Of a DNA stretch of 64,000 nt, positions 1 to 64,000 are shown piece by piece. Location of the stretch: contig JALUTQ010000018.1 in NCBI GenBank assembly GCA_032718865.1, positions 186,001 to 250,000 of the forward strand, read 5' to 3'. Below the pieces are notes generated by a model that worked only from the letters and a program-made list of their open reading frames with translations, searched no databases and had not been told where the DNA came from. The number at the start of each line of letters is the position of its first letter. The stretch's first letter is position 1. The DNA is from Tilletia caries (Eukaryota; Basidiomycota; Exobasidiomycetes; Tilletiales; Tilletiaceae). The position numbers and the translations under genes are program-made.

Positions 1-1474
1 CTCGTAGATGGCACCGATCTTGCTGTCCCGCCAGTACTTCTCAATGCCCTGCTCGCGGGTGAATCCCTGACCACCGGCCCACTCGATAGCGCTACCAGAG
101 GCGCGCTGAGCGACCTGGGACGAGTACAGCTTAGCCATCGCAGCCTCCTTGGCAAACGGACGGCCCTCCTCCTTGAGCCGGGCGGCGTTGTAGGTCATCA
201 GCCGGGCGGCCTCGATCTCAGTCGCGATCTGGGCAATCTGGAACTGCATGCCCTGGTTGGAGGCGACGGGCTTGCCGAACTGGACGCGCTCGGCGGCGTA
301 CCGGACCGACTTCTCGAAGGCGCCCTGGGCGAGACCGACCATCTGGGCGGCGATGCCGACCCGACCCTCGTTGAGGATCTCGATGGCGATCTTGTAGCCT
401 TTGCCCTCGACGCCGATCAGGTTCTCCGCGGGCACGGTGACGTCGTCGAAGTTGACGGTGCAGGTGGAGGATGCGCGGATGCCGAGCTTCTTCTCCTTCT
501 TGGCGATCTGGACGCCCATGGCCTTCTCGACGGCGAAGGCGGAGATGCCCTTGTAGCCCTTGGAAGGGTCTGCCTGGGCGAAGACGATGAAGAACTCGGC
601 CTCGGCAGAGTTGGTGATCCACATCTTGCTGCCGTTGATCTTCCATGTCTTTCCGTCGTCGGACTTCTTGCAGGTGGTCTTCATAGCAAAGGCGTCTGAG
701 CCGGAGGAGGGCTCGGACAGGCAGAAGGAGCCGAGCTGGAAGTGGGTTTGAATCAAGCGCGAGTTCAGTCAAGCTTTCCAGCGTAGATCACGAGCGAGGA
801 GCAGAAGGAGTAAGAACTTACAGTACCCTCACAGAGCTGGGGCATGTACTTGGCCCGGAGCTCCTCCGACGCGTACTTTCGCAGAACCGTGCTGACCAGA
901 GTCTGTGCGGAATCAAGAAATTCCGGTTGCGTCAGTGTGATTCCCAAGATCAGCCGAGGGGCAAGCCTCAGACATGCGACTGGGTGCTCACGTTGTGGAC
1001 GTCACACAGGACCGAGACGGACGGGTCGACCTTGGCGAGCTCCTCGATGACAATGATGGCAGAGGTGAAGGACATATCCGCACCACCCTGCTCAGCGCTA
1101 GCCTCGATGCCCATGAACCCATTCTCGAAGAGAGCCTTGATGACCTCCGGGTCCATCTTCTCGTTCTCGTCCATAGCCTCGACCTTGGGAGCGATGAACT
1201 CCTGAGCGAAGCGCTGGGCGGTGTCGCGGATCATGTTCTCCTCGTCGGAGTACTTCTGGAGCGAGTTGAGGCCGAAGGGGCTCTCGAACTCCTCGGAGCG
1301 GGCGAGTGCGGAGGCGGAGAAGGCGCGGCTGGGGCTGCTGGCGGAGGGCGAGCCTGCTGATGCTACGCGGGACGCTGTTGCTGCTGGGAAGGCGGCGAGA
1401 CGGGCGGCGGGAGCGACAGCGGCGACGCGGGATGCTGCGCGCATGCAGCGGAGGGACGAAGACTGGAGAGACAT
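1..1474 (-). CDS. ACADSB: short/branched-chain acyl-CoA dehydrogenase, mitochondrial (3' end outside window)
   Basis: FAD-dependent acyl-CoA dehydrogenase of mitochondrial beta-oxidation or branched amino-acid breakdown. Three exons read on the minus strand: 1474-992, 902-822 and 735-1, all joined in phase 0. The ATG at 1474 starts a Ser/Ala/Arg-rich leader of about 60 residues, typical of a mitochondrial presequence. The acyl-CoA dehydrogenase N-terminal alpha domain follows, then the middle beta domain with LSEPSSGSDAF and WITNSAEAEFF, then the start of the C-terminal helical domain (GRVGIAAQMVGLAQGAF). The phrase CDVHNTLVSTVLRKYAS across the first intron is typical of the short/branched-chain (ACADSB) group rather than of medium- or very-long-chain enzymes. 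The catalytic Glu region lies beyond the window edge, so activity cannot be judged. The neighbour is a second acyl-CoA dehydrogenase in the same direction. Confidence 0.9.
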
Positions 1475-1983
1475 TGCTGGCGTGTACAATCACAAGGGGG
1501 AGAAAGGTGCAGTGGGAGTGAGGAGAGGATGGTGGTCGTAAGCTCCTCAGCTAAGATTAATTGTACCACCCCCACTCGCTCCCTCTTACCATACATACAT
1601 ACACACTCATCCATTCCAGACGCAGCAGCCCCGGCAGTCTCGGTCTGGGGAAGCGCGGTCACAGCGCTCGCATCCTTTCATTCGCAAGGCTGCCTCCGTC
1701 AGCAACTATACTTACATCCCACTCCCTCTCTGCCCTTCAACGAAGGGGAGGGAGCCAAGCGTGCAAAACATCGATTCAAGGTGCTGTTCCGACTTCTTCG
1801 GCCATCGGGTCCACCTTGGACGCCGAGCCCGGCCTTATCCGGCTTTCCAGTTGACCTGATCCATTTCATGTCAGCATTTTCAGCATCAGCAACTCCGGTA
1901 TTTACAAGATCCAGCATGAGCCCAAAGGAGAGGGTACGGCCTACGGGGGCGATTCTGGGTGGCGAGTGGCGACTGGCGAGGAC
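1475..1983. other. intergenic, tandem genes
   Basis: Gap between the start of the short/branched-chain dehydrogenase and the stop of glutaryl-CoA dehydrogenase, both on the minus strand. It must hold the promoter of the former and the 3' UTR of the latter. It has pyrimidine-rich stretches and a catacatacata run near 1591-1605. No coding signal was seen. Confidence 0.6.
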
Positions 1984-3788
1984 TCAGGCAAACGCTTGCA
2001 CGCCTGTGATGGCCTTGCCGATGATGAGCCCGTGGATGTTGCTCGTGCCCTCGTCTGCGGGAGAGGTAAAGACAGGGTAGTCAGTTGGAATTGCAATTCC
2101 TCTCGAAAGGGCCGAAAGGCGAGGGAGCACACTCACAAGTGTTGACGACGTGCAGGTTGGCAGCATGCCGGCTGGTGGCGTACTCGTCGCTCGCAGCATT
2201 TCCACCGACTGCAGGTGGGGAGGAAGAAAGGGTCAGCTCGCGCGATAGATACAGTATGGACCTTCCGGATTCTCGAACACGTACAGATCTCAAGCTGAAT
2301 GGGATAGAACGCGGCATGGACAAGAAAGAACGCGTTAGACATCAGAGAGTCAGCGCGAAAGAACTAATCACTGAAAACATGAAGGAAGGCAGACTCACCA
2401 GTAGGCGGGCATGTGTCACCGCAGCTCCACAGTTGTTGCGCTTCACCATGCTAACCATCTCCGGGCACCACACCTTCTGATCCTTCAGCCTGCCCACCTG
2501 CAGACTGCCCAACAACCCAAAAGCGACAGCACTATGCGCATCAACAATCGTCTTCTGGATCAACTGGAACCCAGCAAGCGGCTTCTTGAACTGGTGTCGA
2601 TCAAGCGCATACTGCCGCGCCTCGCTAATGCACGCCTCCAGCGCGCCCAAGCTGCCCCAGCTGATCCCGTACCGGGCCGAGTTGAGACATTCGAAGGGCC
2701 CGCCTAGGCCCGGCTTGGTGTGCGGCAGGAGGGCCTCGGAGGACTTGACGCGGACGTTGTCGAGGAAGATGGAGCCTGTGACGGAGGCGCGGAGCATCAT
2801 CTTGTGCTTGATCGGAGGGGCGCTGAGGCCGGGGGTGTCCTTGTCCAGAACGAAGCCGCGGACCTTGTTGTCGGCGGGACACCGCGCCCAGATCACGAAG
2901 ACATCGCTGTGGCGAAGTTCCGAGTGCATTAATATTGTGTGTATGAGTGGTCAGCTCCATTCGCTATATTGGAAGCATTTCCAGGGGAGATACAACTCAC
3001 GAGTACGGCGAGCTACTGATCCAAGTCTTACTTCCGTTCAAAATCCACTCGCCATCGCCAGTATCCTTAGCAACGGTCTCCATGCTGGAAGGGTCCGAAC
3101 CATGATTAGGCTCCGTGAGACCAAAGCAGCCCACAAGCTCGCCCTTAGCCATCCGCGGCAGGTATTTCTCCTTCTGCGCCTCACTCCCAAACTGGTTGAT
3201 AGCGCCCATGGCCAACGAGGACTGCACGGACATAATGGAGCGGAAGCCAGAGTCCACTCGCTCGATCTCGCGCGCTACGAGGCCGTAGGCGACGTTGCTC
3301 ACGCCCGCACAGCCGTAGCCGTCAATAGTGACGCCCAGCAGACCGACCTCGCCGAGCGCGGGCATGATGGTCGGATCCCACGACTCGTTGCGGTACATCT
3401 CCTTAACCTTGGGCGCAAGGACGTCCTGCGCAAACGCACGGGCCGTCTCCTGAATCGCGATTTCGTCCTCGGTCAGGAGCGACTTGATCTCAAAGGGATC
3501 TTCCCAGTCGAACTTGCTGAACTTGGTCATCTTATATTCGTGCGTGTAGATGGCATCGGGGCTGAAGGTGCTCTGTGTCGGTGGCTCCGAAATCGGGCTT
3601 GCGGCGCTCACGGCAGACGCGGCGATTGGGGCGGTGGCCGAGGTCGAGAGGGGCGCTGCCGACGCTCCCACAGAGGAAGAGGAGGCGAGGGGCAGAGCTG
3701 AGCGAGCCAGCAATGAGCGGGTTGCCGCAGGAGCGGAGGCGCCCCGGGAAGCGGCGGAGGCGGCGGAAGAGAGAGCGCTGCGGAACAT
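1984..3788 (-). CDS. GCDH: glutaryl-CoA dehydrogenase, mitochondrial
   Basis: Oxidative decarboxylation of glutaryl-CoA to crotonyl-CoA in lysine/tryptophan breakdown. Five exons: 3788-3001, 2906-2399, 2294-2285, 2208-2137 and 2054-1984, giving 482 residues. An Ala/Ser-rich mitochondrial leader of about 70 residues precedes FDWEDPFEIKSLLTEDE. Family-diagnostic phrases follow: GYGCAGVSNVAYGLVARE, ERVDSGFRSIMSVQSSL and LTEPNHGSDPSSMET. The C-terminal half has RYGISWGSLGALEACISEAR and the catalytic Glu in NTYEGTSNIHGLIIG, both as in human GCDH. The third exon is only 10 nt (2285-2294); without it the frame is lost and the conserved FGGNAASDEY segment cannot be joined. The gene diverges from the Faf1-like gene with 350 bp between start codons. 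Confidence 0.93.
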
Positions 3789-4138
3789 GATGAGGAACGC
3801 AGGGCGGGGGAGATGGTGGGAAGGGAAGAGAAGCAAGGGGGGAGGAAGGAGGAAAGGGGAGGATGAAGGCGAGGGCGAGGGTAATGGCCGGCTACTCAGA
3901 TGAAATTCTGTAGCCGGGTTAGGTAACACCACCTACCGTTTGTGAGCCGTTCGACGGCCATTCCAGTGGCTGAAAATTGGACAATTTTGAGATCATCCGG
4001 GGCATGTCGGGCCGAGATTCGGGCTCTGCGAAAGGCTCCGAGCGTGCACCCAGCGACCAGCGTCCAAAAAATTTGGCAAGGTCGACTTCCAGGCGGCAGG
4101 CGCAGACAACCCACGTACTCGTAGGAAGGAAGGTCAAG
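3789..4138. promoter_or_regulatory. divergent promoter region GCDH / Faf1-like gene
   Basis: About 350 bp between two outward-facing start codons, so both promoters must lie here. It holds a purine-rich stretch at about 3830-3895. No certain TATA box or other named element was recognised. Confidence 0.5.
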
Positions 4139-5499
4139 ATGAAGAAGCAAGCAGGAACAGCGTCGGCATCTGCGAAGGGGAAGAGGAGGGCGGAAGAGAC
4201 GTCAGAGGTTCAAGGCAGCGCCTCCGTGTCAAGTCGGAAGGGGAAACGTCCAGCCAGCGATGACGAAGATAGCGAAGACGGAAAGGAAGACAATAGCGAC
4301 GACGATGAGGACGAGGGCAAGGCATACGGGCTGGCTGTACTGAGACAGCTCGGCATCGACCCGGCCAGCGTACCTTCCAACCAGTCCCAAGCGCGCAAGT
4401 CCACAACAAAACAGAAGGAAACATCACAATCTCTACCTGCCAATCTTAAGCAGGCGTCCAGCGCACGCGCGCCGGCAAGCGACAACGGCGCGTCAACTCC
4501 TTTTCCGCTTACGTCGAAGCCGTCTAGTCGCGTGACTGCTCAACTTCCCGTCCGGCGCCAACCAGAAACCATCGTGTTTGATGGTGGGGCAGGTACTTCC
4601 GCATCTGGATCAAAAGACGAGGCCCTGAACACCTATGTCGACAGCAAGGCCGCACGGAAAGCATTCATGGTGAGCCACTCTAAGCCTCATTCTCGCTGAG
4701 GAGCATTGCCAATACTCACCCATCCTCCGTCCTGCAGTCCTCCCGCATCGACCGGATCAGCGACGGCGCCAGCCTGCCCGGCAACCCGAACGGCAAAGGC
4801 AAAGCGCGCGCACAAGACGACGACGAAGCCGCCGACGAAAAAGAACAAAAAGCGAACGACCGGATGCTCTCCCACCTACTCTCCACCACCCTCTTCGCCC
4901 CAGGAGCAGACGCCTCCTCAACCCCCTCCACCAGACGGAACGGCAAACCCTCCCTCGACCCATCAAAGGGAACCCTCGCCTCCGTGCTCGAACTCTCGTC
5001 CTCGCACGAGCAGAGGAAAGGAGCGGTCGTCGGACGCGGGTGGGGCGATGCCCAAGCCCGTCTGCAAGAGCTCGGCAAGATGCCGAACCGCGTCCGCGAA
5101 GGTCTGAAAAAAGCGGCCAAAGGGAGAGTAGAGAAGGAGCAGGATCGCGCGCGCGAGCTAGGCCTCGTCCATCGGTCCCTCAACAAGGGCAAACGCACCA
5201 ATATGGGCGGGACGGGCGCGATTGGGGCTGTGGATATGGCGCTCAGTGGGGTCGGGTCGAGCAAGAAGCCGAAGGATCGGGTGCGCGGGTTGGGATTGGG
5301 CGTGGGGTCGTTTGGTGGGGGGAAACTTACCATTAGCTCGCGGGATGTCGAGAAGATCAATGGGCCATCTTCGTCGCGTGGACGGGGCGGTGGCAGGGGC
5401 GGAAGAGGCGGGCGAGGAGGTGGTGGAAGAGGCGGCGGCGGAGGAGGTGGGAGGGGAGGCGGGGGAGGAGGACCCCCAAGAAAGAAGCAGCGAATGTAG
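4139..5499 (+). CDS. basic RGG-tailed nuclear protein, Faf1/C1orf131 (DUF4602)-like
   Basis: Two exons, 4139-4669 and 4738-5499, 430 residues. The N-terminus is low-complexity with an acidic stretch (SDDEDSEDGKEDNSDDDEDE). A short conserved block, ETIVFDGG then KAARKAFMSSRIDRIS, spans the intron. The second half is Lys/Arg-rich. The segment VGSFGGGKLTISSRDVEKING resembles the C-terminal block of the Faf1/C1orf131 small-subunit pre-rRNA processing family. A glycine-rich RGG box of about 40 residues and a terminal basic PPRKKQRM, which could be a nuclear localisation signal, follow. A nucleolar role is inferred from these features only. The RGG tail is unusual for Faf1 and the assignment is tentative. 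Confidence 0.55.
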
Positions 5500-5577
5500 T
5501 AGAAAACGCTCTAGGTGTATAATGCGCATCAAAGGGTGTCCAAAGCGTAATGTCCATCTATTGCAGCGTATTCAAAA

Positions 5578-6502
5578 TCAAGTCCGCAACGGAGAGTATT
5601 CCAACGGCTGCAAAGCGATTCGCCCGAGATCAAAGGGTAGAGGAGTCCGTTCAGCGCGTCCGCTCCGGATCATGCGCACAGACAGGGTCACTAATGATGA
5701 TATACTCACCACTTTCGGCTGCTTCCACGCAAGCCAGTCGCTGCTTTCCGTAGGCAGTAAGCCCATGCTCCAGCACTTGTACAGCCCGAGCGCGATGCAT
5801 CCGAGCTGGCACGCGATGAAGACGGCTTTTTGCAGGAGGAGGGAATGTTGGGACGAGGTCAGGCGCTGGAAGGCTGCGGGTTCGGAAAATATGTCACCAA
5901 GACGAGGTTCAATAGCGAGCGGAAGGGCAACCAGGGGTCATCACGATCAGCTCGGGGGTATTCTCATAGCGGAAAAGGAAAGGAAAAGGGGCTGAGACAA
6001 CAACTCACGCTGGTCAAGACTCGTCAACGCCTTAATCGGATTCGTAACCAGCATGCCGACGGCCATCATGCTGAAAATCTGTACGCCCGAACCAGACATG
6101 TACAGCATGATGCCGTTCATCGGCAGACTCTTCGCTGGGGCCAGTGCGATTTCCCATGCTTTGGCCTGTTGCAGGGCCGAGTGCTGGGCGGGGGTGGGGC
6201 GGGCGAGGGTCTTGGTTGATGCTGTCGCTTGGGCTGCCTTTTTGGAGGAGGAGATGGGCGCGGCGAGGTCGGAGAAGCCGGGTGGGGAGGGGATGGACGG
6301 ATCGCGCTTTGTCCTTTGGGTCGATTCCGTCGGCGAGGAATGCATACAACAGTCGTCAGTCAAGAGTATGTGGTACAAGAGGAAGTATGTATGCGGGTAC
6401 TCACAGCGCCGACGTCGAGGCATTTCCGGTGCTGGCGCTCGGCCGTGGCGCGAGGGACCAGGCGGCGATGGAATGGAGCGGAGGAGCGGAAGCGCTGGCC
6501 AT
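5578..6502 (-). CDS. EMC4: ER membrane protein complex subunit 4
   Basis: Four exons: 6502-6405, 6313-6009, 5873-5710 and 5607-5578, 198 residues. EMC4 is a subunit of the ER membrane complex that inserts tail-anchored and multipass proteins. Family hallmarks are visible: SIPSPPGF near the N-terminus, KAWEIALAPAKSLPMNGIMLYMSG followed by the first membrane segment, and LGLYKCWSMGLLPTESSDWLAW near the C-terminus, matching the KCQSMGLLPT-SDWLAF end of animal EMC4. The last exon encodes only nine residues. The first exon uses the ATG at 6502; the acceptor before the second exon (AAAG) is weaker than the rest but is required by phase. Its stop is 78 bp from that of the convergent Faf1-like gene. 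Confidence 0.9.
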
Positions 6503-6867
6503 GATCTGCGTGGATTGTTGAGGAAGCTGTGGGATGGAGATGGTTGTGGTCAAGAAGCTGGAGAGTTGGAAGGAGCGGGCGACGTACGCACTGACCTACA
6601 TAGCTTCCCCCATCGTGGACAACCTCGGACCTGCCTGAGGCCTGAGGAAGCATCAACCTCGCGACCGGCTTCACCCAGGGAGAGGGAGAGACGCGCGCGG
6701 GTGCCAGGCAGAAGCGGAGCGCAGCGAACTTAGTGAACGATTCCGAGTGGCATACATACATACTGTACATGGCACTCCGTCTGCTCTGCCATCGATCGCC
6801 CCTTCTTCAGCGCACGTACCACAGACCAACAACACTCCCTGGCCGGACCTGTTCTCGGCGAAGCAAG
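6503..6867. promoter_or_regulatory. divergent promoter region EMC4 / PTRHD1
   Basis: 365 bp between outward-facing start codons. It must contain both promoters. No recognisable named motif was found. Confidence 0.45.
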
Positions 6868-7428
6868 ATGTCCTCAAGCTTAGAAGCCAGCGCCAGTGCG
6901 GACCCTGCGCAGCCTGAAGCGGAGGAGCAACAGCGTCCCTTGGTCATGCAGATCATCATCGACCGTCCCATCACAAAGGTGAGTTCCGATTTCCCATCTC
7001 GTATGTTAAAAGACGCCTGGCTCAAAACCTCTCTTGCTCTTCAGTCATCGGATTGGAATCGAGGCGCCCTGATTGCGCAGGGATCACACGCCGCCGTCGC
7101 CATCATCGCCCAGACGATAGACGAGCCCGCGACGAAGGAGTACATCGCCCCCGCCCATCTCGGTTCGATGCACAAAGTTGTCCTCCAAGCTCCCAAGAGC
7201 GGCACCCTCGCCGAGCTAAGCCAACGACTACTCGAAGCTCAAACGGCGGAGGTTCGCGATGCCAATGAGGATGCACAGACGGCGAGGGCGACAGGACTGC
7301 AGTTCCCAAAACATCATCTATGGATTGAGCAGCCTGAGGGGATCCCGACTGCCATAGCCATCGCTCCGAACAGGAAACCGCCGGCGCTGAAGAAGATCTT
7401 GGATAAGTGCGCTCTGCTGCGGGACTGA
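6868..7428 (+). CDS. PTRHD1: PTRHD1-type peptidyl-tRNA hydrolase-fold protein
   Basis: Two exons, 6868-6978 and 7045-7428, 164 residues. The protein has the Pth2 fold but the PTRHD1 signature: LVMQIIIDR, WNRGALIAQGSHAAVAII, MHKVVLQAPKSGTLAELSQRL, HHLWIEQPEGIPTAIAI and the C-terminal PALKKILDKCALL. These match human PTRHD1 block by block, whereas true Pth2 has a different central region; that family member is also in this window at 39.2-40.3 kb. PTRHD1 biochemistry is poorly defined, so hydrolysis of peptidyl-tRNA is inferred from the fold. The 66-nt intron is a multiple of three and has no in-frame stop, so retention would give a protein 22 residues longer. Confidence 0.85.
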   Translation: MSSSLEASASADPAQPEAEEQQRPLVMQIIIDRPITKVSSDFPSRMLKDAWLKTSLALQSSDWNRGALIAQGSHAAVAIIAQTIDEPATKEYIAPAHLGSMHKVVLQAPKSGTLAELSQRLLEAQTAEVRDANEDAQTARATGLQFPKHHLWIEQPEGIPTAIAIAPNRKPPALKKILDKCALLRD

Positions 7429-8314
7429 TGGGTAGGATCGCTCTGCGCAAACAGTGAACGTCCAGGATCCGGTCCGCCCCATTCTTCAGTCCTTCCTCCT
7501 CGCCATTCAACGATGTCACGCGTACAACGACGAATCGGGGTGCGATCGCGGGAAAAACGCATCATCCCTTCAGGACCGCACCGTGGCGGCAGGGCATGCG
7601 CAGCTCATCTTACTCTCGACAGTTTGGTTTAAATGACAGGTGGTTTCGAACCTGCGGTGCCTGCGAACACGGGCCCGCTTTCATCCTTCACAGCGGACCA
7701 CAGGTGGAAGTGGATCGGGGGCGATGGCGTCGGGCATCCCATACGGCAGGAGGCCGCCCCGCTTGGAGCTGTGGAGCTTGGCCCTCTGATGAATCTGCAT
7801 CTGCGGCTCCAGGTTCGACCGGGCAACACTACACCCAGTCCTCAACGTTCATACACCGACTCGCCCAACTCTCGCCATTCGCCGTCAGCAGTTGGAAGGG
7901 CGGGTGCAGGAGCACCGTCCCTACCGGTCACGTCAACGCCATCGTTATTTCGCTCTGGGTCAGGAGGACAAATTCGGGAGCAGCATCGCCACGGGATTCT
8001 TGCACGACTGAGCCTCGCTTCTCTCTGTCGCGCCTCTCCCTGTCTTGGGACAGCACAAGGCTTTCTTGTACGGTGGAAGCGACCAGTCTCGCCAAAGTGG
8101 TAGCAATCAATCTGAACTCCCCTGCGCGTCACATCGAGTCCAAAGCAGGTTGCTGTTCGTGACGGGATCTAAGTTGTTGTATTCGTGGGCGTTAATGGGA
8201 GGGAAAAGGTCTTGCCCCAAGATGCAGTGGGTCAAAAGCCAAGTTCCTCAGCTACATAAAAGAGACCGGGGGTTGAAAAGAGTGGAGGGAGGCGTCCAGT
8301 TCTACTTTCTTTTT
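7429..8314. other. intergenic between convergent genes, no gene recognised
   Basis: 886 bp between the stops of PTRHD1 (+) and IDH1 (-). Several moderately long ORFs exist on both strands (for example 7629-8103), but they overlap each other, have no recognisable domain and fit the high-GC background. A sequence near 7645 resembles a tRNA T-loop but no cloverleaf could be built. Probably 3' UTRs and spacer. Confidence 0.55.
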
Positions 8315-9839
8315 CTACAAGTGGTCCAAGATCGCCTTGGTCATATCGTGCGTCTTGGCCTTGCCACCCATGTCCGCCGAGCGCACCTTGCCCTCCTGAA
8401 TGACCTGATACACCGCATTCGAGATCTGGTTCGCCTGCGTGTCCAGACCGAGGTGTCTCAGCATCATCGAGGCCGAGAGCACCATGGCCGTCGGGTTCGC
8501 GACACCTTCGCCCATGATGTCCTTGGCGACGTGTCGGCAGCCGGGCTCGTACAGGGCGTACTCGCGGCCGATGTTGCAGCCGGGGACCATTCCGGGCCCG
8601 CCGACGAGGGCGGCGCCGATGTTGGTCACGATGTTGCCGTACAGGTTGGGCATCACCATGACGTCGAACTGCTGGGGCTTCCACACGAGCTGCATCGAGC
8701 TGTTTTCAAGATGGGACAAGAGTGGTTAGTAATTCAACTCTTAGAAAACAGCGCTTCCACATTGTGGAAAGACCGATTGAGAACGTACGTGTTGTCGACA
8801 ATCATGTCGTTGCTCTCGATGCCACTGCTCTTGTAGTCCTCGGCAACTTTGCGGAAGGTGTTGAGGAAGAGACCGTCACCGAGCTTCATGATGTTCGCCT
8901 TGTGCACGCAGGTGACCTTCTTGCGTCCGTTCTTGAGGGCGAAGTCGAATGCGAAACGGGCGATACGTTCAGCCTTGGCGCGCGTGGAGACCTTGAGCGA
9001 TTCTACGACACCGGGGTACGACTGTACATGTCCAGAAAGAGGATTTATGAGTGCGTTGTGAATGGTAAGGGTTAAAAACGCGTCGATTTCTACGCACCTG
9101 GTGCTCGAGACCACTGTACTCTCCCTCGGTGTTTTCACGGATGATAGCAAAGTCGACGTCCTTGTGTCGGGTAGGGAGACCGGGCAGACTCTTGCAAATA
9201 ACGAGGGACGCGTAGATGTCGAGTTGCTGGCGCATGGCGACGTTCCAGGAGTTGTGCGAGGCAGTCTCAATGGGGGTGAATAGGATGCCTGTAAAGAAGG
9301 ACAGAAGGTAAGTATGTGGATGCATTTGCAGAGTCGAATGCTGTGCATCTCACCCTTGAGTCCGACCTTGTTCCGGCGAAGACTGTCCATGGCCTCCTTG
9401 AAGAGCGCCTCGGAGCCGTGGGTCTCCCCGCTGACATCGAACTGCTCCCACTCGACCGGCGTGTTGAGGTACTCGAAAATCTCCTTGACAGAGTCCTAGA
9501 AACGAGAAACGCCAGGCGCAAAAGAGGTTAGAAGAAAGGTCCGGCGATCACATAACCGGAAGAAGAAAAAAGGAGGAAACTCGCCATCAATTCCTGCCCT
9601 ACACCGTCGCCCGGCACACATGTGACACTGAAGATGCCGCCGTATTTGGTAGGACCGCGGGATGCAGCGCGAGGGACACCCGCAGCGAGCGTGGTAGCCG
9701 CCCGACGATGCTTCTGAGTGGCCGCGGTCAAGACGGCGGCACGTGCTGCGACCTGTGCGGGGGCGTTCCCCTGCTGGGTCAGGGCAGCCACGGCCGAGGC
9801 GAGAGGGCCGGCGGTGGATTTGCGTAAGACGGAGGACAT
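8315..9839 (-). CDS. IDH1: isocitrate dehydrogenase [NAD] subunit 1, mitochondrial
   Basis: TCA-cycle NAD-dependent isocitrate dehydrogenase. Five exons: 9839-9585, 9495-9354, 9288-9098, 9021-8789 and 8699-8315, 401 residues. A mitochondrial leader of about 60 residues precedes [16 protein letters not shown]. The body shows [20 protein letters not shown], then [35 protein letters not shown] and [12 protein letters not shown]. The [11 protein letters not shown] and [14 protein letters not shown] forms and the overall match to yeast Idh1 favour the regulatory subunit 1 over Idh2. The first intron starts with GC rather than GT (ATG|GCGAGT). Divergent from RNase T2 with 317 bp between starts. Confidence 0.93.
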
Positions 9840-10156
9840 TTGCTGTAATAAAAGGGGAGAGACACTTGGGAATGGATGAGGTCGGGACTGTGGATGGGAT
9901 CAGGGATGGACGGGATGGGCGCGGTTGGACCACCTACCTTGCGCTCTTGCTTCGGCCTGTTGTGCGTATCGGAGATGACCGAGACTTCGCTGAGACTCTG
10001 TGCAGATAAGAGATCGGCGGGCTTTGATAAGATCAAGAGATTTAAGCTCATCTCGTGTGCTCCCCCCCCTCATCATCGTCTCATGATGGCCCAAGCGCAT
10101 GCATTCAGCCTGCCCTGCCCTTAACTTCGAACCTCACTGATTACTGATTCTACAAG
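9840..10156. promoter_or_regulatory. divergent promoter region IDH1 / RNase T2
   Basis: 317 bp between outward-facing start codons. It contains a CCCCCCC run near 10066. No named motif was recognised. Confidence 0.45.
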
Positions 10157-11304
10157 ATGCTGTTCAACACCAAGTGAGCTTCTCTTCGCGCTGTGACTTG
10201 TGCTGACTGCTGCGTGCCGATGAGCCGGGCTTCTGACAATCCCTCATCTCCCCAACTCAAAACAGCGCCATCGCCTCATTCGTCTCTGGCCTGTCCTTCA
10301 GCCTGCTCGGTGCGCCCGCACTCATGGACACCCAGACCCCTGTGCGTGCCCAGGACGGCTGTCTGAGCTGCAGCCCCTGCGCTGTAGACTCGTGCCAGAC
10401 GAACCTGCCTGGTGGTCAGTTTCGCGTTGCGGGAACCGGTTGTCGACGCGTCGGTATTGGGATGCTGACTGGTTCTCTCTCTCTCTTGCAGGTCTGATTC
10501 TTCTGACCCAGTTCTGGGACACCCACCCGGCGGCCGGACCCGATGACTCGTGGACGATCCATGGGTGAGTTCTTGTCCCCGTACGCTGCAGCTGAGTACA
10601 CGTGCCAACATACTCACCCTGCTTTCAACCCCCTATCCAGTCTTTGGTGCGCAGCATATTTCCTGACCCCTATTCCTCGTTTTCCCCTTGCTGACCTTCA
10701 CTTCTCCCGCCTTCCCCTTCTCATCTGAATTCTCCCGTCTTCTCTGTCTCCCTGCAGGCCCGACTACTGCAACGGCTCCTACCCCGCCAACTGCGACCCT
10801 TCCCGCGAGAACCTCTACCCGCTCGACGTCCTCAAGGACGCAAACGAGACCGACCTCATCAGCTACATGAACGAGTTTTGGGTCTCCGACCGCGGCAGCA
10901 CGCCCGACTTCTGGTCGCACGAGTGGTCCAAGCACGGCGTCTGCGTCTCCACGCTCGACCCCAAGTGCTACGACCAGGACACCTACACGCCGAACCAGGA
11001 CCTGGTCGACTTCTTCAAGACGACCACGGCTTTGCATCAGCGGTACAACCTTTATGACGCCCTTGCCAAGGCCAACATTCTGCCTACGACGTCGCAGACG
11101 TACGCTCTGAGCGACGTCAAGGCTGCGCTTCGTGACGCGTTCGGCGTCGACGTCTCGCTTCGCTGCAACTCTGCATATCTCCAGGAGGCGTGGATCTATC
11201 ACCACACCAACGGACGCGCTAACGACCCTGACTCGTTTGTTGCTATCGACGGCCTGGCGAGGGACAACAGGTGCCCGACCACCGTCCGCTACGTGCCCAA
11301 GTGA
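10157..11304 (+). CDS. secreted ribonuclease T2
   Basis: Five exons: 10157-10173, 10266-10414, 10492-10564, 10641-10646 and 10758-11304, 263 residues. RNase T2 enzymes cleave RNA through 2',3'-cyclic phosphates and act outside the cell or in vacuoles. A hydrophobic N-terminus (SFVSGLSFSLLGAPAL) looks like a signal peptide. Eight or more Cys residues follow. CAS I is WTIHGLWPDYC (His about residue 79) and CAS II is FWSHEWSKHGVC (His136, Glu137, His141), so all catalytic residues are present. The fourth exon is 6 nt and supplies Leu-Trp of HGLWPD; the conserved motif is incomplete without it. The donor after exon 2 could be GTGGTC or GTCAGT; GTCAGT fits better and keeps PGGLILLTQFWD. Confidence 0.93.
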
Positions 11305-11551
11305 ACGGTCCGGGTCGCGTGCCCAGACTGGTCCTTCCGCATCCTCACAAGTATCCTACAACCTGGTCGCGGACACTGTCTATTAATTCTTGATTGGAAT
11401 GCATGCAAAGTGCGTATTCATACAGTTTTTGCTCGATCTAGAACGCCCTCGTCACAGGAGTGGATCGCTCCTTGATCCTCTTTCGGATCATCGCCTTGAC
11501 TCTCTCCCACCTCCTTCAGCAACCTTCTGCGCAAGCAAAGCAAGATCACCA

Positions 11552-12874
11552 TCATCGGTAGCCACCGCCACCGCCGCCCCCATTCGCGCCATTCGCTCCC
11601 GACGCACCTGGATGATAGCCGTACCCCGGCGCGGAGCTGTTCGGAAAGTTCGACCCCGATCCGAACGCAGCATGCATCATCCTTCGATCTGCAACATGTG
11701 CCTGCTGTGTTGGAGTAAAACCGAAGCCAGTCGGTCCGTAGCCTTGTGGCTGCTGCTGCTGTTGCTGTTGTGGTTGTTGCTGGTAAGACGGACCGGGCCC
11801 GTCGCGGTAGTAGCCTCCCTGCCCACCGTGTTCAGCTTGCTGCATGCCGACGTTGTCTCCGACATCACCCTGCTCTTGTCTGCTACCAGAGCCAGAAGCT
11901 TGCGGGCCGTTCCCGAATGCTCGTCGCGCAGCCATCTCTTGTAGAACACGCGAGATTTCAGGAAGTTCCTCGGCAAGACCGAGCTCCTGGAGGGTGCATC
12001 CTCCAAGAAGGTTGAACCGGAGGTTTTCCACCCTCTCATGCGGCGGGCGTTGAGGAAGCGGCTCCGACGGCGGCAGGAGGTCCAGAACTGACGACGGCGG
12101 CTCGCCATTGTCCCGAACCTTCAACCGCCCAGCGTAGAAGTCCAGCCAGGTCTGTCGGCTCAGGGAGTAACCCCGGACCGCGTCAGGATCGAGTTGCGGG
12201 CCCCTAAGCAGCGGCTCAAACTTGCGGACCGCCCTCCGTATCCGGTCCTTCTCCGCCTGAGCTTCAGCAAGAAATTTTTCTTGGTTTTCAGCCAGCTTGG
12301 CAACCGAGATCCGCAGCATCGCCATCTCCACCGCAATTCCGGCATCCGAGGAGGTGCTAGGTTGAGGAGCCGCGGAGAAGGAGGAAGAAGGGTGCGAGGC
12401 GTCGCCTGGCTGCGTTAGGAGTTGTCGTGCTCGCTGTTCGAGCTGCTCCATCTTTGCGGCCACGCTGGAATTGGCAGCGAGCAAGGAGGCCTCCAGCTGA
12501 TCACGGGAGCTCGAAGAGCCCGACGGGTATGTGGAGCCTGGAGCCATTGCCTTCTGAGTGGTCGGTTGTTCGGGTCGTGGATATGATGGCAGTGGTGGTT
12601 GCTGTGGTTGCTGCTGTTGTTGCTGTGGTTGCTGCTGTTGCTGCTGTTGCTGCTGCTTTTGCTCTAGTTGTTGCTTTCTCTTCTGCCAGAAGCTCAACGG
12701 AGCTGTTGGCTCCGCCGAAACGCCTGCGCCTGAAGCGCCCTGCGTGGACCCAGCTGCGTCTGCACTGCCTGGGATACTGCGTGGATCAGCGTCTCGACTG
12801 CTGCTCCCGCCCGCGCCCGCGCCTGCGCCGCTGCCGTCTCCGCTTCCGCTGCCGTAACCTCCTCGTGAGCTCAT
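11552..12874 (-). CDS. Gln-rich coiled-coil protein, unknown function
   Basis: Single open exon, 440 residues from the ATG at 12874; an in-frame ATG at about 12970 would add 32 residues, but the Gly/Ser-rich start at 12874 looks more natural. Order of parts: Gly/Ser/Ala-rich N-terminus; a segment ending in a broken polyglutamine tract near residues 70-95, coded mostly by CAG/CAA; a coiled-coil region (about 135-230) with MEQLEQRARQLL and LAENQEKFLAEAQAEKDRIRR; a compact block YSLSRQTWLDFYAGRLKVRD then NLRFNLLGGCTLQELGLAEELPEI; a second Gln-rich stretch; and a Gly-rich end. I do not recognise the family. Such composition is common in fungal transcription or mRNA-granule proteins, but no function is claimed. 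Confidence 0.75.
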   Translation of the reverse strand: MSSRGGYGSGSGDGSGAGAGAGGSSSRDADPRSIPGSADAAGSTQGASGAGVSAEPTAPLSFWQKRKQQLEQKQQQQQQQQQPQQQQQQPQQPPLPSYPRPEQPTTQKAMAPGSTYPSGSSSSRDQLEASLLAANSSVAAKMEQLEQRARQLLTQPGDASHPSSSFSAAPQPSTSSDAGIAVEMAMLRISVAKLAENQEKFLAEAQAEKDRIRRAVRKFEPLLRGPQLDPDAVRGYSLSRQTWLDFYAGRLKVRDNGEPPSSVLDLLPPSEPLPQRPPHERVENLRFNLLGGCTLQELGLAEELPEISRVLQEMAARRAFGNGPQASGSGSRQEQGDVGDNVGMQQAEHGGQGGYYRDGPGPSYQQQPQQQQQQQPQGYGPTGFGFTPTQQAHVADRRMMHAAFGSGSNFPNSSAPGYGYHPGASGANGANGGGGGGGYR

Positions 12875-13247
12875 GCTTGGGCTTAGAGCTAAAGCAAGAC
12901 CGGGACTATTTGCTCGGCTCCTGGTTCGAGCTGGTCTGACCGGAGGTGTATGGATGAAGAAGAATCCCAACGTCGACCCGCTCCTGCTTGTTGTCGAGAT
13001 TCGAGAAGCTCGAGCTCGATCTCATCTCGAGAAGCAGGCAACAGCGGCAAGACTCGGCAAGAGGCGCAAGAAGGTCGGCTGGAAGTCGCGGAGACGGCGT
13101 CTCAGGAACGGGCCTGGAACGCGGGAAGAACGGCACGCGCTTGGACCTTCACCTCCTTCCCAAGCTCAACGCGAATTCGCCCCCCCCCCATTCGAAGAAG
13201 CAAGCCATACAAACCAGAAAGAGAAGCGTCAGGTTTACAGTATTATC
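12875..13247. promoter_or_regulatory. divergent promoter region
   Basis: 373 bp between the Gln-rich gene (-) and the oxidoreductase (+). It contains CCCCCCCC at about 13182-13190. No named motif was recognised. Confidence 0.4.
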
Positions 13248-15004
13248 ATGTCCTCCTCATCTGGATCTCGCTCTCCGTATGTCTGCCGCTGGGGTGAGTG
13301 CCAATCGTGATGTCCAGCCCGGCGTTTGACAACCCAGAGATCCATGCTGATGCCTCTTGTGCCATGACAGGTATTCTGGCCACCGGTGGCATCGCCAAGG
13401 TCTTCTCTAAAGACCTCCTCGTCGACCCAGCTTCAAGAAAGGTGGACGATGTCTCCCACAAGGTCGTCGCAGTAGCCTCAAGCTCCAGCATCGATCGTGC
13501 AAAATCATTCATCGAGGACGCAGGGCTTACACAGCACGCTCCGACTGCATATGGAACGTACGAAGACATGGTGCAAGATTCTAATGTCAACATTGTCTAC
13601 GTTGCCACACCGCATGCATTTCACTATCGTGACGTTATGCTGTGTTTGAATCATAATAAGCATGTCCTTTGCGAGGTGAGCGGAATTCTTGGCTCATAGG
13701 CTCTCACCGGTATCGTTCGGCTGAACAAAGTCAGCTCCGCGTCTTCAGAAACCATTCACGATCAACGCGAAGCAAGCTGAGCGCATCTTCAGTGTCGCAA
13801 AGGAGAAAGTGAGTAGATCGAGACCTGGAAAGTTGCCTTCGATTCCATGCCCTTCCAAGTTGACACCTCAACGTCGCATCTGTACAGAAACTCTTCGTGA
13901 TGGAGGCCGTTTGGACCCGCTTCTTCCCAATCATATCCGAGATTCAAGACCTCGTGCATCGCAAGCAAGTACTCGGCAAGATTCGCCGGGTCCAGTCCGA
14001 TCTCAGCTGTTACTTCGCCCCTGATCCCAAGCACAGGCTGTTTGCACCCGAACTTGGTGGTGGCGCATTGCTTGACCTGGGTCAGTGTCCCTTCTTAACA
14101 GCCCTGAAAGAGTAGGGTTCAGAGGCTTACTTCTTTTCTCGACATCTGAACCTTCAGGAATATACGCCTTGACCTGGCAAAGCTTGATCCTGCATCGACA
14201 TCCAGAGTGAGTTTGCCGAGTCTCTCTAATGTGTTTCTCTGACATGTCGCGCTCATCGACACTCTCTATCGCTCGTTGAACATCGTCAGGAATCAAGGCA
14301 GGGCACCACGCGTCTCCAGCAGCATGATCAAGACCTCACTGACTAAAGTCGATGAGACGACTGCCATCTTGCTCAACTTCGATGAGCTCGGGGCGCAGGG
14401 AGTTGCCACCTGCTCTGTAAGAATTCTGACAGGCCATCACTAGTCGTCCGCAGGAGAGAAGATTCATGCTGACGGTGTTTGCTTCTCCAACCTCACAGAT
14501 GACCTACAACTTATCCGAACCTGCAGTCACCATCTCGGGAGAAAAGGTAAGTGAATCCGTCTCCCAAGCATTGCATCGAACCCAAGTTGCGTTTGCGTCG
14601 CCTTGCTGAGCGCTGACTCACGCTTCTGTTCTTTAGGGAGACCTAATCATCCGTCGAGATCCCTACCGGCCGCAAACGTACACCCTGCTCCAGAAGGACA
14701 AAGACGGCATTTACACCGAAGCGCGCACGAAGGAGTTCAAGATTCCAGGCAATGGGTAAGAGCTTCCCGACCTAGCATCCAGCCTTGCGGTTCCCCGCTT
14801 CCTCTCCTATTCACGCATCTGACAACTCTTCTCTCTCTTTGCAGAATGTTCTGGGAGGCAGACGCGTGTGCACGAGCGCTCCGAGATAAGCAACTCGAGG
14901 CGCCGCAGTGTTCACACGAGGACACGCTGTTTACCATGCGGGTCATGGATCAAGCCCGTGCTCAAGGTGATCTCGTCTATCCCGAATCCCTGGAGGCGGT
15001 ATGA
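13248..15004 (+). CDS. Gfo/Idh/MocA-family NAD(P) oxidoreductase (dihydrodiol / D-xylose dehydrogenase type)
   Basis: Nine exons: 13248-13293, 13371-13675, 13749-13808, 13888-14080, 14158-14206, 14290-14416, 14499-14546, 14637-14755 and 14845-15004, 368 residues, every junction in phase. An N-terminal Rossmann start (RWGILATGGIAKVFSKDLL) is followed by VVAVASSSSIDRAKSFIED and [36 protein letters not shown]. The latter carries the EKP motif, whose Lys is typical of this family. The C-terminal part (GGGALLDLGIYALTW) matches the dimeric dihydrodiol dehydrogenase / NADP-D-xylose 1-dehydrogenase branch. The substrate cannot be read from sequence. No signal peptide, so probably cytosolic. Confidence 0.88.
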
Positions 15005-15009
15005 AAGAA

Positions 15010-15022
15010 GGGGGGGGGGGGG
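15010..15022. repeat. poly-G run
   Basis: Uninterrupted G run directly after the oxidoreductase stop codon. It is a likely slippage site and has no assigned function. Confidence 0.8.
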
Positions 15023-15151
15023 TTTCGAACTTTGGCAATGGATTATACTTCATCAACACGAGAGCGTTCACAAGGTTTCGGCCACCTTGGGCGCGTGGGT
15101 GAATTCATTGAATTGATTGTCTATGGGCACCTGCTTCGGCGTTGGGATTGC

Positions 15152-15550
15152 TCAAGCGGGCCGAACTGCGATCTTGTCCTCCGGCTTCAGTTTTCTTTGC
15201 TCCTCGCCGTAGAAGAGACGACGAGTGAGGACGACTGATGTGAGAAGAAAGAAATGGAGCGAAGATCTGTCAGTCCCACTCTGGGCGTCCAGAGGGACAA
15301 TGCACCACTCTGACATCTGACAAGCGGAGTGCTGCCGGAACAGAGAGAGAGACATACCTGATGTCGCTACCAAGAGAGGCAGAGACAGCACCATGATCTG
15401 GGCGTATGAAGTAACAAGAGATCGGTTCGGTTCTTTCAATTCGATTGAGCCCACGATGAAGCTTGGGTCCAACAAGGCGAACCAGGAACTCACCCGAATC
15501 CGCTGCTGATTCGGAGTCAGGGGAGGACGGCGGGGCGCTTGCTGCGGCAT
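15152..15550 (-). CDS. 59-residue single-pass membrane protein, unknown
   Basis: Three exons, 15550-15494, 15397-15358 and 15234-15152, with consensus splice sites and consistent phases, giving exactly 60 codons with stop. The protein begins MPQQAPRRPPLTPNQQRIR, has one membrane segment (IMVLSLPLLVATSVVL) and ends in a charged tail (TRRLFYGEEQRKLKPEDK). A basic/proline-rich start before the membrane helix and a YGEEQRKL tail fit a small organellar membrane protein, possibly mitochondrial inner membrane. I recall similar short fungal proteins but cannot name a family. The clean splice phasing is the main reason to believe it. Confidence 0.7.
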   Translation of the reverse strand: MPQQAPRRPPLTPNQQRIRVSSWFALLDPSFIVGSIELKEPNRSLVTSYAQIMVLSLPLLVATSGMSLSLFRQHSACQMSEWCIVPLDAQSGTDRSSLHFFLLTSVVLTRRLFYGEEQRKLKPEDKIAVRPA

Positions 15551-15944
15551 GCTTCTTCCTTTCTCCGATCTATATGTTATACTTGCTTCGAGCGGACAGC
15601 GTCAGCGTCCCGGCTGCCCTCCAACTTGTCTCGTTCGAACTTTCGAAGGCAGTTACGCGGGTTCGCCGGGAGGGTGGTAAAGTTCACGGGTGAAGTGGTG
15701 AAGGCGCTTGGTTCGCTGCGTGTACTGACAGCGGTTTCAAATTCCCACGGCCGCGCGGCCGCGGCCGTTAGTAAATCCACCTATCCGTCTTGTCGGCGCC
15801 ACGCGGGGACCTGTGTCCGAAGTCCGAGGCGGCTCCGAGGGCTCATGCATCTATATCTAAATCTAAGCCCGGCCTAGTGTGACACAGTAATAGTGAGTGG
15901 ACACTGGCCGTGGGCCAGGCGCCATGCGCCAGGCGGGCTGATTA
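15551..15944. other. intergenic
   Basis: Upstream region of the 59-residue membrane protein up to the MITE. GC-rich, with a CCGCGCGGCCGCGGCCG stretch near 15750. No gene seen. Confidence 0.5.
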
Positions 15945-16372
15945 CAGTAGAACCTCGAAAAGTCGATCACTCGATTGGGCGATCACCTCGATAGCTGATC
16001 ACTTTTGCCCTTCCCCCGAGCTCGGGGGTATGTAAAAAGGGGGGTAAAGCCATATTACCTCGATCATCCGGTCTTGATCACTTTTTTGAGCGTCTGATCG
16101 GCATAAACGGGTAGCGCAACACGGTGTTGCGAGTGCGTCGACACGGTGTCGCGAGTGTGTCGACACGTGCTGTGAAGGTGTCAACACAGTGTTGCGAAGG
16201 CGTCAACACCGTGTTGCGAACTTTTCAACGCGGTGTCGCGAAACATTTGAGTGGTCTGTGCGCAGACTTTTGAGAAAATTTTACATAGACAAAACTCTTT
16301 GGGCCGATCACCTCTATGGCCGATCACTTAGACCTTTCCCCCGAAGGTGATCGACTTTTCGACGTTCTACTG
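15945..16372. mobile_element. pogo-like MITE with TA target duplication
   Basis: 428-bp element with terminal inverted repeats of about 27 bp beginning CAGTAGAACCTCGAAAAG on the left and CAGTAGAACGTCGAAAAG (reverse complement) on the right, flanked by TA on both sides (15943-15944, 16373-16374). CAGTAGAAC ends and TA duplication are typical of pogo/Fot1 members of the Tc1-mariner superfamily. There is no transposase, so it is non-autonomous. The centre (about 16110-16245) carries degenerate tandem units of about 24 bp containing GTGTTGCGA / GTGTCGCGA and TCGACAC / TCAACAC. Confidence 0.88.
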
Positions 16373-16374
16373 TA

Positions 16375-17069
16375 CATACATCGTATAACTTGTATCCGCT
16401 TCCATGCTATGAAATATGAAACCTTGGTGTGGGGTGCCTGGTCTTGCAGCGCTTTGTTGTCCATTATTGTTATTGGAGCCCTCACGAAAGTGCCGAGTGC
16501 CGTGACCTAAATTACATTTATTGTTTCCCAGTAAGTCCTGCCTGTTGCCCAGTTCCCCTGCTCTAGCCTCGGTTTCCTCACGTCCCTCAACTTGTTGCAT
16601 CACTCGCTGACTACTAACTGACTATTGACTCCTCGCTCGAGACGCCCAGGCGGGCCCAGCGCTCTATCTATCTGCTGCCTCTTCGGTGGTGGGGTAGTAA
16701 GTGTGGAGGTCCCGGTCGCTTCCCTCATCAGCGCCTCAGCCACCGAATAATCGTGGACGATGTCTCACCCCCTCTGCGGCTCTGCCTACTCCTCCCACGC
16801 CATGCATCAGCAGGGTTTCGCGACGTGAAATACGCTCGCCTCCGTCCTCGCTCACTCCTAAAACGCGGCCAGTCCACTCGACACCCCGCAGCTAACCCTC
16901 TTTACATTTCCCGCTCTTCGCAGCTTCTCCTCGCTCCTTCCCGTTCGCTTTCTCTCGATATCGTCCCCTACTCTTCTCGCGGCCGTGGGCCCATATAGAC
17001 GCTTCAGGTTAATTTTTTTTTTCGACTGCCCTCCTCCTCCTCCACCAGCCTCCTGTCCGCTCAACGACG
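16375..17069. other. intergenic / upstream of carboxylesterase
   Basis: About 695 bp between the MITE and the esterase start. Pyrimidine-rich toward the start codon, with a TTTTTTTTT run near 17010. Probably promoter and 5' UTR; no gene seen. Confidence 0.5.
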
Positions 17070-18915
17070 ATGCTGGTACCAAGAACACGGAACGCGATGA
17101 AGGGCGGAGCGATCTCCTTTTCTCTGCTCTGCCTCTTCGTTTGCACAACATTAGCCACCTTGGCCACATCTCGCTCTATATCGCAGAGAGCACCCCTACC
17201 ACGAGCCGAAGGCGCCATCGACCCCCTACTCATCGTAACAACAACCTCAGGCCAAGTCCGAGGCCAGGCTTCGGGTTCCTTATATACTTACAAAGGTATT
17301 CCGTATGGCAAGTCCACCGGCGGCTCCAGACGCTTCCGAGCACCGACACTGGCATCGTATTCGAACAGCATCATCGATGCCACCGCCTTCGGCCCATCTT
17401 GTCCTCAGCTGGTCAACAACGCCAGCAGGCTGGTCAGCGCCTTTACTGGTTCGGTCGCACCGTCTCTCGATCAGCAATCGGAGGACTGCCTTTCGGCCAA
17501 CGTCTTCGTTCGCGGGAGCACAAGAGCAAAAGCTTCCTCATTGATTAATGGGCATGGGGGAGCGGCGGTCATGATCTGGGTACGTCAACAAAAGTTCTTT
17601 GTCGGCGGCCATTTTTTGGCCAGTAGCTCATCATCTTGAACCCAATTCGCAGATCTATGGCGGATCTTTTCAGTACGGAGCGTCCTCATCTGGCCTATAC
17701 AACGCGCAAAACTTCGTAGAGGGACAGGACGATGTCATCGTCGTCTCCTTCAACTATCGGACCAACATCTTCGGCTTCCCGCTCTCTCCGCAGATCCAGG
17801 CCCTGGACGCCTCCATCGGGTACAACCGAGGTCTGGAGGACCGGGATCTGGCTATTGATTGGGTGCACAGGAACATTGCCCGCTTTGGTGGTGACCCGGA
17901 CCGGATCACCCTCTTTGGCGAGTCGGCAGGAGGCGTAAGCGTGGACACCTGGGCCTTCGCGAATGCGGGGACCGCAAACCCCTTGGTCAAGGGACTCATC
18001 GTCCAGTCCGGGGCGGTCCAGGGTCTCGACCTTTCGCTCGGGAATCTGAACCCAGACTGGACCCGGCCCCTATCATCCTGGAACAAGGTTGCCAATTACC
18101 CGACGGTCAAATGCGGGCTAAAGCCCGACGCAGCGCAGTTGGCCTGCATGCAGAAAGTCGACTTCTCCGTCTTGCTCGACGCGATCTTCTGGTCAGGCTC
18201 GGACTTTGGCCCTGCGGTCGACAACAAGCGCTACTTCGACGACTGGGAAGGTCGTTCGGCGCGCGGTCAATTCGCCAAGGTGCCCACGCTGATGGGCACC
18301 AATGCCGATGAAGGTACCATTCTCTCCGGTCTCTTCCTCTCTGACCTGGCCGGCATGGTCACACAATCATCCTTGATCACCCCGCTCATCTTCACATGTC
18401 CTGCGAAGCGCGAAGTGTCGGACCGCATGGCTAATGGCGTACCGGCATGGCGGTATGTGTACCATGGTAACTGGGACAACATGAACAGTGGAATGTGAGT
18501 CCGATCTTTGCGTTCTAGTTACCTGCACGCCGTGCTGACCGAATGATCTGTCATTTACAGCTCCGCCCTCGGAGCATACCACTTCTCAGAAGTACCTCTT
18601 GTGTTCAAGACGTACCCATCCGCCTACCTTTCCGACCTCTCTCATGCTGTCGAGGTACCCGCCCAGCAAAATGACGTTTCGAATTGGATGCAGGGAGCCT
18701 GGGCAGCCTTCGCCCGCAACCCGCAGCGCGGACTCGTCAACTACGGCTGGCCCACGTATTCACCATTCACCAACTCGCTCGCGAACATTGCCCGCAACAA
18801 CTCGGCTGCGGCTTCGTTCAGTTTCCCGGACCCTGTGGATCTGGGATGCAACCTTGGTGTCCCGATCGAGTCGTCGTTATATAAGCTGATTCGAAAGATT
18901 GGATCTGCTTTATGA
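17070..18915 (+). CDS. secreted type-B carboxylesterase/lipase
   Basis: Three exons, 17070-17579, 17653-18494 and 18561-18915, 568 residues. A second ATG at 17097 places a hydrophobic signal peptide (ISFSLLCLFVCTTLATLA) closer to the N-terminus and may be the true start. Carboxylesterase-B features: YKGIPYG near residue 75, SEDCLSANVF, an oxyanion-type IYGGSFQYG after the first intron, the nucleophile elbow FGESAGGVSV (Ser about 261), acid NADEGT, and catalytic His in LGAYHFSEVPLVF. The triad is complete. It hydrolyses carboxylic esters; the substrate is unknown. Confidence 0.9.
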
Positions 18916-19768
18916 AGGAACAAGGCAGATCCACTCAGCTCTTGACCGACCCGGACGGGTTTTACGCCTCGTCCCTCGGCCACTCGACTCACCACCTTCG
19001 TTCGCTACCTCCCGAACACTATCTTTTTTCTTTGCTTCGCCTTCGACCTTCGGCCTCACCACTTTTCACAACACCTGCATTTTCCCTCAAGTCATTCTTA
19101 TTCGTCACCACGAACGGGCCCATGGAGGCCGACCTCGCAGCAACAGCAACACAAGTTGCATCAGCATGCCAAAGGTCGGTCCCTTCCGGGCCCTTCGCCT
19201 CTTCTGCTTTACCGCCTCGCCAAGTACATATACATACACCCCCAGCAAACCACATCGTCAAACTTCTCCCCTTCGCCGGAACTTGAAACGGACGGACCGG
19301 AAACGTGATTTGGAAAGCCTCGCATGCGCGCTGTTTCCTTCACCCTCTCTCTTTCCCTCGCCCTTCGCTATCCCCTTCAGATTCCTGTATAGTCCCATAA
19401 TACCTTCATTCCAACTTTGTCATTGCCTTTCCCACTCAGCAAGTCAGTAACTCAGTACATACATACTCAGTACCCAGCAGGCAGGTGTACATGGACGCAT
19501 GGACACTTCCGGGACAAATTCTTCGGGACCCTTTGTTCGGTCGGCCTCTGTCTTAAATTCTCAAGTCTTATTAGATCTGCTCATTTGCCAAGACATGCGG
19601 CCTTTGATAAGATAAGGAAGAAACGTGGCCCCGGACCAGATGATGCACGGTGGAACGAGCTGCCAAACTCAGGCCACATCCGTCCTCAGTGCCTCAGTCC
19701 GGACTCCTCGCTGGGAACAGGAAGGACAACGACGACAACCATCATCTCCTTTTCCACGAAAAGCAGCG
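18916..19768. other. intergenic, tandem genes
   Basis: 853 bp between the esterase stop and the oxysterol-binding protein start. It holds the 3' UTR and next promoter. Rich in CT stretches; no convincing gene. Confidence 0.5.
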
Positions 19769-21953
19769 ATGAGTGACATCACAGCGGTAACCAAGGACGC
19801 GCCCGAGCTCGATGCCGCGGCTGCCCACAGCGCCAAGGCAGGAGCGAACGATGTCGACCTCCAGCGCGACGAACACAATGAGGAGGACGACCGGACGGCC
19901 GATGACACCGAGCAAGGAGAGCTGCCTCAGGACAGCAAGGAGGCCAACACTGAGGGGGGAAAGATTCGAACCCTTCTCTCTGTGCTGCGTGAGTACAGGG
20001 ACGCGTTCGTGTTGCTGTTCATGTGTTTGTAAGTGTTGCTAATAGACCCCGACGTCTGTGCCTTTTTGCGCGGTCATAGGCAAATTTGGTCAGTCATGTG
20101 CATTGCACTCGCCTGGATGTGATCTCCAGGGACTGAACACTCTCTGTCTGCAGTCGGCGTCAAGGACCTCGCCTCCCAGCGCTTCAGTCTCCCGGCGAAC
20201 TTGCTCCATCCGCAGGCCAACCTCGACTATTGGTGAGTAAGGGTTCGCATGCCTGCGCGTTTGTACATTCTGACGAACTTTACTTCCATCACAGGTGCTA
20301 CTTCGATCGGCCTGATTTCTTCGCCGTGATCCCCGAGATGGAGGATCCGCTCGACCGCATGCTCGCCGTCGTCCGCTACGGCTTCTCCAAGGAACTCAAG
20401 TTCTACGACGGCAAAATCGTCAAGCCGTTCAACTCGATCCTCGGGGAGCACTTCCGATGCCACTGGCAGCTCGCCATACCCGTCCTCGACCCTCAGCAGG
20501 GCGGTCTCGTTCCCGTCGAAGGACTACGCGTCGACAAGCCCAAATCGCTGCCCCTGCCCAGCCTCACTGTCCCCGAGGACCGAGCTGCTGTGACGCCGGC
20601 GATGAGTCGGAATGCCTCAAGAGAGTCCAGTCCGCCTGCGAAAGGTCTCGCGCGCTTCATCGGTGGGAAGAGGTCCGGAACAACTTCGGCGGGCGGGGCA
20701 ATTTCACCTGCCAGGGACTCAGCAGGCCCTTCGCAGCCCGCTCTCGAAGCCCTCCTTAACGGGACCGCTCTCGTCTCTTCCACAAGCGGCGAAAGGACAG
20801 AGCGCAGGATCGTCCAGCTCGTCGAACAGACTTCACATCACCCTCCTGTGTCGTGCTACTACGTAAGCACTGACAATGTAGAGGCGTACGGCGTCGATCA
20901 GCTTGCTGCCCGTTTCACTGGGTCTAGTACGTATCTCCCATTATTAGTTTGTTGTTATGGATTCCAAAACGCGCTGACTGATTTACGCCGCGCCCGCGTT
21001 CACAGGTGTCAAAATTGGGCCAGGCGCTTTTGCCAAGGGCATTTTTATCAAGTTAAAGGAGGGAGCTAAGGGCGGGTCTGTAGGCGAGGAGTACCAGGTG
21101 AGTCTTGGCAAGCTCCCGCATCCCACTGAGCGCTGGGTCCCGATTTCTGAAATACGCGTCTGCAATGACTCCCGCGCGCCGAATTTGCATAGGCAACTCA
21201 CGCGACAGCGAGCATCAACGGCCTCCTCCGCGGCAGTCTCTGGCTCTCTGTCGCCGACCAGTCCTACATCACCTGCCGGGGCGGCTCTCGTCCAGGCCTC
21301 CGAATGCGCGCCATCATCGAATACAAGGAAGAAAGCTGGGTTGGAAAGGCCAAGTACGCGCTCACCGGCATCATCTACGAGTATGACCCTGCTGCCTTCG
21401 AAAGCGAGGGTGATGGCAGCATCATGGAGCGACACAAGAAGATTGCCGACGTGGCCCCGGAAAACATCAAAGTCCACATCAACGGATGCTGGAAGGGCAT
21501 GATCACCTACAAGCTCACCTCGGCGCCTGAGTCGGAACCAGCCCGGACGCTGATCGATTTGAGCGAATTGGCCGTGCTGCCGAAGCAGGTCCGTCCGCTC
21601 GAAGAGCATGAGCCGTTGGAGAGTCGACGGGTGTGGAGGAATGTGATTGAGGCGATTCATGCGAAGAATTTCAGTCGGGCGACGAAGGAGAAGCAGATTG
21701 TGGAACAACGGCAGCGCGATGAGGCTGCGGAGCGGAAAAAGGCGGGAACAGAGTGAGTACCCACTTCTTATTTCCCACGTTGTGGCCGCGTACAGAGAAC
21801 GCTTTCTTCTCCGGAAGGTAGCTGACACCTTGGTTGCCTTTCAGATACTACCCTCAATTCTTTGAGAAGGAATACCAGAATGGACGACCGACGCTGACGG
21901 CCAAGGGACGGGAGGTAGTGGAAAGTATGCTGAAGGCCGGGACGTCCGCGTAA
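19769..21953 (+). CDS. oxysterol-binding protein (Osh/Kes1-type lipid transfer protein)
   Basis: Seven exons: 19769-19988, 20080-20088, 20154-20232, 20295-20926, 21006-21097, 21193-21752 and 21845-21953, 566 residues. The 9-nt second exon supplies Arg-Lys-Phe so that LLSVLRKFVGVKDLASQRFSLP reads through. The ORP domain fills nearly the whole protein: PVEGLR, LNSILGEHF-like KPFNSILGEHFRCHW, and the family signature EQTSHHPPVSCYY. There is a Ser/Pro-rich insertion (about 180-260) between the lid region and the signature. No PH or ankyrin domain is present, so it is a short Osh4/Kes1-like form moving sterol and PI4P between membranes. The C-terminus has the typical YYPQFFEKEY. Confidence 0.93.
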
Positions 21954-22695
21954 ACAAGGAACATGAAACATCCTGCGGAGGAAGGAAGGAGTCGCTTGGA
22001 CATCATCAGCGTCGCCCTCCTTCGGCAGAGAATTCTGGACATTCTTGCTCGCTCCGCCAGACGGGAACGGGTCTCTATTCTATTATGTGATGTGAAAATT
22101 CCTCCTCCCCCATTCTCTTCTTTTCCCTTCGTTTGCATCCCCTTTTGCCTGCTCGCTTCCCACTCATGACTTTCGTTGACTTCACCAACCCCCTCCCGTG
22201 TCCCGCCCTGTCTATTCGCACCAATACCCTTCTTGAACCGGTTCAAGCTACTTTGCAGAACGTAACGTCCCTCTCCCATCAGTCTATGGCGAGCCAGTCG
22301 CGAACCAGACGCAGTCGAGTGGAGGAGGAAACCAACGGGCCTATGTTCTGGGTAACGATGATGGATGTTGGTACAGATGGAGAGAGAGATGAGAATCCAG
22401 GGGGTCCCAGGATCAGGGACATGAGAGCCGAGGCGATCACGACAGAGAGGTGACCTGGAAAGGTGCCATGACAGGAGAAAGCAGTGACGAAGGGCGCTTC
22501 AGCGCGTCAGAAAGATAATACCGTGTCGTGAAGATGGAAAAGGGCCAAAACCGAGATTCATGACAAGCCAAAAGACCAGTGTCGAGGCGTTGCGTTGCGT
22601 TCGTTAAATCGTCCGTTAGATTCGACGCCCCGCGCCGTCTAGAGGTTCGCAGTCAGCTCCGGAAACCTCGAGGTGATCGTGTTGACGGAGTCGGT
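21954..22695. other. intergenic between convergent genes
   Basis: 742 bp between convergent stops. An ORF at 22133-22453 has no recognisable domain and is probably chance. Nothing else seen. Confidence 0.5.
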
Positions 22696-24354
22696 CTAGG
22701 GAGCTGGTCGACCCCAGACGAACCCTGGGTTTTCCTCGGAGTCGTACGGCTTCAGCTCTCCTAGAGCGCGTCGGAGGTGGTCATCCTTGAGGAAGGAAAG
22801 CACACGAGGTTAGTAACTCCGGAACTTGGGTTCTAGGATTTCGCGCCAACCAAAGTAGAAAAGGCCAGGGAAAAGACTTACCACGTCGTCGATGAGCCGC
22901 GCAAACTCCACCAGGTCCACAGTAGGTCTAATAAGGTCCGGTCGCGCACCACGTGTCGTGCTGTCACTGCTGGCCTTGGACTCGAGGGCCCGTCGGCGCT
23001 CGCGAAGGGTGCGCGAATACGTCGCCAGTTTATCTTGGACGAGTTCGATCCGGCTCTGGACCCACTGGTCATAGAGCTCATTCCAATCACTACAGGTGAG
23101 GATGTTCTTCAGGTTCGACACGTCTCGGAAGGATGTATGCTTGGGTCGGAAGCTCGTCACCATGGTGATCCGTTCCGAGGCGCCGATGCAGGGGAGAGCG
23201 GCGTGCTTGATGTAGCCGCCTTGCATGACGACCGCACAGCCGATTTCTGGGCCGATGGCCTTGATGATACTGCCGTCGCCGCGGACGATGGCCGTCTCCC
23301 CACCGCGCATCGTGGACACCTGGAAGAGAAAGTGAGGGATGGTGCGTCAGAGACCCTTGTCGTTGTCCAGATGAAGGAACCACACAAAGCTCACGTCAGA
23401 AAGCATGAGCACGACCACGATCGGGTACGCGTCCTTGTGCCATCCGACCACAAGGTTGTTCATATCGGGTTCTTCCTGTCCTACTTGTGGCGGGGCTTCG
23501 AGGCGCTTCGACGATGTCTTTGCGTTCTCCGCAGGGCTCGTGGGAGGGCTGTGAGGGAGCTGTATTGCGCCTGCAGCAAAGGGGTCCTCTTTGAGGGTGG
23601 CGAGGTACTGCTTGCGGGTCATGCCGGAAGGGACTTGGATCTGAGGTAGCACAAAACCAGGCATGGGAAGAGAGTGAGCTTAGCGTCGACATGTAAATCC
23701 CGCGCTCGGAAGGTGTCTCACGTTGACGTGCCCAAGCTCGAGATCAAACACAGGAACGACTTCACATCCAGCTGCTTTGCTGACCATCGCGAGAGCTGAA
23801 GGACGAAGATTCACAACTTGAGCGCGTCTGAATGAAGTGAGCCACAAATTCAAAGACACAGCTCACTCTCTGGAGCCGTCCAGAAGTCATAAACGACCCT
23901 GGCAGTAGCGGCAGCCATCCCGCGAAGCTGGCAATGCGGACCCGTCATATCGCTAGTGATCATGTAGCGGTCGAGAACTTCCTTACGGAAGAGGTCTCGG
24001 CGGAGCGCTTTGACGCCTTCCAGTGTGCAGAGCTTGAAGGGTGCCGTCACGCCTACGGGAGCCTGCGTCGTGGGAGCGGTTGGATCAGCGTAGACGGACA
24101 GGTTAGCCTGAAGTCAGATCAAGCAGGCGGGAATCAGGATTTCTTGGAGGGTCCATTTGACGTACCGGCGCATCGTCGAGACCGAGCTCCTACATCGACG
24201 AAGTCGCATTTAGATGAAAGGGGCCGATCAGCTCGCTGAAAGTCTGGGTTTAGGAAAGGAAGCAATGATAGGTAGGGCTCACCTTCATGGAAAGACGATA
24301 CTCTGGCTCGACATAGGGTGCCAGGTGAACATTGGGATCGAATTGGGAGCTCAT
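22696..24354 (-). CDS. fungal 2OG-Fe(II) dioxygenase-like protein
   Basis: Seven exons: 24354-24283, 24189-24166 (24 nt), 24062-23867, 23816-23722, 23640-23395, 23319-22882 and 22785-22696, 386 residues, all in phase. A double-stranded beta-helix iron site is visible: HxD in VVGWHKDAYP (His197, Asp199), distal His in MQGGYIKHAAL (His250), and an Arg in SERITMVTSFRP (Arg261) suited to bind the 2-oxoglutarate carboxylate. The pattern matches a fungal family often annotated as 2OG-Fe(II) oxygenase in metabolic clusters; the substrate is unknown. It has a Ser/Pro/Glu-rich insertion just before HxD. The acceptor of exon 4 is CTCAAG, weaker than the rest. No signal peptide. Confidence 0.8.
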
Positions 24355-27300
24355 CGTGACGTCTGCTTCTGTCTGGGGGTCAAATGGTGAGGCAGGCAGG
24401 AGTGAGTGGCTGCACCGATAGGGGGATAAGACAGTAGGGAGAGGAGGAAAAGAGAAAAGAGGAGGAGAGGAGGGAATGGGAGAGGAGGGGAACAGGGAGA
24501 AAAGTCAGGCCCGGTCTCTTTATATGCAGCGAGTTATTCAACGCCTGACTCCAGAACCTCCCCGCTCAGCTCGCAGAATCTCAGGAAAGGCGAAGATGGC
24601 GGAAATAGGAGACCTGCAAAAGAAAAAGTGAGCCATGACATGGAGGTAGTGCGTAAACGCTGATTCTCATTCATTTGGGGGGAAGTGAGGTTCAGCCAGG
24701 CTGAGGAGCGGATCCCCTTCCGCGCTGTCCTGGCCTGCATGTCTGCAACGACTTGCACCCTCAACCCAAGGTCATGCACCGATAGGAGATCTGAAGACTG
24801 AGAGTTATCAGTGAGTAAAGCAGAGGGCTAGCACACGCATAGAAGCCTTGCTGCTTCCGCCATAGAGCGGGAGTGAGAAGGATGGGGAGAAAGAAACTTT
24901 ATGAAAAACAAAAGATTTCTGCCGGGCTCCGCGAGGCTGGGTGCCGGGTGGTGTTCGTTTGCTTGGAGCTCGCGCGCCTGCCTGGATCTCATCTCTGCCT
25001 GCGCTGAGGGGACGTTCTTTGGGAACAGGCGAAGGAGCCGCTGTAAAGGAGCAGTGGCCAGTGAGGCGTGGCCGCGCGGGGTACGTTCGCGCCTCAATCA
25101 GGTGAAACGGGGAGCCACGGCCGACGGAAGTCTCGATTCGTGCCCAGCGTTCTGCGTGATCAAGGAAAGAAGGAAGGATGAAGCAAGGGTCCCACTTGGT
25201 TCCCCACAGGGTAAGTGGTCGGTCGCAGTGTAGCTCATTTGGATATTACCTCGCACTGACTTACTCTGACCTCGTCTCCGCCCGGCGGACCCCTTTCGCA
25301 CGTTCGTGGAGTGGCGCCAAACGACCTAAGGAGATGAGCTTCTTGCGCTTGGATGCTGCCTTTCCGCCTGGCGCCCGGCGAGCCGCGAGAGGCCGGAGCA
25401 TGCTGCATGCTGCATGCTGCATGGATCCCCTTCGGCGTTGAGATATTGACATTCGACACTTTACGTGGGGGAAGCAGGAGCGCATGTCAATAAAGTGTTC
25501 AAGAAGGGAGTAAGGGACCGCGCAGGCCATGTTCCAACCCGGAAGGCCATCCGTCCTTATTGTCGCTCGCCGCGATACCGCCTGCGGCCAGAGACACACC
25601 TGCTGACCTGCAGCATGGCTCTAAAGTGAAAGCATGGATCGTGGAACCTTTGGAAGCCTTCTATGTACTGCATAAGTGCATGCGTGCCATATAGCGTGCC
25701 GCACGCTGAGCCAGATGGAAGTCGGAATTCTCATGCTCGTTGGCTGGCCCCAGCATCGTCGTCGTCGACCTGAAGCAGCGGTCTGACGCCTGAAGAGAAT
25801 AAGAAAAACAGAACATCAGCGACCGCCTGCTTCTCATCTGTGAGTACTTGGCCGAGACCAGCTATGGGTAGGCGTAGGACATGCCCCGTCGCCGCCTGGA
25901 GCTCCTGTCTTAGCGCAAACACTCAGCCGTTGCCCGTTCCTACAAACTCCAGTAGAAGAGCAGTCGTTCGAGATAGAGGCCAAGAAACCAAGAGTGGAGA
26001 GCTGATCGAGCGGCGAGCGGTCCCCGAAGCACAAACAGAAGCGTTCAGGCGGTCAGGGAGTGGCCATGGCATGGCTCCTGCTGGAGAAGCTCAAACAAGA
26101 GTCAAGGTGAGGGAACGGAAAGACATCCGCGCGCGGGGGACACCCCAGGCTTCCCAGTTTTGCCTCACTAGGCTCCATTGAATGGCACTCATAAGAGCCT
26201 AACAGGGCAAAACACCGCCTTTCCTTGGTTATACATATGTATGATGAGAAAATGAAAAGGCCTTTCTCCGCGTGGCCAACATCCCTCCTCGCAACCATGC
26301 CTTTCCGTGCTCTTACCTGAACCTGGATGCCATCCACATCCACACATAGTCACACAAGGTAAAGCAAGGCCTTAGTCGTTGAGGTAGCGATGAAGTTGCT
26401 TTTGGGCCTCGTTTGCGCGCAACCGGTGCTGATTCTGACCACCAGCGGCCTTTCAAAGATAACTGACCCTCCCTATTTCTCAACTCTGCTGTGACTCTGA
26501 CCCTTCAATACCTTCCCTTGTTTATTTTTCCAACGCTGACTGTATCTGATATATCGCAGGGATACTTCATGAGTAACTGGGTCAATTTTGAAGTCATTTG
26601 GATCATATCTCGCCTCTCTGTAGTCTGTGTGCTGGTGACATTTGAATGATATGCTTATGCTTACATTTTCCATCCCATCCATCTCGATCGCTGATCCTCT
26701 CTTCTATCTGATTATCCCTTACTCCTCTCACTTGTCTTTATAGTGTATATCTTTGAAATGCAGCTTCTTTCCCTCTTCTAGCTGCGGTCCAGCACCCCTG
26801 CCGCCCTTGCGAGCACTCTAGGCTCGTCCAGGTCCTTCCTCCCTGTTTCATTTTCAGCTCGCATACATGTGAAAAGGTACGTACGCCCCCGAAACGTTCC
26901 CCAAAGCATATTTGCATACTTACATACCATTCCCCCTTCATTTCGTCACCTTCCAGGCTCTGGTTGCGTTTCAGCGACATCAGATGCCTCCAAATCCTCC
27001 GATCACCGGTGAGTACATACTTCCTTGGATTTTTCACTGCTCATATTATCTTATCACTCTCTAAATAGCTTTTTCCTGACTCCATAGGGTACTCTTGTAC
27101 TTGTGAAAGCATTCTGGAGCCGCTGTGACTCTCTAACGCTCCTAGGCATATGCCAATCCTGTTTCTATCCTGTTCTTTTTCAATACACATGATTTTTTCC
27201 TTACCATGCCCCATTCTCCGATTCAAATCTCATTCTGAAAGGCTCTATGAGCTCACAGTGAGCATATCTTTCGAACGTATACATTTTTGTGTTTTTGAAG

Positions 27301-27420
27301 TTTGAGGTGTTGGAAAGTCAGGTGCAGTTGGTGCACCAAGAAGTGTCTAGGCATGCACGTCGTGTCATTGTCTGGAAATTGTGAACTTCCACACACGACC
27401 ATGCTACCACTCAGAATTCA
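24355..27420. other. gene-poor region, part 1
   Basis: About 3.1 kb with no ORF that has a recognisable domain or a coherent exon series. GC content falls toward 26.4-27.4 kb. The first few hundred bases are the promoter of the dioxygenase-like gene. A tandem CATGCTG repeat lies at 25399-25423. I see no RNA gene. Confidence 0.5.
25399..25423. repeat. 7-bp tandem repeat (CATGCTG)
   Basis: About 3.5 perfect copies of CATGCTG in non-coding DNA. Confidence 0.85.
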
Positions 27421-27465
27421 ACATATAACAAAAATGGTACCTGTTTGCTTGAATGATCTCAGAGA

Positions 27466-27630
27466 CCTTGCCTGCCGAGTTTGAGCCTGTTCTGAGCAGT
27501 ACTGACCCCACAGGGAAAGGAAAACAGGTCAGAAATCGAGCGGGAATCGAGCTGGAATCGATTTCTCACGCGTTGACGGTCACTCGTCCGCCAATACTGC
27601 TCTGAACAGGTTCAAAGTCGGCAGGCGAGG
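27466..27630. repeat. foldback inverted repeat / small MITE
   Basis: Left arm 27466-27504 begins CCTTGCCTGCCGAGTTTGAG; the right arm 27592-27630 is its imperfect reverse complement (CCTCGCCTGCCGACTTTGAA). The loop is about 90 bp. A weaker outer match (AAAATGGTACCT near 27432 and its complement near 27655) extends the symmetry. No coding capacity. Confidence 0.75.
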
Positions 27631-28757
27631 CCCCTAATATAGCATGAGTAGGTAGGTACCATTTTTATGTTGTGTTAAAACTTGAACAGTTGGGTGGTTC
27701 AGTTTGGTGTTCCCGAACTTCCTTGTAATTCATTGCCGCACACATTTCATCGGTGGATGCGAAGTACACCTGGATGTTTAATACCCAAGAACACAACATA
27801 AATCTGGATGTAGACGATAGGTATGTCCATTGCGAGCTCATAGAGCCTTCCAGACTGAGAATCAAATCAAAAAAGGGAGAGCGGCGGGAAAAATAGTAGC
27901 GACGAAAGAGCGGAATGACCCCAAACAGAAATGACATATGCTAAGATCCAGTAGAAGGTCACAGAGACACAAGACAGGCTTCATAGGAACCGGTTTGGAA
28001 TTAAGAGCCAGGAAATATCTGTTTGAGAGTGTGATGTATTGCTGTCAGTGGAAAGGAAGCGGAAAAAAGGGGCCAGGTGAGATGCTCACCTAAAGCCGAC
28101 AGTCCGGGCCATAACGGGTCCTGGGAGCGCAACCAGGCTGCAGAGGCAAGCAAAAATGGGCGATAATGGTGTGTCAGTGTACAACGCTACTATGTGAGGA
28201 GTTTGAGGGTTGTACGTACCGTTATCGTGAAATAGCAGACCCAAAGCAGATAGTGGTCAGTGGACAGTGAGTGAGAGCACTGAGGGACACTTACAAGGCG
28301 AGAAGAACGTCCCAGTCGCAACCAATTGTGGTTAAAATAGGTTCAAATTGAAGGTATAGACTGTTACTACATGTGGAAAGAAGAAGGGGGCCAGCAGATG
28401 AAAGGGAAAGGTGAGCTGGAAACTGGAAGGGGAAGGAGAGTGTGAGCAGCGAGCCATCGTCTTAAGTCATCGATCTTTGCCGGCGCATGGGGAGGCATTT
28501 TGCAGAGCGGAATACGGCACAACCTGATCGTTCAGCACAATCCCTTCCATTATAGCTCTTTCTCTTCCAAAGCGATCTGATGTTTGATCTAGCCGCGAGC
28601 ATTCTGGCGGAGGGCGAGGAGCTGGATGTGGCGATTTTAGCTGGCTGGGAGTTGAGTGAAGCCACGTGGTGACGTGGCAGCACAGTGGCTTCTGAATTCT
28701 CGCGACACGGTGTGGCTCGCTATGTTTGCCTTGTTAGGCTCTACACGCAAGTAACCT
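27631..28757. other. gene-poor region, part 2
   Basis: About 1.1 kb of AT-richer DNA with no convincing ORF or RNA gene. Confidence 0.45.
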
Positions 28758-29485
28758 GAATGTCCCGGATCTATGGTCGATTCGCCCCGAGCATGAGGCG
28801 ATTGGCCCCGTAAGCGTTTTTTGAATTGAGCCCGTAAGATGAGGCGATTCAGCCCGTAATTATCGGCGACTGAACCCATAAACAAAGGCGATTGAGCCCA
28901 TAAAGATGGTCGATTGGCCCCATAAGGCAGGGCACTGGCCCCATAAAAATCTCAAATCGCCTTTGGCGACCTTCCCTGCTTCCAAATCTTCCAGATAAAT
29001 TATTCTACAGCGGCCAGGGTGCCTGAAGTAACTGTACTGAGCTTCCAGGGTCATATCCGGTCATAGTCGGGCCGGGATGGCGGTCTTCGGCGACGTAATT
29101 CACTTTGAGAGCTCGTCGACGGGCAGAAACGCTTCACAGAAGCTCGACTTGTGTGTGAGTTGAACCCTCTTACATACCTGAAGGCCCGACCGGTCGTTTG
29201 GACAGTGTCAGTACACACTACCGCTCTATCCGGCTGAAATAGACATTACGGGCTCTGTCCACCATCTTTATGGGCTCTGTCCACCATCTTTATGGGGCCA
29301 ATCGACCATCTTTATGGGTTCAATGTACTAATCTTACGGGGTCAATGCACCAAAATTGCGTTTTTTTACGGGCTCAATCGACCATCTTTATGGGGTCACA
29401 TGACCATCTTTATGGGGTCACTCAACCATAGATCGGGGTCAGTGCCGGGGTGCTCGGGGCGAACCGACCATAGATCGGGACATTC
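28758..29485. mobile_element. inverted-repeat element with 22-bp subterminal arrays
   Basis: Terminal inverted repeats of about 35 bp: left GAATGTCCCGGATCTATGG and onward to CGCCCCGAGCA, right the reverse complement (GAATGTCCCGATCTATGG). Inside each end is an array of about 22-bp units, each unit being a conserved CCCATAAA/CCCGTAA core plus GATGGTCGATTG-like spacer. The left array covers about 28780-28950 and the right, in opposite orientation, about 29245-29440. Only about 290 bp separate the arrays, so it is a deleted, non-autonomous copy. Arrayed subterminal repeats in opposite orientation are typical transposase-binding sites in CACTA-like elements; superfamily is not settled because no clear target duplication was found. 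Confidence 0.7.
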
Positions 29486-29502
29486 ACCCGTTCTCGCTCT
29501 TA

Positions 29503-30088
29503 CACCAGCAGACCATGGGGACAGTTTGTGGCGGTCCCGCGGGATCTCCCGGGGCGGTCCCAGATCTGTATGGGCCCAGCCAGCGGGGGACTGTCCCGGC
29601 GGCGTTTCCTCCGCTATCCCGGGACTGACTGGGAGCGAAATCCTGGGACCGGCACCGGGACCGCCCCAGGACTGTCCGAGAAAGAGATTTTCAGAATATA
29701 AAAAAGAAAGAATCAAACTTTGTGGGGTTCGAACTCACGACCCGCACAATCAGAATGACCAGTGCTTTCCACTGGACCATACGCGCTTTTTCAGCATGCC
29801 AAATTATTCTCTAATCAGTACTTATACACTACAAATTGGCATTATCGCGAGGCTGGTTAAGAAAACTCGCCCAAAAGTCTCGGATCACACCTCAGGGAAC
29901 CACCCTGAGCATAGGCATTTGGAAAGAAGAGTAGATTATCCTGTTATTTACATTGACAGTCTTGGGACGGTCCCCGTGGGACAATACCGGGGTTTTTGCG
30001 CTAGGACAGTCCCGGTCAGCCCTGTGGTCTCATCCCGGGACACTCCCGCCCTGGGACCCTCCCAGTCAGTCCCCCAGGGCTGCTGGTG
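29503..30088. mobile_element. TA-flanked element with GGGAC-rich inverted repeats and a tRNA-like core
   Basis: 586 bp, flanked by TA (29501-29502, 30089-30090). The ends are CACCAGCAG and its complement CTGCTGGTG, extended by degenerate inverted repeats rich in GGGACNGTCCC over about 150 bp each side. The interior holds a Pol III-promoter-like segment on the minus strand (29786-29722). No coding capacity. Confidence 0.65.
29722..29786 (-). repeat. tRNA-derived sequence (A box and B box), not a functional tRNA
   Basis: The minus strand reads TATGGTCCAGTGG (A-box like) followed about 35 nt later by GAGTTCGAACCCC (B box), then CCACAAAG. Spacing fits a tRNA, with an imperfect T stem. The would-be acceptor stem GCGCGTA has no partner downstream, so it cannot be a working tRNA. 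It is followed by a T-rich tract, as in tRNA-derived SINE heads. Confidence 0.6.
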
Positions 30089-30090
30089 TA

Positions 30091-31075
30091 CTGGTGTCAT
30101 TCAATGGAGCCTACACTGCGGGCAAATTCTAGCGTTAGAGTAACGCTAGCCGAAACTTCTCAGAGTGCTACGAGACCCCTGTAGGAGGTGGGCTCATGAG
30201 TTTTCCTGAGGGCTTAGAGCATAAATGGGAGCCACTAGGAGGATTCCCCTCTGAGGCCCTCCCGAGTGGTGGATCCAGAGGGACTCAGGAAGGTTGCTTA
30301 CATAAGCCCCGATCCCAGAGGAGCTAAAATTGAATTTCAAAAAATAAAAATTCCGCATGCGGGAATGGATCACACGACTGGCCACCACACCCACTTCCAC
30401 ACATACATACTACCACCTATACTATCAGCGTTTGATACAGAAATCACTCTATTTGTTACAATATATACCAAAACATATTTTTGTTGTCGACGATAAATGG
30501 CATTCTGTCGCGCTGAGCTGGTGCAGTGGATGAAGATTTGACGACGGCGCGCAACAGCACTCTTTTACTATGCACAGTTATGAAGATATGAAATTTACTC
30601 CTAGCCACTCATGACCTTGAGACTCCAGTGTGACTCCTAGGCCTCGTTTCCCTAGGGCTCCGGGGCGTTTTTCTGTAGTCTTTGTAGTGCCTTGCGGCTC
30701 TAGCATCTCGGGAGTCCCCGACTTCATTTGGCGGTGTAGTGGGGCAAAACTCAGATACTCAGACGCCATAGGACGCGGGGGAGGTGGACCTGCACAGTGC
30801 GTGCGAAGATGCGCAAGATTTGTCAGCGGGTAAATCATGAGACTTTATCATGACCCTGTCTGCCGATCTGAGACTTCCGAGAGCATCACGGTCAGCACTC
30901 AGCAGAGGCTGACCCAGCGCCGCTCCAAGCTGGCTATTCACCACGACCACCACCGCGACTCCCAAAGCAAGCCAGCTCAAGAACAGCTCCTCAGCTCCTC
31001 AGCTCCCCCACATTCTCCCACCACAACTGCTGCACCGTCCCTAAAGCCACACCTAGAAATACAGACCGTCCAGAA
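30091..31075. other. intergenic / upstream of Cbp6-like gene
   Basis: No gene recognised. A stretch at about 30350-30395 on the minus strand (GTGGTGGCCAGTCG then GTGTGATCCATTCCC) weakly resembles another Pol III promoter followed by an AT-rich tract. The last 200 bp are probably the promoter of the following gene. Confidence 0.4.
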
Positions 31076-31628
31076 ATGGCCCGCCAAACCTCAACAGCCC
31101 TCACACGCGGCTACCTCGACCGCCTCCTCTCCATCGGCGCCTCCTGGCCCGTAGACCCCCTCCGCCCAGACCTCCACTTCGGCCGCGCCATCGAGCACGC
31201 CGCGCGGAAAGCTCTGCTCAAGAAGACGAGCGTTGCCGCCTCGCCATCACCCGCAGCGACGGGGGCCGGGGCGAATGGCGATGGGCTGGTGTTGCGCGAG
31301 TTGAATGCGGGGAGTGGGTCCGATGTTGAGATTGTTGAGAGGGCGGCGGCGGCGCTGGAGCAACTGCGTGCGAATAAGGCGTTGAAGAAGGTGAGAGAGA
31401 GAGACTTGCGCTCTAAACCGTTCATGCACACCTGCCCTCCTTTTAACTGATTGATCTTCTGTGTCTGTCCAATTTCAGATGCCCACCCCACGGACGATCC
31501 TCAAGCCTGCTTCCCAGCCAGAATACTACGCCCGCCTCGTCCAAGGTCTCGACCGAGCCGCACGCGGGGAGGACATCTCCCCCACGTTCCAAGAGAAGGT
31601 CTCGCGTTTCTTCGGTCGCGTGCCATGA
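31076..31628 (+). CDS. Cbp6/UQCC2-like mitochondrial complex III assembly factor
   Basis: Two exons, 31076-31390 and 31479-31628, 154 residues. The protein starts MARQTSTALTRGYLDRLLSI and has WPVDPLRPDLHFGRAIEHAARKALL. Human UQCC2 and fungal Cbp6 have the same short helix, WPVD and charged-helix arrangement. A central Ala/Gly-rich insertion (about 55-75) is followed by a helix (AAAALEQLRANKALKK) and a conserved end (TILKPASQPEYYARLVQGLD). The family binds newly made cytochrome b in mitochondria. The assignment rests on pattern, not alignment, so it is moderate. It converges with OPI3, 130 bp between stops. Confidence 0.65.
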
Positions 31629-31758
31629 GAGACGAGAAATGAACAAAGCAGATTTATAGGATGCGATGCATTTTTCAGCTTTTTTGCTGCCGCCCTTCTG
31701 AGGCGTGAAACTATCCAGTTACGGAACAGGAAAACGAGTTATGTATGTGTGAGGTAAA

Positions 31759-32920
31759 TCAGATGGACGCCTTCGAGCGAGTCCTCGCTGCAGGGACGTC
31801 GGCGGTCGCGGTAGATGTCGCCGAGGGGGCGATGGCACTGGAGGCGCGCTTTTGCTTCTCGGCAGCGGCGGCGGCGCGGGCGTAGATGTTGTTCGTGAAG
31901 GGCCTGTTTAATCGAAAGAACAGGGGTGAGAAGCTGGGTATTGGAGGGGGTGGGCATGACTTTTGCGCAGAGGTTTTACTCACTCTTCGAATTTGAGGGC
32001 GACGTAGTAGACGACGATGACGAGCACGGTCAGGACCAGACCTGCGGGCTTGCCGAACCTGCGACAAAGTAGTCAGACAAGCAACATAGTCAGTACAAAG
32101 AGCCCAAGCTTGGCGGGGGCCCGTCTCCGCCTCCCGCCTCCCCAAAACAAAGCCACTCACCAAAGCGCAACACCCGCAAAGCTCATCGAGCTACCCCAGT
32201 ACATCGGATTCGCCATGACGTTAAACGGGAAACTGGTGACGATGTGGTCCATCAAAATACCGAAGTAGTCGCCCAGGTAGGTGCCCGTCACACCCAGGGC
32301 CCACATGGAGGACAGGACGAAGAGGTTGCCGAGGCCGAAGAGAAGGGCGCCGGCGTACTTGGCTTCGTCGCGCAGAAGGAGCGGGTGGGTGGGTTGGACT
32401 CTCAGGGCTTCGTTGTAGCTGTGGTGGAAAAACCGAAAAAGGGTCAGAATAAACGTTTCGCTCGCGCTTAACATGCGCGCGCGGTACGCGAAAACAAAAC
32501 TCACAGGTGATCCCGGAAGATACCGATCGAGAAGATGGTCGCGCCGAGGAAGTAGCAGCCGAGGTAGTTCCTGCCGCCGAGCACCTTCGTGATCGTCTTG
32601 TTGCGGTATTCTGCATATTTCACATGTCAATCAATTGGACGGGGTTGTATGCGGCATTTTTTCTGTGAGGGCGCGGGGGGAAGGGAAAGGCTCACCATTG
32701 CGCGCAACGATGTTCCAGAAGAGCGGGTTTGCGATGCTGTAGGAGCAGCCATTCAGATGAAGAAGGAAAGGGACGTTCAGGGTGGTTAACGTGGGGCGGG
32801 GTTTGAAGGTCGCCGGGGGACTCACATCTGTGCGGCAGCGTAGTAGAGCGTCGGCTGGCTGGCGTCCAGCAGGTCCGGGAAGTAGTACGGGTTCGCCTTG
32901 GCTTTGAAGAAGGACGCCAT
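31759..32920 (-). CDS. OPI3: phospholipid methyltransferase (phosphatidyl-N-methylethanolamine N-methyltransferase)
   Basis: Six exons: 32920-32826, 32736-32696, 32610-32505, 32418-32161, 32058-31984 and 31903-31759, 239 residues. It makes phosphatidylcholine from (mono/di)methyl-PE using S-adenosylmethionine in the ER. Hallmarks: NPLFWNIVARNEYRNKTITK, LFGLGNLFVLSSMWALG, YLGDYFGILM, and FPFNVMANPMYWGSSMSF, the last containing the AdoMet-binding region of PEMT/Opi3. Four membrane helices are apparent. After FEEPFTNNIYAR the tail is a 35-residue Ala/Ser/Thr-rich extension ending TRSKASI, which is longer than in yeast. Confidence 0.9.
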
Positions 32921-33280
32921 CTTGGGGAGGAGAGCAAAGCAGCTGGGCGAGATGGGTGATGGACAGCGAGAAGGAAGAACAACACTTGACTGACTGCAGA
33001 TTTTGGGGCCAAGAAGAACGAAAGGGGAAGGAAAAAACGCGTCGCGTCGAACGGAGATCAACAAGTGAAAAGGAACAGCCCGATGGGAAATGACAACAAA
33101 GACAGAACGAGAAAGATGGAATTGAGTCCCCGTTCGTGGTATGTATTCGTACATGCTGCCGTCGTGACATCGTGACAGCTCAACAGGCACGGCCTCTGAT
33201 GGCCAGATTGTTCCCGTTCAAGGCAAGCAGTCGTGCCGCCCCTCTCCCTCCGCGCGCCAAAAGAAAACATATCCCGGACC

Positions 33281-34710
33281 TCACACGGGAGGCAGCGGGT
33301 TGCCCTGCTCATCCACCGGCGCCTCCTCCATCCGGGCCGACTCCGGCAACTCGTGCTCGTCCAAGAACCTAACCCGCTTGCCCTGGATGACGAGCGCGTT
33401 GGAGGCGAGGTCTATGGTAGCTTGGAAGCGCTTGAGCATGTCGAGTCCGAACAGAAGCTCGACGCCTTTGCCCTGGATTGGGAAGAGGGAGGGAGGGAGG
33501 GATAAGGTCAGGCGAGGGGGCCCAAATGCACTACTGAGGAGGGTGCTTACCTCCATGATGGTGAATGAGCAGGGCAGGAAGAGCTCCCCGCCTAGTTTGA
33601 GCTGTTGGAAGGGGGCAGAGCGACAATGAGTGAGCATGACGCGTCATGAGCGCAGTCAGAAGCGCGAAAGAGGGACCACTCACCTGCGCACTGTGTACGC
33701 GCCCAAGAATGCGCGCTGTTCCGACACCGCGCGCGATACCTGCAAAGCGGGTGTCGAGCAAGCGCATGATGCTGGAAATGCATGGGGGGGAAGAAGGGTG
33801 AATTGAGCGATCTGAGATTTCCTCAAGAAGCTGGAGTCGAGGAGTACGTACCCGCATCGCTCGGCGCAGTCAGGGCTCACTACGAATGGAGGAGAGGGAG
33901 AAGACAAGGGGTGAGAAAGCCCAATTGCGAGACGCGACGGAGGGGGAAAGAGAGAGAGAACGTACTGATGGTGGCCTGGGCTCCCGAGTCGACAAAGGCC
34001 TTGACAGGGGTTCCATTGACCTCGGAATCAACGTAAAGCATGGTAACGCGCCCAAAGCTCTCAGGCGAGAACTCCATCGCATGTTCCAAATTCTCCATAA
34101 CGCGTTCCTGCCGAATGGCCTCCTCGATCTTCCTCTGCGCCTCCAAATCAAACTCGTCGGCAGTAGCGAGTTCGTGCTCGGCCTGGGCGCGGGAGAGCTG
34201 TGCGGTATTGGTGCGTGCGCGCTCGGCTTCGAGGACTTGGAGGAAGCGGGCGGAGGAGATGGAGGCGGCGTCTGCGAGTTCGGGACGGGCGGCGCGAATT
34301 TGTTGGAGGAAGGTTGGGTTGTTGAGCAGTTGGAGGCGGAGTGTTTCGGCTGCTGCTTCTACGCTCTGGTGGCCTGGACCGGGTACGAGTGGGCGTGGGC
34401 CTGGTGGGAGGGCTGACCCTGCAGCGCCTGTTCTTGCTGCTGCTGCTGCTGCTGAGGAACTGGCAGCAGCTGGTATTGAGCGTTGCTGCTGTGGTCTGCG
34501 CTGTTGAAGGAGGAGCAGGTCAGAGTCTGAGTATCCGTAGGAGGCGAGTGTCTTTGCGCTGTCTTCGATGGGGGTGTTGTTGAAGATGAGCAGCTGCTGG
34601 TCTGCCGGGATGCCGGTGTCAGCCTCGATGATGGCCTTGAGGGTCTCGACGGTGATGCTGGCGTCGGCGTCGATGTTGAGCGCGTCATTGTCGGTGACTA
34701 CAGTAAGCAT
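33281..34710 (-). CDS. DDI1: Ddi1-type ubiquitin-like/retroviral-protease-fold shuttle protein
   Basis: Five exons: 34710-33966, 33879-33852 (28 nt), 33771-33684, 33601-33551 and 33472-33281, 367 residues. An N-terminal ubiquitin-like domain ([14 protein letters not shown] to [14 protein letters not shown]) is followed by an Ala/Pro-rich linker, a helical domain ([19 protein letters not shown]) and the retropepsin-like domain with FVDSGAQAT (catalytic Asp about 241), [30 protein letters not shown] and [14 protein letters not shown]. It ends at GNPLPPV with no UBA domain. Ddi1 recognises long ubiquitin chains on proteasome clients. The start at 34710 is chosen because the ubiquitin-like fold begins there. 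Confidence 0.93.
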
Positions 34711-34727
34711 CCTGTGTATCTTCCCTG

Positions 34728-34757
34728 TTGCTGCTGCTGCTGCTGCTGTTGCTGCTG
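34728..34757. repeat. trinucleotide repeat (TGC/TTG)
   Basis: About ten triplets in the 5' leader of DDI1. Confidence 0.85.
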
Positions 34758-35000
34758 GTGGTGGCACGCGTACATATACTCGAGCTCAGCTGTGTGACTT
34801 GCTTGTGACTTGTGAGTGAGCGAGCGAGTGACGCGGCCTGAGCACAACTGAACATAAACCAGGGAAATGCCACATGGTCGGAATCGCGGAATCAGAATGG
34901 GAGGGTTCCATGAAATAAGGTTTAGCGGCATCTGCATCTGAAACGGGCACGGAACGGGGGCTGCTATAGCCGGCGCGACAGGAGCAACCGAAGTGAGTTG

Positions 35001-35022
35001 CGATGCGATGCGATGCGATGCG
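35001..35022. repeat. pentanucleotide repeat (CGATG)
   Basis: Four and a half perfect copies in the divergent promoter. Confidence 0.85.
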
Positions 35023-35160
35023 ACGGCCGTTCATATGCAACATGCAACAGCTCGCCTTCATTCCCCGCTGTCTCCCTATGGATCCCACTCGCTGAGCAGT
35101 GCACCTCGCTTTCCTTCTTTCCTTCCTTCCTCTCCTTCCTTGCCTCGGTCTCCCAGCGCG

Positions 35161-35168
35161 ATGACGCA

Positions 35169-35202
<34 letters not shown>

Positions 35203-36739
35203 GTGCCGGACCGGGACACGCTCTCCCCTCCACCACTCGGCATCTCCAACCCAAACCCGTCTGAGTCATGGAACGGCCCAGACGACATCGACGGCGCACT
35301 CATCAGGAGAACATACGCTCACTTCGACCTCCTCGGCGTGCCCGGCGACGGCGTGGTCGACGGCATCGAATATACCCGCGAGCGCACTCACCCGCTGCCC
35401 TTCGCATGGTCCCCCGATCGCAGGTCATCCTCCAGGACGAGCAACTCAAGCAGACCAACAGAGCAGCAGCAGCAGCAGAAACGCGATAAGAAGGAGGAGG
35501 ACGAACAGCGCTTGATCGACGAGCGACTCAGCAAGCTTGACAGGTGAGTACTAATCATCAATTCTCTCCTCTTTCTCCTACACGAGCGTGATAACTCAAC
35601 ACACACACACACACACACACAGATACGGCTTCTTCGCCAACTCCGTCGAAACCTCCTCCCACGCCAAATACGTAGTCCTCTCCATAGACTCCTCCCAAGT
35701 GCCCGACCCAGTCCAGACCGCCCTCCTCCGCCGCGAACACGAGTCCGCCCTGCGCCAACGCGAGAGAATACGAATCGACAAGTGGGCACGCATGCTCACC
35801 GTCGCAGAGCGCGACGACGGCGCCAACGCCACTCTGTACACCTTCCGCGATCGAGAAGGCATCCGCTCCGTCGCGGGCACGGGCCGCTCGTCGAAGAAGC
35901 TTAGGAGAAGGTGTTACAAGGGGATACCCGACCGGTGGCGCAGTGTGGCCTGGCTGGCTTTGCTCGAGCGAAAGGCGGACGGTCACTCGCCCAAGTTTGC
36001 CGAACTTGTCTCGCGCTATGATCGGCTCTTGGACGAGCCCTCGCAGTATGATGTACAGATTGATCTGGATGTGCCCCGGACGATGTCGGGCCATTTGCTG
36101 TTCCATACCCGGTACGGACACGGCCAGCGCGCCCTCTTTCACGTCCTACACGCCTTCAGCCTCCACTGCCCCGACTGCGGATACTGCCAGGGCATGGGTC
36201 CCATCGCTGCCAGCTTGCTCTGCTACTTCGAGCCCAGCCACGCCTATGTCTCCCTCGTCCGACTGCACGACGTCCATCACCTACACACCATCTTCGCCCC
36301 CGGCTTCCCCGGCCTCGTCGAGAACTTCTTCGTACAGACCTCCTTGATCCGCTGGCTCTTCCCGCGCTTGCACGCCATGCTGGAGGAGCACAGTATCGAT
36401 CCTAGCAGTTATGCTACGAAGTGGTACATCACCCTGTTCGCGAACTCGGTCCCCTTCGAGACACAGCTGCGGATGTGGGACATCATCTTTCTGGATGGGC
36501 AGGACGCGCTCGTCGGGATTGCCCTCGGCGTACTCCATGGGATCCAGAATGGGCTGGGGACCACCCCCAGCTTTGAATCCGTCCTCGGCGCCCTAACCTC
36601 GTACGTGATCCCCGCGAGCGATGGGGATCTGATGGGGTGGGTCGGTGAACTCATGGGCAGGGCGGATGTGAGGGCGCGGATGAAGGCTGCCAGAGAGGAG
36701 TGGGCGGTTCTGAAAGCGAACGGGGCAGGAGGGTTTTGA
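35161..36739 (+). CDS. TBC-domain Rab GTPase-activating protein
   Basis: Two exons, 35161-35543 and 35623-36739, 499 residues. The N-terminus has a poly-Ala run coded by GCA repeats and a Gln-rich stretch (about 100-108), then a TBC domain from about residue 235: KGIPDRWRSVAWLALL, the Arg finger in QIDLDVPRTMSGH (Arg280), the Gln finger in DCGYCQGMGPIAA (Gln317), and LFANSVPFETQLRMWDIIFLDG. Both catalytic fingers are present, so it should be an active GAP; its Rab is unknown. The single intron ends in an AC dinucleotide repeat (35598-35620) right before its AG. Confidence 0.9.
35598..35620. repeat. AC dinucleotide microsatellite in intron
   Basis: About eleven AC units form the 3' end of the TBC-gene intron and lead directly into the acceptor AG. 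Confidence 0.85.
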
Positions 36740-37212
36740 GGTCGGGGAGGGGGACACCGCCTTGCTTTCTTTCCAACATGCACACCCACGCACGCGACGC
36801 GACATTGGACCGTTTTTAAATATACCCCCAACGACCCGGCCATTCCTTCTTGCCCCATCTACGCGAAATCGACCCTCCGCGGTCTCCGTCAAGGACCCTT
36901 CGCTTGTCCCTCGCAAACCGGCAAGTGGGAAGGGAGCCCGATCATTGCCCCACCAAATTCTGGTACGCACGCACGCACGCACACACGCAAATCCCACTGC
37001 ACTTATCTACATGTTTCCCTATTCTGGACACACCTCGACCCTCCTTGCTCCCCACTCTCCTTGCAATATCATACATTCATTATGTGGTAAAAAGTACACG
37101 ATGAGGGGAGGACGTAGGTTCCCATGAGGGGGAAGGAAGGCGCCTTCCGTCCAATCCGAAAGACTGCGTTCGAGGAGTAGGAAGAGAGAAGCCGTCGCGT
37201 CACCCCTTGAAT
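36740..37212. other. intergenic between convergent genes
   Basis: 473 bp between the TBC and DAD2 stops. It has a GCAC repeat near 36965-36985. No gene seen. Confidence 0.5.
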
Positions 37213-37948
37213 CTATACGTCGGCATCATCGGCGTCCTGCTGTGCGTCCAGATCGACGGGAATCCTCACGAGCGTCCCAGGGACGGCCGGCCCAAGTAAA
37301 CTCGTATCGACCGCACCCGCCCCCGACCCGACCCCATTCCCAACCGCTCCTGCCGCCTCACCACCATCCCCTGATCGTGAAGGATCGCCCGCCCCCGCCC
37401 CTGCCCCGGCTCCTGCGTTTGATTGGGCGGCCGCGGCTGCGTTTGCTGAGGCGATGGATTCGGCGCGGGAGGCTGCGATGGCGCTTTGGGCGACCATGAT
37501 GGCGCGGAAGACGCCCTGCCAGCTCGACATCACGTTCGCGACCGCTGTGTGGATGTGTGAGGGAGATTCCCACATGGATTGGATGTTCAGCTCGTTTCCC
37601 TCGCATGACGCCGATGCTGGGGCAGTAAGGGGGAAGGGAAAAAGGAAAAAACTCACGTTCTCCACCATTGACAAGCTCGTCAGTCCGTTCAGACAACGCC
37701 TCCAAGTTCTGCGCAAGGATAGCACTCTGCTCCCTCAACGCCCTCAGTCCCTCCAGCTCGGCCTGTTTAGCCGCGACGCGTGCCATCGCACCCGTCAGAG
37801 GCGGGAGCCCTGCTGAGGAGGAGGCCATGGAGGAGGTAGAGGCCATGGCAGCTCGTTGGTGCTGCGAGGCGGACGAGCCGGGCCCGAGGAGCGGGGCGTA
37901 GATCGAGGCGCGAGGGCCGTAGTGTGATTTGAGTAGCTGGGGATCCAT
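37213..37948 (-). CDS. DAD2: DASH/DAM1 complex subunit Dad2
   Basis: Two exons, 37948-37657 and 37544-37213, 207 residues. Dad2 is part of the outer-kinetochore ring that couples microtubule ends to chromosomes. The conserved core is RVAAKQAELEGLRALREQSAILAQNLEALSERTDELV, then after the intron VANVMSSWQGVFRAIMVAQSAIA, matching the Dad2 layout of a heptad helix followed by W-x2-VFRAI. An extra N-terminal segment of about 55 residues and a Gly/Ala-rich, acidic C-terminal tail make it longer than the typical 100-130 residues. The acceptor ACACAG at 37545 is chosen because it restores phase and joins the two core helices. Confidence 0.85.
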
Positions 37949-38249
37949 GATGAGAATGAGAATGTATGTTATGCGTGTGTTGGGGACCTTGTTCGCCTGC
38001 TGCTTGGGGGTTGGGGCGCGCTCATCGAAGGTGTTGGTCTCCCCGATTTTCGCAACACCGGTCGCGTCGCACACCGCAGACCCCACTGAAGTCTCCTGAG
38101 ACTCTCCCCACCCGTCAGGAGCGCACAGACGACAGCAACACTTCCAACCTCGCTCATTCCCCTCCTCTTCCAACGCTGTCTGTCACCCAACCACCATCTT
38201 CTCCCCCCAGCGCCCCAAGACAAAGCCTCTCAGAAATCTTACCCCAACC
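37949..38249. promoter_or_regulatory. divergent promoter region DAD2 / profilin
   Basis: 301 bp between outward-facing starts. CT-rich toward profilin. No named motif. Confidence 0.4.
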
Positions 38250-38758
38250 ATGTCCTGGCAAACCTACGTCGACACCAACCTAGTCGGCACCGGCTTCATC
38301 TCCCGTGCCGCCATCCTCGGCCTCAAGGGCGGCGTCTGGGCCACCACCCCCGGCTTCGACATCGCCCCCGCGGAACAGACGGCCCTGATTGAGGCCTTCA
38401 GTAACCCGGAGAACGCCCAGTCGGCGGGTATGCGTGTAGCGGGGAAGAAGTACTTCACGTTGCAGGCTAATGATCGGTCCTACTATGGAAAGCAGGGTGT
38501 GAGTGTTTCTCCTTCGTGATGGAGGGACCTGCTTCTCCTGCCTTCCCTTCCACTGAACAACGAACCCCCTTACTCTCTCCCCTTCTCTCCTTTTCTGGAA
38601 TCCCCTGCCCGGCTTGCGACATTCAGCCCGACGGCCTCATCTGCGTCAAGACGAACCAAGCCGTCCTCGTCGGGCTATATGCATCACCGACCCAGCCTGG
38701 CGACGCGACCAAGACAGTCGAAGGCCTCGGAGACTACCTCATCAACAGCGGCTACTAG
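38250..38758 (+). CDS. PFY1: profilin
   Basis: Two exons, 38250-38498 and 38627-38758, 126 residues, the usual profilin size. It starts MSWQTYVDTNLVGTGFISRAAILG, the conserved N-terminal helix that forms the poly-proline site with the C-terminal helix (EGLGDYLINSGY). The core has GGVWATTPGFDI and GKKYFTLQANDRSYYGKQG. Profilin binds monomeric actin and formin poly-Pro. The donor GGT|GTGAGT keeps phase 0. Confidence 0.95.
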
Positions 38759-39242
38759 ACGGAAGAAGGGGAACAGGGGAGATTGGTTGTGTGTGTGTGC
38801 GGGGGGGATGGGGGATTAATGGAAATAGTTTTGGGAGGGAAGAGGGGGCGGTGTGATCTTCCCTTCCTGTGTAGCGATGGTGAGTGGGTCCGAGCGCGTC
38901 TTCTCATCCACGGAACAGATCTGACTGAGCTGCCTCCCGCATAATCGAACAGGTCGTTGAAGAAATGGCAGACTCCCCCCTTACACTACCCCATGATTCT
39001 TTGTCTACCTTCTCAGAGTGCTCTGATATGGACACTCTTCTGACACTTGACTGCCAGAGCCGCCAGGGACCAGCAGTGTCTCTTCACTTCAGCGTACGCT
39101 TCCTTTATTCATGAGCGCATTCTGACCCACCCACTCCAGCAGCAGTTCGTCAAACTTACCCCATATGCTCACGACATCTCTATGCCTCCTTTCCTAGCCC
39201 ACACAGCAGATCTTTGGAGAACCAACAGCTCAGTTGCATTAT
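38759..39242. other. intergenic between convergent genes
   Basis: 484 bp between profilin and PTH2 stops. It has a TG run near 38785 and a G run near 38800. Nothing else seen. Confidence 0.5.
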
Positions 39243-40347
39243 CTATAACAGCTTCAAGTGGCCCGTGACCTGGTCCATGACCGACTTCGGTGCTGGCCCA
39301 ACTCCCACAACGGTTCTTGTCCCTGCTGCGATCTGGGTCCGACCACTGCGAGAAATGGGAGGAGAAGGAAAAGTCAGTCGGCGCGCAGGCAAGGGCTCGG
39401 GGCAGAGGGGCAGAAGTCGGAGAATACGCACGCATCGTGAATGCTCCGGGCTGTGATGCCGAGTCGTCTGGCGTTTGCTTCGACCTCGCGCATCTCTTCC
39501 TCCGTCTGACACTTCACTGCGATCTTCGCCTGCCTGTTTTGTCCGGAGAGAAGGTGTCAGTGCCAGGCTGGAGGCAGTCGATTAGGATCCTTCGTCTCCG
39601 GCTGTGCATAACTCACCCAAGCCGCTCCCATTGCGAGACATACTGTAGAAGAGAGAAGAGCAGATAGCCAGTCGGAAGATTGATCAGAATGATGCTAGGG
39701 AGGTACATAATGCGGTAAACATGCGGACGTACACTTGGAGTCTCTTTCAGAGCCGCCTTATATGCTGCCAAAGCCGCATGACTGAGCGAGGGGCCAACGG
39801 TGTCAGCTTCGAGCAAGGTCATCACAAACGGCATGATCGCACAATGCACGACTACGTACCAGCATTGCGCAGCAATCTTTCCCCTGTCCATCTTGATGTC
39901 GGCTCGGACTACTAGGACCTATGAGGCCGAAGACAAAGCAGAATCAGCGACCAAAGCCAGCGTCTCGCAGGCACCTGAAAATGAAAGACCAAGAACATAC
40001 CATCTTGCACTCTTCAAGGACCATCCCCGCTTTTGATCGTACCATATTTCCGTCGTTACCCTCCACCTCGTCTTCGTCTGAATATTCTTCGTCGTCGCTT
40101 GTACCCGCCGCAGCGCGTGCGCGACTGTTCTCGTTGTACGCGAAGAGGGATTTGCCGAGACCTGCGTAGTAGCCGAGGACGAAGCTGCAGAGTCCTACTG
40201 CTGTCGTTGTTGCGAGGACGGGTGACTCTGATCAGAACGAGAGAGGGAGGGGAATAACGATCAGAATTGAGCATGCGTGGGACGCGGGAAGAGAGATGTA
40301 TGGGGAGGTCACGCACGAAGCAGCTCACGGAGATGCGCAAGATCCAT
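39243..40347 (-). CDS. PTH2: peptidyl-tRNA hydrolase 2
   Basis: Seven exons: 40347-40329, 40227-40001, 39918-39860, 39781-39733, 39642-39617 (26 nt), 39533-39432 and 39345-39243, 194 residues. An N-terminal hydrophobic segment ([20 protein letters not shown]) probably anchors it in a membrane, as in animal PTRH2. An acidic linker precedes the catalytic domain: [74 protein letters not shown]. The Lys, His and Asp used by Pth2 enzymes are present. It recycles stalled peptidyl-tRNA. Diverges from NDUFA12 with 287 bp between starts. Confidence 0.92.
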
Positions 40348-40634
40348 CACAGAGCGGGCGCGTCGTCAGGCGGTCGATGGGAGCGTTTGGCTGTGGACGA
40401 CCTCATCAGCAGCGGGCGTGACTCGTGAGGCAGTCAAGTCCAACACCGTTCTTCTCAGACTTTTGTGACCTCGCTGAGACTTGGTCATGCTCCACCAACG
40501 AGCGAGGCAACCACCCCCCAACGCCGATTACAAACTCAGACGTCGACGACGAGGGATCCAGCCAACCTCCATCGCCTTCACACCCTCCCTCGCTCTCGTC
40601 CGCCCGAACCTCGGCTCACAGCGCCCAAAAACAA

Positions 40635-41479
40635 ATGTCTCTCGCGCGAACGATCAAGCACATCCGCGCCGGCGGACTCAAGAAGTTCTGGCACGACCTT
40701 CACAACATCGGTGATGCCAAGTCCGGCACCTTGGTCGGGGAGGACCGGAATGGGAACAAGTTTTACGAGAACTTGGATGAGGTGCGCTGCTTTCTGTTTG
40801 CGCTGAGAAGGGGGGGAATGTATTTCTTGCGAGCGGCGGGCTGGAGGGCAGTCCACGCTCGTCCCGCTGAGGAGCATTTACCCACCCCCCACTCGCGCGC
40901 TCCTGCTCCGTCCCATTGCCAGTCCGACTGACACCACGCGCAATTGTAACAATCCCTTCACAGATCCCAGGCCGGCATCGATGGGTTGACTTCGCCCAGA
41001 AGAACGTGAACTCGTCCCAGGTCGACCCTTCATGGCACGGATGGCTCGCTCACATCCGGCAGCACCCGCCGAACAAGGATCCCGAGCTCATCAAGGCGAC
41101 ACCATCATGGCTCTCGGTGAGTAATTTGCATCATGGGCAGTCTTGCCAGCGGGGAGGTCGGGAGAATCCATCGGCATGTGCTCGTGCTGCCGCGTCGAGC
41201 TCACGAGTTGGGATGGGGTGGAGAAGCTTTTAGGCTGTGACTCGGGTGCAGACTGCTGACACGTTTTCTCCCCACCCAATCTTCTTGACAGCCACCCGGT
41301 GAGAACTTGACAGGCACAAGGGGAGCGTTCAAGACATACAGCACAACTGCACCAAAGATCGTGAGTGTGGCCCAAAGGTCAGTGTTCTGCATTCCTTTAA
41401 GTCAATTCTGACCTGTTAATCTTTTGGATTTCTCTTGCCACAGCATGCCTGGGAGGGCAAGCCAGCACCACGCAACTGA
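40635..41479 (+). CDS. NDUFA12: NADH:ubiquinone oxidoreductase subunit NDUFA12 (B17.2)
   Basis: Four exons: 40635-40781, 40964-41116, 41292-41360 and 41444-41479, 134 residues. An accessory subunit of mitochondrial complex I. Diagnostic blocks are GTLVGEDRNGNKFYEN, RHRWVDFAQ, SQVDPSWHGWLAHIRQHPP and NLTGTRGAFKTYSTTAPKIHAWEGK. The length is near the family norm. All introns are phase 0. Its presence shows that this fungus retains complex I. Confidence 0.95.
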
Positions 41480-42257
41480 GATCTTGAATCTCAACCCGGC
41501 ATCTAGAATTCATTCCTTTTCCTCACTCGATTTCGTGGAAGGTTTGCGAATATGGCCACGGACGTGACAGAGAGCGCGACATGGATCAGCTTGCAACCTC
41601 AGAAGCTCCTCGGTGTCCTTGAGAAGTTGTTGGCGGCGCCCCGGCCCAGGGAGAATCCAGATCTAAGCACACGAGCCAAAGACAGCGAGTAAGTGGAGCA
41701 TCGCATCTTGCGACCTGTCTGCCTGAGCGAGGTTTGGCAACGATTCCAGGACGGTTCTGACCGGGGGTTCAGTGGCCAGCGGTTGTGGCTGCGCATGATC
41801 CGGCATCTGCGCTCAGGCCGACCGCCGACTCGAACCGCCTCGCCGCTGTTTGCCGCAGTCGCAATTGAGTCGCAAGGTACACCACATACAGTGAAAGTTG
41901 GGGAAGATGTCAATGATCTGCAAATTGAACTCTGTGAGGACCTCCTTGCAGCGGCCCTCTGTTGAAAGAATTGACGTGCCGCAGATGAGCGATGAGCCAA
42001 GGCAAAGAAGCGGGAGACGGGAGGCCGGAACGCTCTCCGCTTGTACCGCTCTCTTGGATCGCCGACAGGCTACGAAATCCTTGCTGCTTCCCTTTCTTCT
42101 GGATGTGCCGCGGGGCCCGCGGACCCCAAACGCTGTGATGTCCAAAAGCTTGCGTACGATGCAGAGATAAGGTAGTACAGGATCCGAATGTTGAATAAAC
42201 CCGACGTTTTTGAAGCGACGAGCTGAGGAGCGAGGGGACATGGGCCGAACGGAGGCA
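41480..42257. other. intergenic between convergent genes, with one doubtful small ORF
   Basis: 778 bp. An ATG at 41552 opens 46 codons and then meets a GTAAGT donor (41689). Splicing to the AG at 41727 would join a further 79 codons in frame, but the intron would be only 39 nt, far below the others here. Left as a doubtful candidate, no domain. Confidence 0.3.
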
Positions 42258-44842
42258 TCAAAGCTTTGCCTTGGTCCCCGCCGAGCCCGATGCACCTGCA
42301 ACACTCCCAGCATCTGCCAACAATCGTTTCCGCAACTCGGCCTTGAGAATCTTGCCCGTCGAGTTCTTCGGGAGCTCGTCGATGACCTCGAACTTGGCCG
42401 GGACCGCAAACTTGCTCATGCGCGTGATACAGTGCTTCCGCAGCTCGTCCTCGCTCACCCCGGAGCTCGAGGTCTTCAGGACGACGAAGGCGTGCGGAAC
42501 CTCTTGCCAACGCGGATGGGGTGCGGCCACCACGCAACATTCCATCACCTCGGGATGCGTTGCTAGCTCTGTTTCGATGTTGAGCGAGCTGATGTTCTCT
42601 CCTCCAGAGACTGTCAAAGAAGGAACGTCGGTGTTCAGGTCAGCGCGTTTTACTCCTTGCCGCCTGTCTAACCCAGTCTATTTCTCACTGATGATGTCTT
42701 TGCCGCGATCGAGAATCATGACTGTAGATGGAGGGGGAGGAACATCAGAATGTTGTCAGACTGCGCAAAAGGAACGTCAACCTCAACACGAGAAGCCTTC
42801 GCTCTGCTGACCTTCTCCTCCCGGCATCCGTACCGCCAGATCGCCCGTCAGGAACCACGAGCCAGCATGAGAGCGGCCTCGTACGACTGTCGAAGTCGCT
42901 GCGGGATCGTTATAGTAGCTGTGATGAGATACACAGTAAGTCAGTACGTCCCTGACTACTCAACGAGAACGCAAGTCTTAATAGTGAGGCAGAACTCACC
43001 CGAGCATAGCCAGATTGCCACGCATGGCAATCTCGCCCATCTCCACACCATCACTCTTCACATCGACCAGATGGTCATCGGCGTCATCTGGCACCTTGTC
43101 GCTTTTGCTTGGATCAGGCCGCCGGACGACGCGGACCTCGTCAGAGGCCAGGTATGCATGGCCTTGTCGGGCTTGGAGTCGTGCTCGGGCGTCAGTTGTG
43201 AGGTTGGCCCATGCCGGGTCGGCGTAACGACGAACAGCAGGTCCGTAGGTCTCCGTCTGATGTCAAAACAACCAGGCAAATCGGCAATAACACAGGTCAG
43301 TAAGGCTTCAGTTGCTTCGAGCTGGTGTTCTTCGGAAAGGCTCACAAGGCCGTATACGTGGACTGGCTCTAGATTGAGAGCCTCCATCTGTCCGAGCAGT
43401 TGTGCCGTCGGTGCACTGGCGGCGACGAGAACGCGGACTTTGTTGGGCAACCTCTTGGCCGTTGCGTGGTTGACGATGCCGATCTGGACCGTAGGTGCAC
43501 CAGCGTAGCTACCGATCAGTTGGCGAAACATCAGCGATGCAGAAGTCAGTGGGAACTGAGCGAGTGTTGAGTCTACTCACTGCGTGATGCCGCCGTCATT
43601 CAAAGCGGTCCAGATTGCTGCGTTGTCGACCTTTCTCAAAATGTAATCTGGGGTGGGAGCATGGTGTGTAGACGGTGAGCAATGCTGAGACATTTTACAC
43701 CACGTCCTACTCAACTTACGGGTGGCAACAGCAGCATTGACAGCCCATGTTAAACACCAGCCAGCCGCGTGGAAGCACGCCAGGACCCATAAATCTTTTG
43801 GTGCATCATATACGAAAGGAAGGAGGATGGTGAGCTAAGTTCAGATGTGATCGGAAATCCTTCAACCTCGGACGTACAGACGCTACCCGTGGTCAGAGTT
43901 GCTTCAAAGACGTTTGAAACGGCGGCCAGATAGCTTCCGCGCGCACTAGTCAGAACACCTTTCGGGCGCCTACGATCCAAACAGAGGCGTGTCAGCGAGC
44001 CGTCTCACGTCTCATGCTCGGGGTACGTACCCGGTAGTTCCGCTTGTGTACGAGAGAACGACAGGTGTCTCCTCATCGTTGGGCAGGCGAAGGTGTTCCC
44101 AATCCCTCCGTGCTCGCTCCATAGGCCAGCCTTTCTGAGCCGTGTCAGCGTCTTCCTGTAGTTGAGTTTGCGTCCAAAGCTCTCGACCGCGCATCAAGAA
44201 GTGCTCGTACGGATCCGGCAAGCCGTTGGGAGCAGAAAGGCGGCCAGTATCATTTGAAACGATGACCATGCGCGGCCTACCGTCGGGACTGGTCCCCGGG
44301 TTGTTGACATCGACGAGGTGGGAAAAGGCGGAGTCGAGCAAAACGACGGTCGCTCCCGAATGGTTGAGGACGTATTCGATCTCTTGCTTCGTATTTCGAC
44401 TGTTCGGCGCCGTGACCCGTGAGATTGTCGCCGGTCCAATCAGAACATGAGTCAAGCCAGGATCGGAAAGAACGAGGCGATTTGCTCACATATTACAGGG
44501 CACTATGATGCCTCCGATGGCGGGCACGGCGTTGTAAGCCTCGAGGATGAGGGGCGTGTTAGGCGCGATGACCGCGCATCGGTCTCCCTCCTTAAAATTG
44601 GGCGTGGCCTTGAGGGCGAAGGCGAGCGACAAGACGCGGGCGGCCCATTGCTGATAGGTGAAGCGGAACTCGCGCTCTGGGTGTACGATACAGAACTTGT
44701 TCGGGTCTACGCAGGCTGCTCGGAGCAGGAAGTTGACGGGATGAAGGGGAGTGCGATGGACAGGTATTCCGGCCGGCAGGGCCATGCGCAGACGAAAGTC
44801 TGGCGGGGGAACGGACGACGGCGGCGGGACGTACGACTCCAT
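42258..44842 (-). CDS. AMP-dependent acyl-CoA ligase, probably peroxisomal
   Basis: Ten exons: 44842-44490, 44399-44031, 43969-43878, 43794-43720, 43647-43581, 43508-43346, 43256-43000, 42918-42812, 42721-42689 and 42610-42258, 622 residues. Adenylate-forming signatures: VVLSYTSGTTGRPKGVLT (P-loop, across an intron), CFHAAGWCLTWAV, VYGLTETYGP, FLTGDLAV, ILDRGKDIIISGGENISS and the C-terminal Lys in LPKNSTGKILK. The pattern fits medium-chain or plant AAE1-type ligases. It ends GTKAKL; AKL is an accepted PTS1 peroxisome signal. The substrate is unknown. Its upstream region has been invaded by transposons. Confidence 0.88.
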
Positions 44843-45028
44843 GCTTAATGCTTCTTCAACTCAAAGGCCGTCAGCGAGAAGCGCAGCGGGAAAGGAGCTC
44901 TCTGGTGGTCCTGGGTGATGCTCGCGAGACGCGCAACGAATTCGCCGAGAGCAGCGCAGCGCCGCGCGTGTCGATGTGAACTGTGTACATATCCATGGAT
45001 GTGCTGCTGCTGCGGAGTCCGGAGTCTA
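44843..45028. promoter_or_regulatory. remaining promoter-proximal DNA of the acyl-CoA ligase
   Basis: 186 bp between the ligase start codon and the first inverted-repeat element; the proximal promoter must lie here. No named motif recognised. Confidence 0.4.
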
Positions 45029-46508
45029 TGACGCGCCGTTTTGATACGCTTTTCTGGTTCTGCTTTCTGCTTTCTGTTTTCTGCTTTCTGCTTTCTGCTT
45101 TCTGCTTTCTGCTTTCTGATTCTGGTATTCTGGTTCTGAATTCTGCCCGTTCCTGCCTACATCAACATTCACATCGGACATCCACAACATCGAACATCAC
45201 TGTCTCCTGAGCTTCTCCTTTCTACCCCTCCAACGATCACCTAAACCCGCGACAGCGAGGACATGCCGGACCTTCGCGTGCTCTGAATTCTGATGGAAGG
45301 TGGCTGGACATTACTGAAAGTTCCGGACCGTTCTGGTACCTACATGGCCACCCGTCTCATTTCAACCACGGTCAGTCGGTCATCGCCTATGTATCCTTAT
45401 TCGCGGTCGACCTGGACACGTCCTTCATGACAGGCGCCGCTGTCGGGCTTGCTATTGGTGCGTGTGCTGTTGCTACTACTGCTCAGGTTGCGGGTGGCTA
45501 ACTCTAACCTCTCACTCATTCGTATCTGTAGGCTCTTCCGTCGCGCTGCTCGGCCGGTCCTGTGGACTTGAAGCCGCGATCAGCACGTCAGAAGGAGGTG
45601 AGTACCGATAGCATGCCTCTCTGCTGCTCGCTGTGCTGGTGCTGAATATATCTGTCTGCCCCGTTTCTGCAGGCTATTCCACCGTATCGCGCGCCCAGCG
45701 CATGTGGGCCGCAGAGCATCTGCGCGCGTCCATGCACCCGCAATAGTCCCAGGAAAGGCGAGTCCTCCCTCCCACCCCCCTTCTCACCATTCCAAGTGGC
45801 CCTATCTCTTCGTCGCTTCTCACATATGTCTGGACCTGACGTATTCATTGCTCCCACCCCCACAGTTTCGAAGATCCACCGCCCAATCCCTCAAGCTTGG
45901 CGTCCTCGGCTGCGCCGGTTGGGGACTTGTCCCACATCCGTCGTTCCCCTCTCTCTTTCCTCCCAACAAGCCCTACCACGTTGTGCCGAGAGTAAGTGAT
46001 GATGCTGGTCCGATCGCTGATCTCTTCCTCGCATTCTACAGTTTACCGCCATGTGCATCGGCCGTCGCTGACCTCTCACTATCTCAATCCCTGCTGATCG
46101 TTCCATCTCTGCAGTCTGTAAGCTTCGAGCCACCCCGACCCGACACGTGCATCGTGCTCAGGAGCCCCTTTTTCTTCTTCCCAACCAGTCAATCCCTCTC
46201 CGTTGTAAATGCTACTGCGACAGGAGGCCATGGGCAGCAATATCATATGACCGTGACTGTAGCTGAGCCGTGTCTGGACCGAGCCTGGGGTCTGTGAAAT
46301 AAACCCGGGAAGTTGCTCCCTGAAGCTGCTGTGGTCACTACCAGCGACAAGGTGTGGAGAATCAATGTTCAATGGTCTTCATGCTCCTGTGTTGATGCGT
46401 TGATGTAGGCAGGAACGGGCAGAATTCAGAACCAGAATACCAGAATCAGAAAGCAGAAAGCAGAAAGCAGAAAGCAGAACCAGAAAAGCGTATCAAAACG
46501 GCGCGTCA
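45029..46508. mobile_element. 1.48-kb inverted-repeat element with heptamer-repeat arms, TA target duplication
   Basis: The ends TGACGCGCCGTTTTGATACG and its complement are flanked by TA (45027-45028, 46509-46510). The inverted repeats run 110-145 bp and include a CTTTCTG array with about nine copies on the left and about five on the right, then match again to CCTGCCTACATCAAC. The interior, 45173-46375, has no transposase. A three-exon reading frame (45427-45457, 45532-45597, 45673-45746) has consensus splice sites and consistent phase and would encode 56 residues starting MTGAAVGLAIGSSVALLG; it is weakly supported. Confidence 0.8.
45055..45118. repeat. CTTTCTG heptamer array (left arm)
   Basis: About nine near-perfect 7-bp copies inside the left inverted repeat; the mirrored array at 46446-46480 has fewer copies. 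Confidence 0.85.
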
Positions 46509-46510
46509 TA

Positions 46511-46985
46511 CGAGGCCGTTGTCAAAAGTATCCGGACACTAAATTTTTAACCATACGTTTACTAAGTAATCGCCTGTTTTGGGCTCTCGATGCAACTCAA
46601 AGACATGGATATGGAAGACGCTCAATGACGGGCCATTTGGAAAGCCTCTATACTGGAGAACAACTTCTCTCTTTGGAGATTTCCCAGCTCTGACTTGGAA
46701 GACAGGTTGCTCTAAGTGGAAAGAGGAAGAAACGATTTCAATTAGTAATTTACTAGGTGATTTCAAACTCCTTCACACCCACCTTACTCAACCCAGCTCC
46801 TCAATTTTTCTCAATTTTTTGAGTCACATATTCCGATGCTCCTGCGCTCTCGCTAGAAGGTCAGCTAAGAGGTGTATTTTTACAGATTTTACTGACGAAG
46901 TTTGACTTAAGGTGAAATAGAGGCGAACACTTAGTAAACGTATGGTTAAAAATTTGGTGTCCGGATACTTTTGACAACGGCCTCG
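46511..46985. mobile_element. Tc1/mariner-type MITE, 475 bp
   Basis: Inverted repeats of about 57 bp, nearly perfect, beginning CGAGGCCGTTGTCAAAAGTA and reading on through TCCGGACAC; one mismatch (CACTAAAT / CACCAAAT). TA on both sides (46509-46510, 46986-46987). GTCAAAAGTATCCGGACA is typical of Tc1-like ends. AT-rich interior, no coding capacity. It sits directly against the previous element and shares its TA. Confidence 0.9.
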
Positions 46986-47017
46986 TAGGAGTCAGTGCGG
47001 TTGCCGATCCGATCCTA

Positions 47018-49020
47018 TGGAACGCCGTTTGGGTCAGCCTTTCAGGTCGCCCAACATTTTTCCAGGGTCGCTACCACCAAAACCACTACCACAGTGAATC
47101 AATCCTCATCCAGCATCCACCGAGCATCTTCACATACACAAACACACCTGCGCACATGCAAGCATTGCGTCCTACGCCTACAACAGCTGCGCGCGTGCTG
47201 CACCGGGCCCAGAACTTGCGTGCGCTGACCGCTGACGTCTTTCGACTTTCTTTCACCCTCTCCTCCCCAGTCCTCCTCTTCTCCTTCCGACTGCTCTGTG
47301 AGCCACTCAGCGCGCACTACTTACTCTCTTCCTTCCCAACCTCTCCCCAGCAAACAGATACGAGGCACAATGGATCCATTCATGTGAGTGCCCCAATCCA
47401 AGCAAACAAGTTTTCTCAATCTTGTGCTGATGTTCTTCCCCCTCTTCTTCCCCACTCTGACAACCATGACAGAAGTTTCAGCCCGCCCAGCATTGCTGCT
47501 TCTGGCATTCATGCTCTGCTTCTGCCCGGCTGCCTTCTTTTTCTCGGCTACCCTGGCCCTTGAGTCGTTGACTGCGTCAGTGAGTGGACAGGCGGCTAGA
47601 CGCTAGTTGCTCAGCGCAGGCCGAAGGGACCATGACCTTGTTGACCTCCCGAACACTTCTCTTTGCTTCCTACAGATACTTTGGCCACGTCCGTACGTCT
47701 ACAATGCTGTTCCTGCTCCTTCGTTGCCTCCATTCGCACTCATCGTTGGTGAAATGCTATCAGTTCTGATATTGCTCAGGCCAGCTAGGTCCTATAAGCC
47801 TCCATGTACATGACAGTCGCATAAGTGATAAGACGTAACCCACTAACTCGTTCCTTGTTCGATGATGACATGATGGATGCGTGATAGAGTGCGAGGAAGC
47901 ACAGAGCTGGGTGGCGAGGTTATCAGTCGACAGTCAGTGGAGTGAAGAGGTCAAGAGGATGGATGGGCTGGAGGCAACAAGGAAGCAGTGAAATTTTCTC
48001 GGCTGATAACTCATTTCATGCCGTTCTCATTTCAGTGCATGATCATGTCCGTGCATCGTTATGTCCACAGGTCGACGCGGGTGAGAGGTTGGGGGTATGC
48101 AACCCGGGAGCGAGTCTGAAGAGGAGAGGTGTAGGTGGTCAGTGACTTGGTGCAGTCCCACGCGCAGACATGCATGGTGGAGTGACAGCTTACGTGCTTT
48201 GTCCTTTGGGATCTGAAACGGCGCAAAGGACAATATACAAAAGCTGTCAGCAGAGCATCGCACCGCGTGCGCAGTAAGGACTACTGCGTATGAACCTGCC
48301 TTCACAACATTGGTATCGAGTCCGTTGAGCCCCGGTGTGTGTACCGTACAGCGTGCGAGTAGCTGTGGAAGATTGTAATCGATTATCAGTGAACGAAGTA
48401 GTAGATGCATGCCGTGATTCGGGAAGTAGCCGTCTCACCTTACACAGCACCCGAGCCCTGATCACACGCGCACAGGACAGAGTGGCTCGCCGGTCAATGA
48501 TTCAGCGTTGCTGCGCGGTCTTGTGGCTGTAAGGCAGGGTGCAGCGCAAGAGAATGGTGATGAGCATTGAGCACTGTGCATGTAAGAAAGCGGGCGCGCT
48601 CACCTCAGGTCAAAAATGTATGGCCCTTGAAGCCTGCCGCCAAGACGAGATTCGAGAGCGCGCAAAGCGCAAGCTGTAGCCGACAAGGAGCAGGTGTGAA
48701 GATCCGAAGAGGCTGCAACAATGAGGATTGAACAAGGTTGGAGATGACTGGTGAGAGAAGAAGGTATCGGCGATTGGTACCAGCAGTAAGCACCCAGCTG
48801 GACAGCGGCGGAGAAAGGAGAAGGGTCAGCAGAGTCGGCAGAAAAGCGCGCGCGAGACGTGCTGCAAGTCAGGCGCAGACGGATAGGCGCAGCAATGGGC
48901 GTTGCGTGGGTTTGAGGATGGGTAGGGGTGATTGGGCAGTGGTATACTTAGTAGTGGAAAGTTTGGGCGACCCTGGAAAAATGTGGGGCGACCTGAAAGG
49001 CTGACCCAAACGGCGTTCCA
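47018..49020. mobile_element. 2.0-kb TIR element, TA target duplication
   Basis: 54-bp inverted repeats with one mismatch, beginning TGGAACGCCGTTTGGGTCAG, flanked by TA (47016-47017, 49021-49022). The interior contains a spliced reading frame 47466-47579 joined to 47676-47813 (83 residues, two hydrophobic segments, LLLLAFMLCFCPAAFFFS and PPFALIVGEMLSVLILL) with good splice sites, but no recognised transposase. It is therefore non-autonomous, or its gene is not recognisable. Confidence 0.8.
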
Positions 49021-49021
49021 T

Positions 49022-49030
49022 ACGATCCCC
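49022..49030. repeat. 9-bp target-site duplication, left copy
   Basis: ACGATCCCC, identical to 55300-55308, immediately outside the inverted repeats of the 6.27-kb element. Confidence 0.85.
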
Positions 49031-49298
49031 TAGTCTCATCGTATCAGACGTCTCTAACATGGACTGTGTGTGTCACGTGCTGTGGTGACCAAATGCCGCA
49101 AGCTGCGTATGGGCGCCCAGCGCCAAGTCCGATAGGACGTCTGATTCCACTTCTCAATGAAATCGACACATTGCAACCCTCCACATCTTCGCACGGGCCA
49201 CTGCCACTCTCACCACTTCAGCTTCCCAGTCCTCTCTCTCTCTCTCACCACTACAGTCCCAAGCTTCCCAGACCCACACATGGCACAACCATCTCACA

Positions 49299-52200
49299 AT
49301 GTCCGATTGCAGCGCATCGTCCTCACTCTCCTCGCTCTCCCCTGCGCCATCCTCGCCTGCCTCACAGAGTTCAGTCCCCCTCACAGAGTCTCAAGAACCG
49401 GCAAGCACTTCCTCCAGGCGGCGGAGGCTCCAAGACGCGGATATCCTCGCCTTTTTCGACTTCCTTGACGCCCGCGGCATCAGCTGCTCTAACCTCTTGA
49501 GGACGCTGTTCGACTCCGCTCAGCACTCAGGCCGCCTTTACGCTCATCTCCAGCAGCAAGGGCGCCAAGAAGAACGCCCTCCAAGTCGTCGTCGACACCT
49601 TACACGAAGAAGGCGACAAGGCAGCGAAGTTGAGCGATGTTCGTCGCCCGAGGAAGATGACCCGGGCCGACGATGTGCAGACCTTCAGCTTCCAGCAAAC
49701 CACTCGGTCCATCAAGCAACGACTGCCGTTCACCTTTGCGGTCGTAAACGCCATCGCGGGGGCCGACAGAGACGACAGCGGTGGCAGCGCAAGCAGCGCG
49801 ACTTCGAACGCGGACCCTCAAGCCTCGGCGATCGCGGACGCGTTCGATGGGCTGCCAACCTCAGCAGCATCGCTCAGCATGGAGCAGAGCGGTTCGGAGC
49901 AAGATGTAATGCGGGACGACGTGGGGTTGGAAGCTTGGGACGCTTTGATCGGTGACTGGGAGGACGATGAAGATCTGCTTGGCGCGAGACACATCTCGGA
50001 GCGACCTCTTCCCCGGGCGGCAACGACGACCAGGAGGCAGGATCAAGACGGAGCCCATCAGCTCGGCGCCGTGGTAAACGCTCGCCAAAGGTAGTGAGTC
50101 CATACCCATCCTGCGCCTTACATGTCTGATGTCTCATGCTGAACTTCCAAGCTCTACCTCGTTTCCTAATCAGGTCGCAGCGGCATCCATCATGTTTCTC
50201 CTCTTCGGCCGGAATCGACTCAATTCAAGATTTGCCCTCAGCTTAGGCATGTTCCTCTTCGCGTCGAGGACGGGACGCCGTGTGGTGGAAGTGCTGAGCC
50301 GTCTGGGGCTCTCGATAGCATATCTCACGGTGCTGAGGTCGGTCAAAGACCTGTCGAAGAAGTGCCGCAAGCGGGCCAGAGATACCTTTCTCGATCAGAG
50401 CAAGTGCCATATTTTTGGCTACGACAACATCAATTGGCAGCACAAGATACGCAACAAGACGGCGACCTCGACTACGGTGATGAAGGCAGCGGTCCATGGC
50501 GCCCTTTACGAGATCGACCCCTCGACTCAGATCAAGGAAGGACCGCAGCACTCGGTCTGTCATCCTCGCGTCCTCGAGGACATGCTGGGAGCGGATATGC
50601 CAGCTCCCTCCACAACGAGGACCAGTTTGCTCACAGACCTGGGTCCGAACCCTTGGCCGGCGTTGCGTGCACAGCGGGACGAGCTCCGAAAGAAGCCCCT
50701 GCCCGACAACTTACACCCTTCCGACGTGCTGTGTGGAGAACAGGACGATGAACAGATCCTCAAGGCGATGCTGAGCCATGCTCGGAAGGCGTTTCTCATC
50801 CAGCACGGGTATCTCCGATACGACTCGCCTGTCCCCGAACCGCCACAGATCTGGCCTCTTGCGGTGACCAAGACCAAGGTCTTTCCGCTCCCGGTGCTCA
50901 ACGTCGATGAAAGCTCGGTCCAAGGAAACTTGGAGGTCTTCAAGCAATACTTCCGCACCCAGCTCAAGATCCCCGACAGCTTCTGGTCCAACAACGTCCT
51001 CTTCGTAGTTCCCGACGCCTACACATCCATCAAGATCAAGCAATGCCAGAAGCTTCGTCGGTGCGACCTATCGTCGCAGGAGTTCGACCGCTTTTCCGCT
51101 CCGCAGCCATGTGCAGCTCCGTGGCATCTGATGTACGCGTACATCCGCTGCCTGATCTCCAACTACGGCGGGCCATCACAGCAAGCAAGCTTCATCAGTG
51201 TACGGAACATCGCGGAGCGGGTCGGCTTTCGGAACTTACTCTCTGAGCCCCACAACTTCCACGACTGCAACCGGTTCTTCCAGATCTGGTTCTCCGCCGC
51301 CAGCTGCACGATCATCGAGTCTGCCTTGAGGAAGAAGATGTCCCCGTGCGATCCGGTACAGCCAGCAGAGAAACCGGCTCCGACAGCGTCAACGTCAAGA
51401 CCGCAGCGACCCGAGGAAGTGATCTGCCCCTTCAGCGGTCCAAAGGATCTGAAGCACGCAGAGGCGGAGTTCAGCGGTCTCGACCAGTCCCTCTTCTTGC
51501 AGGTCAGCGAGGATGCGGTACGAGAGATGATCGGACAAGGCGCGTCAACACTTTTGCAGGAGCGGGAGACCGGCGGCGACAACAGGGACGACTGCGCGCT
51601 TCAAAGCCGACTGATGTTCCTCGACATCGGCCTATTCATCGAACTTCAAGCTGCAATCTCGACTGGCGACCCAGGGCGGATGGTTCTTGTCGTCAAGCAG
51701 CTCGTCCCTCGATTCCAAGCGACGGGACAGCACAACTACGTGAGCGAGCTGATGGAGATCCTCATCGCCTGCGATTCGAACTTCCTCCTGCGCTGCGCGC
51801 AAACCTCCTCGCCAGCCTTGTCGTCAACCTCGACGGAAAGGCCGACACCTTCAAGCCGGTCGACCTTGTTCAAGAGAACTTCGTCTACGACTTAAAGCAC
51901 ACCTGGCCTGTCGGTGGCGTCACGAAGTCAATCGAGTACCGGAGCGTGATGGGGTGGCTTCTGCAACTGCTTGCCGAAGTTAAGACTGGCTTCTGGACGG
52001 ACCTCGGCATCGCCTCACAAGATCAAAGGCACTCGGACAAGAAGCGTGGGATGACAATCCTGTCTCTGCGGCGGGATTTCGAGCGGTACGGCGTGTTCGA
52101 GTGGGACAGTGGTGGGCGACGGATCAACACCTTTGAGGTCATCCGCGGCGATGCTTTGCGGGCAGCGAAGAAGCGTGCACAGGAGAAGGGTACGAGCACC

Positions 52201-52482
52201 AAGACGCTCCGACAGGAAAAGAACGTTGCGTGTGATATGTATGCGACCGGGATGCTGGGTCTGCGTGGGACAACTGCTGGAAGCGGAACCCTCTCTAAGT
52301 GGGTATCGAGACGAAGCGTTGCTATGGGCAAAGACGCGAAGGAGAGTGTCGTGCGAGGGCAGGGGGACGAGAGTGAAGAGGAGGACGACATACTCATGCA
52401 AGACATCGAAAAAGATCGGTACAGACACACGGCCGTCATCAGCAACATGGACGGTTACGAAGAACTCATGGATGACGAATAG
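49299..52482 (+). pseudogene. DUF6589-family protein of the transposon, frameshifted
   Basis: Reads as one gene with one intron (donor at 50092, acceptor before 50149) and two apparent frameshifts, near 49,525 and near 51,785. N-terminal part: Ser-rich start, then ILAFFDFLDARGISCSNLLR. After the first shift: KKNALQVVVDTLHEEG. After the intron: MFLLFGRNRLNSRFALSLGMFLFAS, then VVEVLSRLGLSIAYLTVLRS, KCHIFGYDNINW, LNVDESSVQGNL, FVVPDAYTSIKIKQCQKLRR and WHLMYAYIRC. After the second shift: VVNLDGKADTFKPVDLVQEN. These match, in order, the layout I know for the basidiomycete DUF6589 domain. Asp residues in YDNIN, VDESS and VPDAYTS are candidates for a metal site but this is unproven. Confidence 0.72.
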
Positions 52483-52491
52483 AGACCAGAT

Positions 52492-55076
52492 TTACATTGT
52501 AGTCTGTCTGCCGCTACCTGATCTCCGCCCGAATGAAAGACGGTAAACACCCTCCATCCACGTTTCCGGCCAAGGTTCTCCCTCCACAGGTTTTCTTTCC
52601 TCGAGCCAGCGACGACCCGGACACACCCTGCTGTCGCGTCGATGCTGCCGACCGTCCACAGTCGCGCCTGCCGTCTGCGCATTGATCTGCGCGCAGGTGC
52701 CACAGATCGGACCTTGCTGCAAACCAGAACGTCAGCTGCATGTTGTGAGTATCATACACCCTGAACCCCAAACAACTCACGCTTGATCCTGACGATGTCG
52801 CTTGTTGGATTCTTGCTTGCAGATCCCGCTCCGATCGATCGTCCCTCCGCAAGGATCGTCTTTGCCTCTGCTCCTCTGCTCTCTCCGCAGCTCGCTGACG
52901 CTTCTCCGCTTCCTCTACCTCCTTCTCCGCGTCCCGCTTCTCTTTCTCCTCCCGCAGCACCGCAACAATCTCCTTCTCCAGATCCGGGAGAACGACATCC
53001 TTCGGCCGCATGTTGACGAAGAGACCAAGTCGTGAGTCTCCTTGGCTGATGTTGTGCGCGATTGCCTTTAGGTTGCTGACGACTGCGTCGATGTCCTGCT
53101 CGGCCATAAACGCATCAATTCCCATCCGTCCAGCTCGATTCAATCCCTTCCAGTTCTCCGGCCACTGTTTCCATCGCCACGCCTCCAGTCGACCACGTAA
53201 GATGCTCTGGGTACTCGTGATACCCGGCAGAGCGGGGATCGTCTCTTTGGACGGAGCGAACTCCTCGGGCACGCGCGGAAGAGGCTCTAATCGCACGTCG
53301 AGCAACAGGGCAACTCCCTGCCTGGAGGGATCGGTCGGCTGGAATGGTACAGCTCCTCGTGTCTTGGCAGCGTCTCGGCCTTGGGCTGTGCAAGATGATC
53401 GAGAACCAATCGGCGAATACACGCATCGCGTTCGAGACCGTGCCGAGCAAGCATCAAGAGTTCGTCGTCCACGATCTTCTTTGCGACCGCCCGACTGTCC
53501 GTTCCGCTCCGAATCAACGCCACGTCGTTCTCAAGGGTAATGGGGCCATCCTCATCGACTTCATCGATCTCTGGAGGCGCAGGCAACTCTCCTGTGGCGG
53601 CAATGTGCTTCCGCATTTCGGCGGTCATATGCGTAGGCTCGACGAACAAGATCGCCTCGGCCTCATCCGCAAAGTCGCGCCCTGCTCGGCCCATACGCTG
53701 CTACCAGGCCGACACCCCGCCGAATAACTTCAACTGGATGACTCGCAAGATCGCTCGACAGTCGGCCCCCATACCAAACGCGTCGGTACAGATCACGATG
53801 AGGATTTTGCCGGTATTGATGAGCATGAGGATCTTGGAGCGGTGTTCGTCGGTGAGGTCGGCGTGGTAGAGCTGGACGATGTTCTTGAAGCCGGCGCGCA
53901 AGCACCACTTGTCCAGTACGTGCTTCAGGTTCGTTGCCGCGTCTTTGCTGTTGATGTATACGAGTGTGACCAGAAACTTCTTCATCCTTTCCACAGTAGA
54001 GGCTCCTTCGGCGGCAGATTGCCAGAGCTCTGGCAGTACCGACAGGACGTCCAGGAAGCCTGCGATCGGATGTTGCATGGGGAGTACGCGGCGGTGTAGG
54101 TTCGGCCGATCCGTGCCGACGTCGATGAACAGAGGCCGCTGCATTTCCAACGTGAGTTCGCATGCGAGTCTGGCCTCCTTCGTGAGCGTCGCTGACATGA
54201 CCAATGCTGGTACATTCAGATGTCGTCGTACACGGCCGAGCTTCAAGAACTTGGGACGAAAGTCGTGGCCCCACTGATCGAGAGTGTGGGCTTCGTCGAA
54301 AACAAACCCGACAGCCTGCTTGCGGAAATCCTCCTTCATCAAGACCTCATTCAGGAAGTCACCCTCGACCGCGCTATTGGGGGTGATGAAGACGATTCGA
54401 TACTTCCCGGCGCGGATGTCCTTGAGCAAGCGGTCGTCCTTGTTCGTGCTGTCGACATATGCGGCAAGATCGCCGAACCTGGTCGGATTCCAACACGGTG
54501 AGCTGACAGCCTGGCATCTTGCTCGAGCGCCATTCTAGACGGGTACTCACCGTTCAGCGAACTCCTTTGTCAAGGAGACCAGAGGCTCAACGACAATTAG
54601 CGTACCTTTACCGAGCAAGTGGTTCAGGTACCGGATGGCCTCTCCCTTCCCTGTCGACGTGGGCGAGGCGTAAAAGGTGTCTCGTCCCTCCCGCACGGCA
54701 TCTACCGCAGCAATCTGCGCCGGCTTCGGTGCATGCTTGAGGCCGCAACTGCTGAGCACGGAAAGGGTGATGGGGCAGAGCTGTGAGACGAGTGGTGAGA
54801 AGACTGTCAGTTTTCGTAGCCCAAGCTCAGAATACACAACTGATATACCTTGGCTCTCTTCGCCCATCGGCTCTCTTCCCCAGCAGGTTCCTCTTCTCCT
54901 CGAGCTCGCTTCCCTAGGACAGAAGTTGGTAAAACAGGATCGCCATTCCGGTCGAGAATCGTAAATTGCTTGGAGATGCGCATACATGCGCCCGAAAGGG
55001 CTCGGATCGGAGCGAGGGCGGCATTGATGAGTTCCATAGGTCTCCAGCTATGCGAGCGTATAGGTTTTGTAGCCAT
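52492..55076 (-). pseudogene. RecQ-family DNA helicase of the transposon, with stop and frameshift
   Basis: Exons 55076-54849, 54780-54551 and from 54502 onward. Helicase motifs: a Walker A-like ASPTSTGKGEA with Gly where Ser/Thr is expected, FDEAHTLDQWGHDFRP (DEAH plus the RecQ aromatic loop), ALVMSATL, VYINSKDAATNL, LYHADLTDEHR, CTDAFGMGAD and QRMGRAGRD. A TAG at 53701-53703 interrupts just before QRMGRAGRD. A frameshift is needed at about 53287, after a Cys-rich CCSTCD zinc-type motif, to continue into PLPRVPEEFAPSKETIPALPG and a Glu/Arg-rich coiled coil. A final exon (52716-52492) is reached by a consensus intron. Related helicases occur in fungal telomere-linked (TLH) genes. Confidence 0.75.
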
Positions 55077-55299
55077 TTGATGTGTTTATGTTGATGTTGT
55101 GTGGTGAGCAAGTGATGTGAGTATGGGAGGGTTGCAATCCCTTATAGGCACATTGTGAGTGGAGTCAGACGTCCTAGCGGACTTTCGTTCCGAAAGCATA
55201 GAGCAGCTTGCGGCATTTGCTTTTCGGGTCACGTGACACAGTCAACACGTGGCCTCACACAACGAATTAACACCGCGGACGTCTGATACGATGAGACTA

Positions 55300-55308
55300 A
55301 CGATCCCC
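55300..55308. repeat. 9-bp target-site duplication, right copy
   Basis: ACGATCCCC, matching 49022-49030. Confidence 0.85.
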
Positions 55309-55458
55309 CAGGGTCTGTCTGAGTGAGGGGGAGATTGCCGCGCATGGGCAGCATGATAACGTCAGAGTACAAAATGCTCAGACCAGAGGGAGATGCGATC
55401 CTGACTCCTGACCACCACCATCCCCTCCTTCCACTCGCCACTACTCACACTCTCCACA

Positions 55459-57595
55459 ATGCGCTTCTCTTCGTGGCTCAACACAGCCTCCGCTGCCATC
55501 GTCTGTGGCGCTGCCCTCGCACAGGCGGACGGCTTCGGCCAGCAGAAGCCCATGGCAGCCCTCGCCCGACCCGACTTCTCCGACGCCGAGAACACCCTCG
55601 CCAACAAGGGCGCACACGTCCAGCACCAGATCGAACACGCCCTCGACGATCTCCGCCACCTCGTCCTCGACCACTCCGAGGAGGTCCACAAGAAGGTCAA
55701 GTCGCAAAAGCACAAGCTCGAGGAGCACTTCGCCGACGCTCTCAAGGACGCCGCTCAGGCCGTCGACGCTCTCAAGGGCATCGGCAGCGAGCTCATCAAC
55801 GCTGGTCGTGTCTTTGTCGACGGACACGAGTTCGACAAGTTTGTCCACAAGGCCTTCCCCACCTACACTCTCCGTCTCAACACCAAGAAAGAGGAGACCC
55901 TCTGCGCGTCCGACGTCATCAAGCACACTGGTTACCTCGACATCGACGACTCCAAACACCTGTGGTTCACATACTTCGAGAGTCGCAGCAACCCCGCGAA
56001 GGACCCTCTTGTCCTCTGGCTGAACGGCGGGCCCGGATGCTCATCCTCAACGGGTCTGCTTTTCGAGCTCGGACCGTGCCTGATTGCCGATGGAGGCAAC
56101 AGCGTCAAGTACAACCCGCACTCGTGGACCAGCAACGCCAACCTGATCTTCCTTGACCAGCCCGTCGAGGTCGGCTACTCGTACAGCGACGATGGCTCGA
56201 GCGTCAACAACTCTCAGGACTCTGCAGCAGATGTGTACGCCTTCCTCCAGCTCTTCTTCCAGAAGTTCCCCGAGCTAGGCAAGAAGGACTTCCACGTCGC
56301 TGCTGAGAGTTACGGTGGCCACTACGCCCCCAACATCGCCAGCGTCATCCACAAGAACAACCAGGCCATCAAGGCCAACGACGTCAGCTCCGCCGCCGCC
56401 GTGCACATCAACCTCGCCTCCGTCGTGATCGGCAACGGCCTGACCGAGCCCTACACCCAGTTCGCGTCCGTGTACGACTTTGCGTGCTCGGCCGACAACA
56501 AGTTCCACCTGTTCGACCCCAAGAGCTCGACCTGTGCCTCGCTGCAGCAGAAGGCCAAGACGTGCCAGGGTCTGATTGGACAGTGCCAGAAGTACAACTC
56601 GCAGCTGGTATGCACGCCTGCGACGCTCTACTGCTGGGGATCTATGTACGGCGATGCGCAGAACAGTGGCAAGAACTTGTACGATGTGCGTCGGACTTGC
56701 GACCGCGCTGAGGACAAGGACGGACCGCTCTGCTACAAGCAGATGGAGTGGATCGATGGTAAGTTGTGCCGTCTCGGAACCTGCTTAGTTTCACGCGTCT
56801 GTCTGACCGGTCAACGCCTGCCTTCACAGTTTACATGAACAAGCCTGAAACCAAGAAGCTCTTCGGTGCTCCCGACTCGCGCGAGTTCCAGTCTTGCAGT
56901 GAGTTCATCTTGGGAAGTGAAATGCTCTCATTCTGGCTGGTTGCTGATTTTTTATTGTCTGTAGACATGGACATCAACCGTGCGTTCCAGATGCACGGCG
57001 ACTCCATGCACAACTCGGCTGCCCTCATTCCCCCGATGGTCGAGGATGGCATCCGATTCCTCATCTACGCTGGGTGAGTTACTTTTGCAGCATAGCTGAA
57101 GTCTGTGAAGAACCTGTTCTGAAGTGTGATTTCCCCTTCCCCTCTTGTGCAGTGAGACCGACTACATGTGGTGAGTTCTGTCTACGCTTTGTGCTCACAT
57201 TCTTGAAGGAAATACTGACGTGTATACTCTGCACGTTCTCTAGCAACTGGATCGGCAACCAGCGCTGGGTCCTTAGCCTCGACACGCCCTTCCAGAAGGA
57301 GCTGAACAAGGCCGGTAACGCGACCTGGTACGCCAACGGCACCGCCGCAGGTACCGTCACCTCTGCCGGCAAGGGTGGCTTTGGAGAGTTCTCATTCGTC
57401 CGGCTCTTTGAGTCTGGCCACATGGTACGTGTTAACTCATATGAACTCGTCTCTGAATTTCCTGCATATATTGACATAACACCCTTTCTGGCCCCAAAGG
57501 TACCCACCGACCAGCCTATCGCTGCTCTCGAGTTGCTCAACTCGTGGCTGTCGAACTCGGCTTTGGACACAAAGAAGCCTTCGAAGAAGCACTGA
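55459..57595 (+). CDS. PRC1: serine carboxypeptidase, carboxypeptidase Y type (vacuolar)
   Basis: Six exons: 55459-56758, 56830-56898, 56965-57073, 57153-57170 (18 nt), 57244-57424 and 57500-57595, 590 residues. A signal peptide (SSWLNTASAAIVCGAALAQA) is followed by a pro-region of about 100 residues rich in charged helix. The mature enzyme (about 125-590) has LWLNGGPGCSSSTGLLFELGP, AAESYGGHYAP with nucleophile Ser284, YAGETDYMCNW with Asp496 and ESGHMVPTDQP with His558. The catalytic Asp is encoded by the 18-nt exon. It removes C-terminal residues from peptides in the vacuole. The domain order and Cys pattern fit CPY rather than Kex1. Confidence 0.94.
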
Positions 57596-57958
57596 ACAAT
57601 GATTTTAACCTGTGCCCGGAATGTCCCCCCTTCTTCCTTCCTTACCCCTTTCCCCCGAACGATGTTGGCTGCTGGGAATCCGGATCAACGCTCCGTCCCT
57701 GCTCGTTCCCATCCCCTTCCATAATGACACATACTGTATCAACTTGTAGCTGTCCCCAGTCCCACCCACTTGAAATGATGCCTCTGCCCCTTCGATGCGC
57801 GGTCCCTCTACGTCTGTGCATGCTCGTTCTCGGCTCGTTGTCGTGTGGGAAGTTCCACAAGACGCCGCTGCCAGAACTTTTTTGGGAGCAGCGAGGAACT
57901 TAACTTGCCAGTTGACAGCGACGAAGCCTTTCACTGCACACATACACAGGGGCACACA
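57596..57958. other. intergenic, tandem genes
   Basis: 363 bp of 3' UTR and promoter between carboxypeptidase and PRPP synthetase. Nothing else seen. Confidence 0.45.
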
Positions 57959-59846
57959 ATGTCGACGAATTCAGGACGGATCAAGGTCTTCTCCGGTGAG
58001 CGCATCCTCGTGGCGCGCTGCGTCGTTTGCCAGCGCGCGCTCACTCTCTCCCCTCCCCAACCTTCCACATGGGACAGGGACCAGCCACCCCGAACTGGCT
58101 GAGCTGGTCGCCAAGCGGTATGTCCTGGCCTCTCTGGGCGCTCTCAGGCCCCACGCACTATCGGAGTAGCTGACAACGAGCTCGAACCTTCCGCGGTCTA
58201 CAGATTGGGACAGTCGCTCGGCAAAGCCACCGTGACCAGGAACGACTCCGGCGAGTCCATCATCCGGATCACCGAGTCGGTCCGGGAGCACGACGTGTAC
58301 ATCATCAACACGTCCTGCGTCTCCCCCACCCCCACGGGAGACTCCGCCAGCCCGAACACGTCCCTGATGGAGCTCCTCATCATGATCCATGCGTGTCGGG
58401 TGGCGAGTGCCCGGCGGATCACGGCTGTGATCCCGCATTTCTTTTATGCGAGGCAGGATAAGAAGGATAAGAGTCGGGCGCCGATCTCGGCCAAGTTGAT
58501 TGCGAACATGATTCAGAAGGCTGGGTGCGATCATGTCATTGTGAGTTTTAGGGATGCCTTGAGAGCTTGGTGCGATGGTTAGGACTGGATGCTCATGTTG
58601 TGTTCCGATCTGGGTGTATGCGCTATGTAGACGATGGACCTCCACGCCTCGCAAATTCAGGGCTTCTTCGACGTCCCCGTAGACAAGTGAGTTCCTCTAT
58701 TTCGCTCGAAGAGTTCAGAGCCTCCGTATTTACAAATATTTCCCCTGCCTTCAGCGTGCGTTTGAGAATCCTGCATTTTCACAGAATGAGGTGTCCTCAG
58801 TCCCCTGACTCTCCTTTCTTTCGTCACCCGCAGCTTTATGCGGAGCCTGCTGCTTTGCAGTACATTCGCGAGATGGTTGACTGCTCAAAAGCAGTGATTG
58901 TCTCTCCCGACGCCGGCGGTGCAAAACGGTTCGTCTCGCACGGGAACAAAGGGGCTGTAATGCTGTATGCAGTCTGCACTCTGACATGACCTTACGTTCG
59001 CAGAGCGACATCCCTCGCAGACCGGCTCGAACTCGACTTCGCCCTCTTCCACAAGGAGCGGAAAAAGGCGAACGAAGTCTCCCGCATGGTCCTCGTCGGC
59101 AATGTCGAGGGCAAAGTGGCCATCCTGGTCGACGACATGGCCGATACGTGCGGCACCCTCGACCTCGCTGCCGACCGGCTGGTGGAGAGTGGAGCGGAGC
59201 GGGTCATAGCGATAGTCACGCATGGTGTGCTCTCGGGTCCTGCGCTTACGCGGATTACGAACAGCAAGCTGGAGAAGCTTGTGGTCACCAATACGTTGCC
59301 CCAGAGCAGCAATCGGGCGAAATGCGCCAAGATTGATGAGGTACGTTTGCTCTTATCATCTTGAGCTGGTTTTCAGTCACTGACTTTGGTCTTATGCCGC
59401 AACAGATTGACATCAGTCCCTTCCTGGCCGAGACCATCAGGCGGTCGCACTACGGCGAGAGTGTGTCGTACCTCTTCAACGAAGTGCCATACGACACTCC
59501 CCAGCCCTACCGACAAGGTCTGGAACGAGGATCTCAGAGCTCATCCCCGGCTCCCAGCCTCCCGCCTTCGGAATACACCGAACCCGACGGGCCCGTGAAG
59601 GCCAACTACTTCCGCCCCAATCTCGGTATTGGGCCCAGCGCCAAAAGGGCAGTCATGGACGAAGGCGGAGAGAGCTCCAACACGCCTACGGCTACGGTCC
59701 CGCCGCCGAAGGGTGGTCTGCCTTCGGACGGGGAACCGGATATATCGTCAAGGGATGCGGCGATGCTCTCTCGCACGCCGCGGGCTTCGGTGGCGGAGGG
59801 TATGTTGGGACGCTTGCCGCCGATTGGCGGTAGTGAACCCAACTGA
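57959..59846 (+). CDS. PRS: ribose-phosphate pyrophosphokinase (PRPP synthetase)
   Basis: Exons 57959-57995, 58078-58117, 58204-58540, 58631-58686, 58755 (a single nucleotide), 58834-58928, 59004-59340 and 59406-59846 give 447 residues. It makes PRPP from ribose-5-phosphate and ATP for nucleotide, His and Trp synthesis. Features: [87 protein letters not shown], and the PRPP loop [13 protein letters not shown]. The C-terminal about 100 residues are a Ser/Pro-rich extension after [10 protein letters not shown]. The Asn codon of VDNLYAEP can only be completed by a one-base exon C between two normal introns. The donor after AKR is GTTCGT, unusual. Confidence 0.9.
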
Positions 59847-60205
59847 GCCTACGTTTGGTCTGGAGCCCGAAGCGGTTAAGGTGATCGTGAATCAATGTTG
59901 CAAGTGCGCTCTGTAGTCTGTGAAATATGAATATGTGAACGTCCTTCTGTGTGGATATCATGGTGTGTGTGGGAACAAAGCGTGGGAAAAGGTGGAGGTG
60001 TGGGGGGCTCGCCGGGAAGAAGCTCCAGCGCATCGACCGTCTCGCATCAACCGCTCCTTGGCACCGAACTGGTCCTGTCACTTTACCTTCCCGACAGCAG
60101 CTCGCGTTCTCGTCTGGCCCTCTCTCCAGCACGAAGATTGTCTCCAGCGAGATCCCTTCTCCGTATCTCCTGGATTCACCTCAACGCGCGGACTCATTTC
60201 CCACC
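59847..60205. other. intergenic, tandem genes
   Basis: 359 bp between PRPP synthetase and the lectin gene. No feature recognised. Confidence 0.4.
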
Positions 60206-62064
60206 ATGCGTCCCACCGGCCTCTCAGCGCGCCTCCTAGCGCTCGCCACGACCCTCCTCCCCCTCCTAACACCCACCCCAACCTGCGCCCAGAACAACCA
60301 CGACAACGAGCGTCTGGGTACGGATGCTGTCGTACCCCTGCGCACTCACTCGATCCATGCGCCGTACGTGGATTCGAATTTGCAGAATAAGTTTTGGGAC
60401 TTTGGGGCGGACACGATCGTTGATACGAATCGGGCGGTACGGTTGACGATGGATAAGCCTTCGCAGACGGGTTGGCTTTGGTCGCGATTGGTGAGTGCTT
60501 CTCTCTTCTCGTGGGAGGGCTTGGGTTGGCGGTCGCGTTGCGCAGTTGTTTCGCCCACATGCTGAGCGTCTCTCTGTCCTTCCTCTCCTCCGCCTCGTCT
60601 TCTGGTCTGTAGGTGCTGCCTCCCCAAAATTATGAGATTACAGTCGACTTCACCATCGATGGCGAATCGTCACACCTCTACGGCGATGGGTGAGTGTCCG
60701 CTCCTTGCCCAGGACTGCCACGCAAACCTTGGGGTTCCCTGGAAGCATATCATGGCTTACCCTCCTGTTCTTTGCGATCTCTGTCGTCTCCTTTGATCTT
60801 CTAGGATGGCGATGTGGCTGACTACAGAACGCGCACATCCAGGGCCGGTTTTCGGGAGCAAGGACTACTGGACTGGTCTGGGAATCTTCTTTGACACGTA
60901 TTCCAACACTCGGCATGTGAGTTCTGTCGCACAGAGGCAACTGAGGAGATCCAAGCGGCTTCTGCCGCATTTGCTTATTGCTGACGATCTGGCTGGTCCC
61001 TCGCCATGCTATCTTCTTTCTGATCCGCGCAACAGGGCTATAACTTCCCGCGGATCGGAATGATGGTGAACAACGGCGAGAAGAGCTACAATGTGCTGAA
61101 TGACGGGGATGGGCAGTTCGAAGCATCGTGTAGCGTGAGTATGAATCAGAAGGGAACGAGCGTCGGCTCAACGCGAAACTGACTTTCTGGCGATCTCGTT
61201 TCAGATGGACATCCGCAAAGCCCCTGTGTCCACACGGGCCAAGTTGACGCACATCATCGGCGTATCGCTCGAGGTGGGTTGAGGCTACTCCCTGATGCGT
61301 GTACGTCGACGCGGAGCTCACGTTCTTTCATTACTTCGCATGCCCAGCTTGAGATTCAGCACGAGGACTGGGACGAGTGGGAAACTTGCTTGTGAGCTTT
61401 TCCCTTGTCGTCGAGGCTGCTTGATGAATTGCATTGTGGAGCTGACATGGTTTCCATTGGCGTTTACAGCAAGGTTTTCAATGTGACTGCACCTGTAAAC
61501 CCATACCTGGGCTTCACTGCGCTGACCGGCGCTGTCAGTGACAACCATGACATTGTTTCAGGTGAGATTTCAACGCGCCTACGACCTTTGCTGGCACGGA
61601 GGAGGGAACACTGCAGCCTGACACACTATGTCTCTGCTCGCAATCAGTGGCGACAAACAGCTTGATCTTCAAGCACCGGACGCTGGACGAATTCCGCGAC
61701 CAGCGCGCCAAGGCGCGAGAAAGCGGTGGAGTCAAGGGCAAAGGTCGCGGCAAGGGTATCAGCAGCGGCAGCAGCAGCAACAGTAAGCGGCCGAGCCCTG
61801 GCCGGACGAACGACCACGACTACAGCCACTCAGGAGGATCTGGTGGGGCTGGGTTCTTCGCCTTTGTGTGGGGACTTGTGCAGGTGTTCTGGATGTTCTT
61901 CAAATGGGTACTGATTCTTGGCGTCATCGGAGGGGCGGTGTTGGTCGGGCTGACGTACCATCGTCGACAACAGGTACGTTTTCTCACTCCCTTCCGCGGT
62001 GTCGAGGGCCGGACCTTGACTGATTCCATCTTGACGACCCCTTCTGCAGGCGAAGCGATTCTGA
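60206..62064 (+). CDS. L-type (leguminous-like) lectin, VIP36/ERGIC-53 family cargo receptor
   Basis: Nine exons: 60206-60490, 60613-60689, 60805-60916, 61036-61134, 61205-61273, 61348-61391, 61470-61561, 61648-61973 and 62050-62064, 372 residues. Signal peptide LLALATTLLPLLTPTPTCA, then HSIHAPYVDSNLQNKFWDFGADTIVDT, SQTGWLWSRLVLPPQNYEITVDF, HLYGDGMAMWLTTER, GPVFGSKDYWTGLGIFFDTY and GYNFPRIGMMVNNGEKSY. The carbohydrate-site Asp residues of VIP36 lie in the GLGIFFDTY region. A Gly/Ser-rich stalk precedes one membrane helix (WVLILGVIGGAVLVGLTY) and a short cytosolic tail RRQQAKRF, like the KRFY end of VIP36. It likely carries high-mannose glycoproteins between ER and Golgi. Confidence 0.92.
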
Positions 62065-63002
62065 GCGCGTACGGAAGCGGTTTGGAAATCTGCTCAACGA
62101 CTTTCGGTGCGCTGGGGGCCTTTTCAGACTTGCACGTCATCAACGAAGGCCTCTGTGTTTTTGTACGACCCATGGTCTGGAGGCCATGATTTGAAAAGGT
62201 GCTGGCAACCTGCAATTCCAATAGGTCATGCTTTGCTGGCTGCCCTCAGTTGGTACACTACCGCTTCCACAGCACAACGGGTCGCGATGAGAAGAGGGGA
62301 CATGCGTCGGCCTCGGGCGTTCCAAAATCCAGAGTCCAGATGATCCATGTCCGATTGATGAGATGAGCAATGGGCGCGCTTGGACCTAGAGTTTGAGCTG
62401 TCCAGGGAAAACGGTGCTGGAGACAGCTCATCTTCGCCCACTGCACCGTCTACGAGACGTCAAGTGAGTCCGACTTGCAGAGGAGTGTCAGTGCGCAGCG
62501 CGCAGCGCTCAAACCGCAGTCAGGACGATGAGCGTGATGAGCGATGAGCGATGAGCCACAGCCGTTAGCCGCTAGCTATAGCTTTCCCACAAGGTAAACT
62601 CAGCATCGAGCTGCGAGTCGGCGACGTCGACGATCAAGAATCCATGGCCGAGGTTGGCGACAGGGACGGAAGTAGAGCGTCGTTATGTCCGTGGTACGAG
62701 TATTCGTAATGCTTTCCATGTGGCATTTGTGATCCCTGACAGGTTCCCCATTACAAATTTACTCAATTTGCCACACCCACTTCCACTTCCTCCAGCCCGA
62801 CCTCACGCCGCACGCGCGAGTTGATGCCCGACCCCGCGTTTTGAGGATGTAGACTGTAGTGCCTTTCATTTGTCAGCCCGAGCTCACTGGCTGGTGGATG
62901 AGGATGGGGAGGTATAAATAGCACAGTGAGGCGAGGCTCACGTACTTTCGTATCCTGCTTCTTCCCCCTCTCCAGCCAAATCACAGCTTCCAACTGCCGA
63001 TC
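62065..63002. other. intergenic, tandem genes
   Basis: 938 bp with no convincing gene. It holds GATGAGCG-type short repeats near 62525-62555. Confidence 0.45.
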
Positions 63003-64000
63003 ATGTCAGCAGCCGACGTTGCACCCTCGAACCCAGTTTCCCACGTCAACGGCCAGTCGGTCCACGCCGCCACGCAGAACGAAGGGCCATCCATCGCCCC
63101 CGACTCTGCGTGCGATGAGCCCTCGCCATCGGCACCAAACGGCGCAGGCGAAGGCGCCATTGCCAAGGACGCAAACGGAAACGCATACGACAAGGTCTAC
63201 GGTGTTCGCCCCAAGACAACATGGCATCTCAAGCCTCGGAATGAGATGAACATGTGGGAAGGCATTGCCGCCATCGACTTCTGCCCGCCGGAAGTCTACC
63301 GCAAGCGGAGTGAGAGCGAAAAGCGGACAGGCCCGATGCCAGTTCAGCCCGTCTTGATGGAGAACCTGTTCATCCTTTCCATTGGCGCTGTTGCTCCCGG
63401 CATCCACCTGCTGTGGAACACCCTCTTCCCCGACCACCTGATGCACTGGGCACCCGCTTTCGGCATCTACCACGTCAGCTTCATCGCCTTCGCGATGCTC
63501 CTCATCAACCGGTTGCATTCCAAAATGAAGGTCTTTGGTGTCTTCGACGAGCAAAATCGCGGGCGAGACATGGTGGATGACGCACATGTCAACCACGTCG
63601 GTCGCTCAATCTTCATTTACACGGTTCTTCGCACGGTCCAGCCCTTCATCGCCAACTGGCGCGGTGACATGGCCAACCCCTTTGTGGGCCTGTCGCTTTG
63701 GACCCCCGTCAAGATCGGTCTCTGGGAGATTGCCTTGGACTGCTGGTTCTACCTTTACCACCGATCCTCGCACGAGTTCGACTCGCTGTGGTGGGTCCAC
63801 CGTCAACACCACGCTACCAAGCACCCCACACCTATCCTCAGTATCCTAGCCGATGACGTGCAAGAGTGCCTCGAGATCCTCATCGTCCCGATTCTGGCTC
63901 ACGTCTGTGCGCCATCATTGACTTTCCCCGAGTTCCACTTCGCCATCATGGTGAGTATTCATTGCATCTCTGAGATTACGAGAAATGTCCTGCATCGTGC
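63003..64000 (+). CDS. sterol desaturase / fatty acid hydroxylase superfamily membrane enzyme (3' end outside window)
   Basis: The first exon 63003-63950 (316 codons) ends ATG|GTGAGT; the rest lies beyond the window. A Ser/Ala/Pro-rich cytosolic N-terminus of about 60 residues precedes TTWHLKPRNEMNMWEGIAAIDFCPPEVY. Membrane segments include LFILSIGAVAPGIHLLW, FGIYHVSFIAFAMLLI and WTPVKIGLWEIALDCWFYLY. Two His boxes of a di-iron site are present: HRSSH (His253, His257) and HRQHH (His266, 269, 270). The third (HxxHH) should follow downstream. Members hydroxylate or desaturate sterols, sphingoid bases or fatty acids; the substrate cannot be told. Confidence 0.85.
   Translation, partial: MSAADVAPSNPVSHVNGQSVHAATQNEGPSIAPDSACDEPSPSAPNGAGEGAIAKDANGNAYDKVYGVRPKTTWHLKPRNEMNMWEGIAAIDFCPPEVYRKRSESEKRTGPMPVQPVLMENLFILSIGAVAPGIHLLWNTLFPDHLMHWAPAFGIYHVSFIAFAMLLINRLHSKMKVFGVFDEQNRGRDMVDDAHVNHVGRSIFIYTVLRTVQPFIANWRGDMANPFVGLSLWTPVKIGLWEIALDCWFYLYHRSSHEFDSLWWVHRQHHATKHPTPILSILADDVQECLEILIVPILAHVCAPSLTFPEFHFAIMVSIHCISEITRNVLHR

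What the first reader, a model, noticed from the sequence alone, without database searches (positions are those of the whole stretch)
49022..55308. Candidate undescribed DNA transposon pairing a DUF6589 protein with a RecQ helicase
Seen: inverted repeats of about 150-175 bp starting with the same 20 bp, several further matching blocks in the same order, and an exact 9-bp flanking duplication (ACGATCCCC). Between them lie only two genes, in convergent orientation, with stops about 10 bp apart. Known: DUF6589 is a function-unknown family, abundant as I recall in basidiomycetes; RecQ-type helicases occur in fungal telomere-linked genes. Inference: DUF6589 is the transposase or recombinase and the helicase assists replication or excision. 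Multi-copy DUF6589 genes in other genomes may then be transposon genes.
Basis: partly seen in the sequence, partly recalled or inferred. Interest (0 to 1): 0.93.

Follow-up and report, generated by a model that had tools for sequence, protein, structure and literature searches.

The report
Fungal transposon with DUF6589 transposase
A 6.3-kb mobile DNA element in a smut-fungus genome carries a cut-and-paste enzyme that databases list only as a protein of unknown function (DUF6589) plus a DNA-unwinding helicase, and it most probably belongs to a known but little-studied transposon lineage (AcademH).

The parts
49022..49030 (.). target site duplication ACGATCCCC, left copy
   Evidence: exact 9-bp match to 55300-55308; its first base is the last base of an older IS3EU-like element and bases 2-7 are that element's own 6-bp duplication
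49031..49151 (+). left terminal inverted repeat; first 22 bp perfect, blocks 49069-49106 and 49125-49151 also match the right end
   Evidence: the end sequence TAGTCTCATCGTATCAGACG recurs exactly at other places of the genome
49299..52482 (+). DUF6589 transposase gene (broken copy: frame change near 51770-51800). PF20231 covers about 50717-51769 and 51763-52032; candidate catalytic codons D 50423-50425 (in YDN), D 51014-51016 (in PDAYT), E 51874-51876 (in QENF)
   Evidence: Pfam E 1e-39 and 1.1e-14; alignments; codons checked; frames; the start codon is a guess
52492..54987 (-). RecQ-like helicase gene (broken copy: in-frame stop at 53701-53703); DEAH box at 54286-54297; introns likely from about 54550 downwards and at about 52780-52717
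   Evidence: Pfam DEAD and Helicase_C; a relative matches BLM/RecQ structures; frames and codons; gene start and introns inferred
55158..55299 (-). right terminal inverted repeat (22 bp perfect at 55278-55299)
55300..55308 (.). target site duplication ACGATCCCC, right copy

Best explanation
It is a decayed copy of an AcademH-type DNA transposon. Shown: the unit is bounded by TIRs and a 9-bp target duplication, and the same two-gene convergent unit recurs through the genome with 9- or 10-bp duplications and with many short end-bearing derivatives. Shown by prediction only: DUF6589 has an RNase H-like DDE transposase fold with a long helical insertion before the glutamate, most like Hermes, with P element, Tn5, ISCth4, Transib and RAG1 next. 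Inferred: the DUF6589 protein binds the TIRs, cuts the element out and joins its ends to target DNA with a stagger of 9 bp (TAGTCTCAT lineage) or 10 bp (TAGTCTGGT lineage), also in trans for short derivatives. Inferred: the RecQ-like helicase is a needed partner that unwinds DNA at the ends, at the strand-transfer joint or in gap repair. Which of these it does is unknown.
Confidence: 0.84

Rival explanations
1. A separate, undescribed superfamily: DUF6589 is a DDE transposase not homologous to Academ, which acquired a RecQ helicase independently and happens to make 9- or 10-bp duplications.
For: DUF6589 proteins scanned match no other transposase family in Pfam, and two of them none in NCBIfam; no Academ sequence could be compared; no held paper contains the name DUF6589.
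Against: Helicase plus 9-or-10-bp TSD plus basidiomycete hosts is just the AcademH description in the passages seen.
Confidence: 0.11
2. A MULE/Mutator-like element (9-11 bp duplications and long TIRs, as recalled) that picked up a helicase.
Against: No MULE or Transposase_mut Pfam match in any of the 15 proteins or ORFs that match DUF6589; Hermes scores higher in both models.
Confidence: 0.03
3. KolobokH, the other fungal lineage with a RecQ helicase, or a Kolobok relative.
For: KolobokH encodes a RecQ helicase and is known only from fungi; Kolobok-1_CCri of a red alga has a RecQ helicase on the complementary strand, as here (PMC9587614, passages).
Against: In KolobokH the helicase lies downstream of the transposase domain; here it is a convergent gene on the other strand. 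Kolobok duplicates TTAA (recalled); here the duplications are 9 or 10 bp and differ from site to site.
Confidence: 0.01
4. Not a transposon: repeated host gene pairs spread by segmental or subtelomeric duplication, as for telomere-linked helicases.
For: RecQ helicases are known at fungal chromosome ends (recalled; PMC7473861, search listing only).
Against: Exact, site-specific duplications outside matching TIRs on many contigs, and short derivatives with the same ends. Distance to chromosome ends was not tested.
Confidence: 0.01

Closest known systems
AcademH lineage of the Academ superfamily (Kojima 2020, Mob DNA 11:15; not read, known here from passages of PMC10045372 and PMC10799480)
   Same: transposase plus helicase; 9- or 10-bp TSDs; present in Basidiomycota; helicase domains DEAD and Helicase_C
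   Different: Homology of the transposase not tested here; described as low-copy, not so here. Added here: DUF6589 named as the transposase, convergent two-gene layout at 42 loci, TSD length following end type, short derivatives (whether the AcademH paper has these I cannot tell)
AcademX lineage
   Same: same superfamily if the assignment holds
   Different: encodes a nuclease and makes 3- or 4-bp TSDs (PMC10045372, passage); neither is seen here
KolobokH
   Same: fungal DNA transposon with a RecQ helicase (PMC9587614, passages)
   Different: [quoted passage not shown] TTAA duplication (recalled)
hAT transposases (Hermes), P element, Transib/RAG1
   Same: RNase H-like catalytic fold with a helical insertion before the catalytic E (fold match; insertion in these families recalled)
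   Different: no PDB sequence match; TSD lengths of 8, 8 and 5 bp (recalled)

Membership tests
AcademH | target site duplications of 9 or 10 bp | tested here: met
   27 exact TSDs next to family ends in 39 copies examined (13 of 19 two-gene loci, 14 of 20 end pairs): 14 of 9 bp and 13 of 10 bp. Lengths 7-11 and 4-12 were allowed
AcademH | encodes a helicase (DEAD and Helicase_C) | tested here: met
   Pfam hits; RecQ-type by BLM match of one relative; 42 of 48 DUF6589 clusters have it in convergent orientation
AcademH | DDD/E transposase fold | tested here: met
   AlphaFold models and VIA matches; prediction only
AcademH | transposase homologous to reference Academ transposases | not testable with these tools
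   no Repbase or Academ sequence available; paper not held
AcademH | found in fungi (incl. Basidiomycota) and animals | tested here: inconclusive
   DUF6589 found in Tilletia, Pleurotus, Mycena, Pisolithus, Boletus, Puccinia, Gloeophyllum; animals not seen, but each search scored only about 8000 candidates
[quoted passage not shown]
   helicase is on the opposite strand
MULE/Mutator | MULE transposase domain | tested here: not met
   no such Pfam match in the 15 proteins or ORFs that match DUF6589 (2, 4, 9)
DDE (RNase H-like) transposase, general | D on the first strand, D after a later strand, E on a late helix (layout recalled) | tested here: met
   P0015: D178 in strand 173-183, D359 after strand 354-358, E614 in helix 609-624; P0002: D382 in strand 377-387, D580 after 575-579, E831 in helix 826-839

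The most novel reading that the evidence does not exclude
DUF6589/RecQ elements are a transposon superfamily of their own, distinct from Academ, in which a separately encoded RecQ helicase is an obligate co-evolved part of a DDE cut-and-paste machine and the transposase lineage sets a 9- or 10-bp stagger.
Probability: 0.12. Interest if true: 0.7.

Novelty: new member of a known kind. Interest (0 to 1): 0.42.

Why it matters
It turns a Pfam family of unknown function into a probable DDE transposase with named catalytic candidates, so DUF6589 genes in basidiomycete annotations should be suspected of being transposon genes. It gives dozens of tail-to-tail transposase-helicase units and many short derivatives in one genome, with a duplication length that changes from 9 to 10 bp between related lineages. 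That makes an open question testable: what a RecQ helicase does in cut-and-paste transposition.

Tried and rejected
Searches that led nowhere: DUF6589 against PDB sequences (one row at E 0.19); a viral-contig scan with four DUF6589 proteins (45 pattern matches, none confirmed); viral structure library (nothing below E 0.001); a profile search with 13 mixed sequences gave 3 proteins, T. indica and T. controversa, perhaps because of low-complexity N termini. Families not listed by the fold searches are not excluded by them.

Terminal palindromes: many ends carry an imperfect palindrome in the first 20 bp (for example GTCTGGT-CAC-ACCAGAC). Over the 22 ends of 11 loci, the fraction of shuffles reaching the observed score ran from 0.0005 to 0.89 (window ends 0.098 and 0.119); 347 of 3300 internal control 26-mers scored 5 or more, as most window-type ends do. 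Suggestive at best, not claimed.

Chance hits dropped: the 7- and 8-bp hits away from the family ends (WIN 3481, L034, L037 2544), where 4 mismatches were allowed for 9 bp and more, the hits of L046, L031 and L042, and the repeated ones of L034 and L037 2544. L045 (9 bp, ends 24 of 26 alike) and L037 (9 bp, one end short of a base against its family) were kept.

Empty site: not found. The left flank is the end of an IS3EU-like repeat with many copies, which orders the two insertions but is not an empty allele. Mutator, KolobokH and host gene duplication were considered and rejected as given under rivals.

Full report
What is in the window. Coordinates 49031-55299 (6,269 bp) begin and end with the same 22 bp in inverted orientation, with further matching blocks inward, and are flanked by an exact 9-bp repeat, ACGATCCCC. 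The + strand carries DUF6589 (PF20231), the - strand a RecQ-like helicase, tail to tail; the stops are 9 bp apart if a 64-nt intron is assumed, otherwise about 30 bp. The copy looks broken in both genes.

The insertion can be ordered. Just left lies a 2.0-kb repeat with 61-bp inverted ends, termini TATGG..CCATA and a 6-bp CGATCC on both sides, which fits IS3EU as described in PMC12730594 (6-bp duplications, TAYGG..CCRTA; passages). Its terminal A and its right CGATCC lie inside the 9-bp ACGATCCCC, and both are present again at the far end of the DUF6589 element. So the DUF6589 element most simply came second, and the 9 bp are duplicated target, not element.

Copies in the same genome. The genome (38.1 Mb, unnamed) is a Tilletia by a 97% match over 66% of the query to a T. 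controversa protein. It has 75 PF20231 hits (lower bound), which I grouped into 48 clusters. In 42 the nearest RecQ hit is convergent and less than 4 kb away, in two the nearest is on the same strand at 5.7 and 6.9 kb, and four have none within 20 kb; 8 of the 50 RecQ clusters have no DUF6589 within 6 kb. Random placement of 48 and 50 points gives 0.9 pairs on average and at most 5 in 2000 trials.

Ends and duplications. Exact duplications next to matching ends were found at 13 of 19: 9 bp in WIN, L029, L030, L033, L035, L036, L037, L038, L044, L045 and 10 bp in L040, L041, L043. The stricter scan, at 9 bp, gave 0 hits in 85 shuffled loci. L037 came out only with 4 mismatches allowed, because one end lacks a base against its family; that looser setting also gave three hits that I take as chance. 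Six loci gave none (L031, L032, L034, L039, L042, L046). The ends fall into classes: TAGTCTCATCG (window, L044), TAGTCTCATAG (L029, L030, L037, L038), TAGTCTGGT (L033, L040, L041, L043), and others (L035, L036, L045).

Short derivatives. The TAGTCTGGTCACACCAGAC end occurs 219 times with up to 2 mismatches (100 places listed), the window-type end 30 times (all listed), and both reversed-pattern controls 0. I read both ends of 20 facing pairs chosen from the rows listed. 14 have exact duplications, one more has 9 bp with one mismatch, 5 have none. One pair is a full element with both genes (C27, 7.2 kb; compare). 16 pairs span 528-2574 bp, too short for both genes; 13 of these have exact duplications. 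Over together, TAGTCTCAT ends gave 9 bp in 10 of 10 exact cases and TAGTCTGGT ends gave 10 bp in 13 of 14. Short copies thus behave like their long relatives, as expected if the transposase works on them in trans.

The two genes travel together. Pairwise distances of DUF6589 and RecQ over 17 loci correlate with r 0.982 (0 of 5000 permutations), and with r 0.962 over 10 loci after removing near-identical ones. Permutation tests of this kind ignore tree structure, but the direction is clear. Divergent pairs show dN/dS 0.175 (RecQ, one computable pair) and 0.139 and 0.196 (DUF6589), all with high dS; four other divergent pairs were saturated at silent sites. The nine close pairs range from 0.26 to 1.87, as expected if copies decay freely after insertion while lineages persist through working copies.

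What it is called. The tools hold no Academ sequences and the AcademH paper is not in the library. [quoted passage not shown] The elements here match on each of these points except that copy number is not low. [quoted passage not shown] I therefore file this as AcademH-type with probability about 0.85, transposase homology untested. The word DUF6589 occurs in none of 5.39 million held papers; the string PF20231 occurs in four, whose titles are unrelated and which I did not open. So the link DUF6589 = AcademH transposase seems unreported there, which is no proof that it is unreported elsewhere.

How it probably works. DUF6589 binds the ends, excises the element and joins it to target DNA with a 9- or 10-bp stagger (inferred from fold, ends and duplications). 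The helicase is retained in 42 of 48 clusters and co-diverges with the transposase, so it is likely needed; where it acts (ends, strand-transfer joint or gap repair) is open.

Noticed in passing
window 47010-49028: A 2.0-kb repeat with 61-bp inverted ends TATGG..CCATA and 6-bp CGATCC duplications, fitting IS3EU; the 182 bp at its right end match 15 other places over 180-182 bases at 97-99% identity. It is older than the DUF6589 element.
   Followed up: partly
window 55459-56835: A serine carboxypeptidase gene (Peptidase_S10, E 1.9e-74) starts 150 bp beyond the right duplication, so the element may sit in its promoter.
   Followed up: no
G000:C7:625627-633023 and G000:C1:2075361-2086863: Pairs of window-type ends 7.4 and 11.5 kb apart with no DUF6589 or RecQ hit listed between them; the first has a 9-bp duplication with one mismatch, the second none. 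They may carry other cargo.
   Followed up: no
G000:C5:716562-719135: A 2.6-kb derivative with window-type ends and an exact 9-bp duplication holds a short RecQ fragment (C5:718308-718436, 34 bits), as an internally deleted element would.
   Followed up: no
L033 versus L040 and L041: Nearly identical elements (97-99% in the two proteins) with a 9-bp duplication in one and 10-bp in the others, so one transposase may make both.
   Followed up: partly
G000, 219 places of TAGTCTGGTCACACCAGAC: A large set of ends, among them short derivatives near 530 and 850 bp that look like MITE families.
   Followed up: partly
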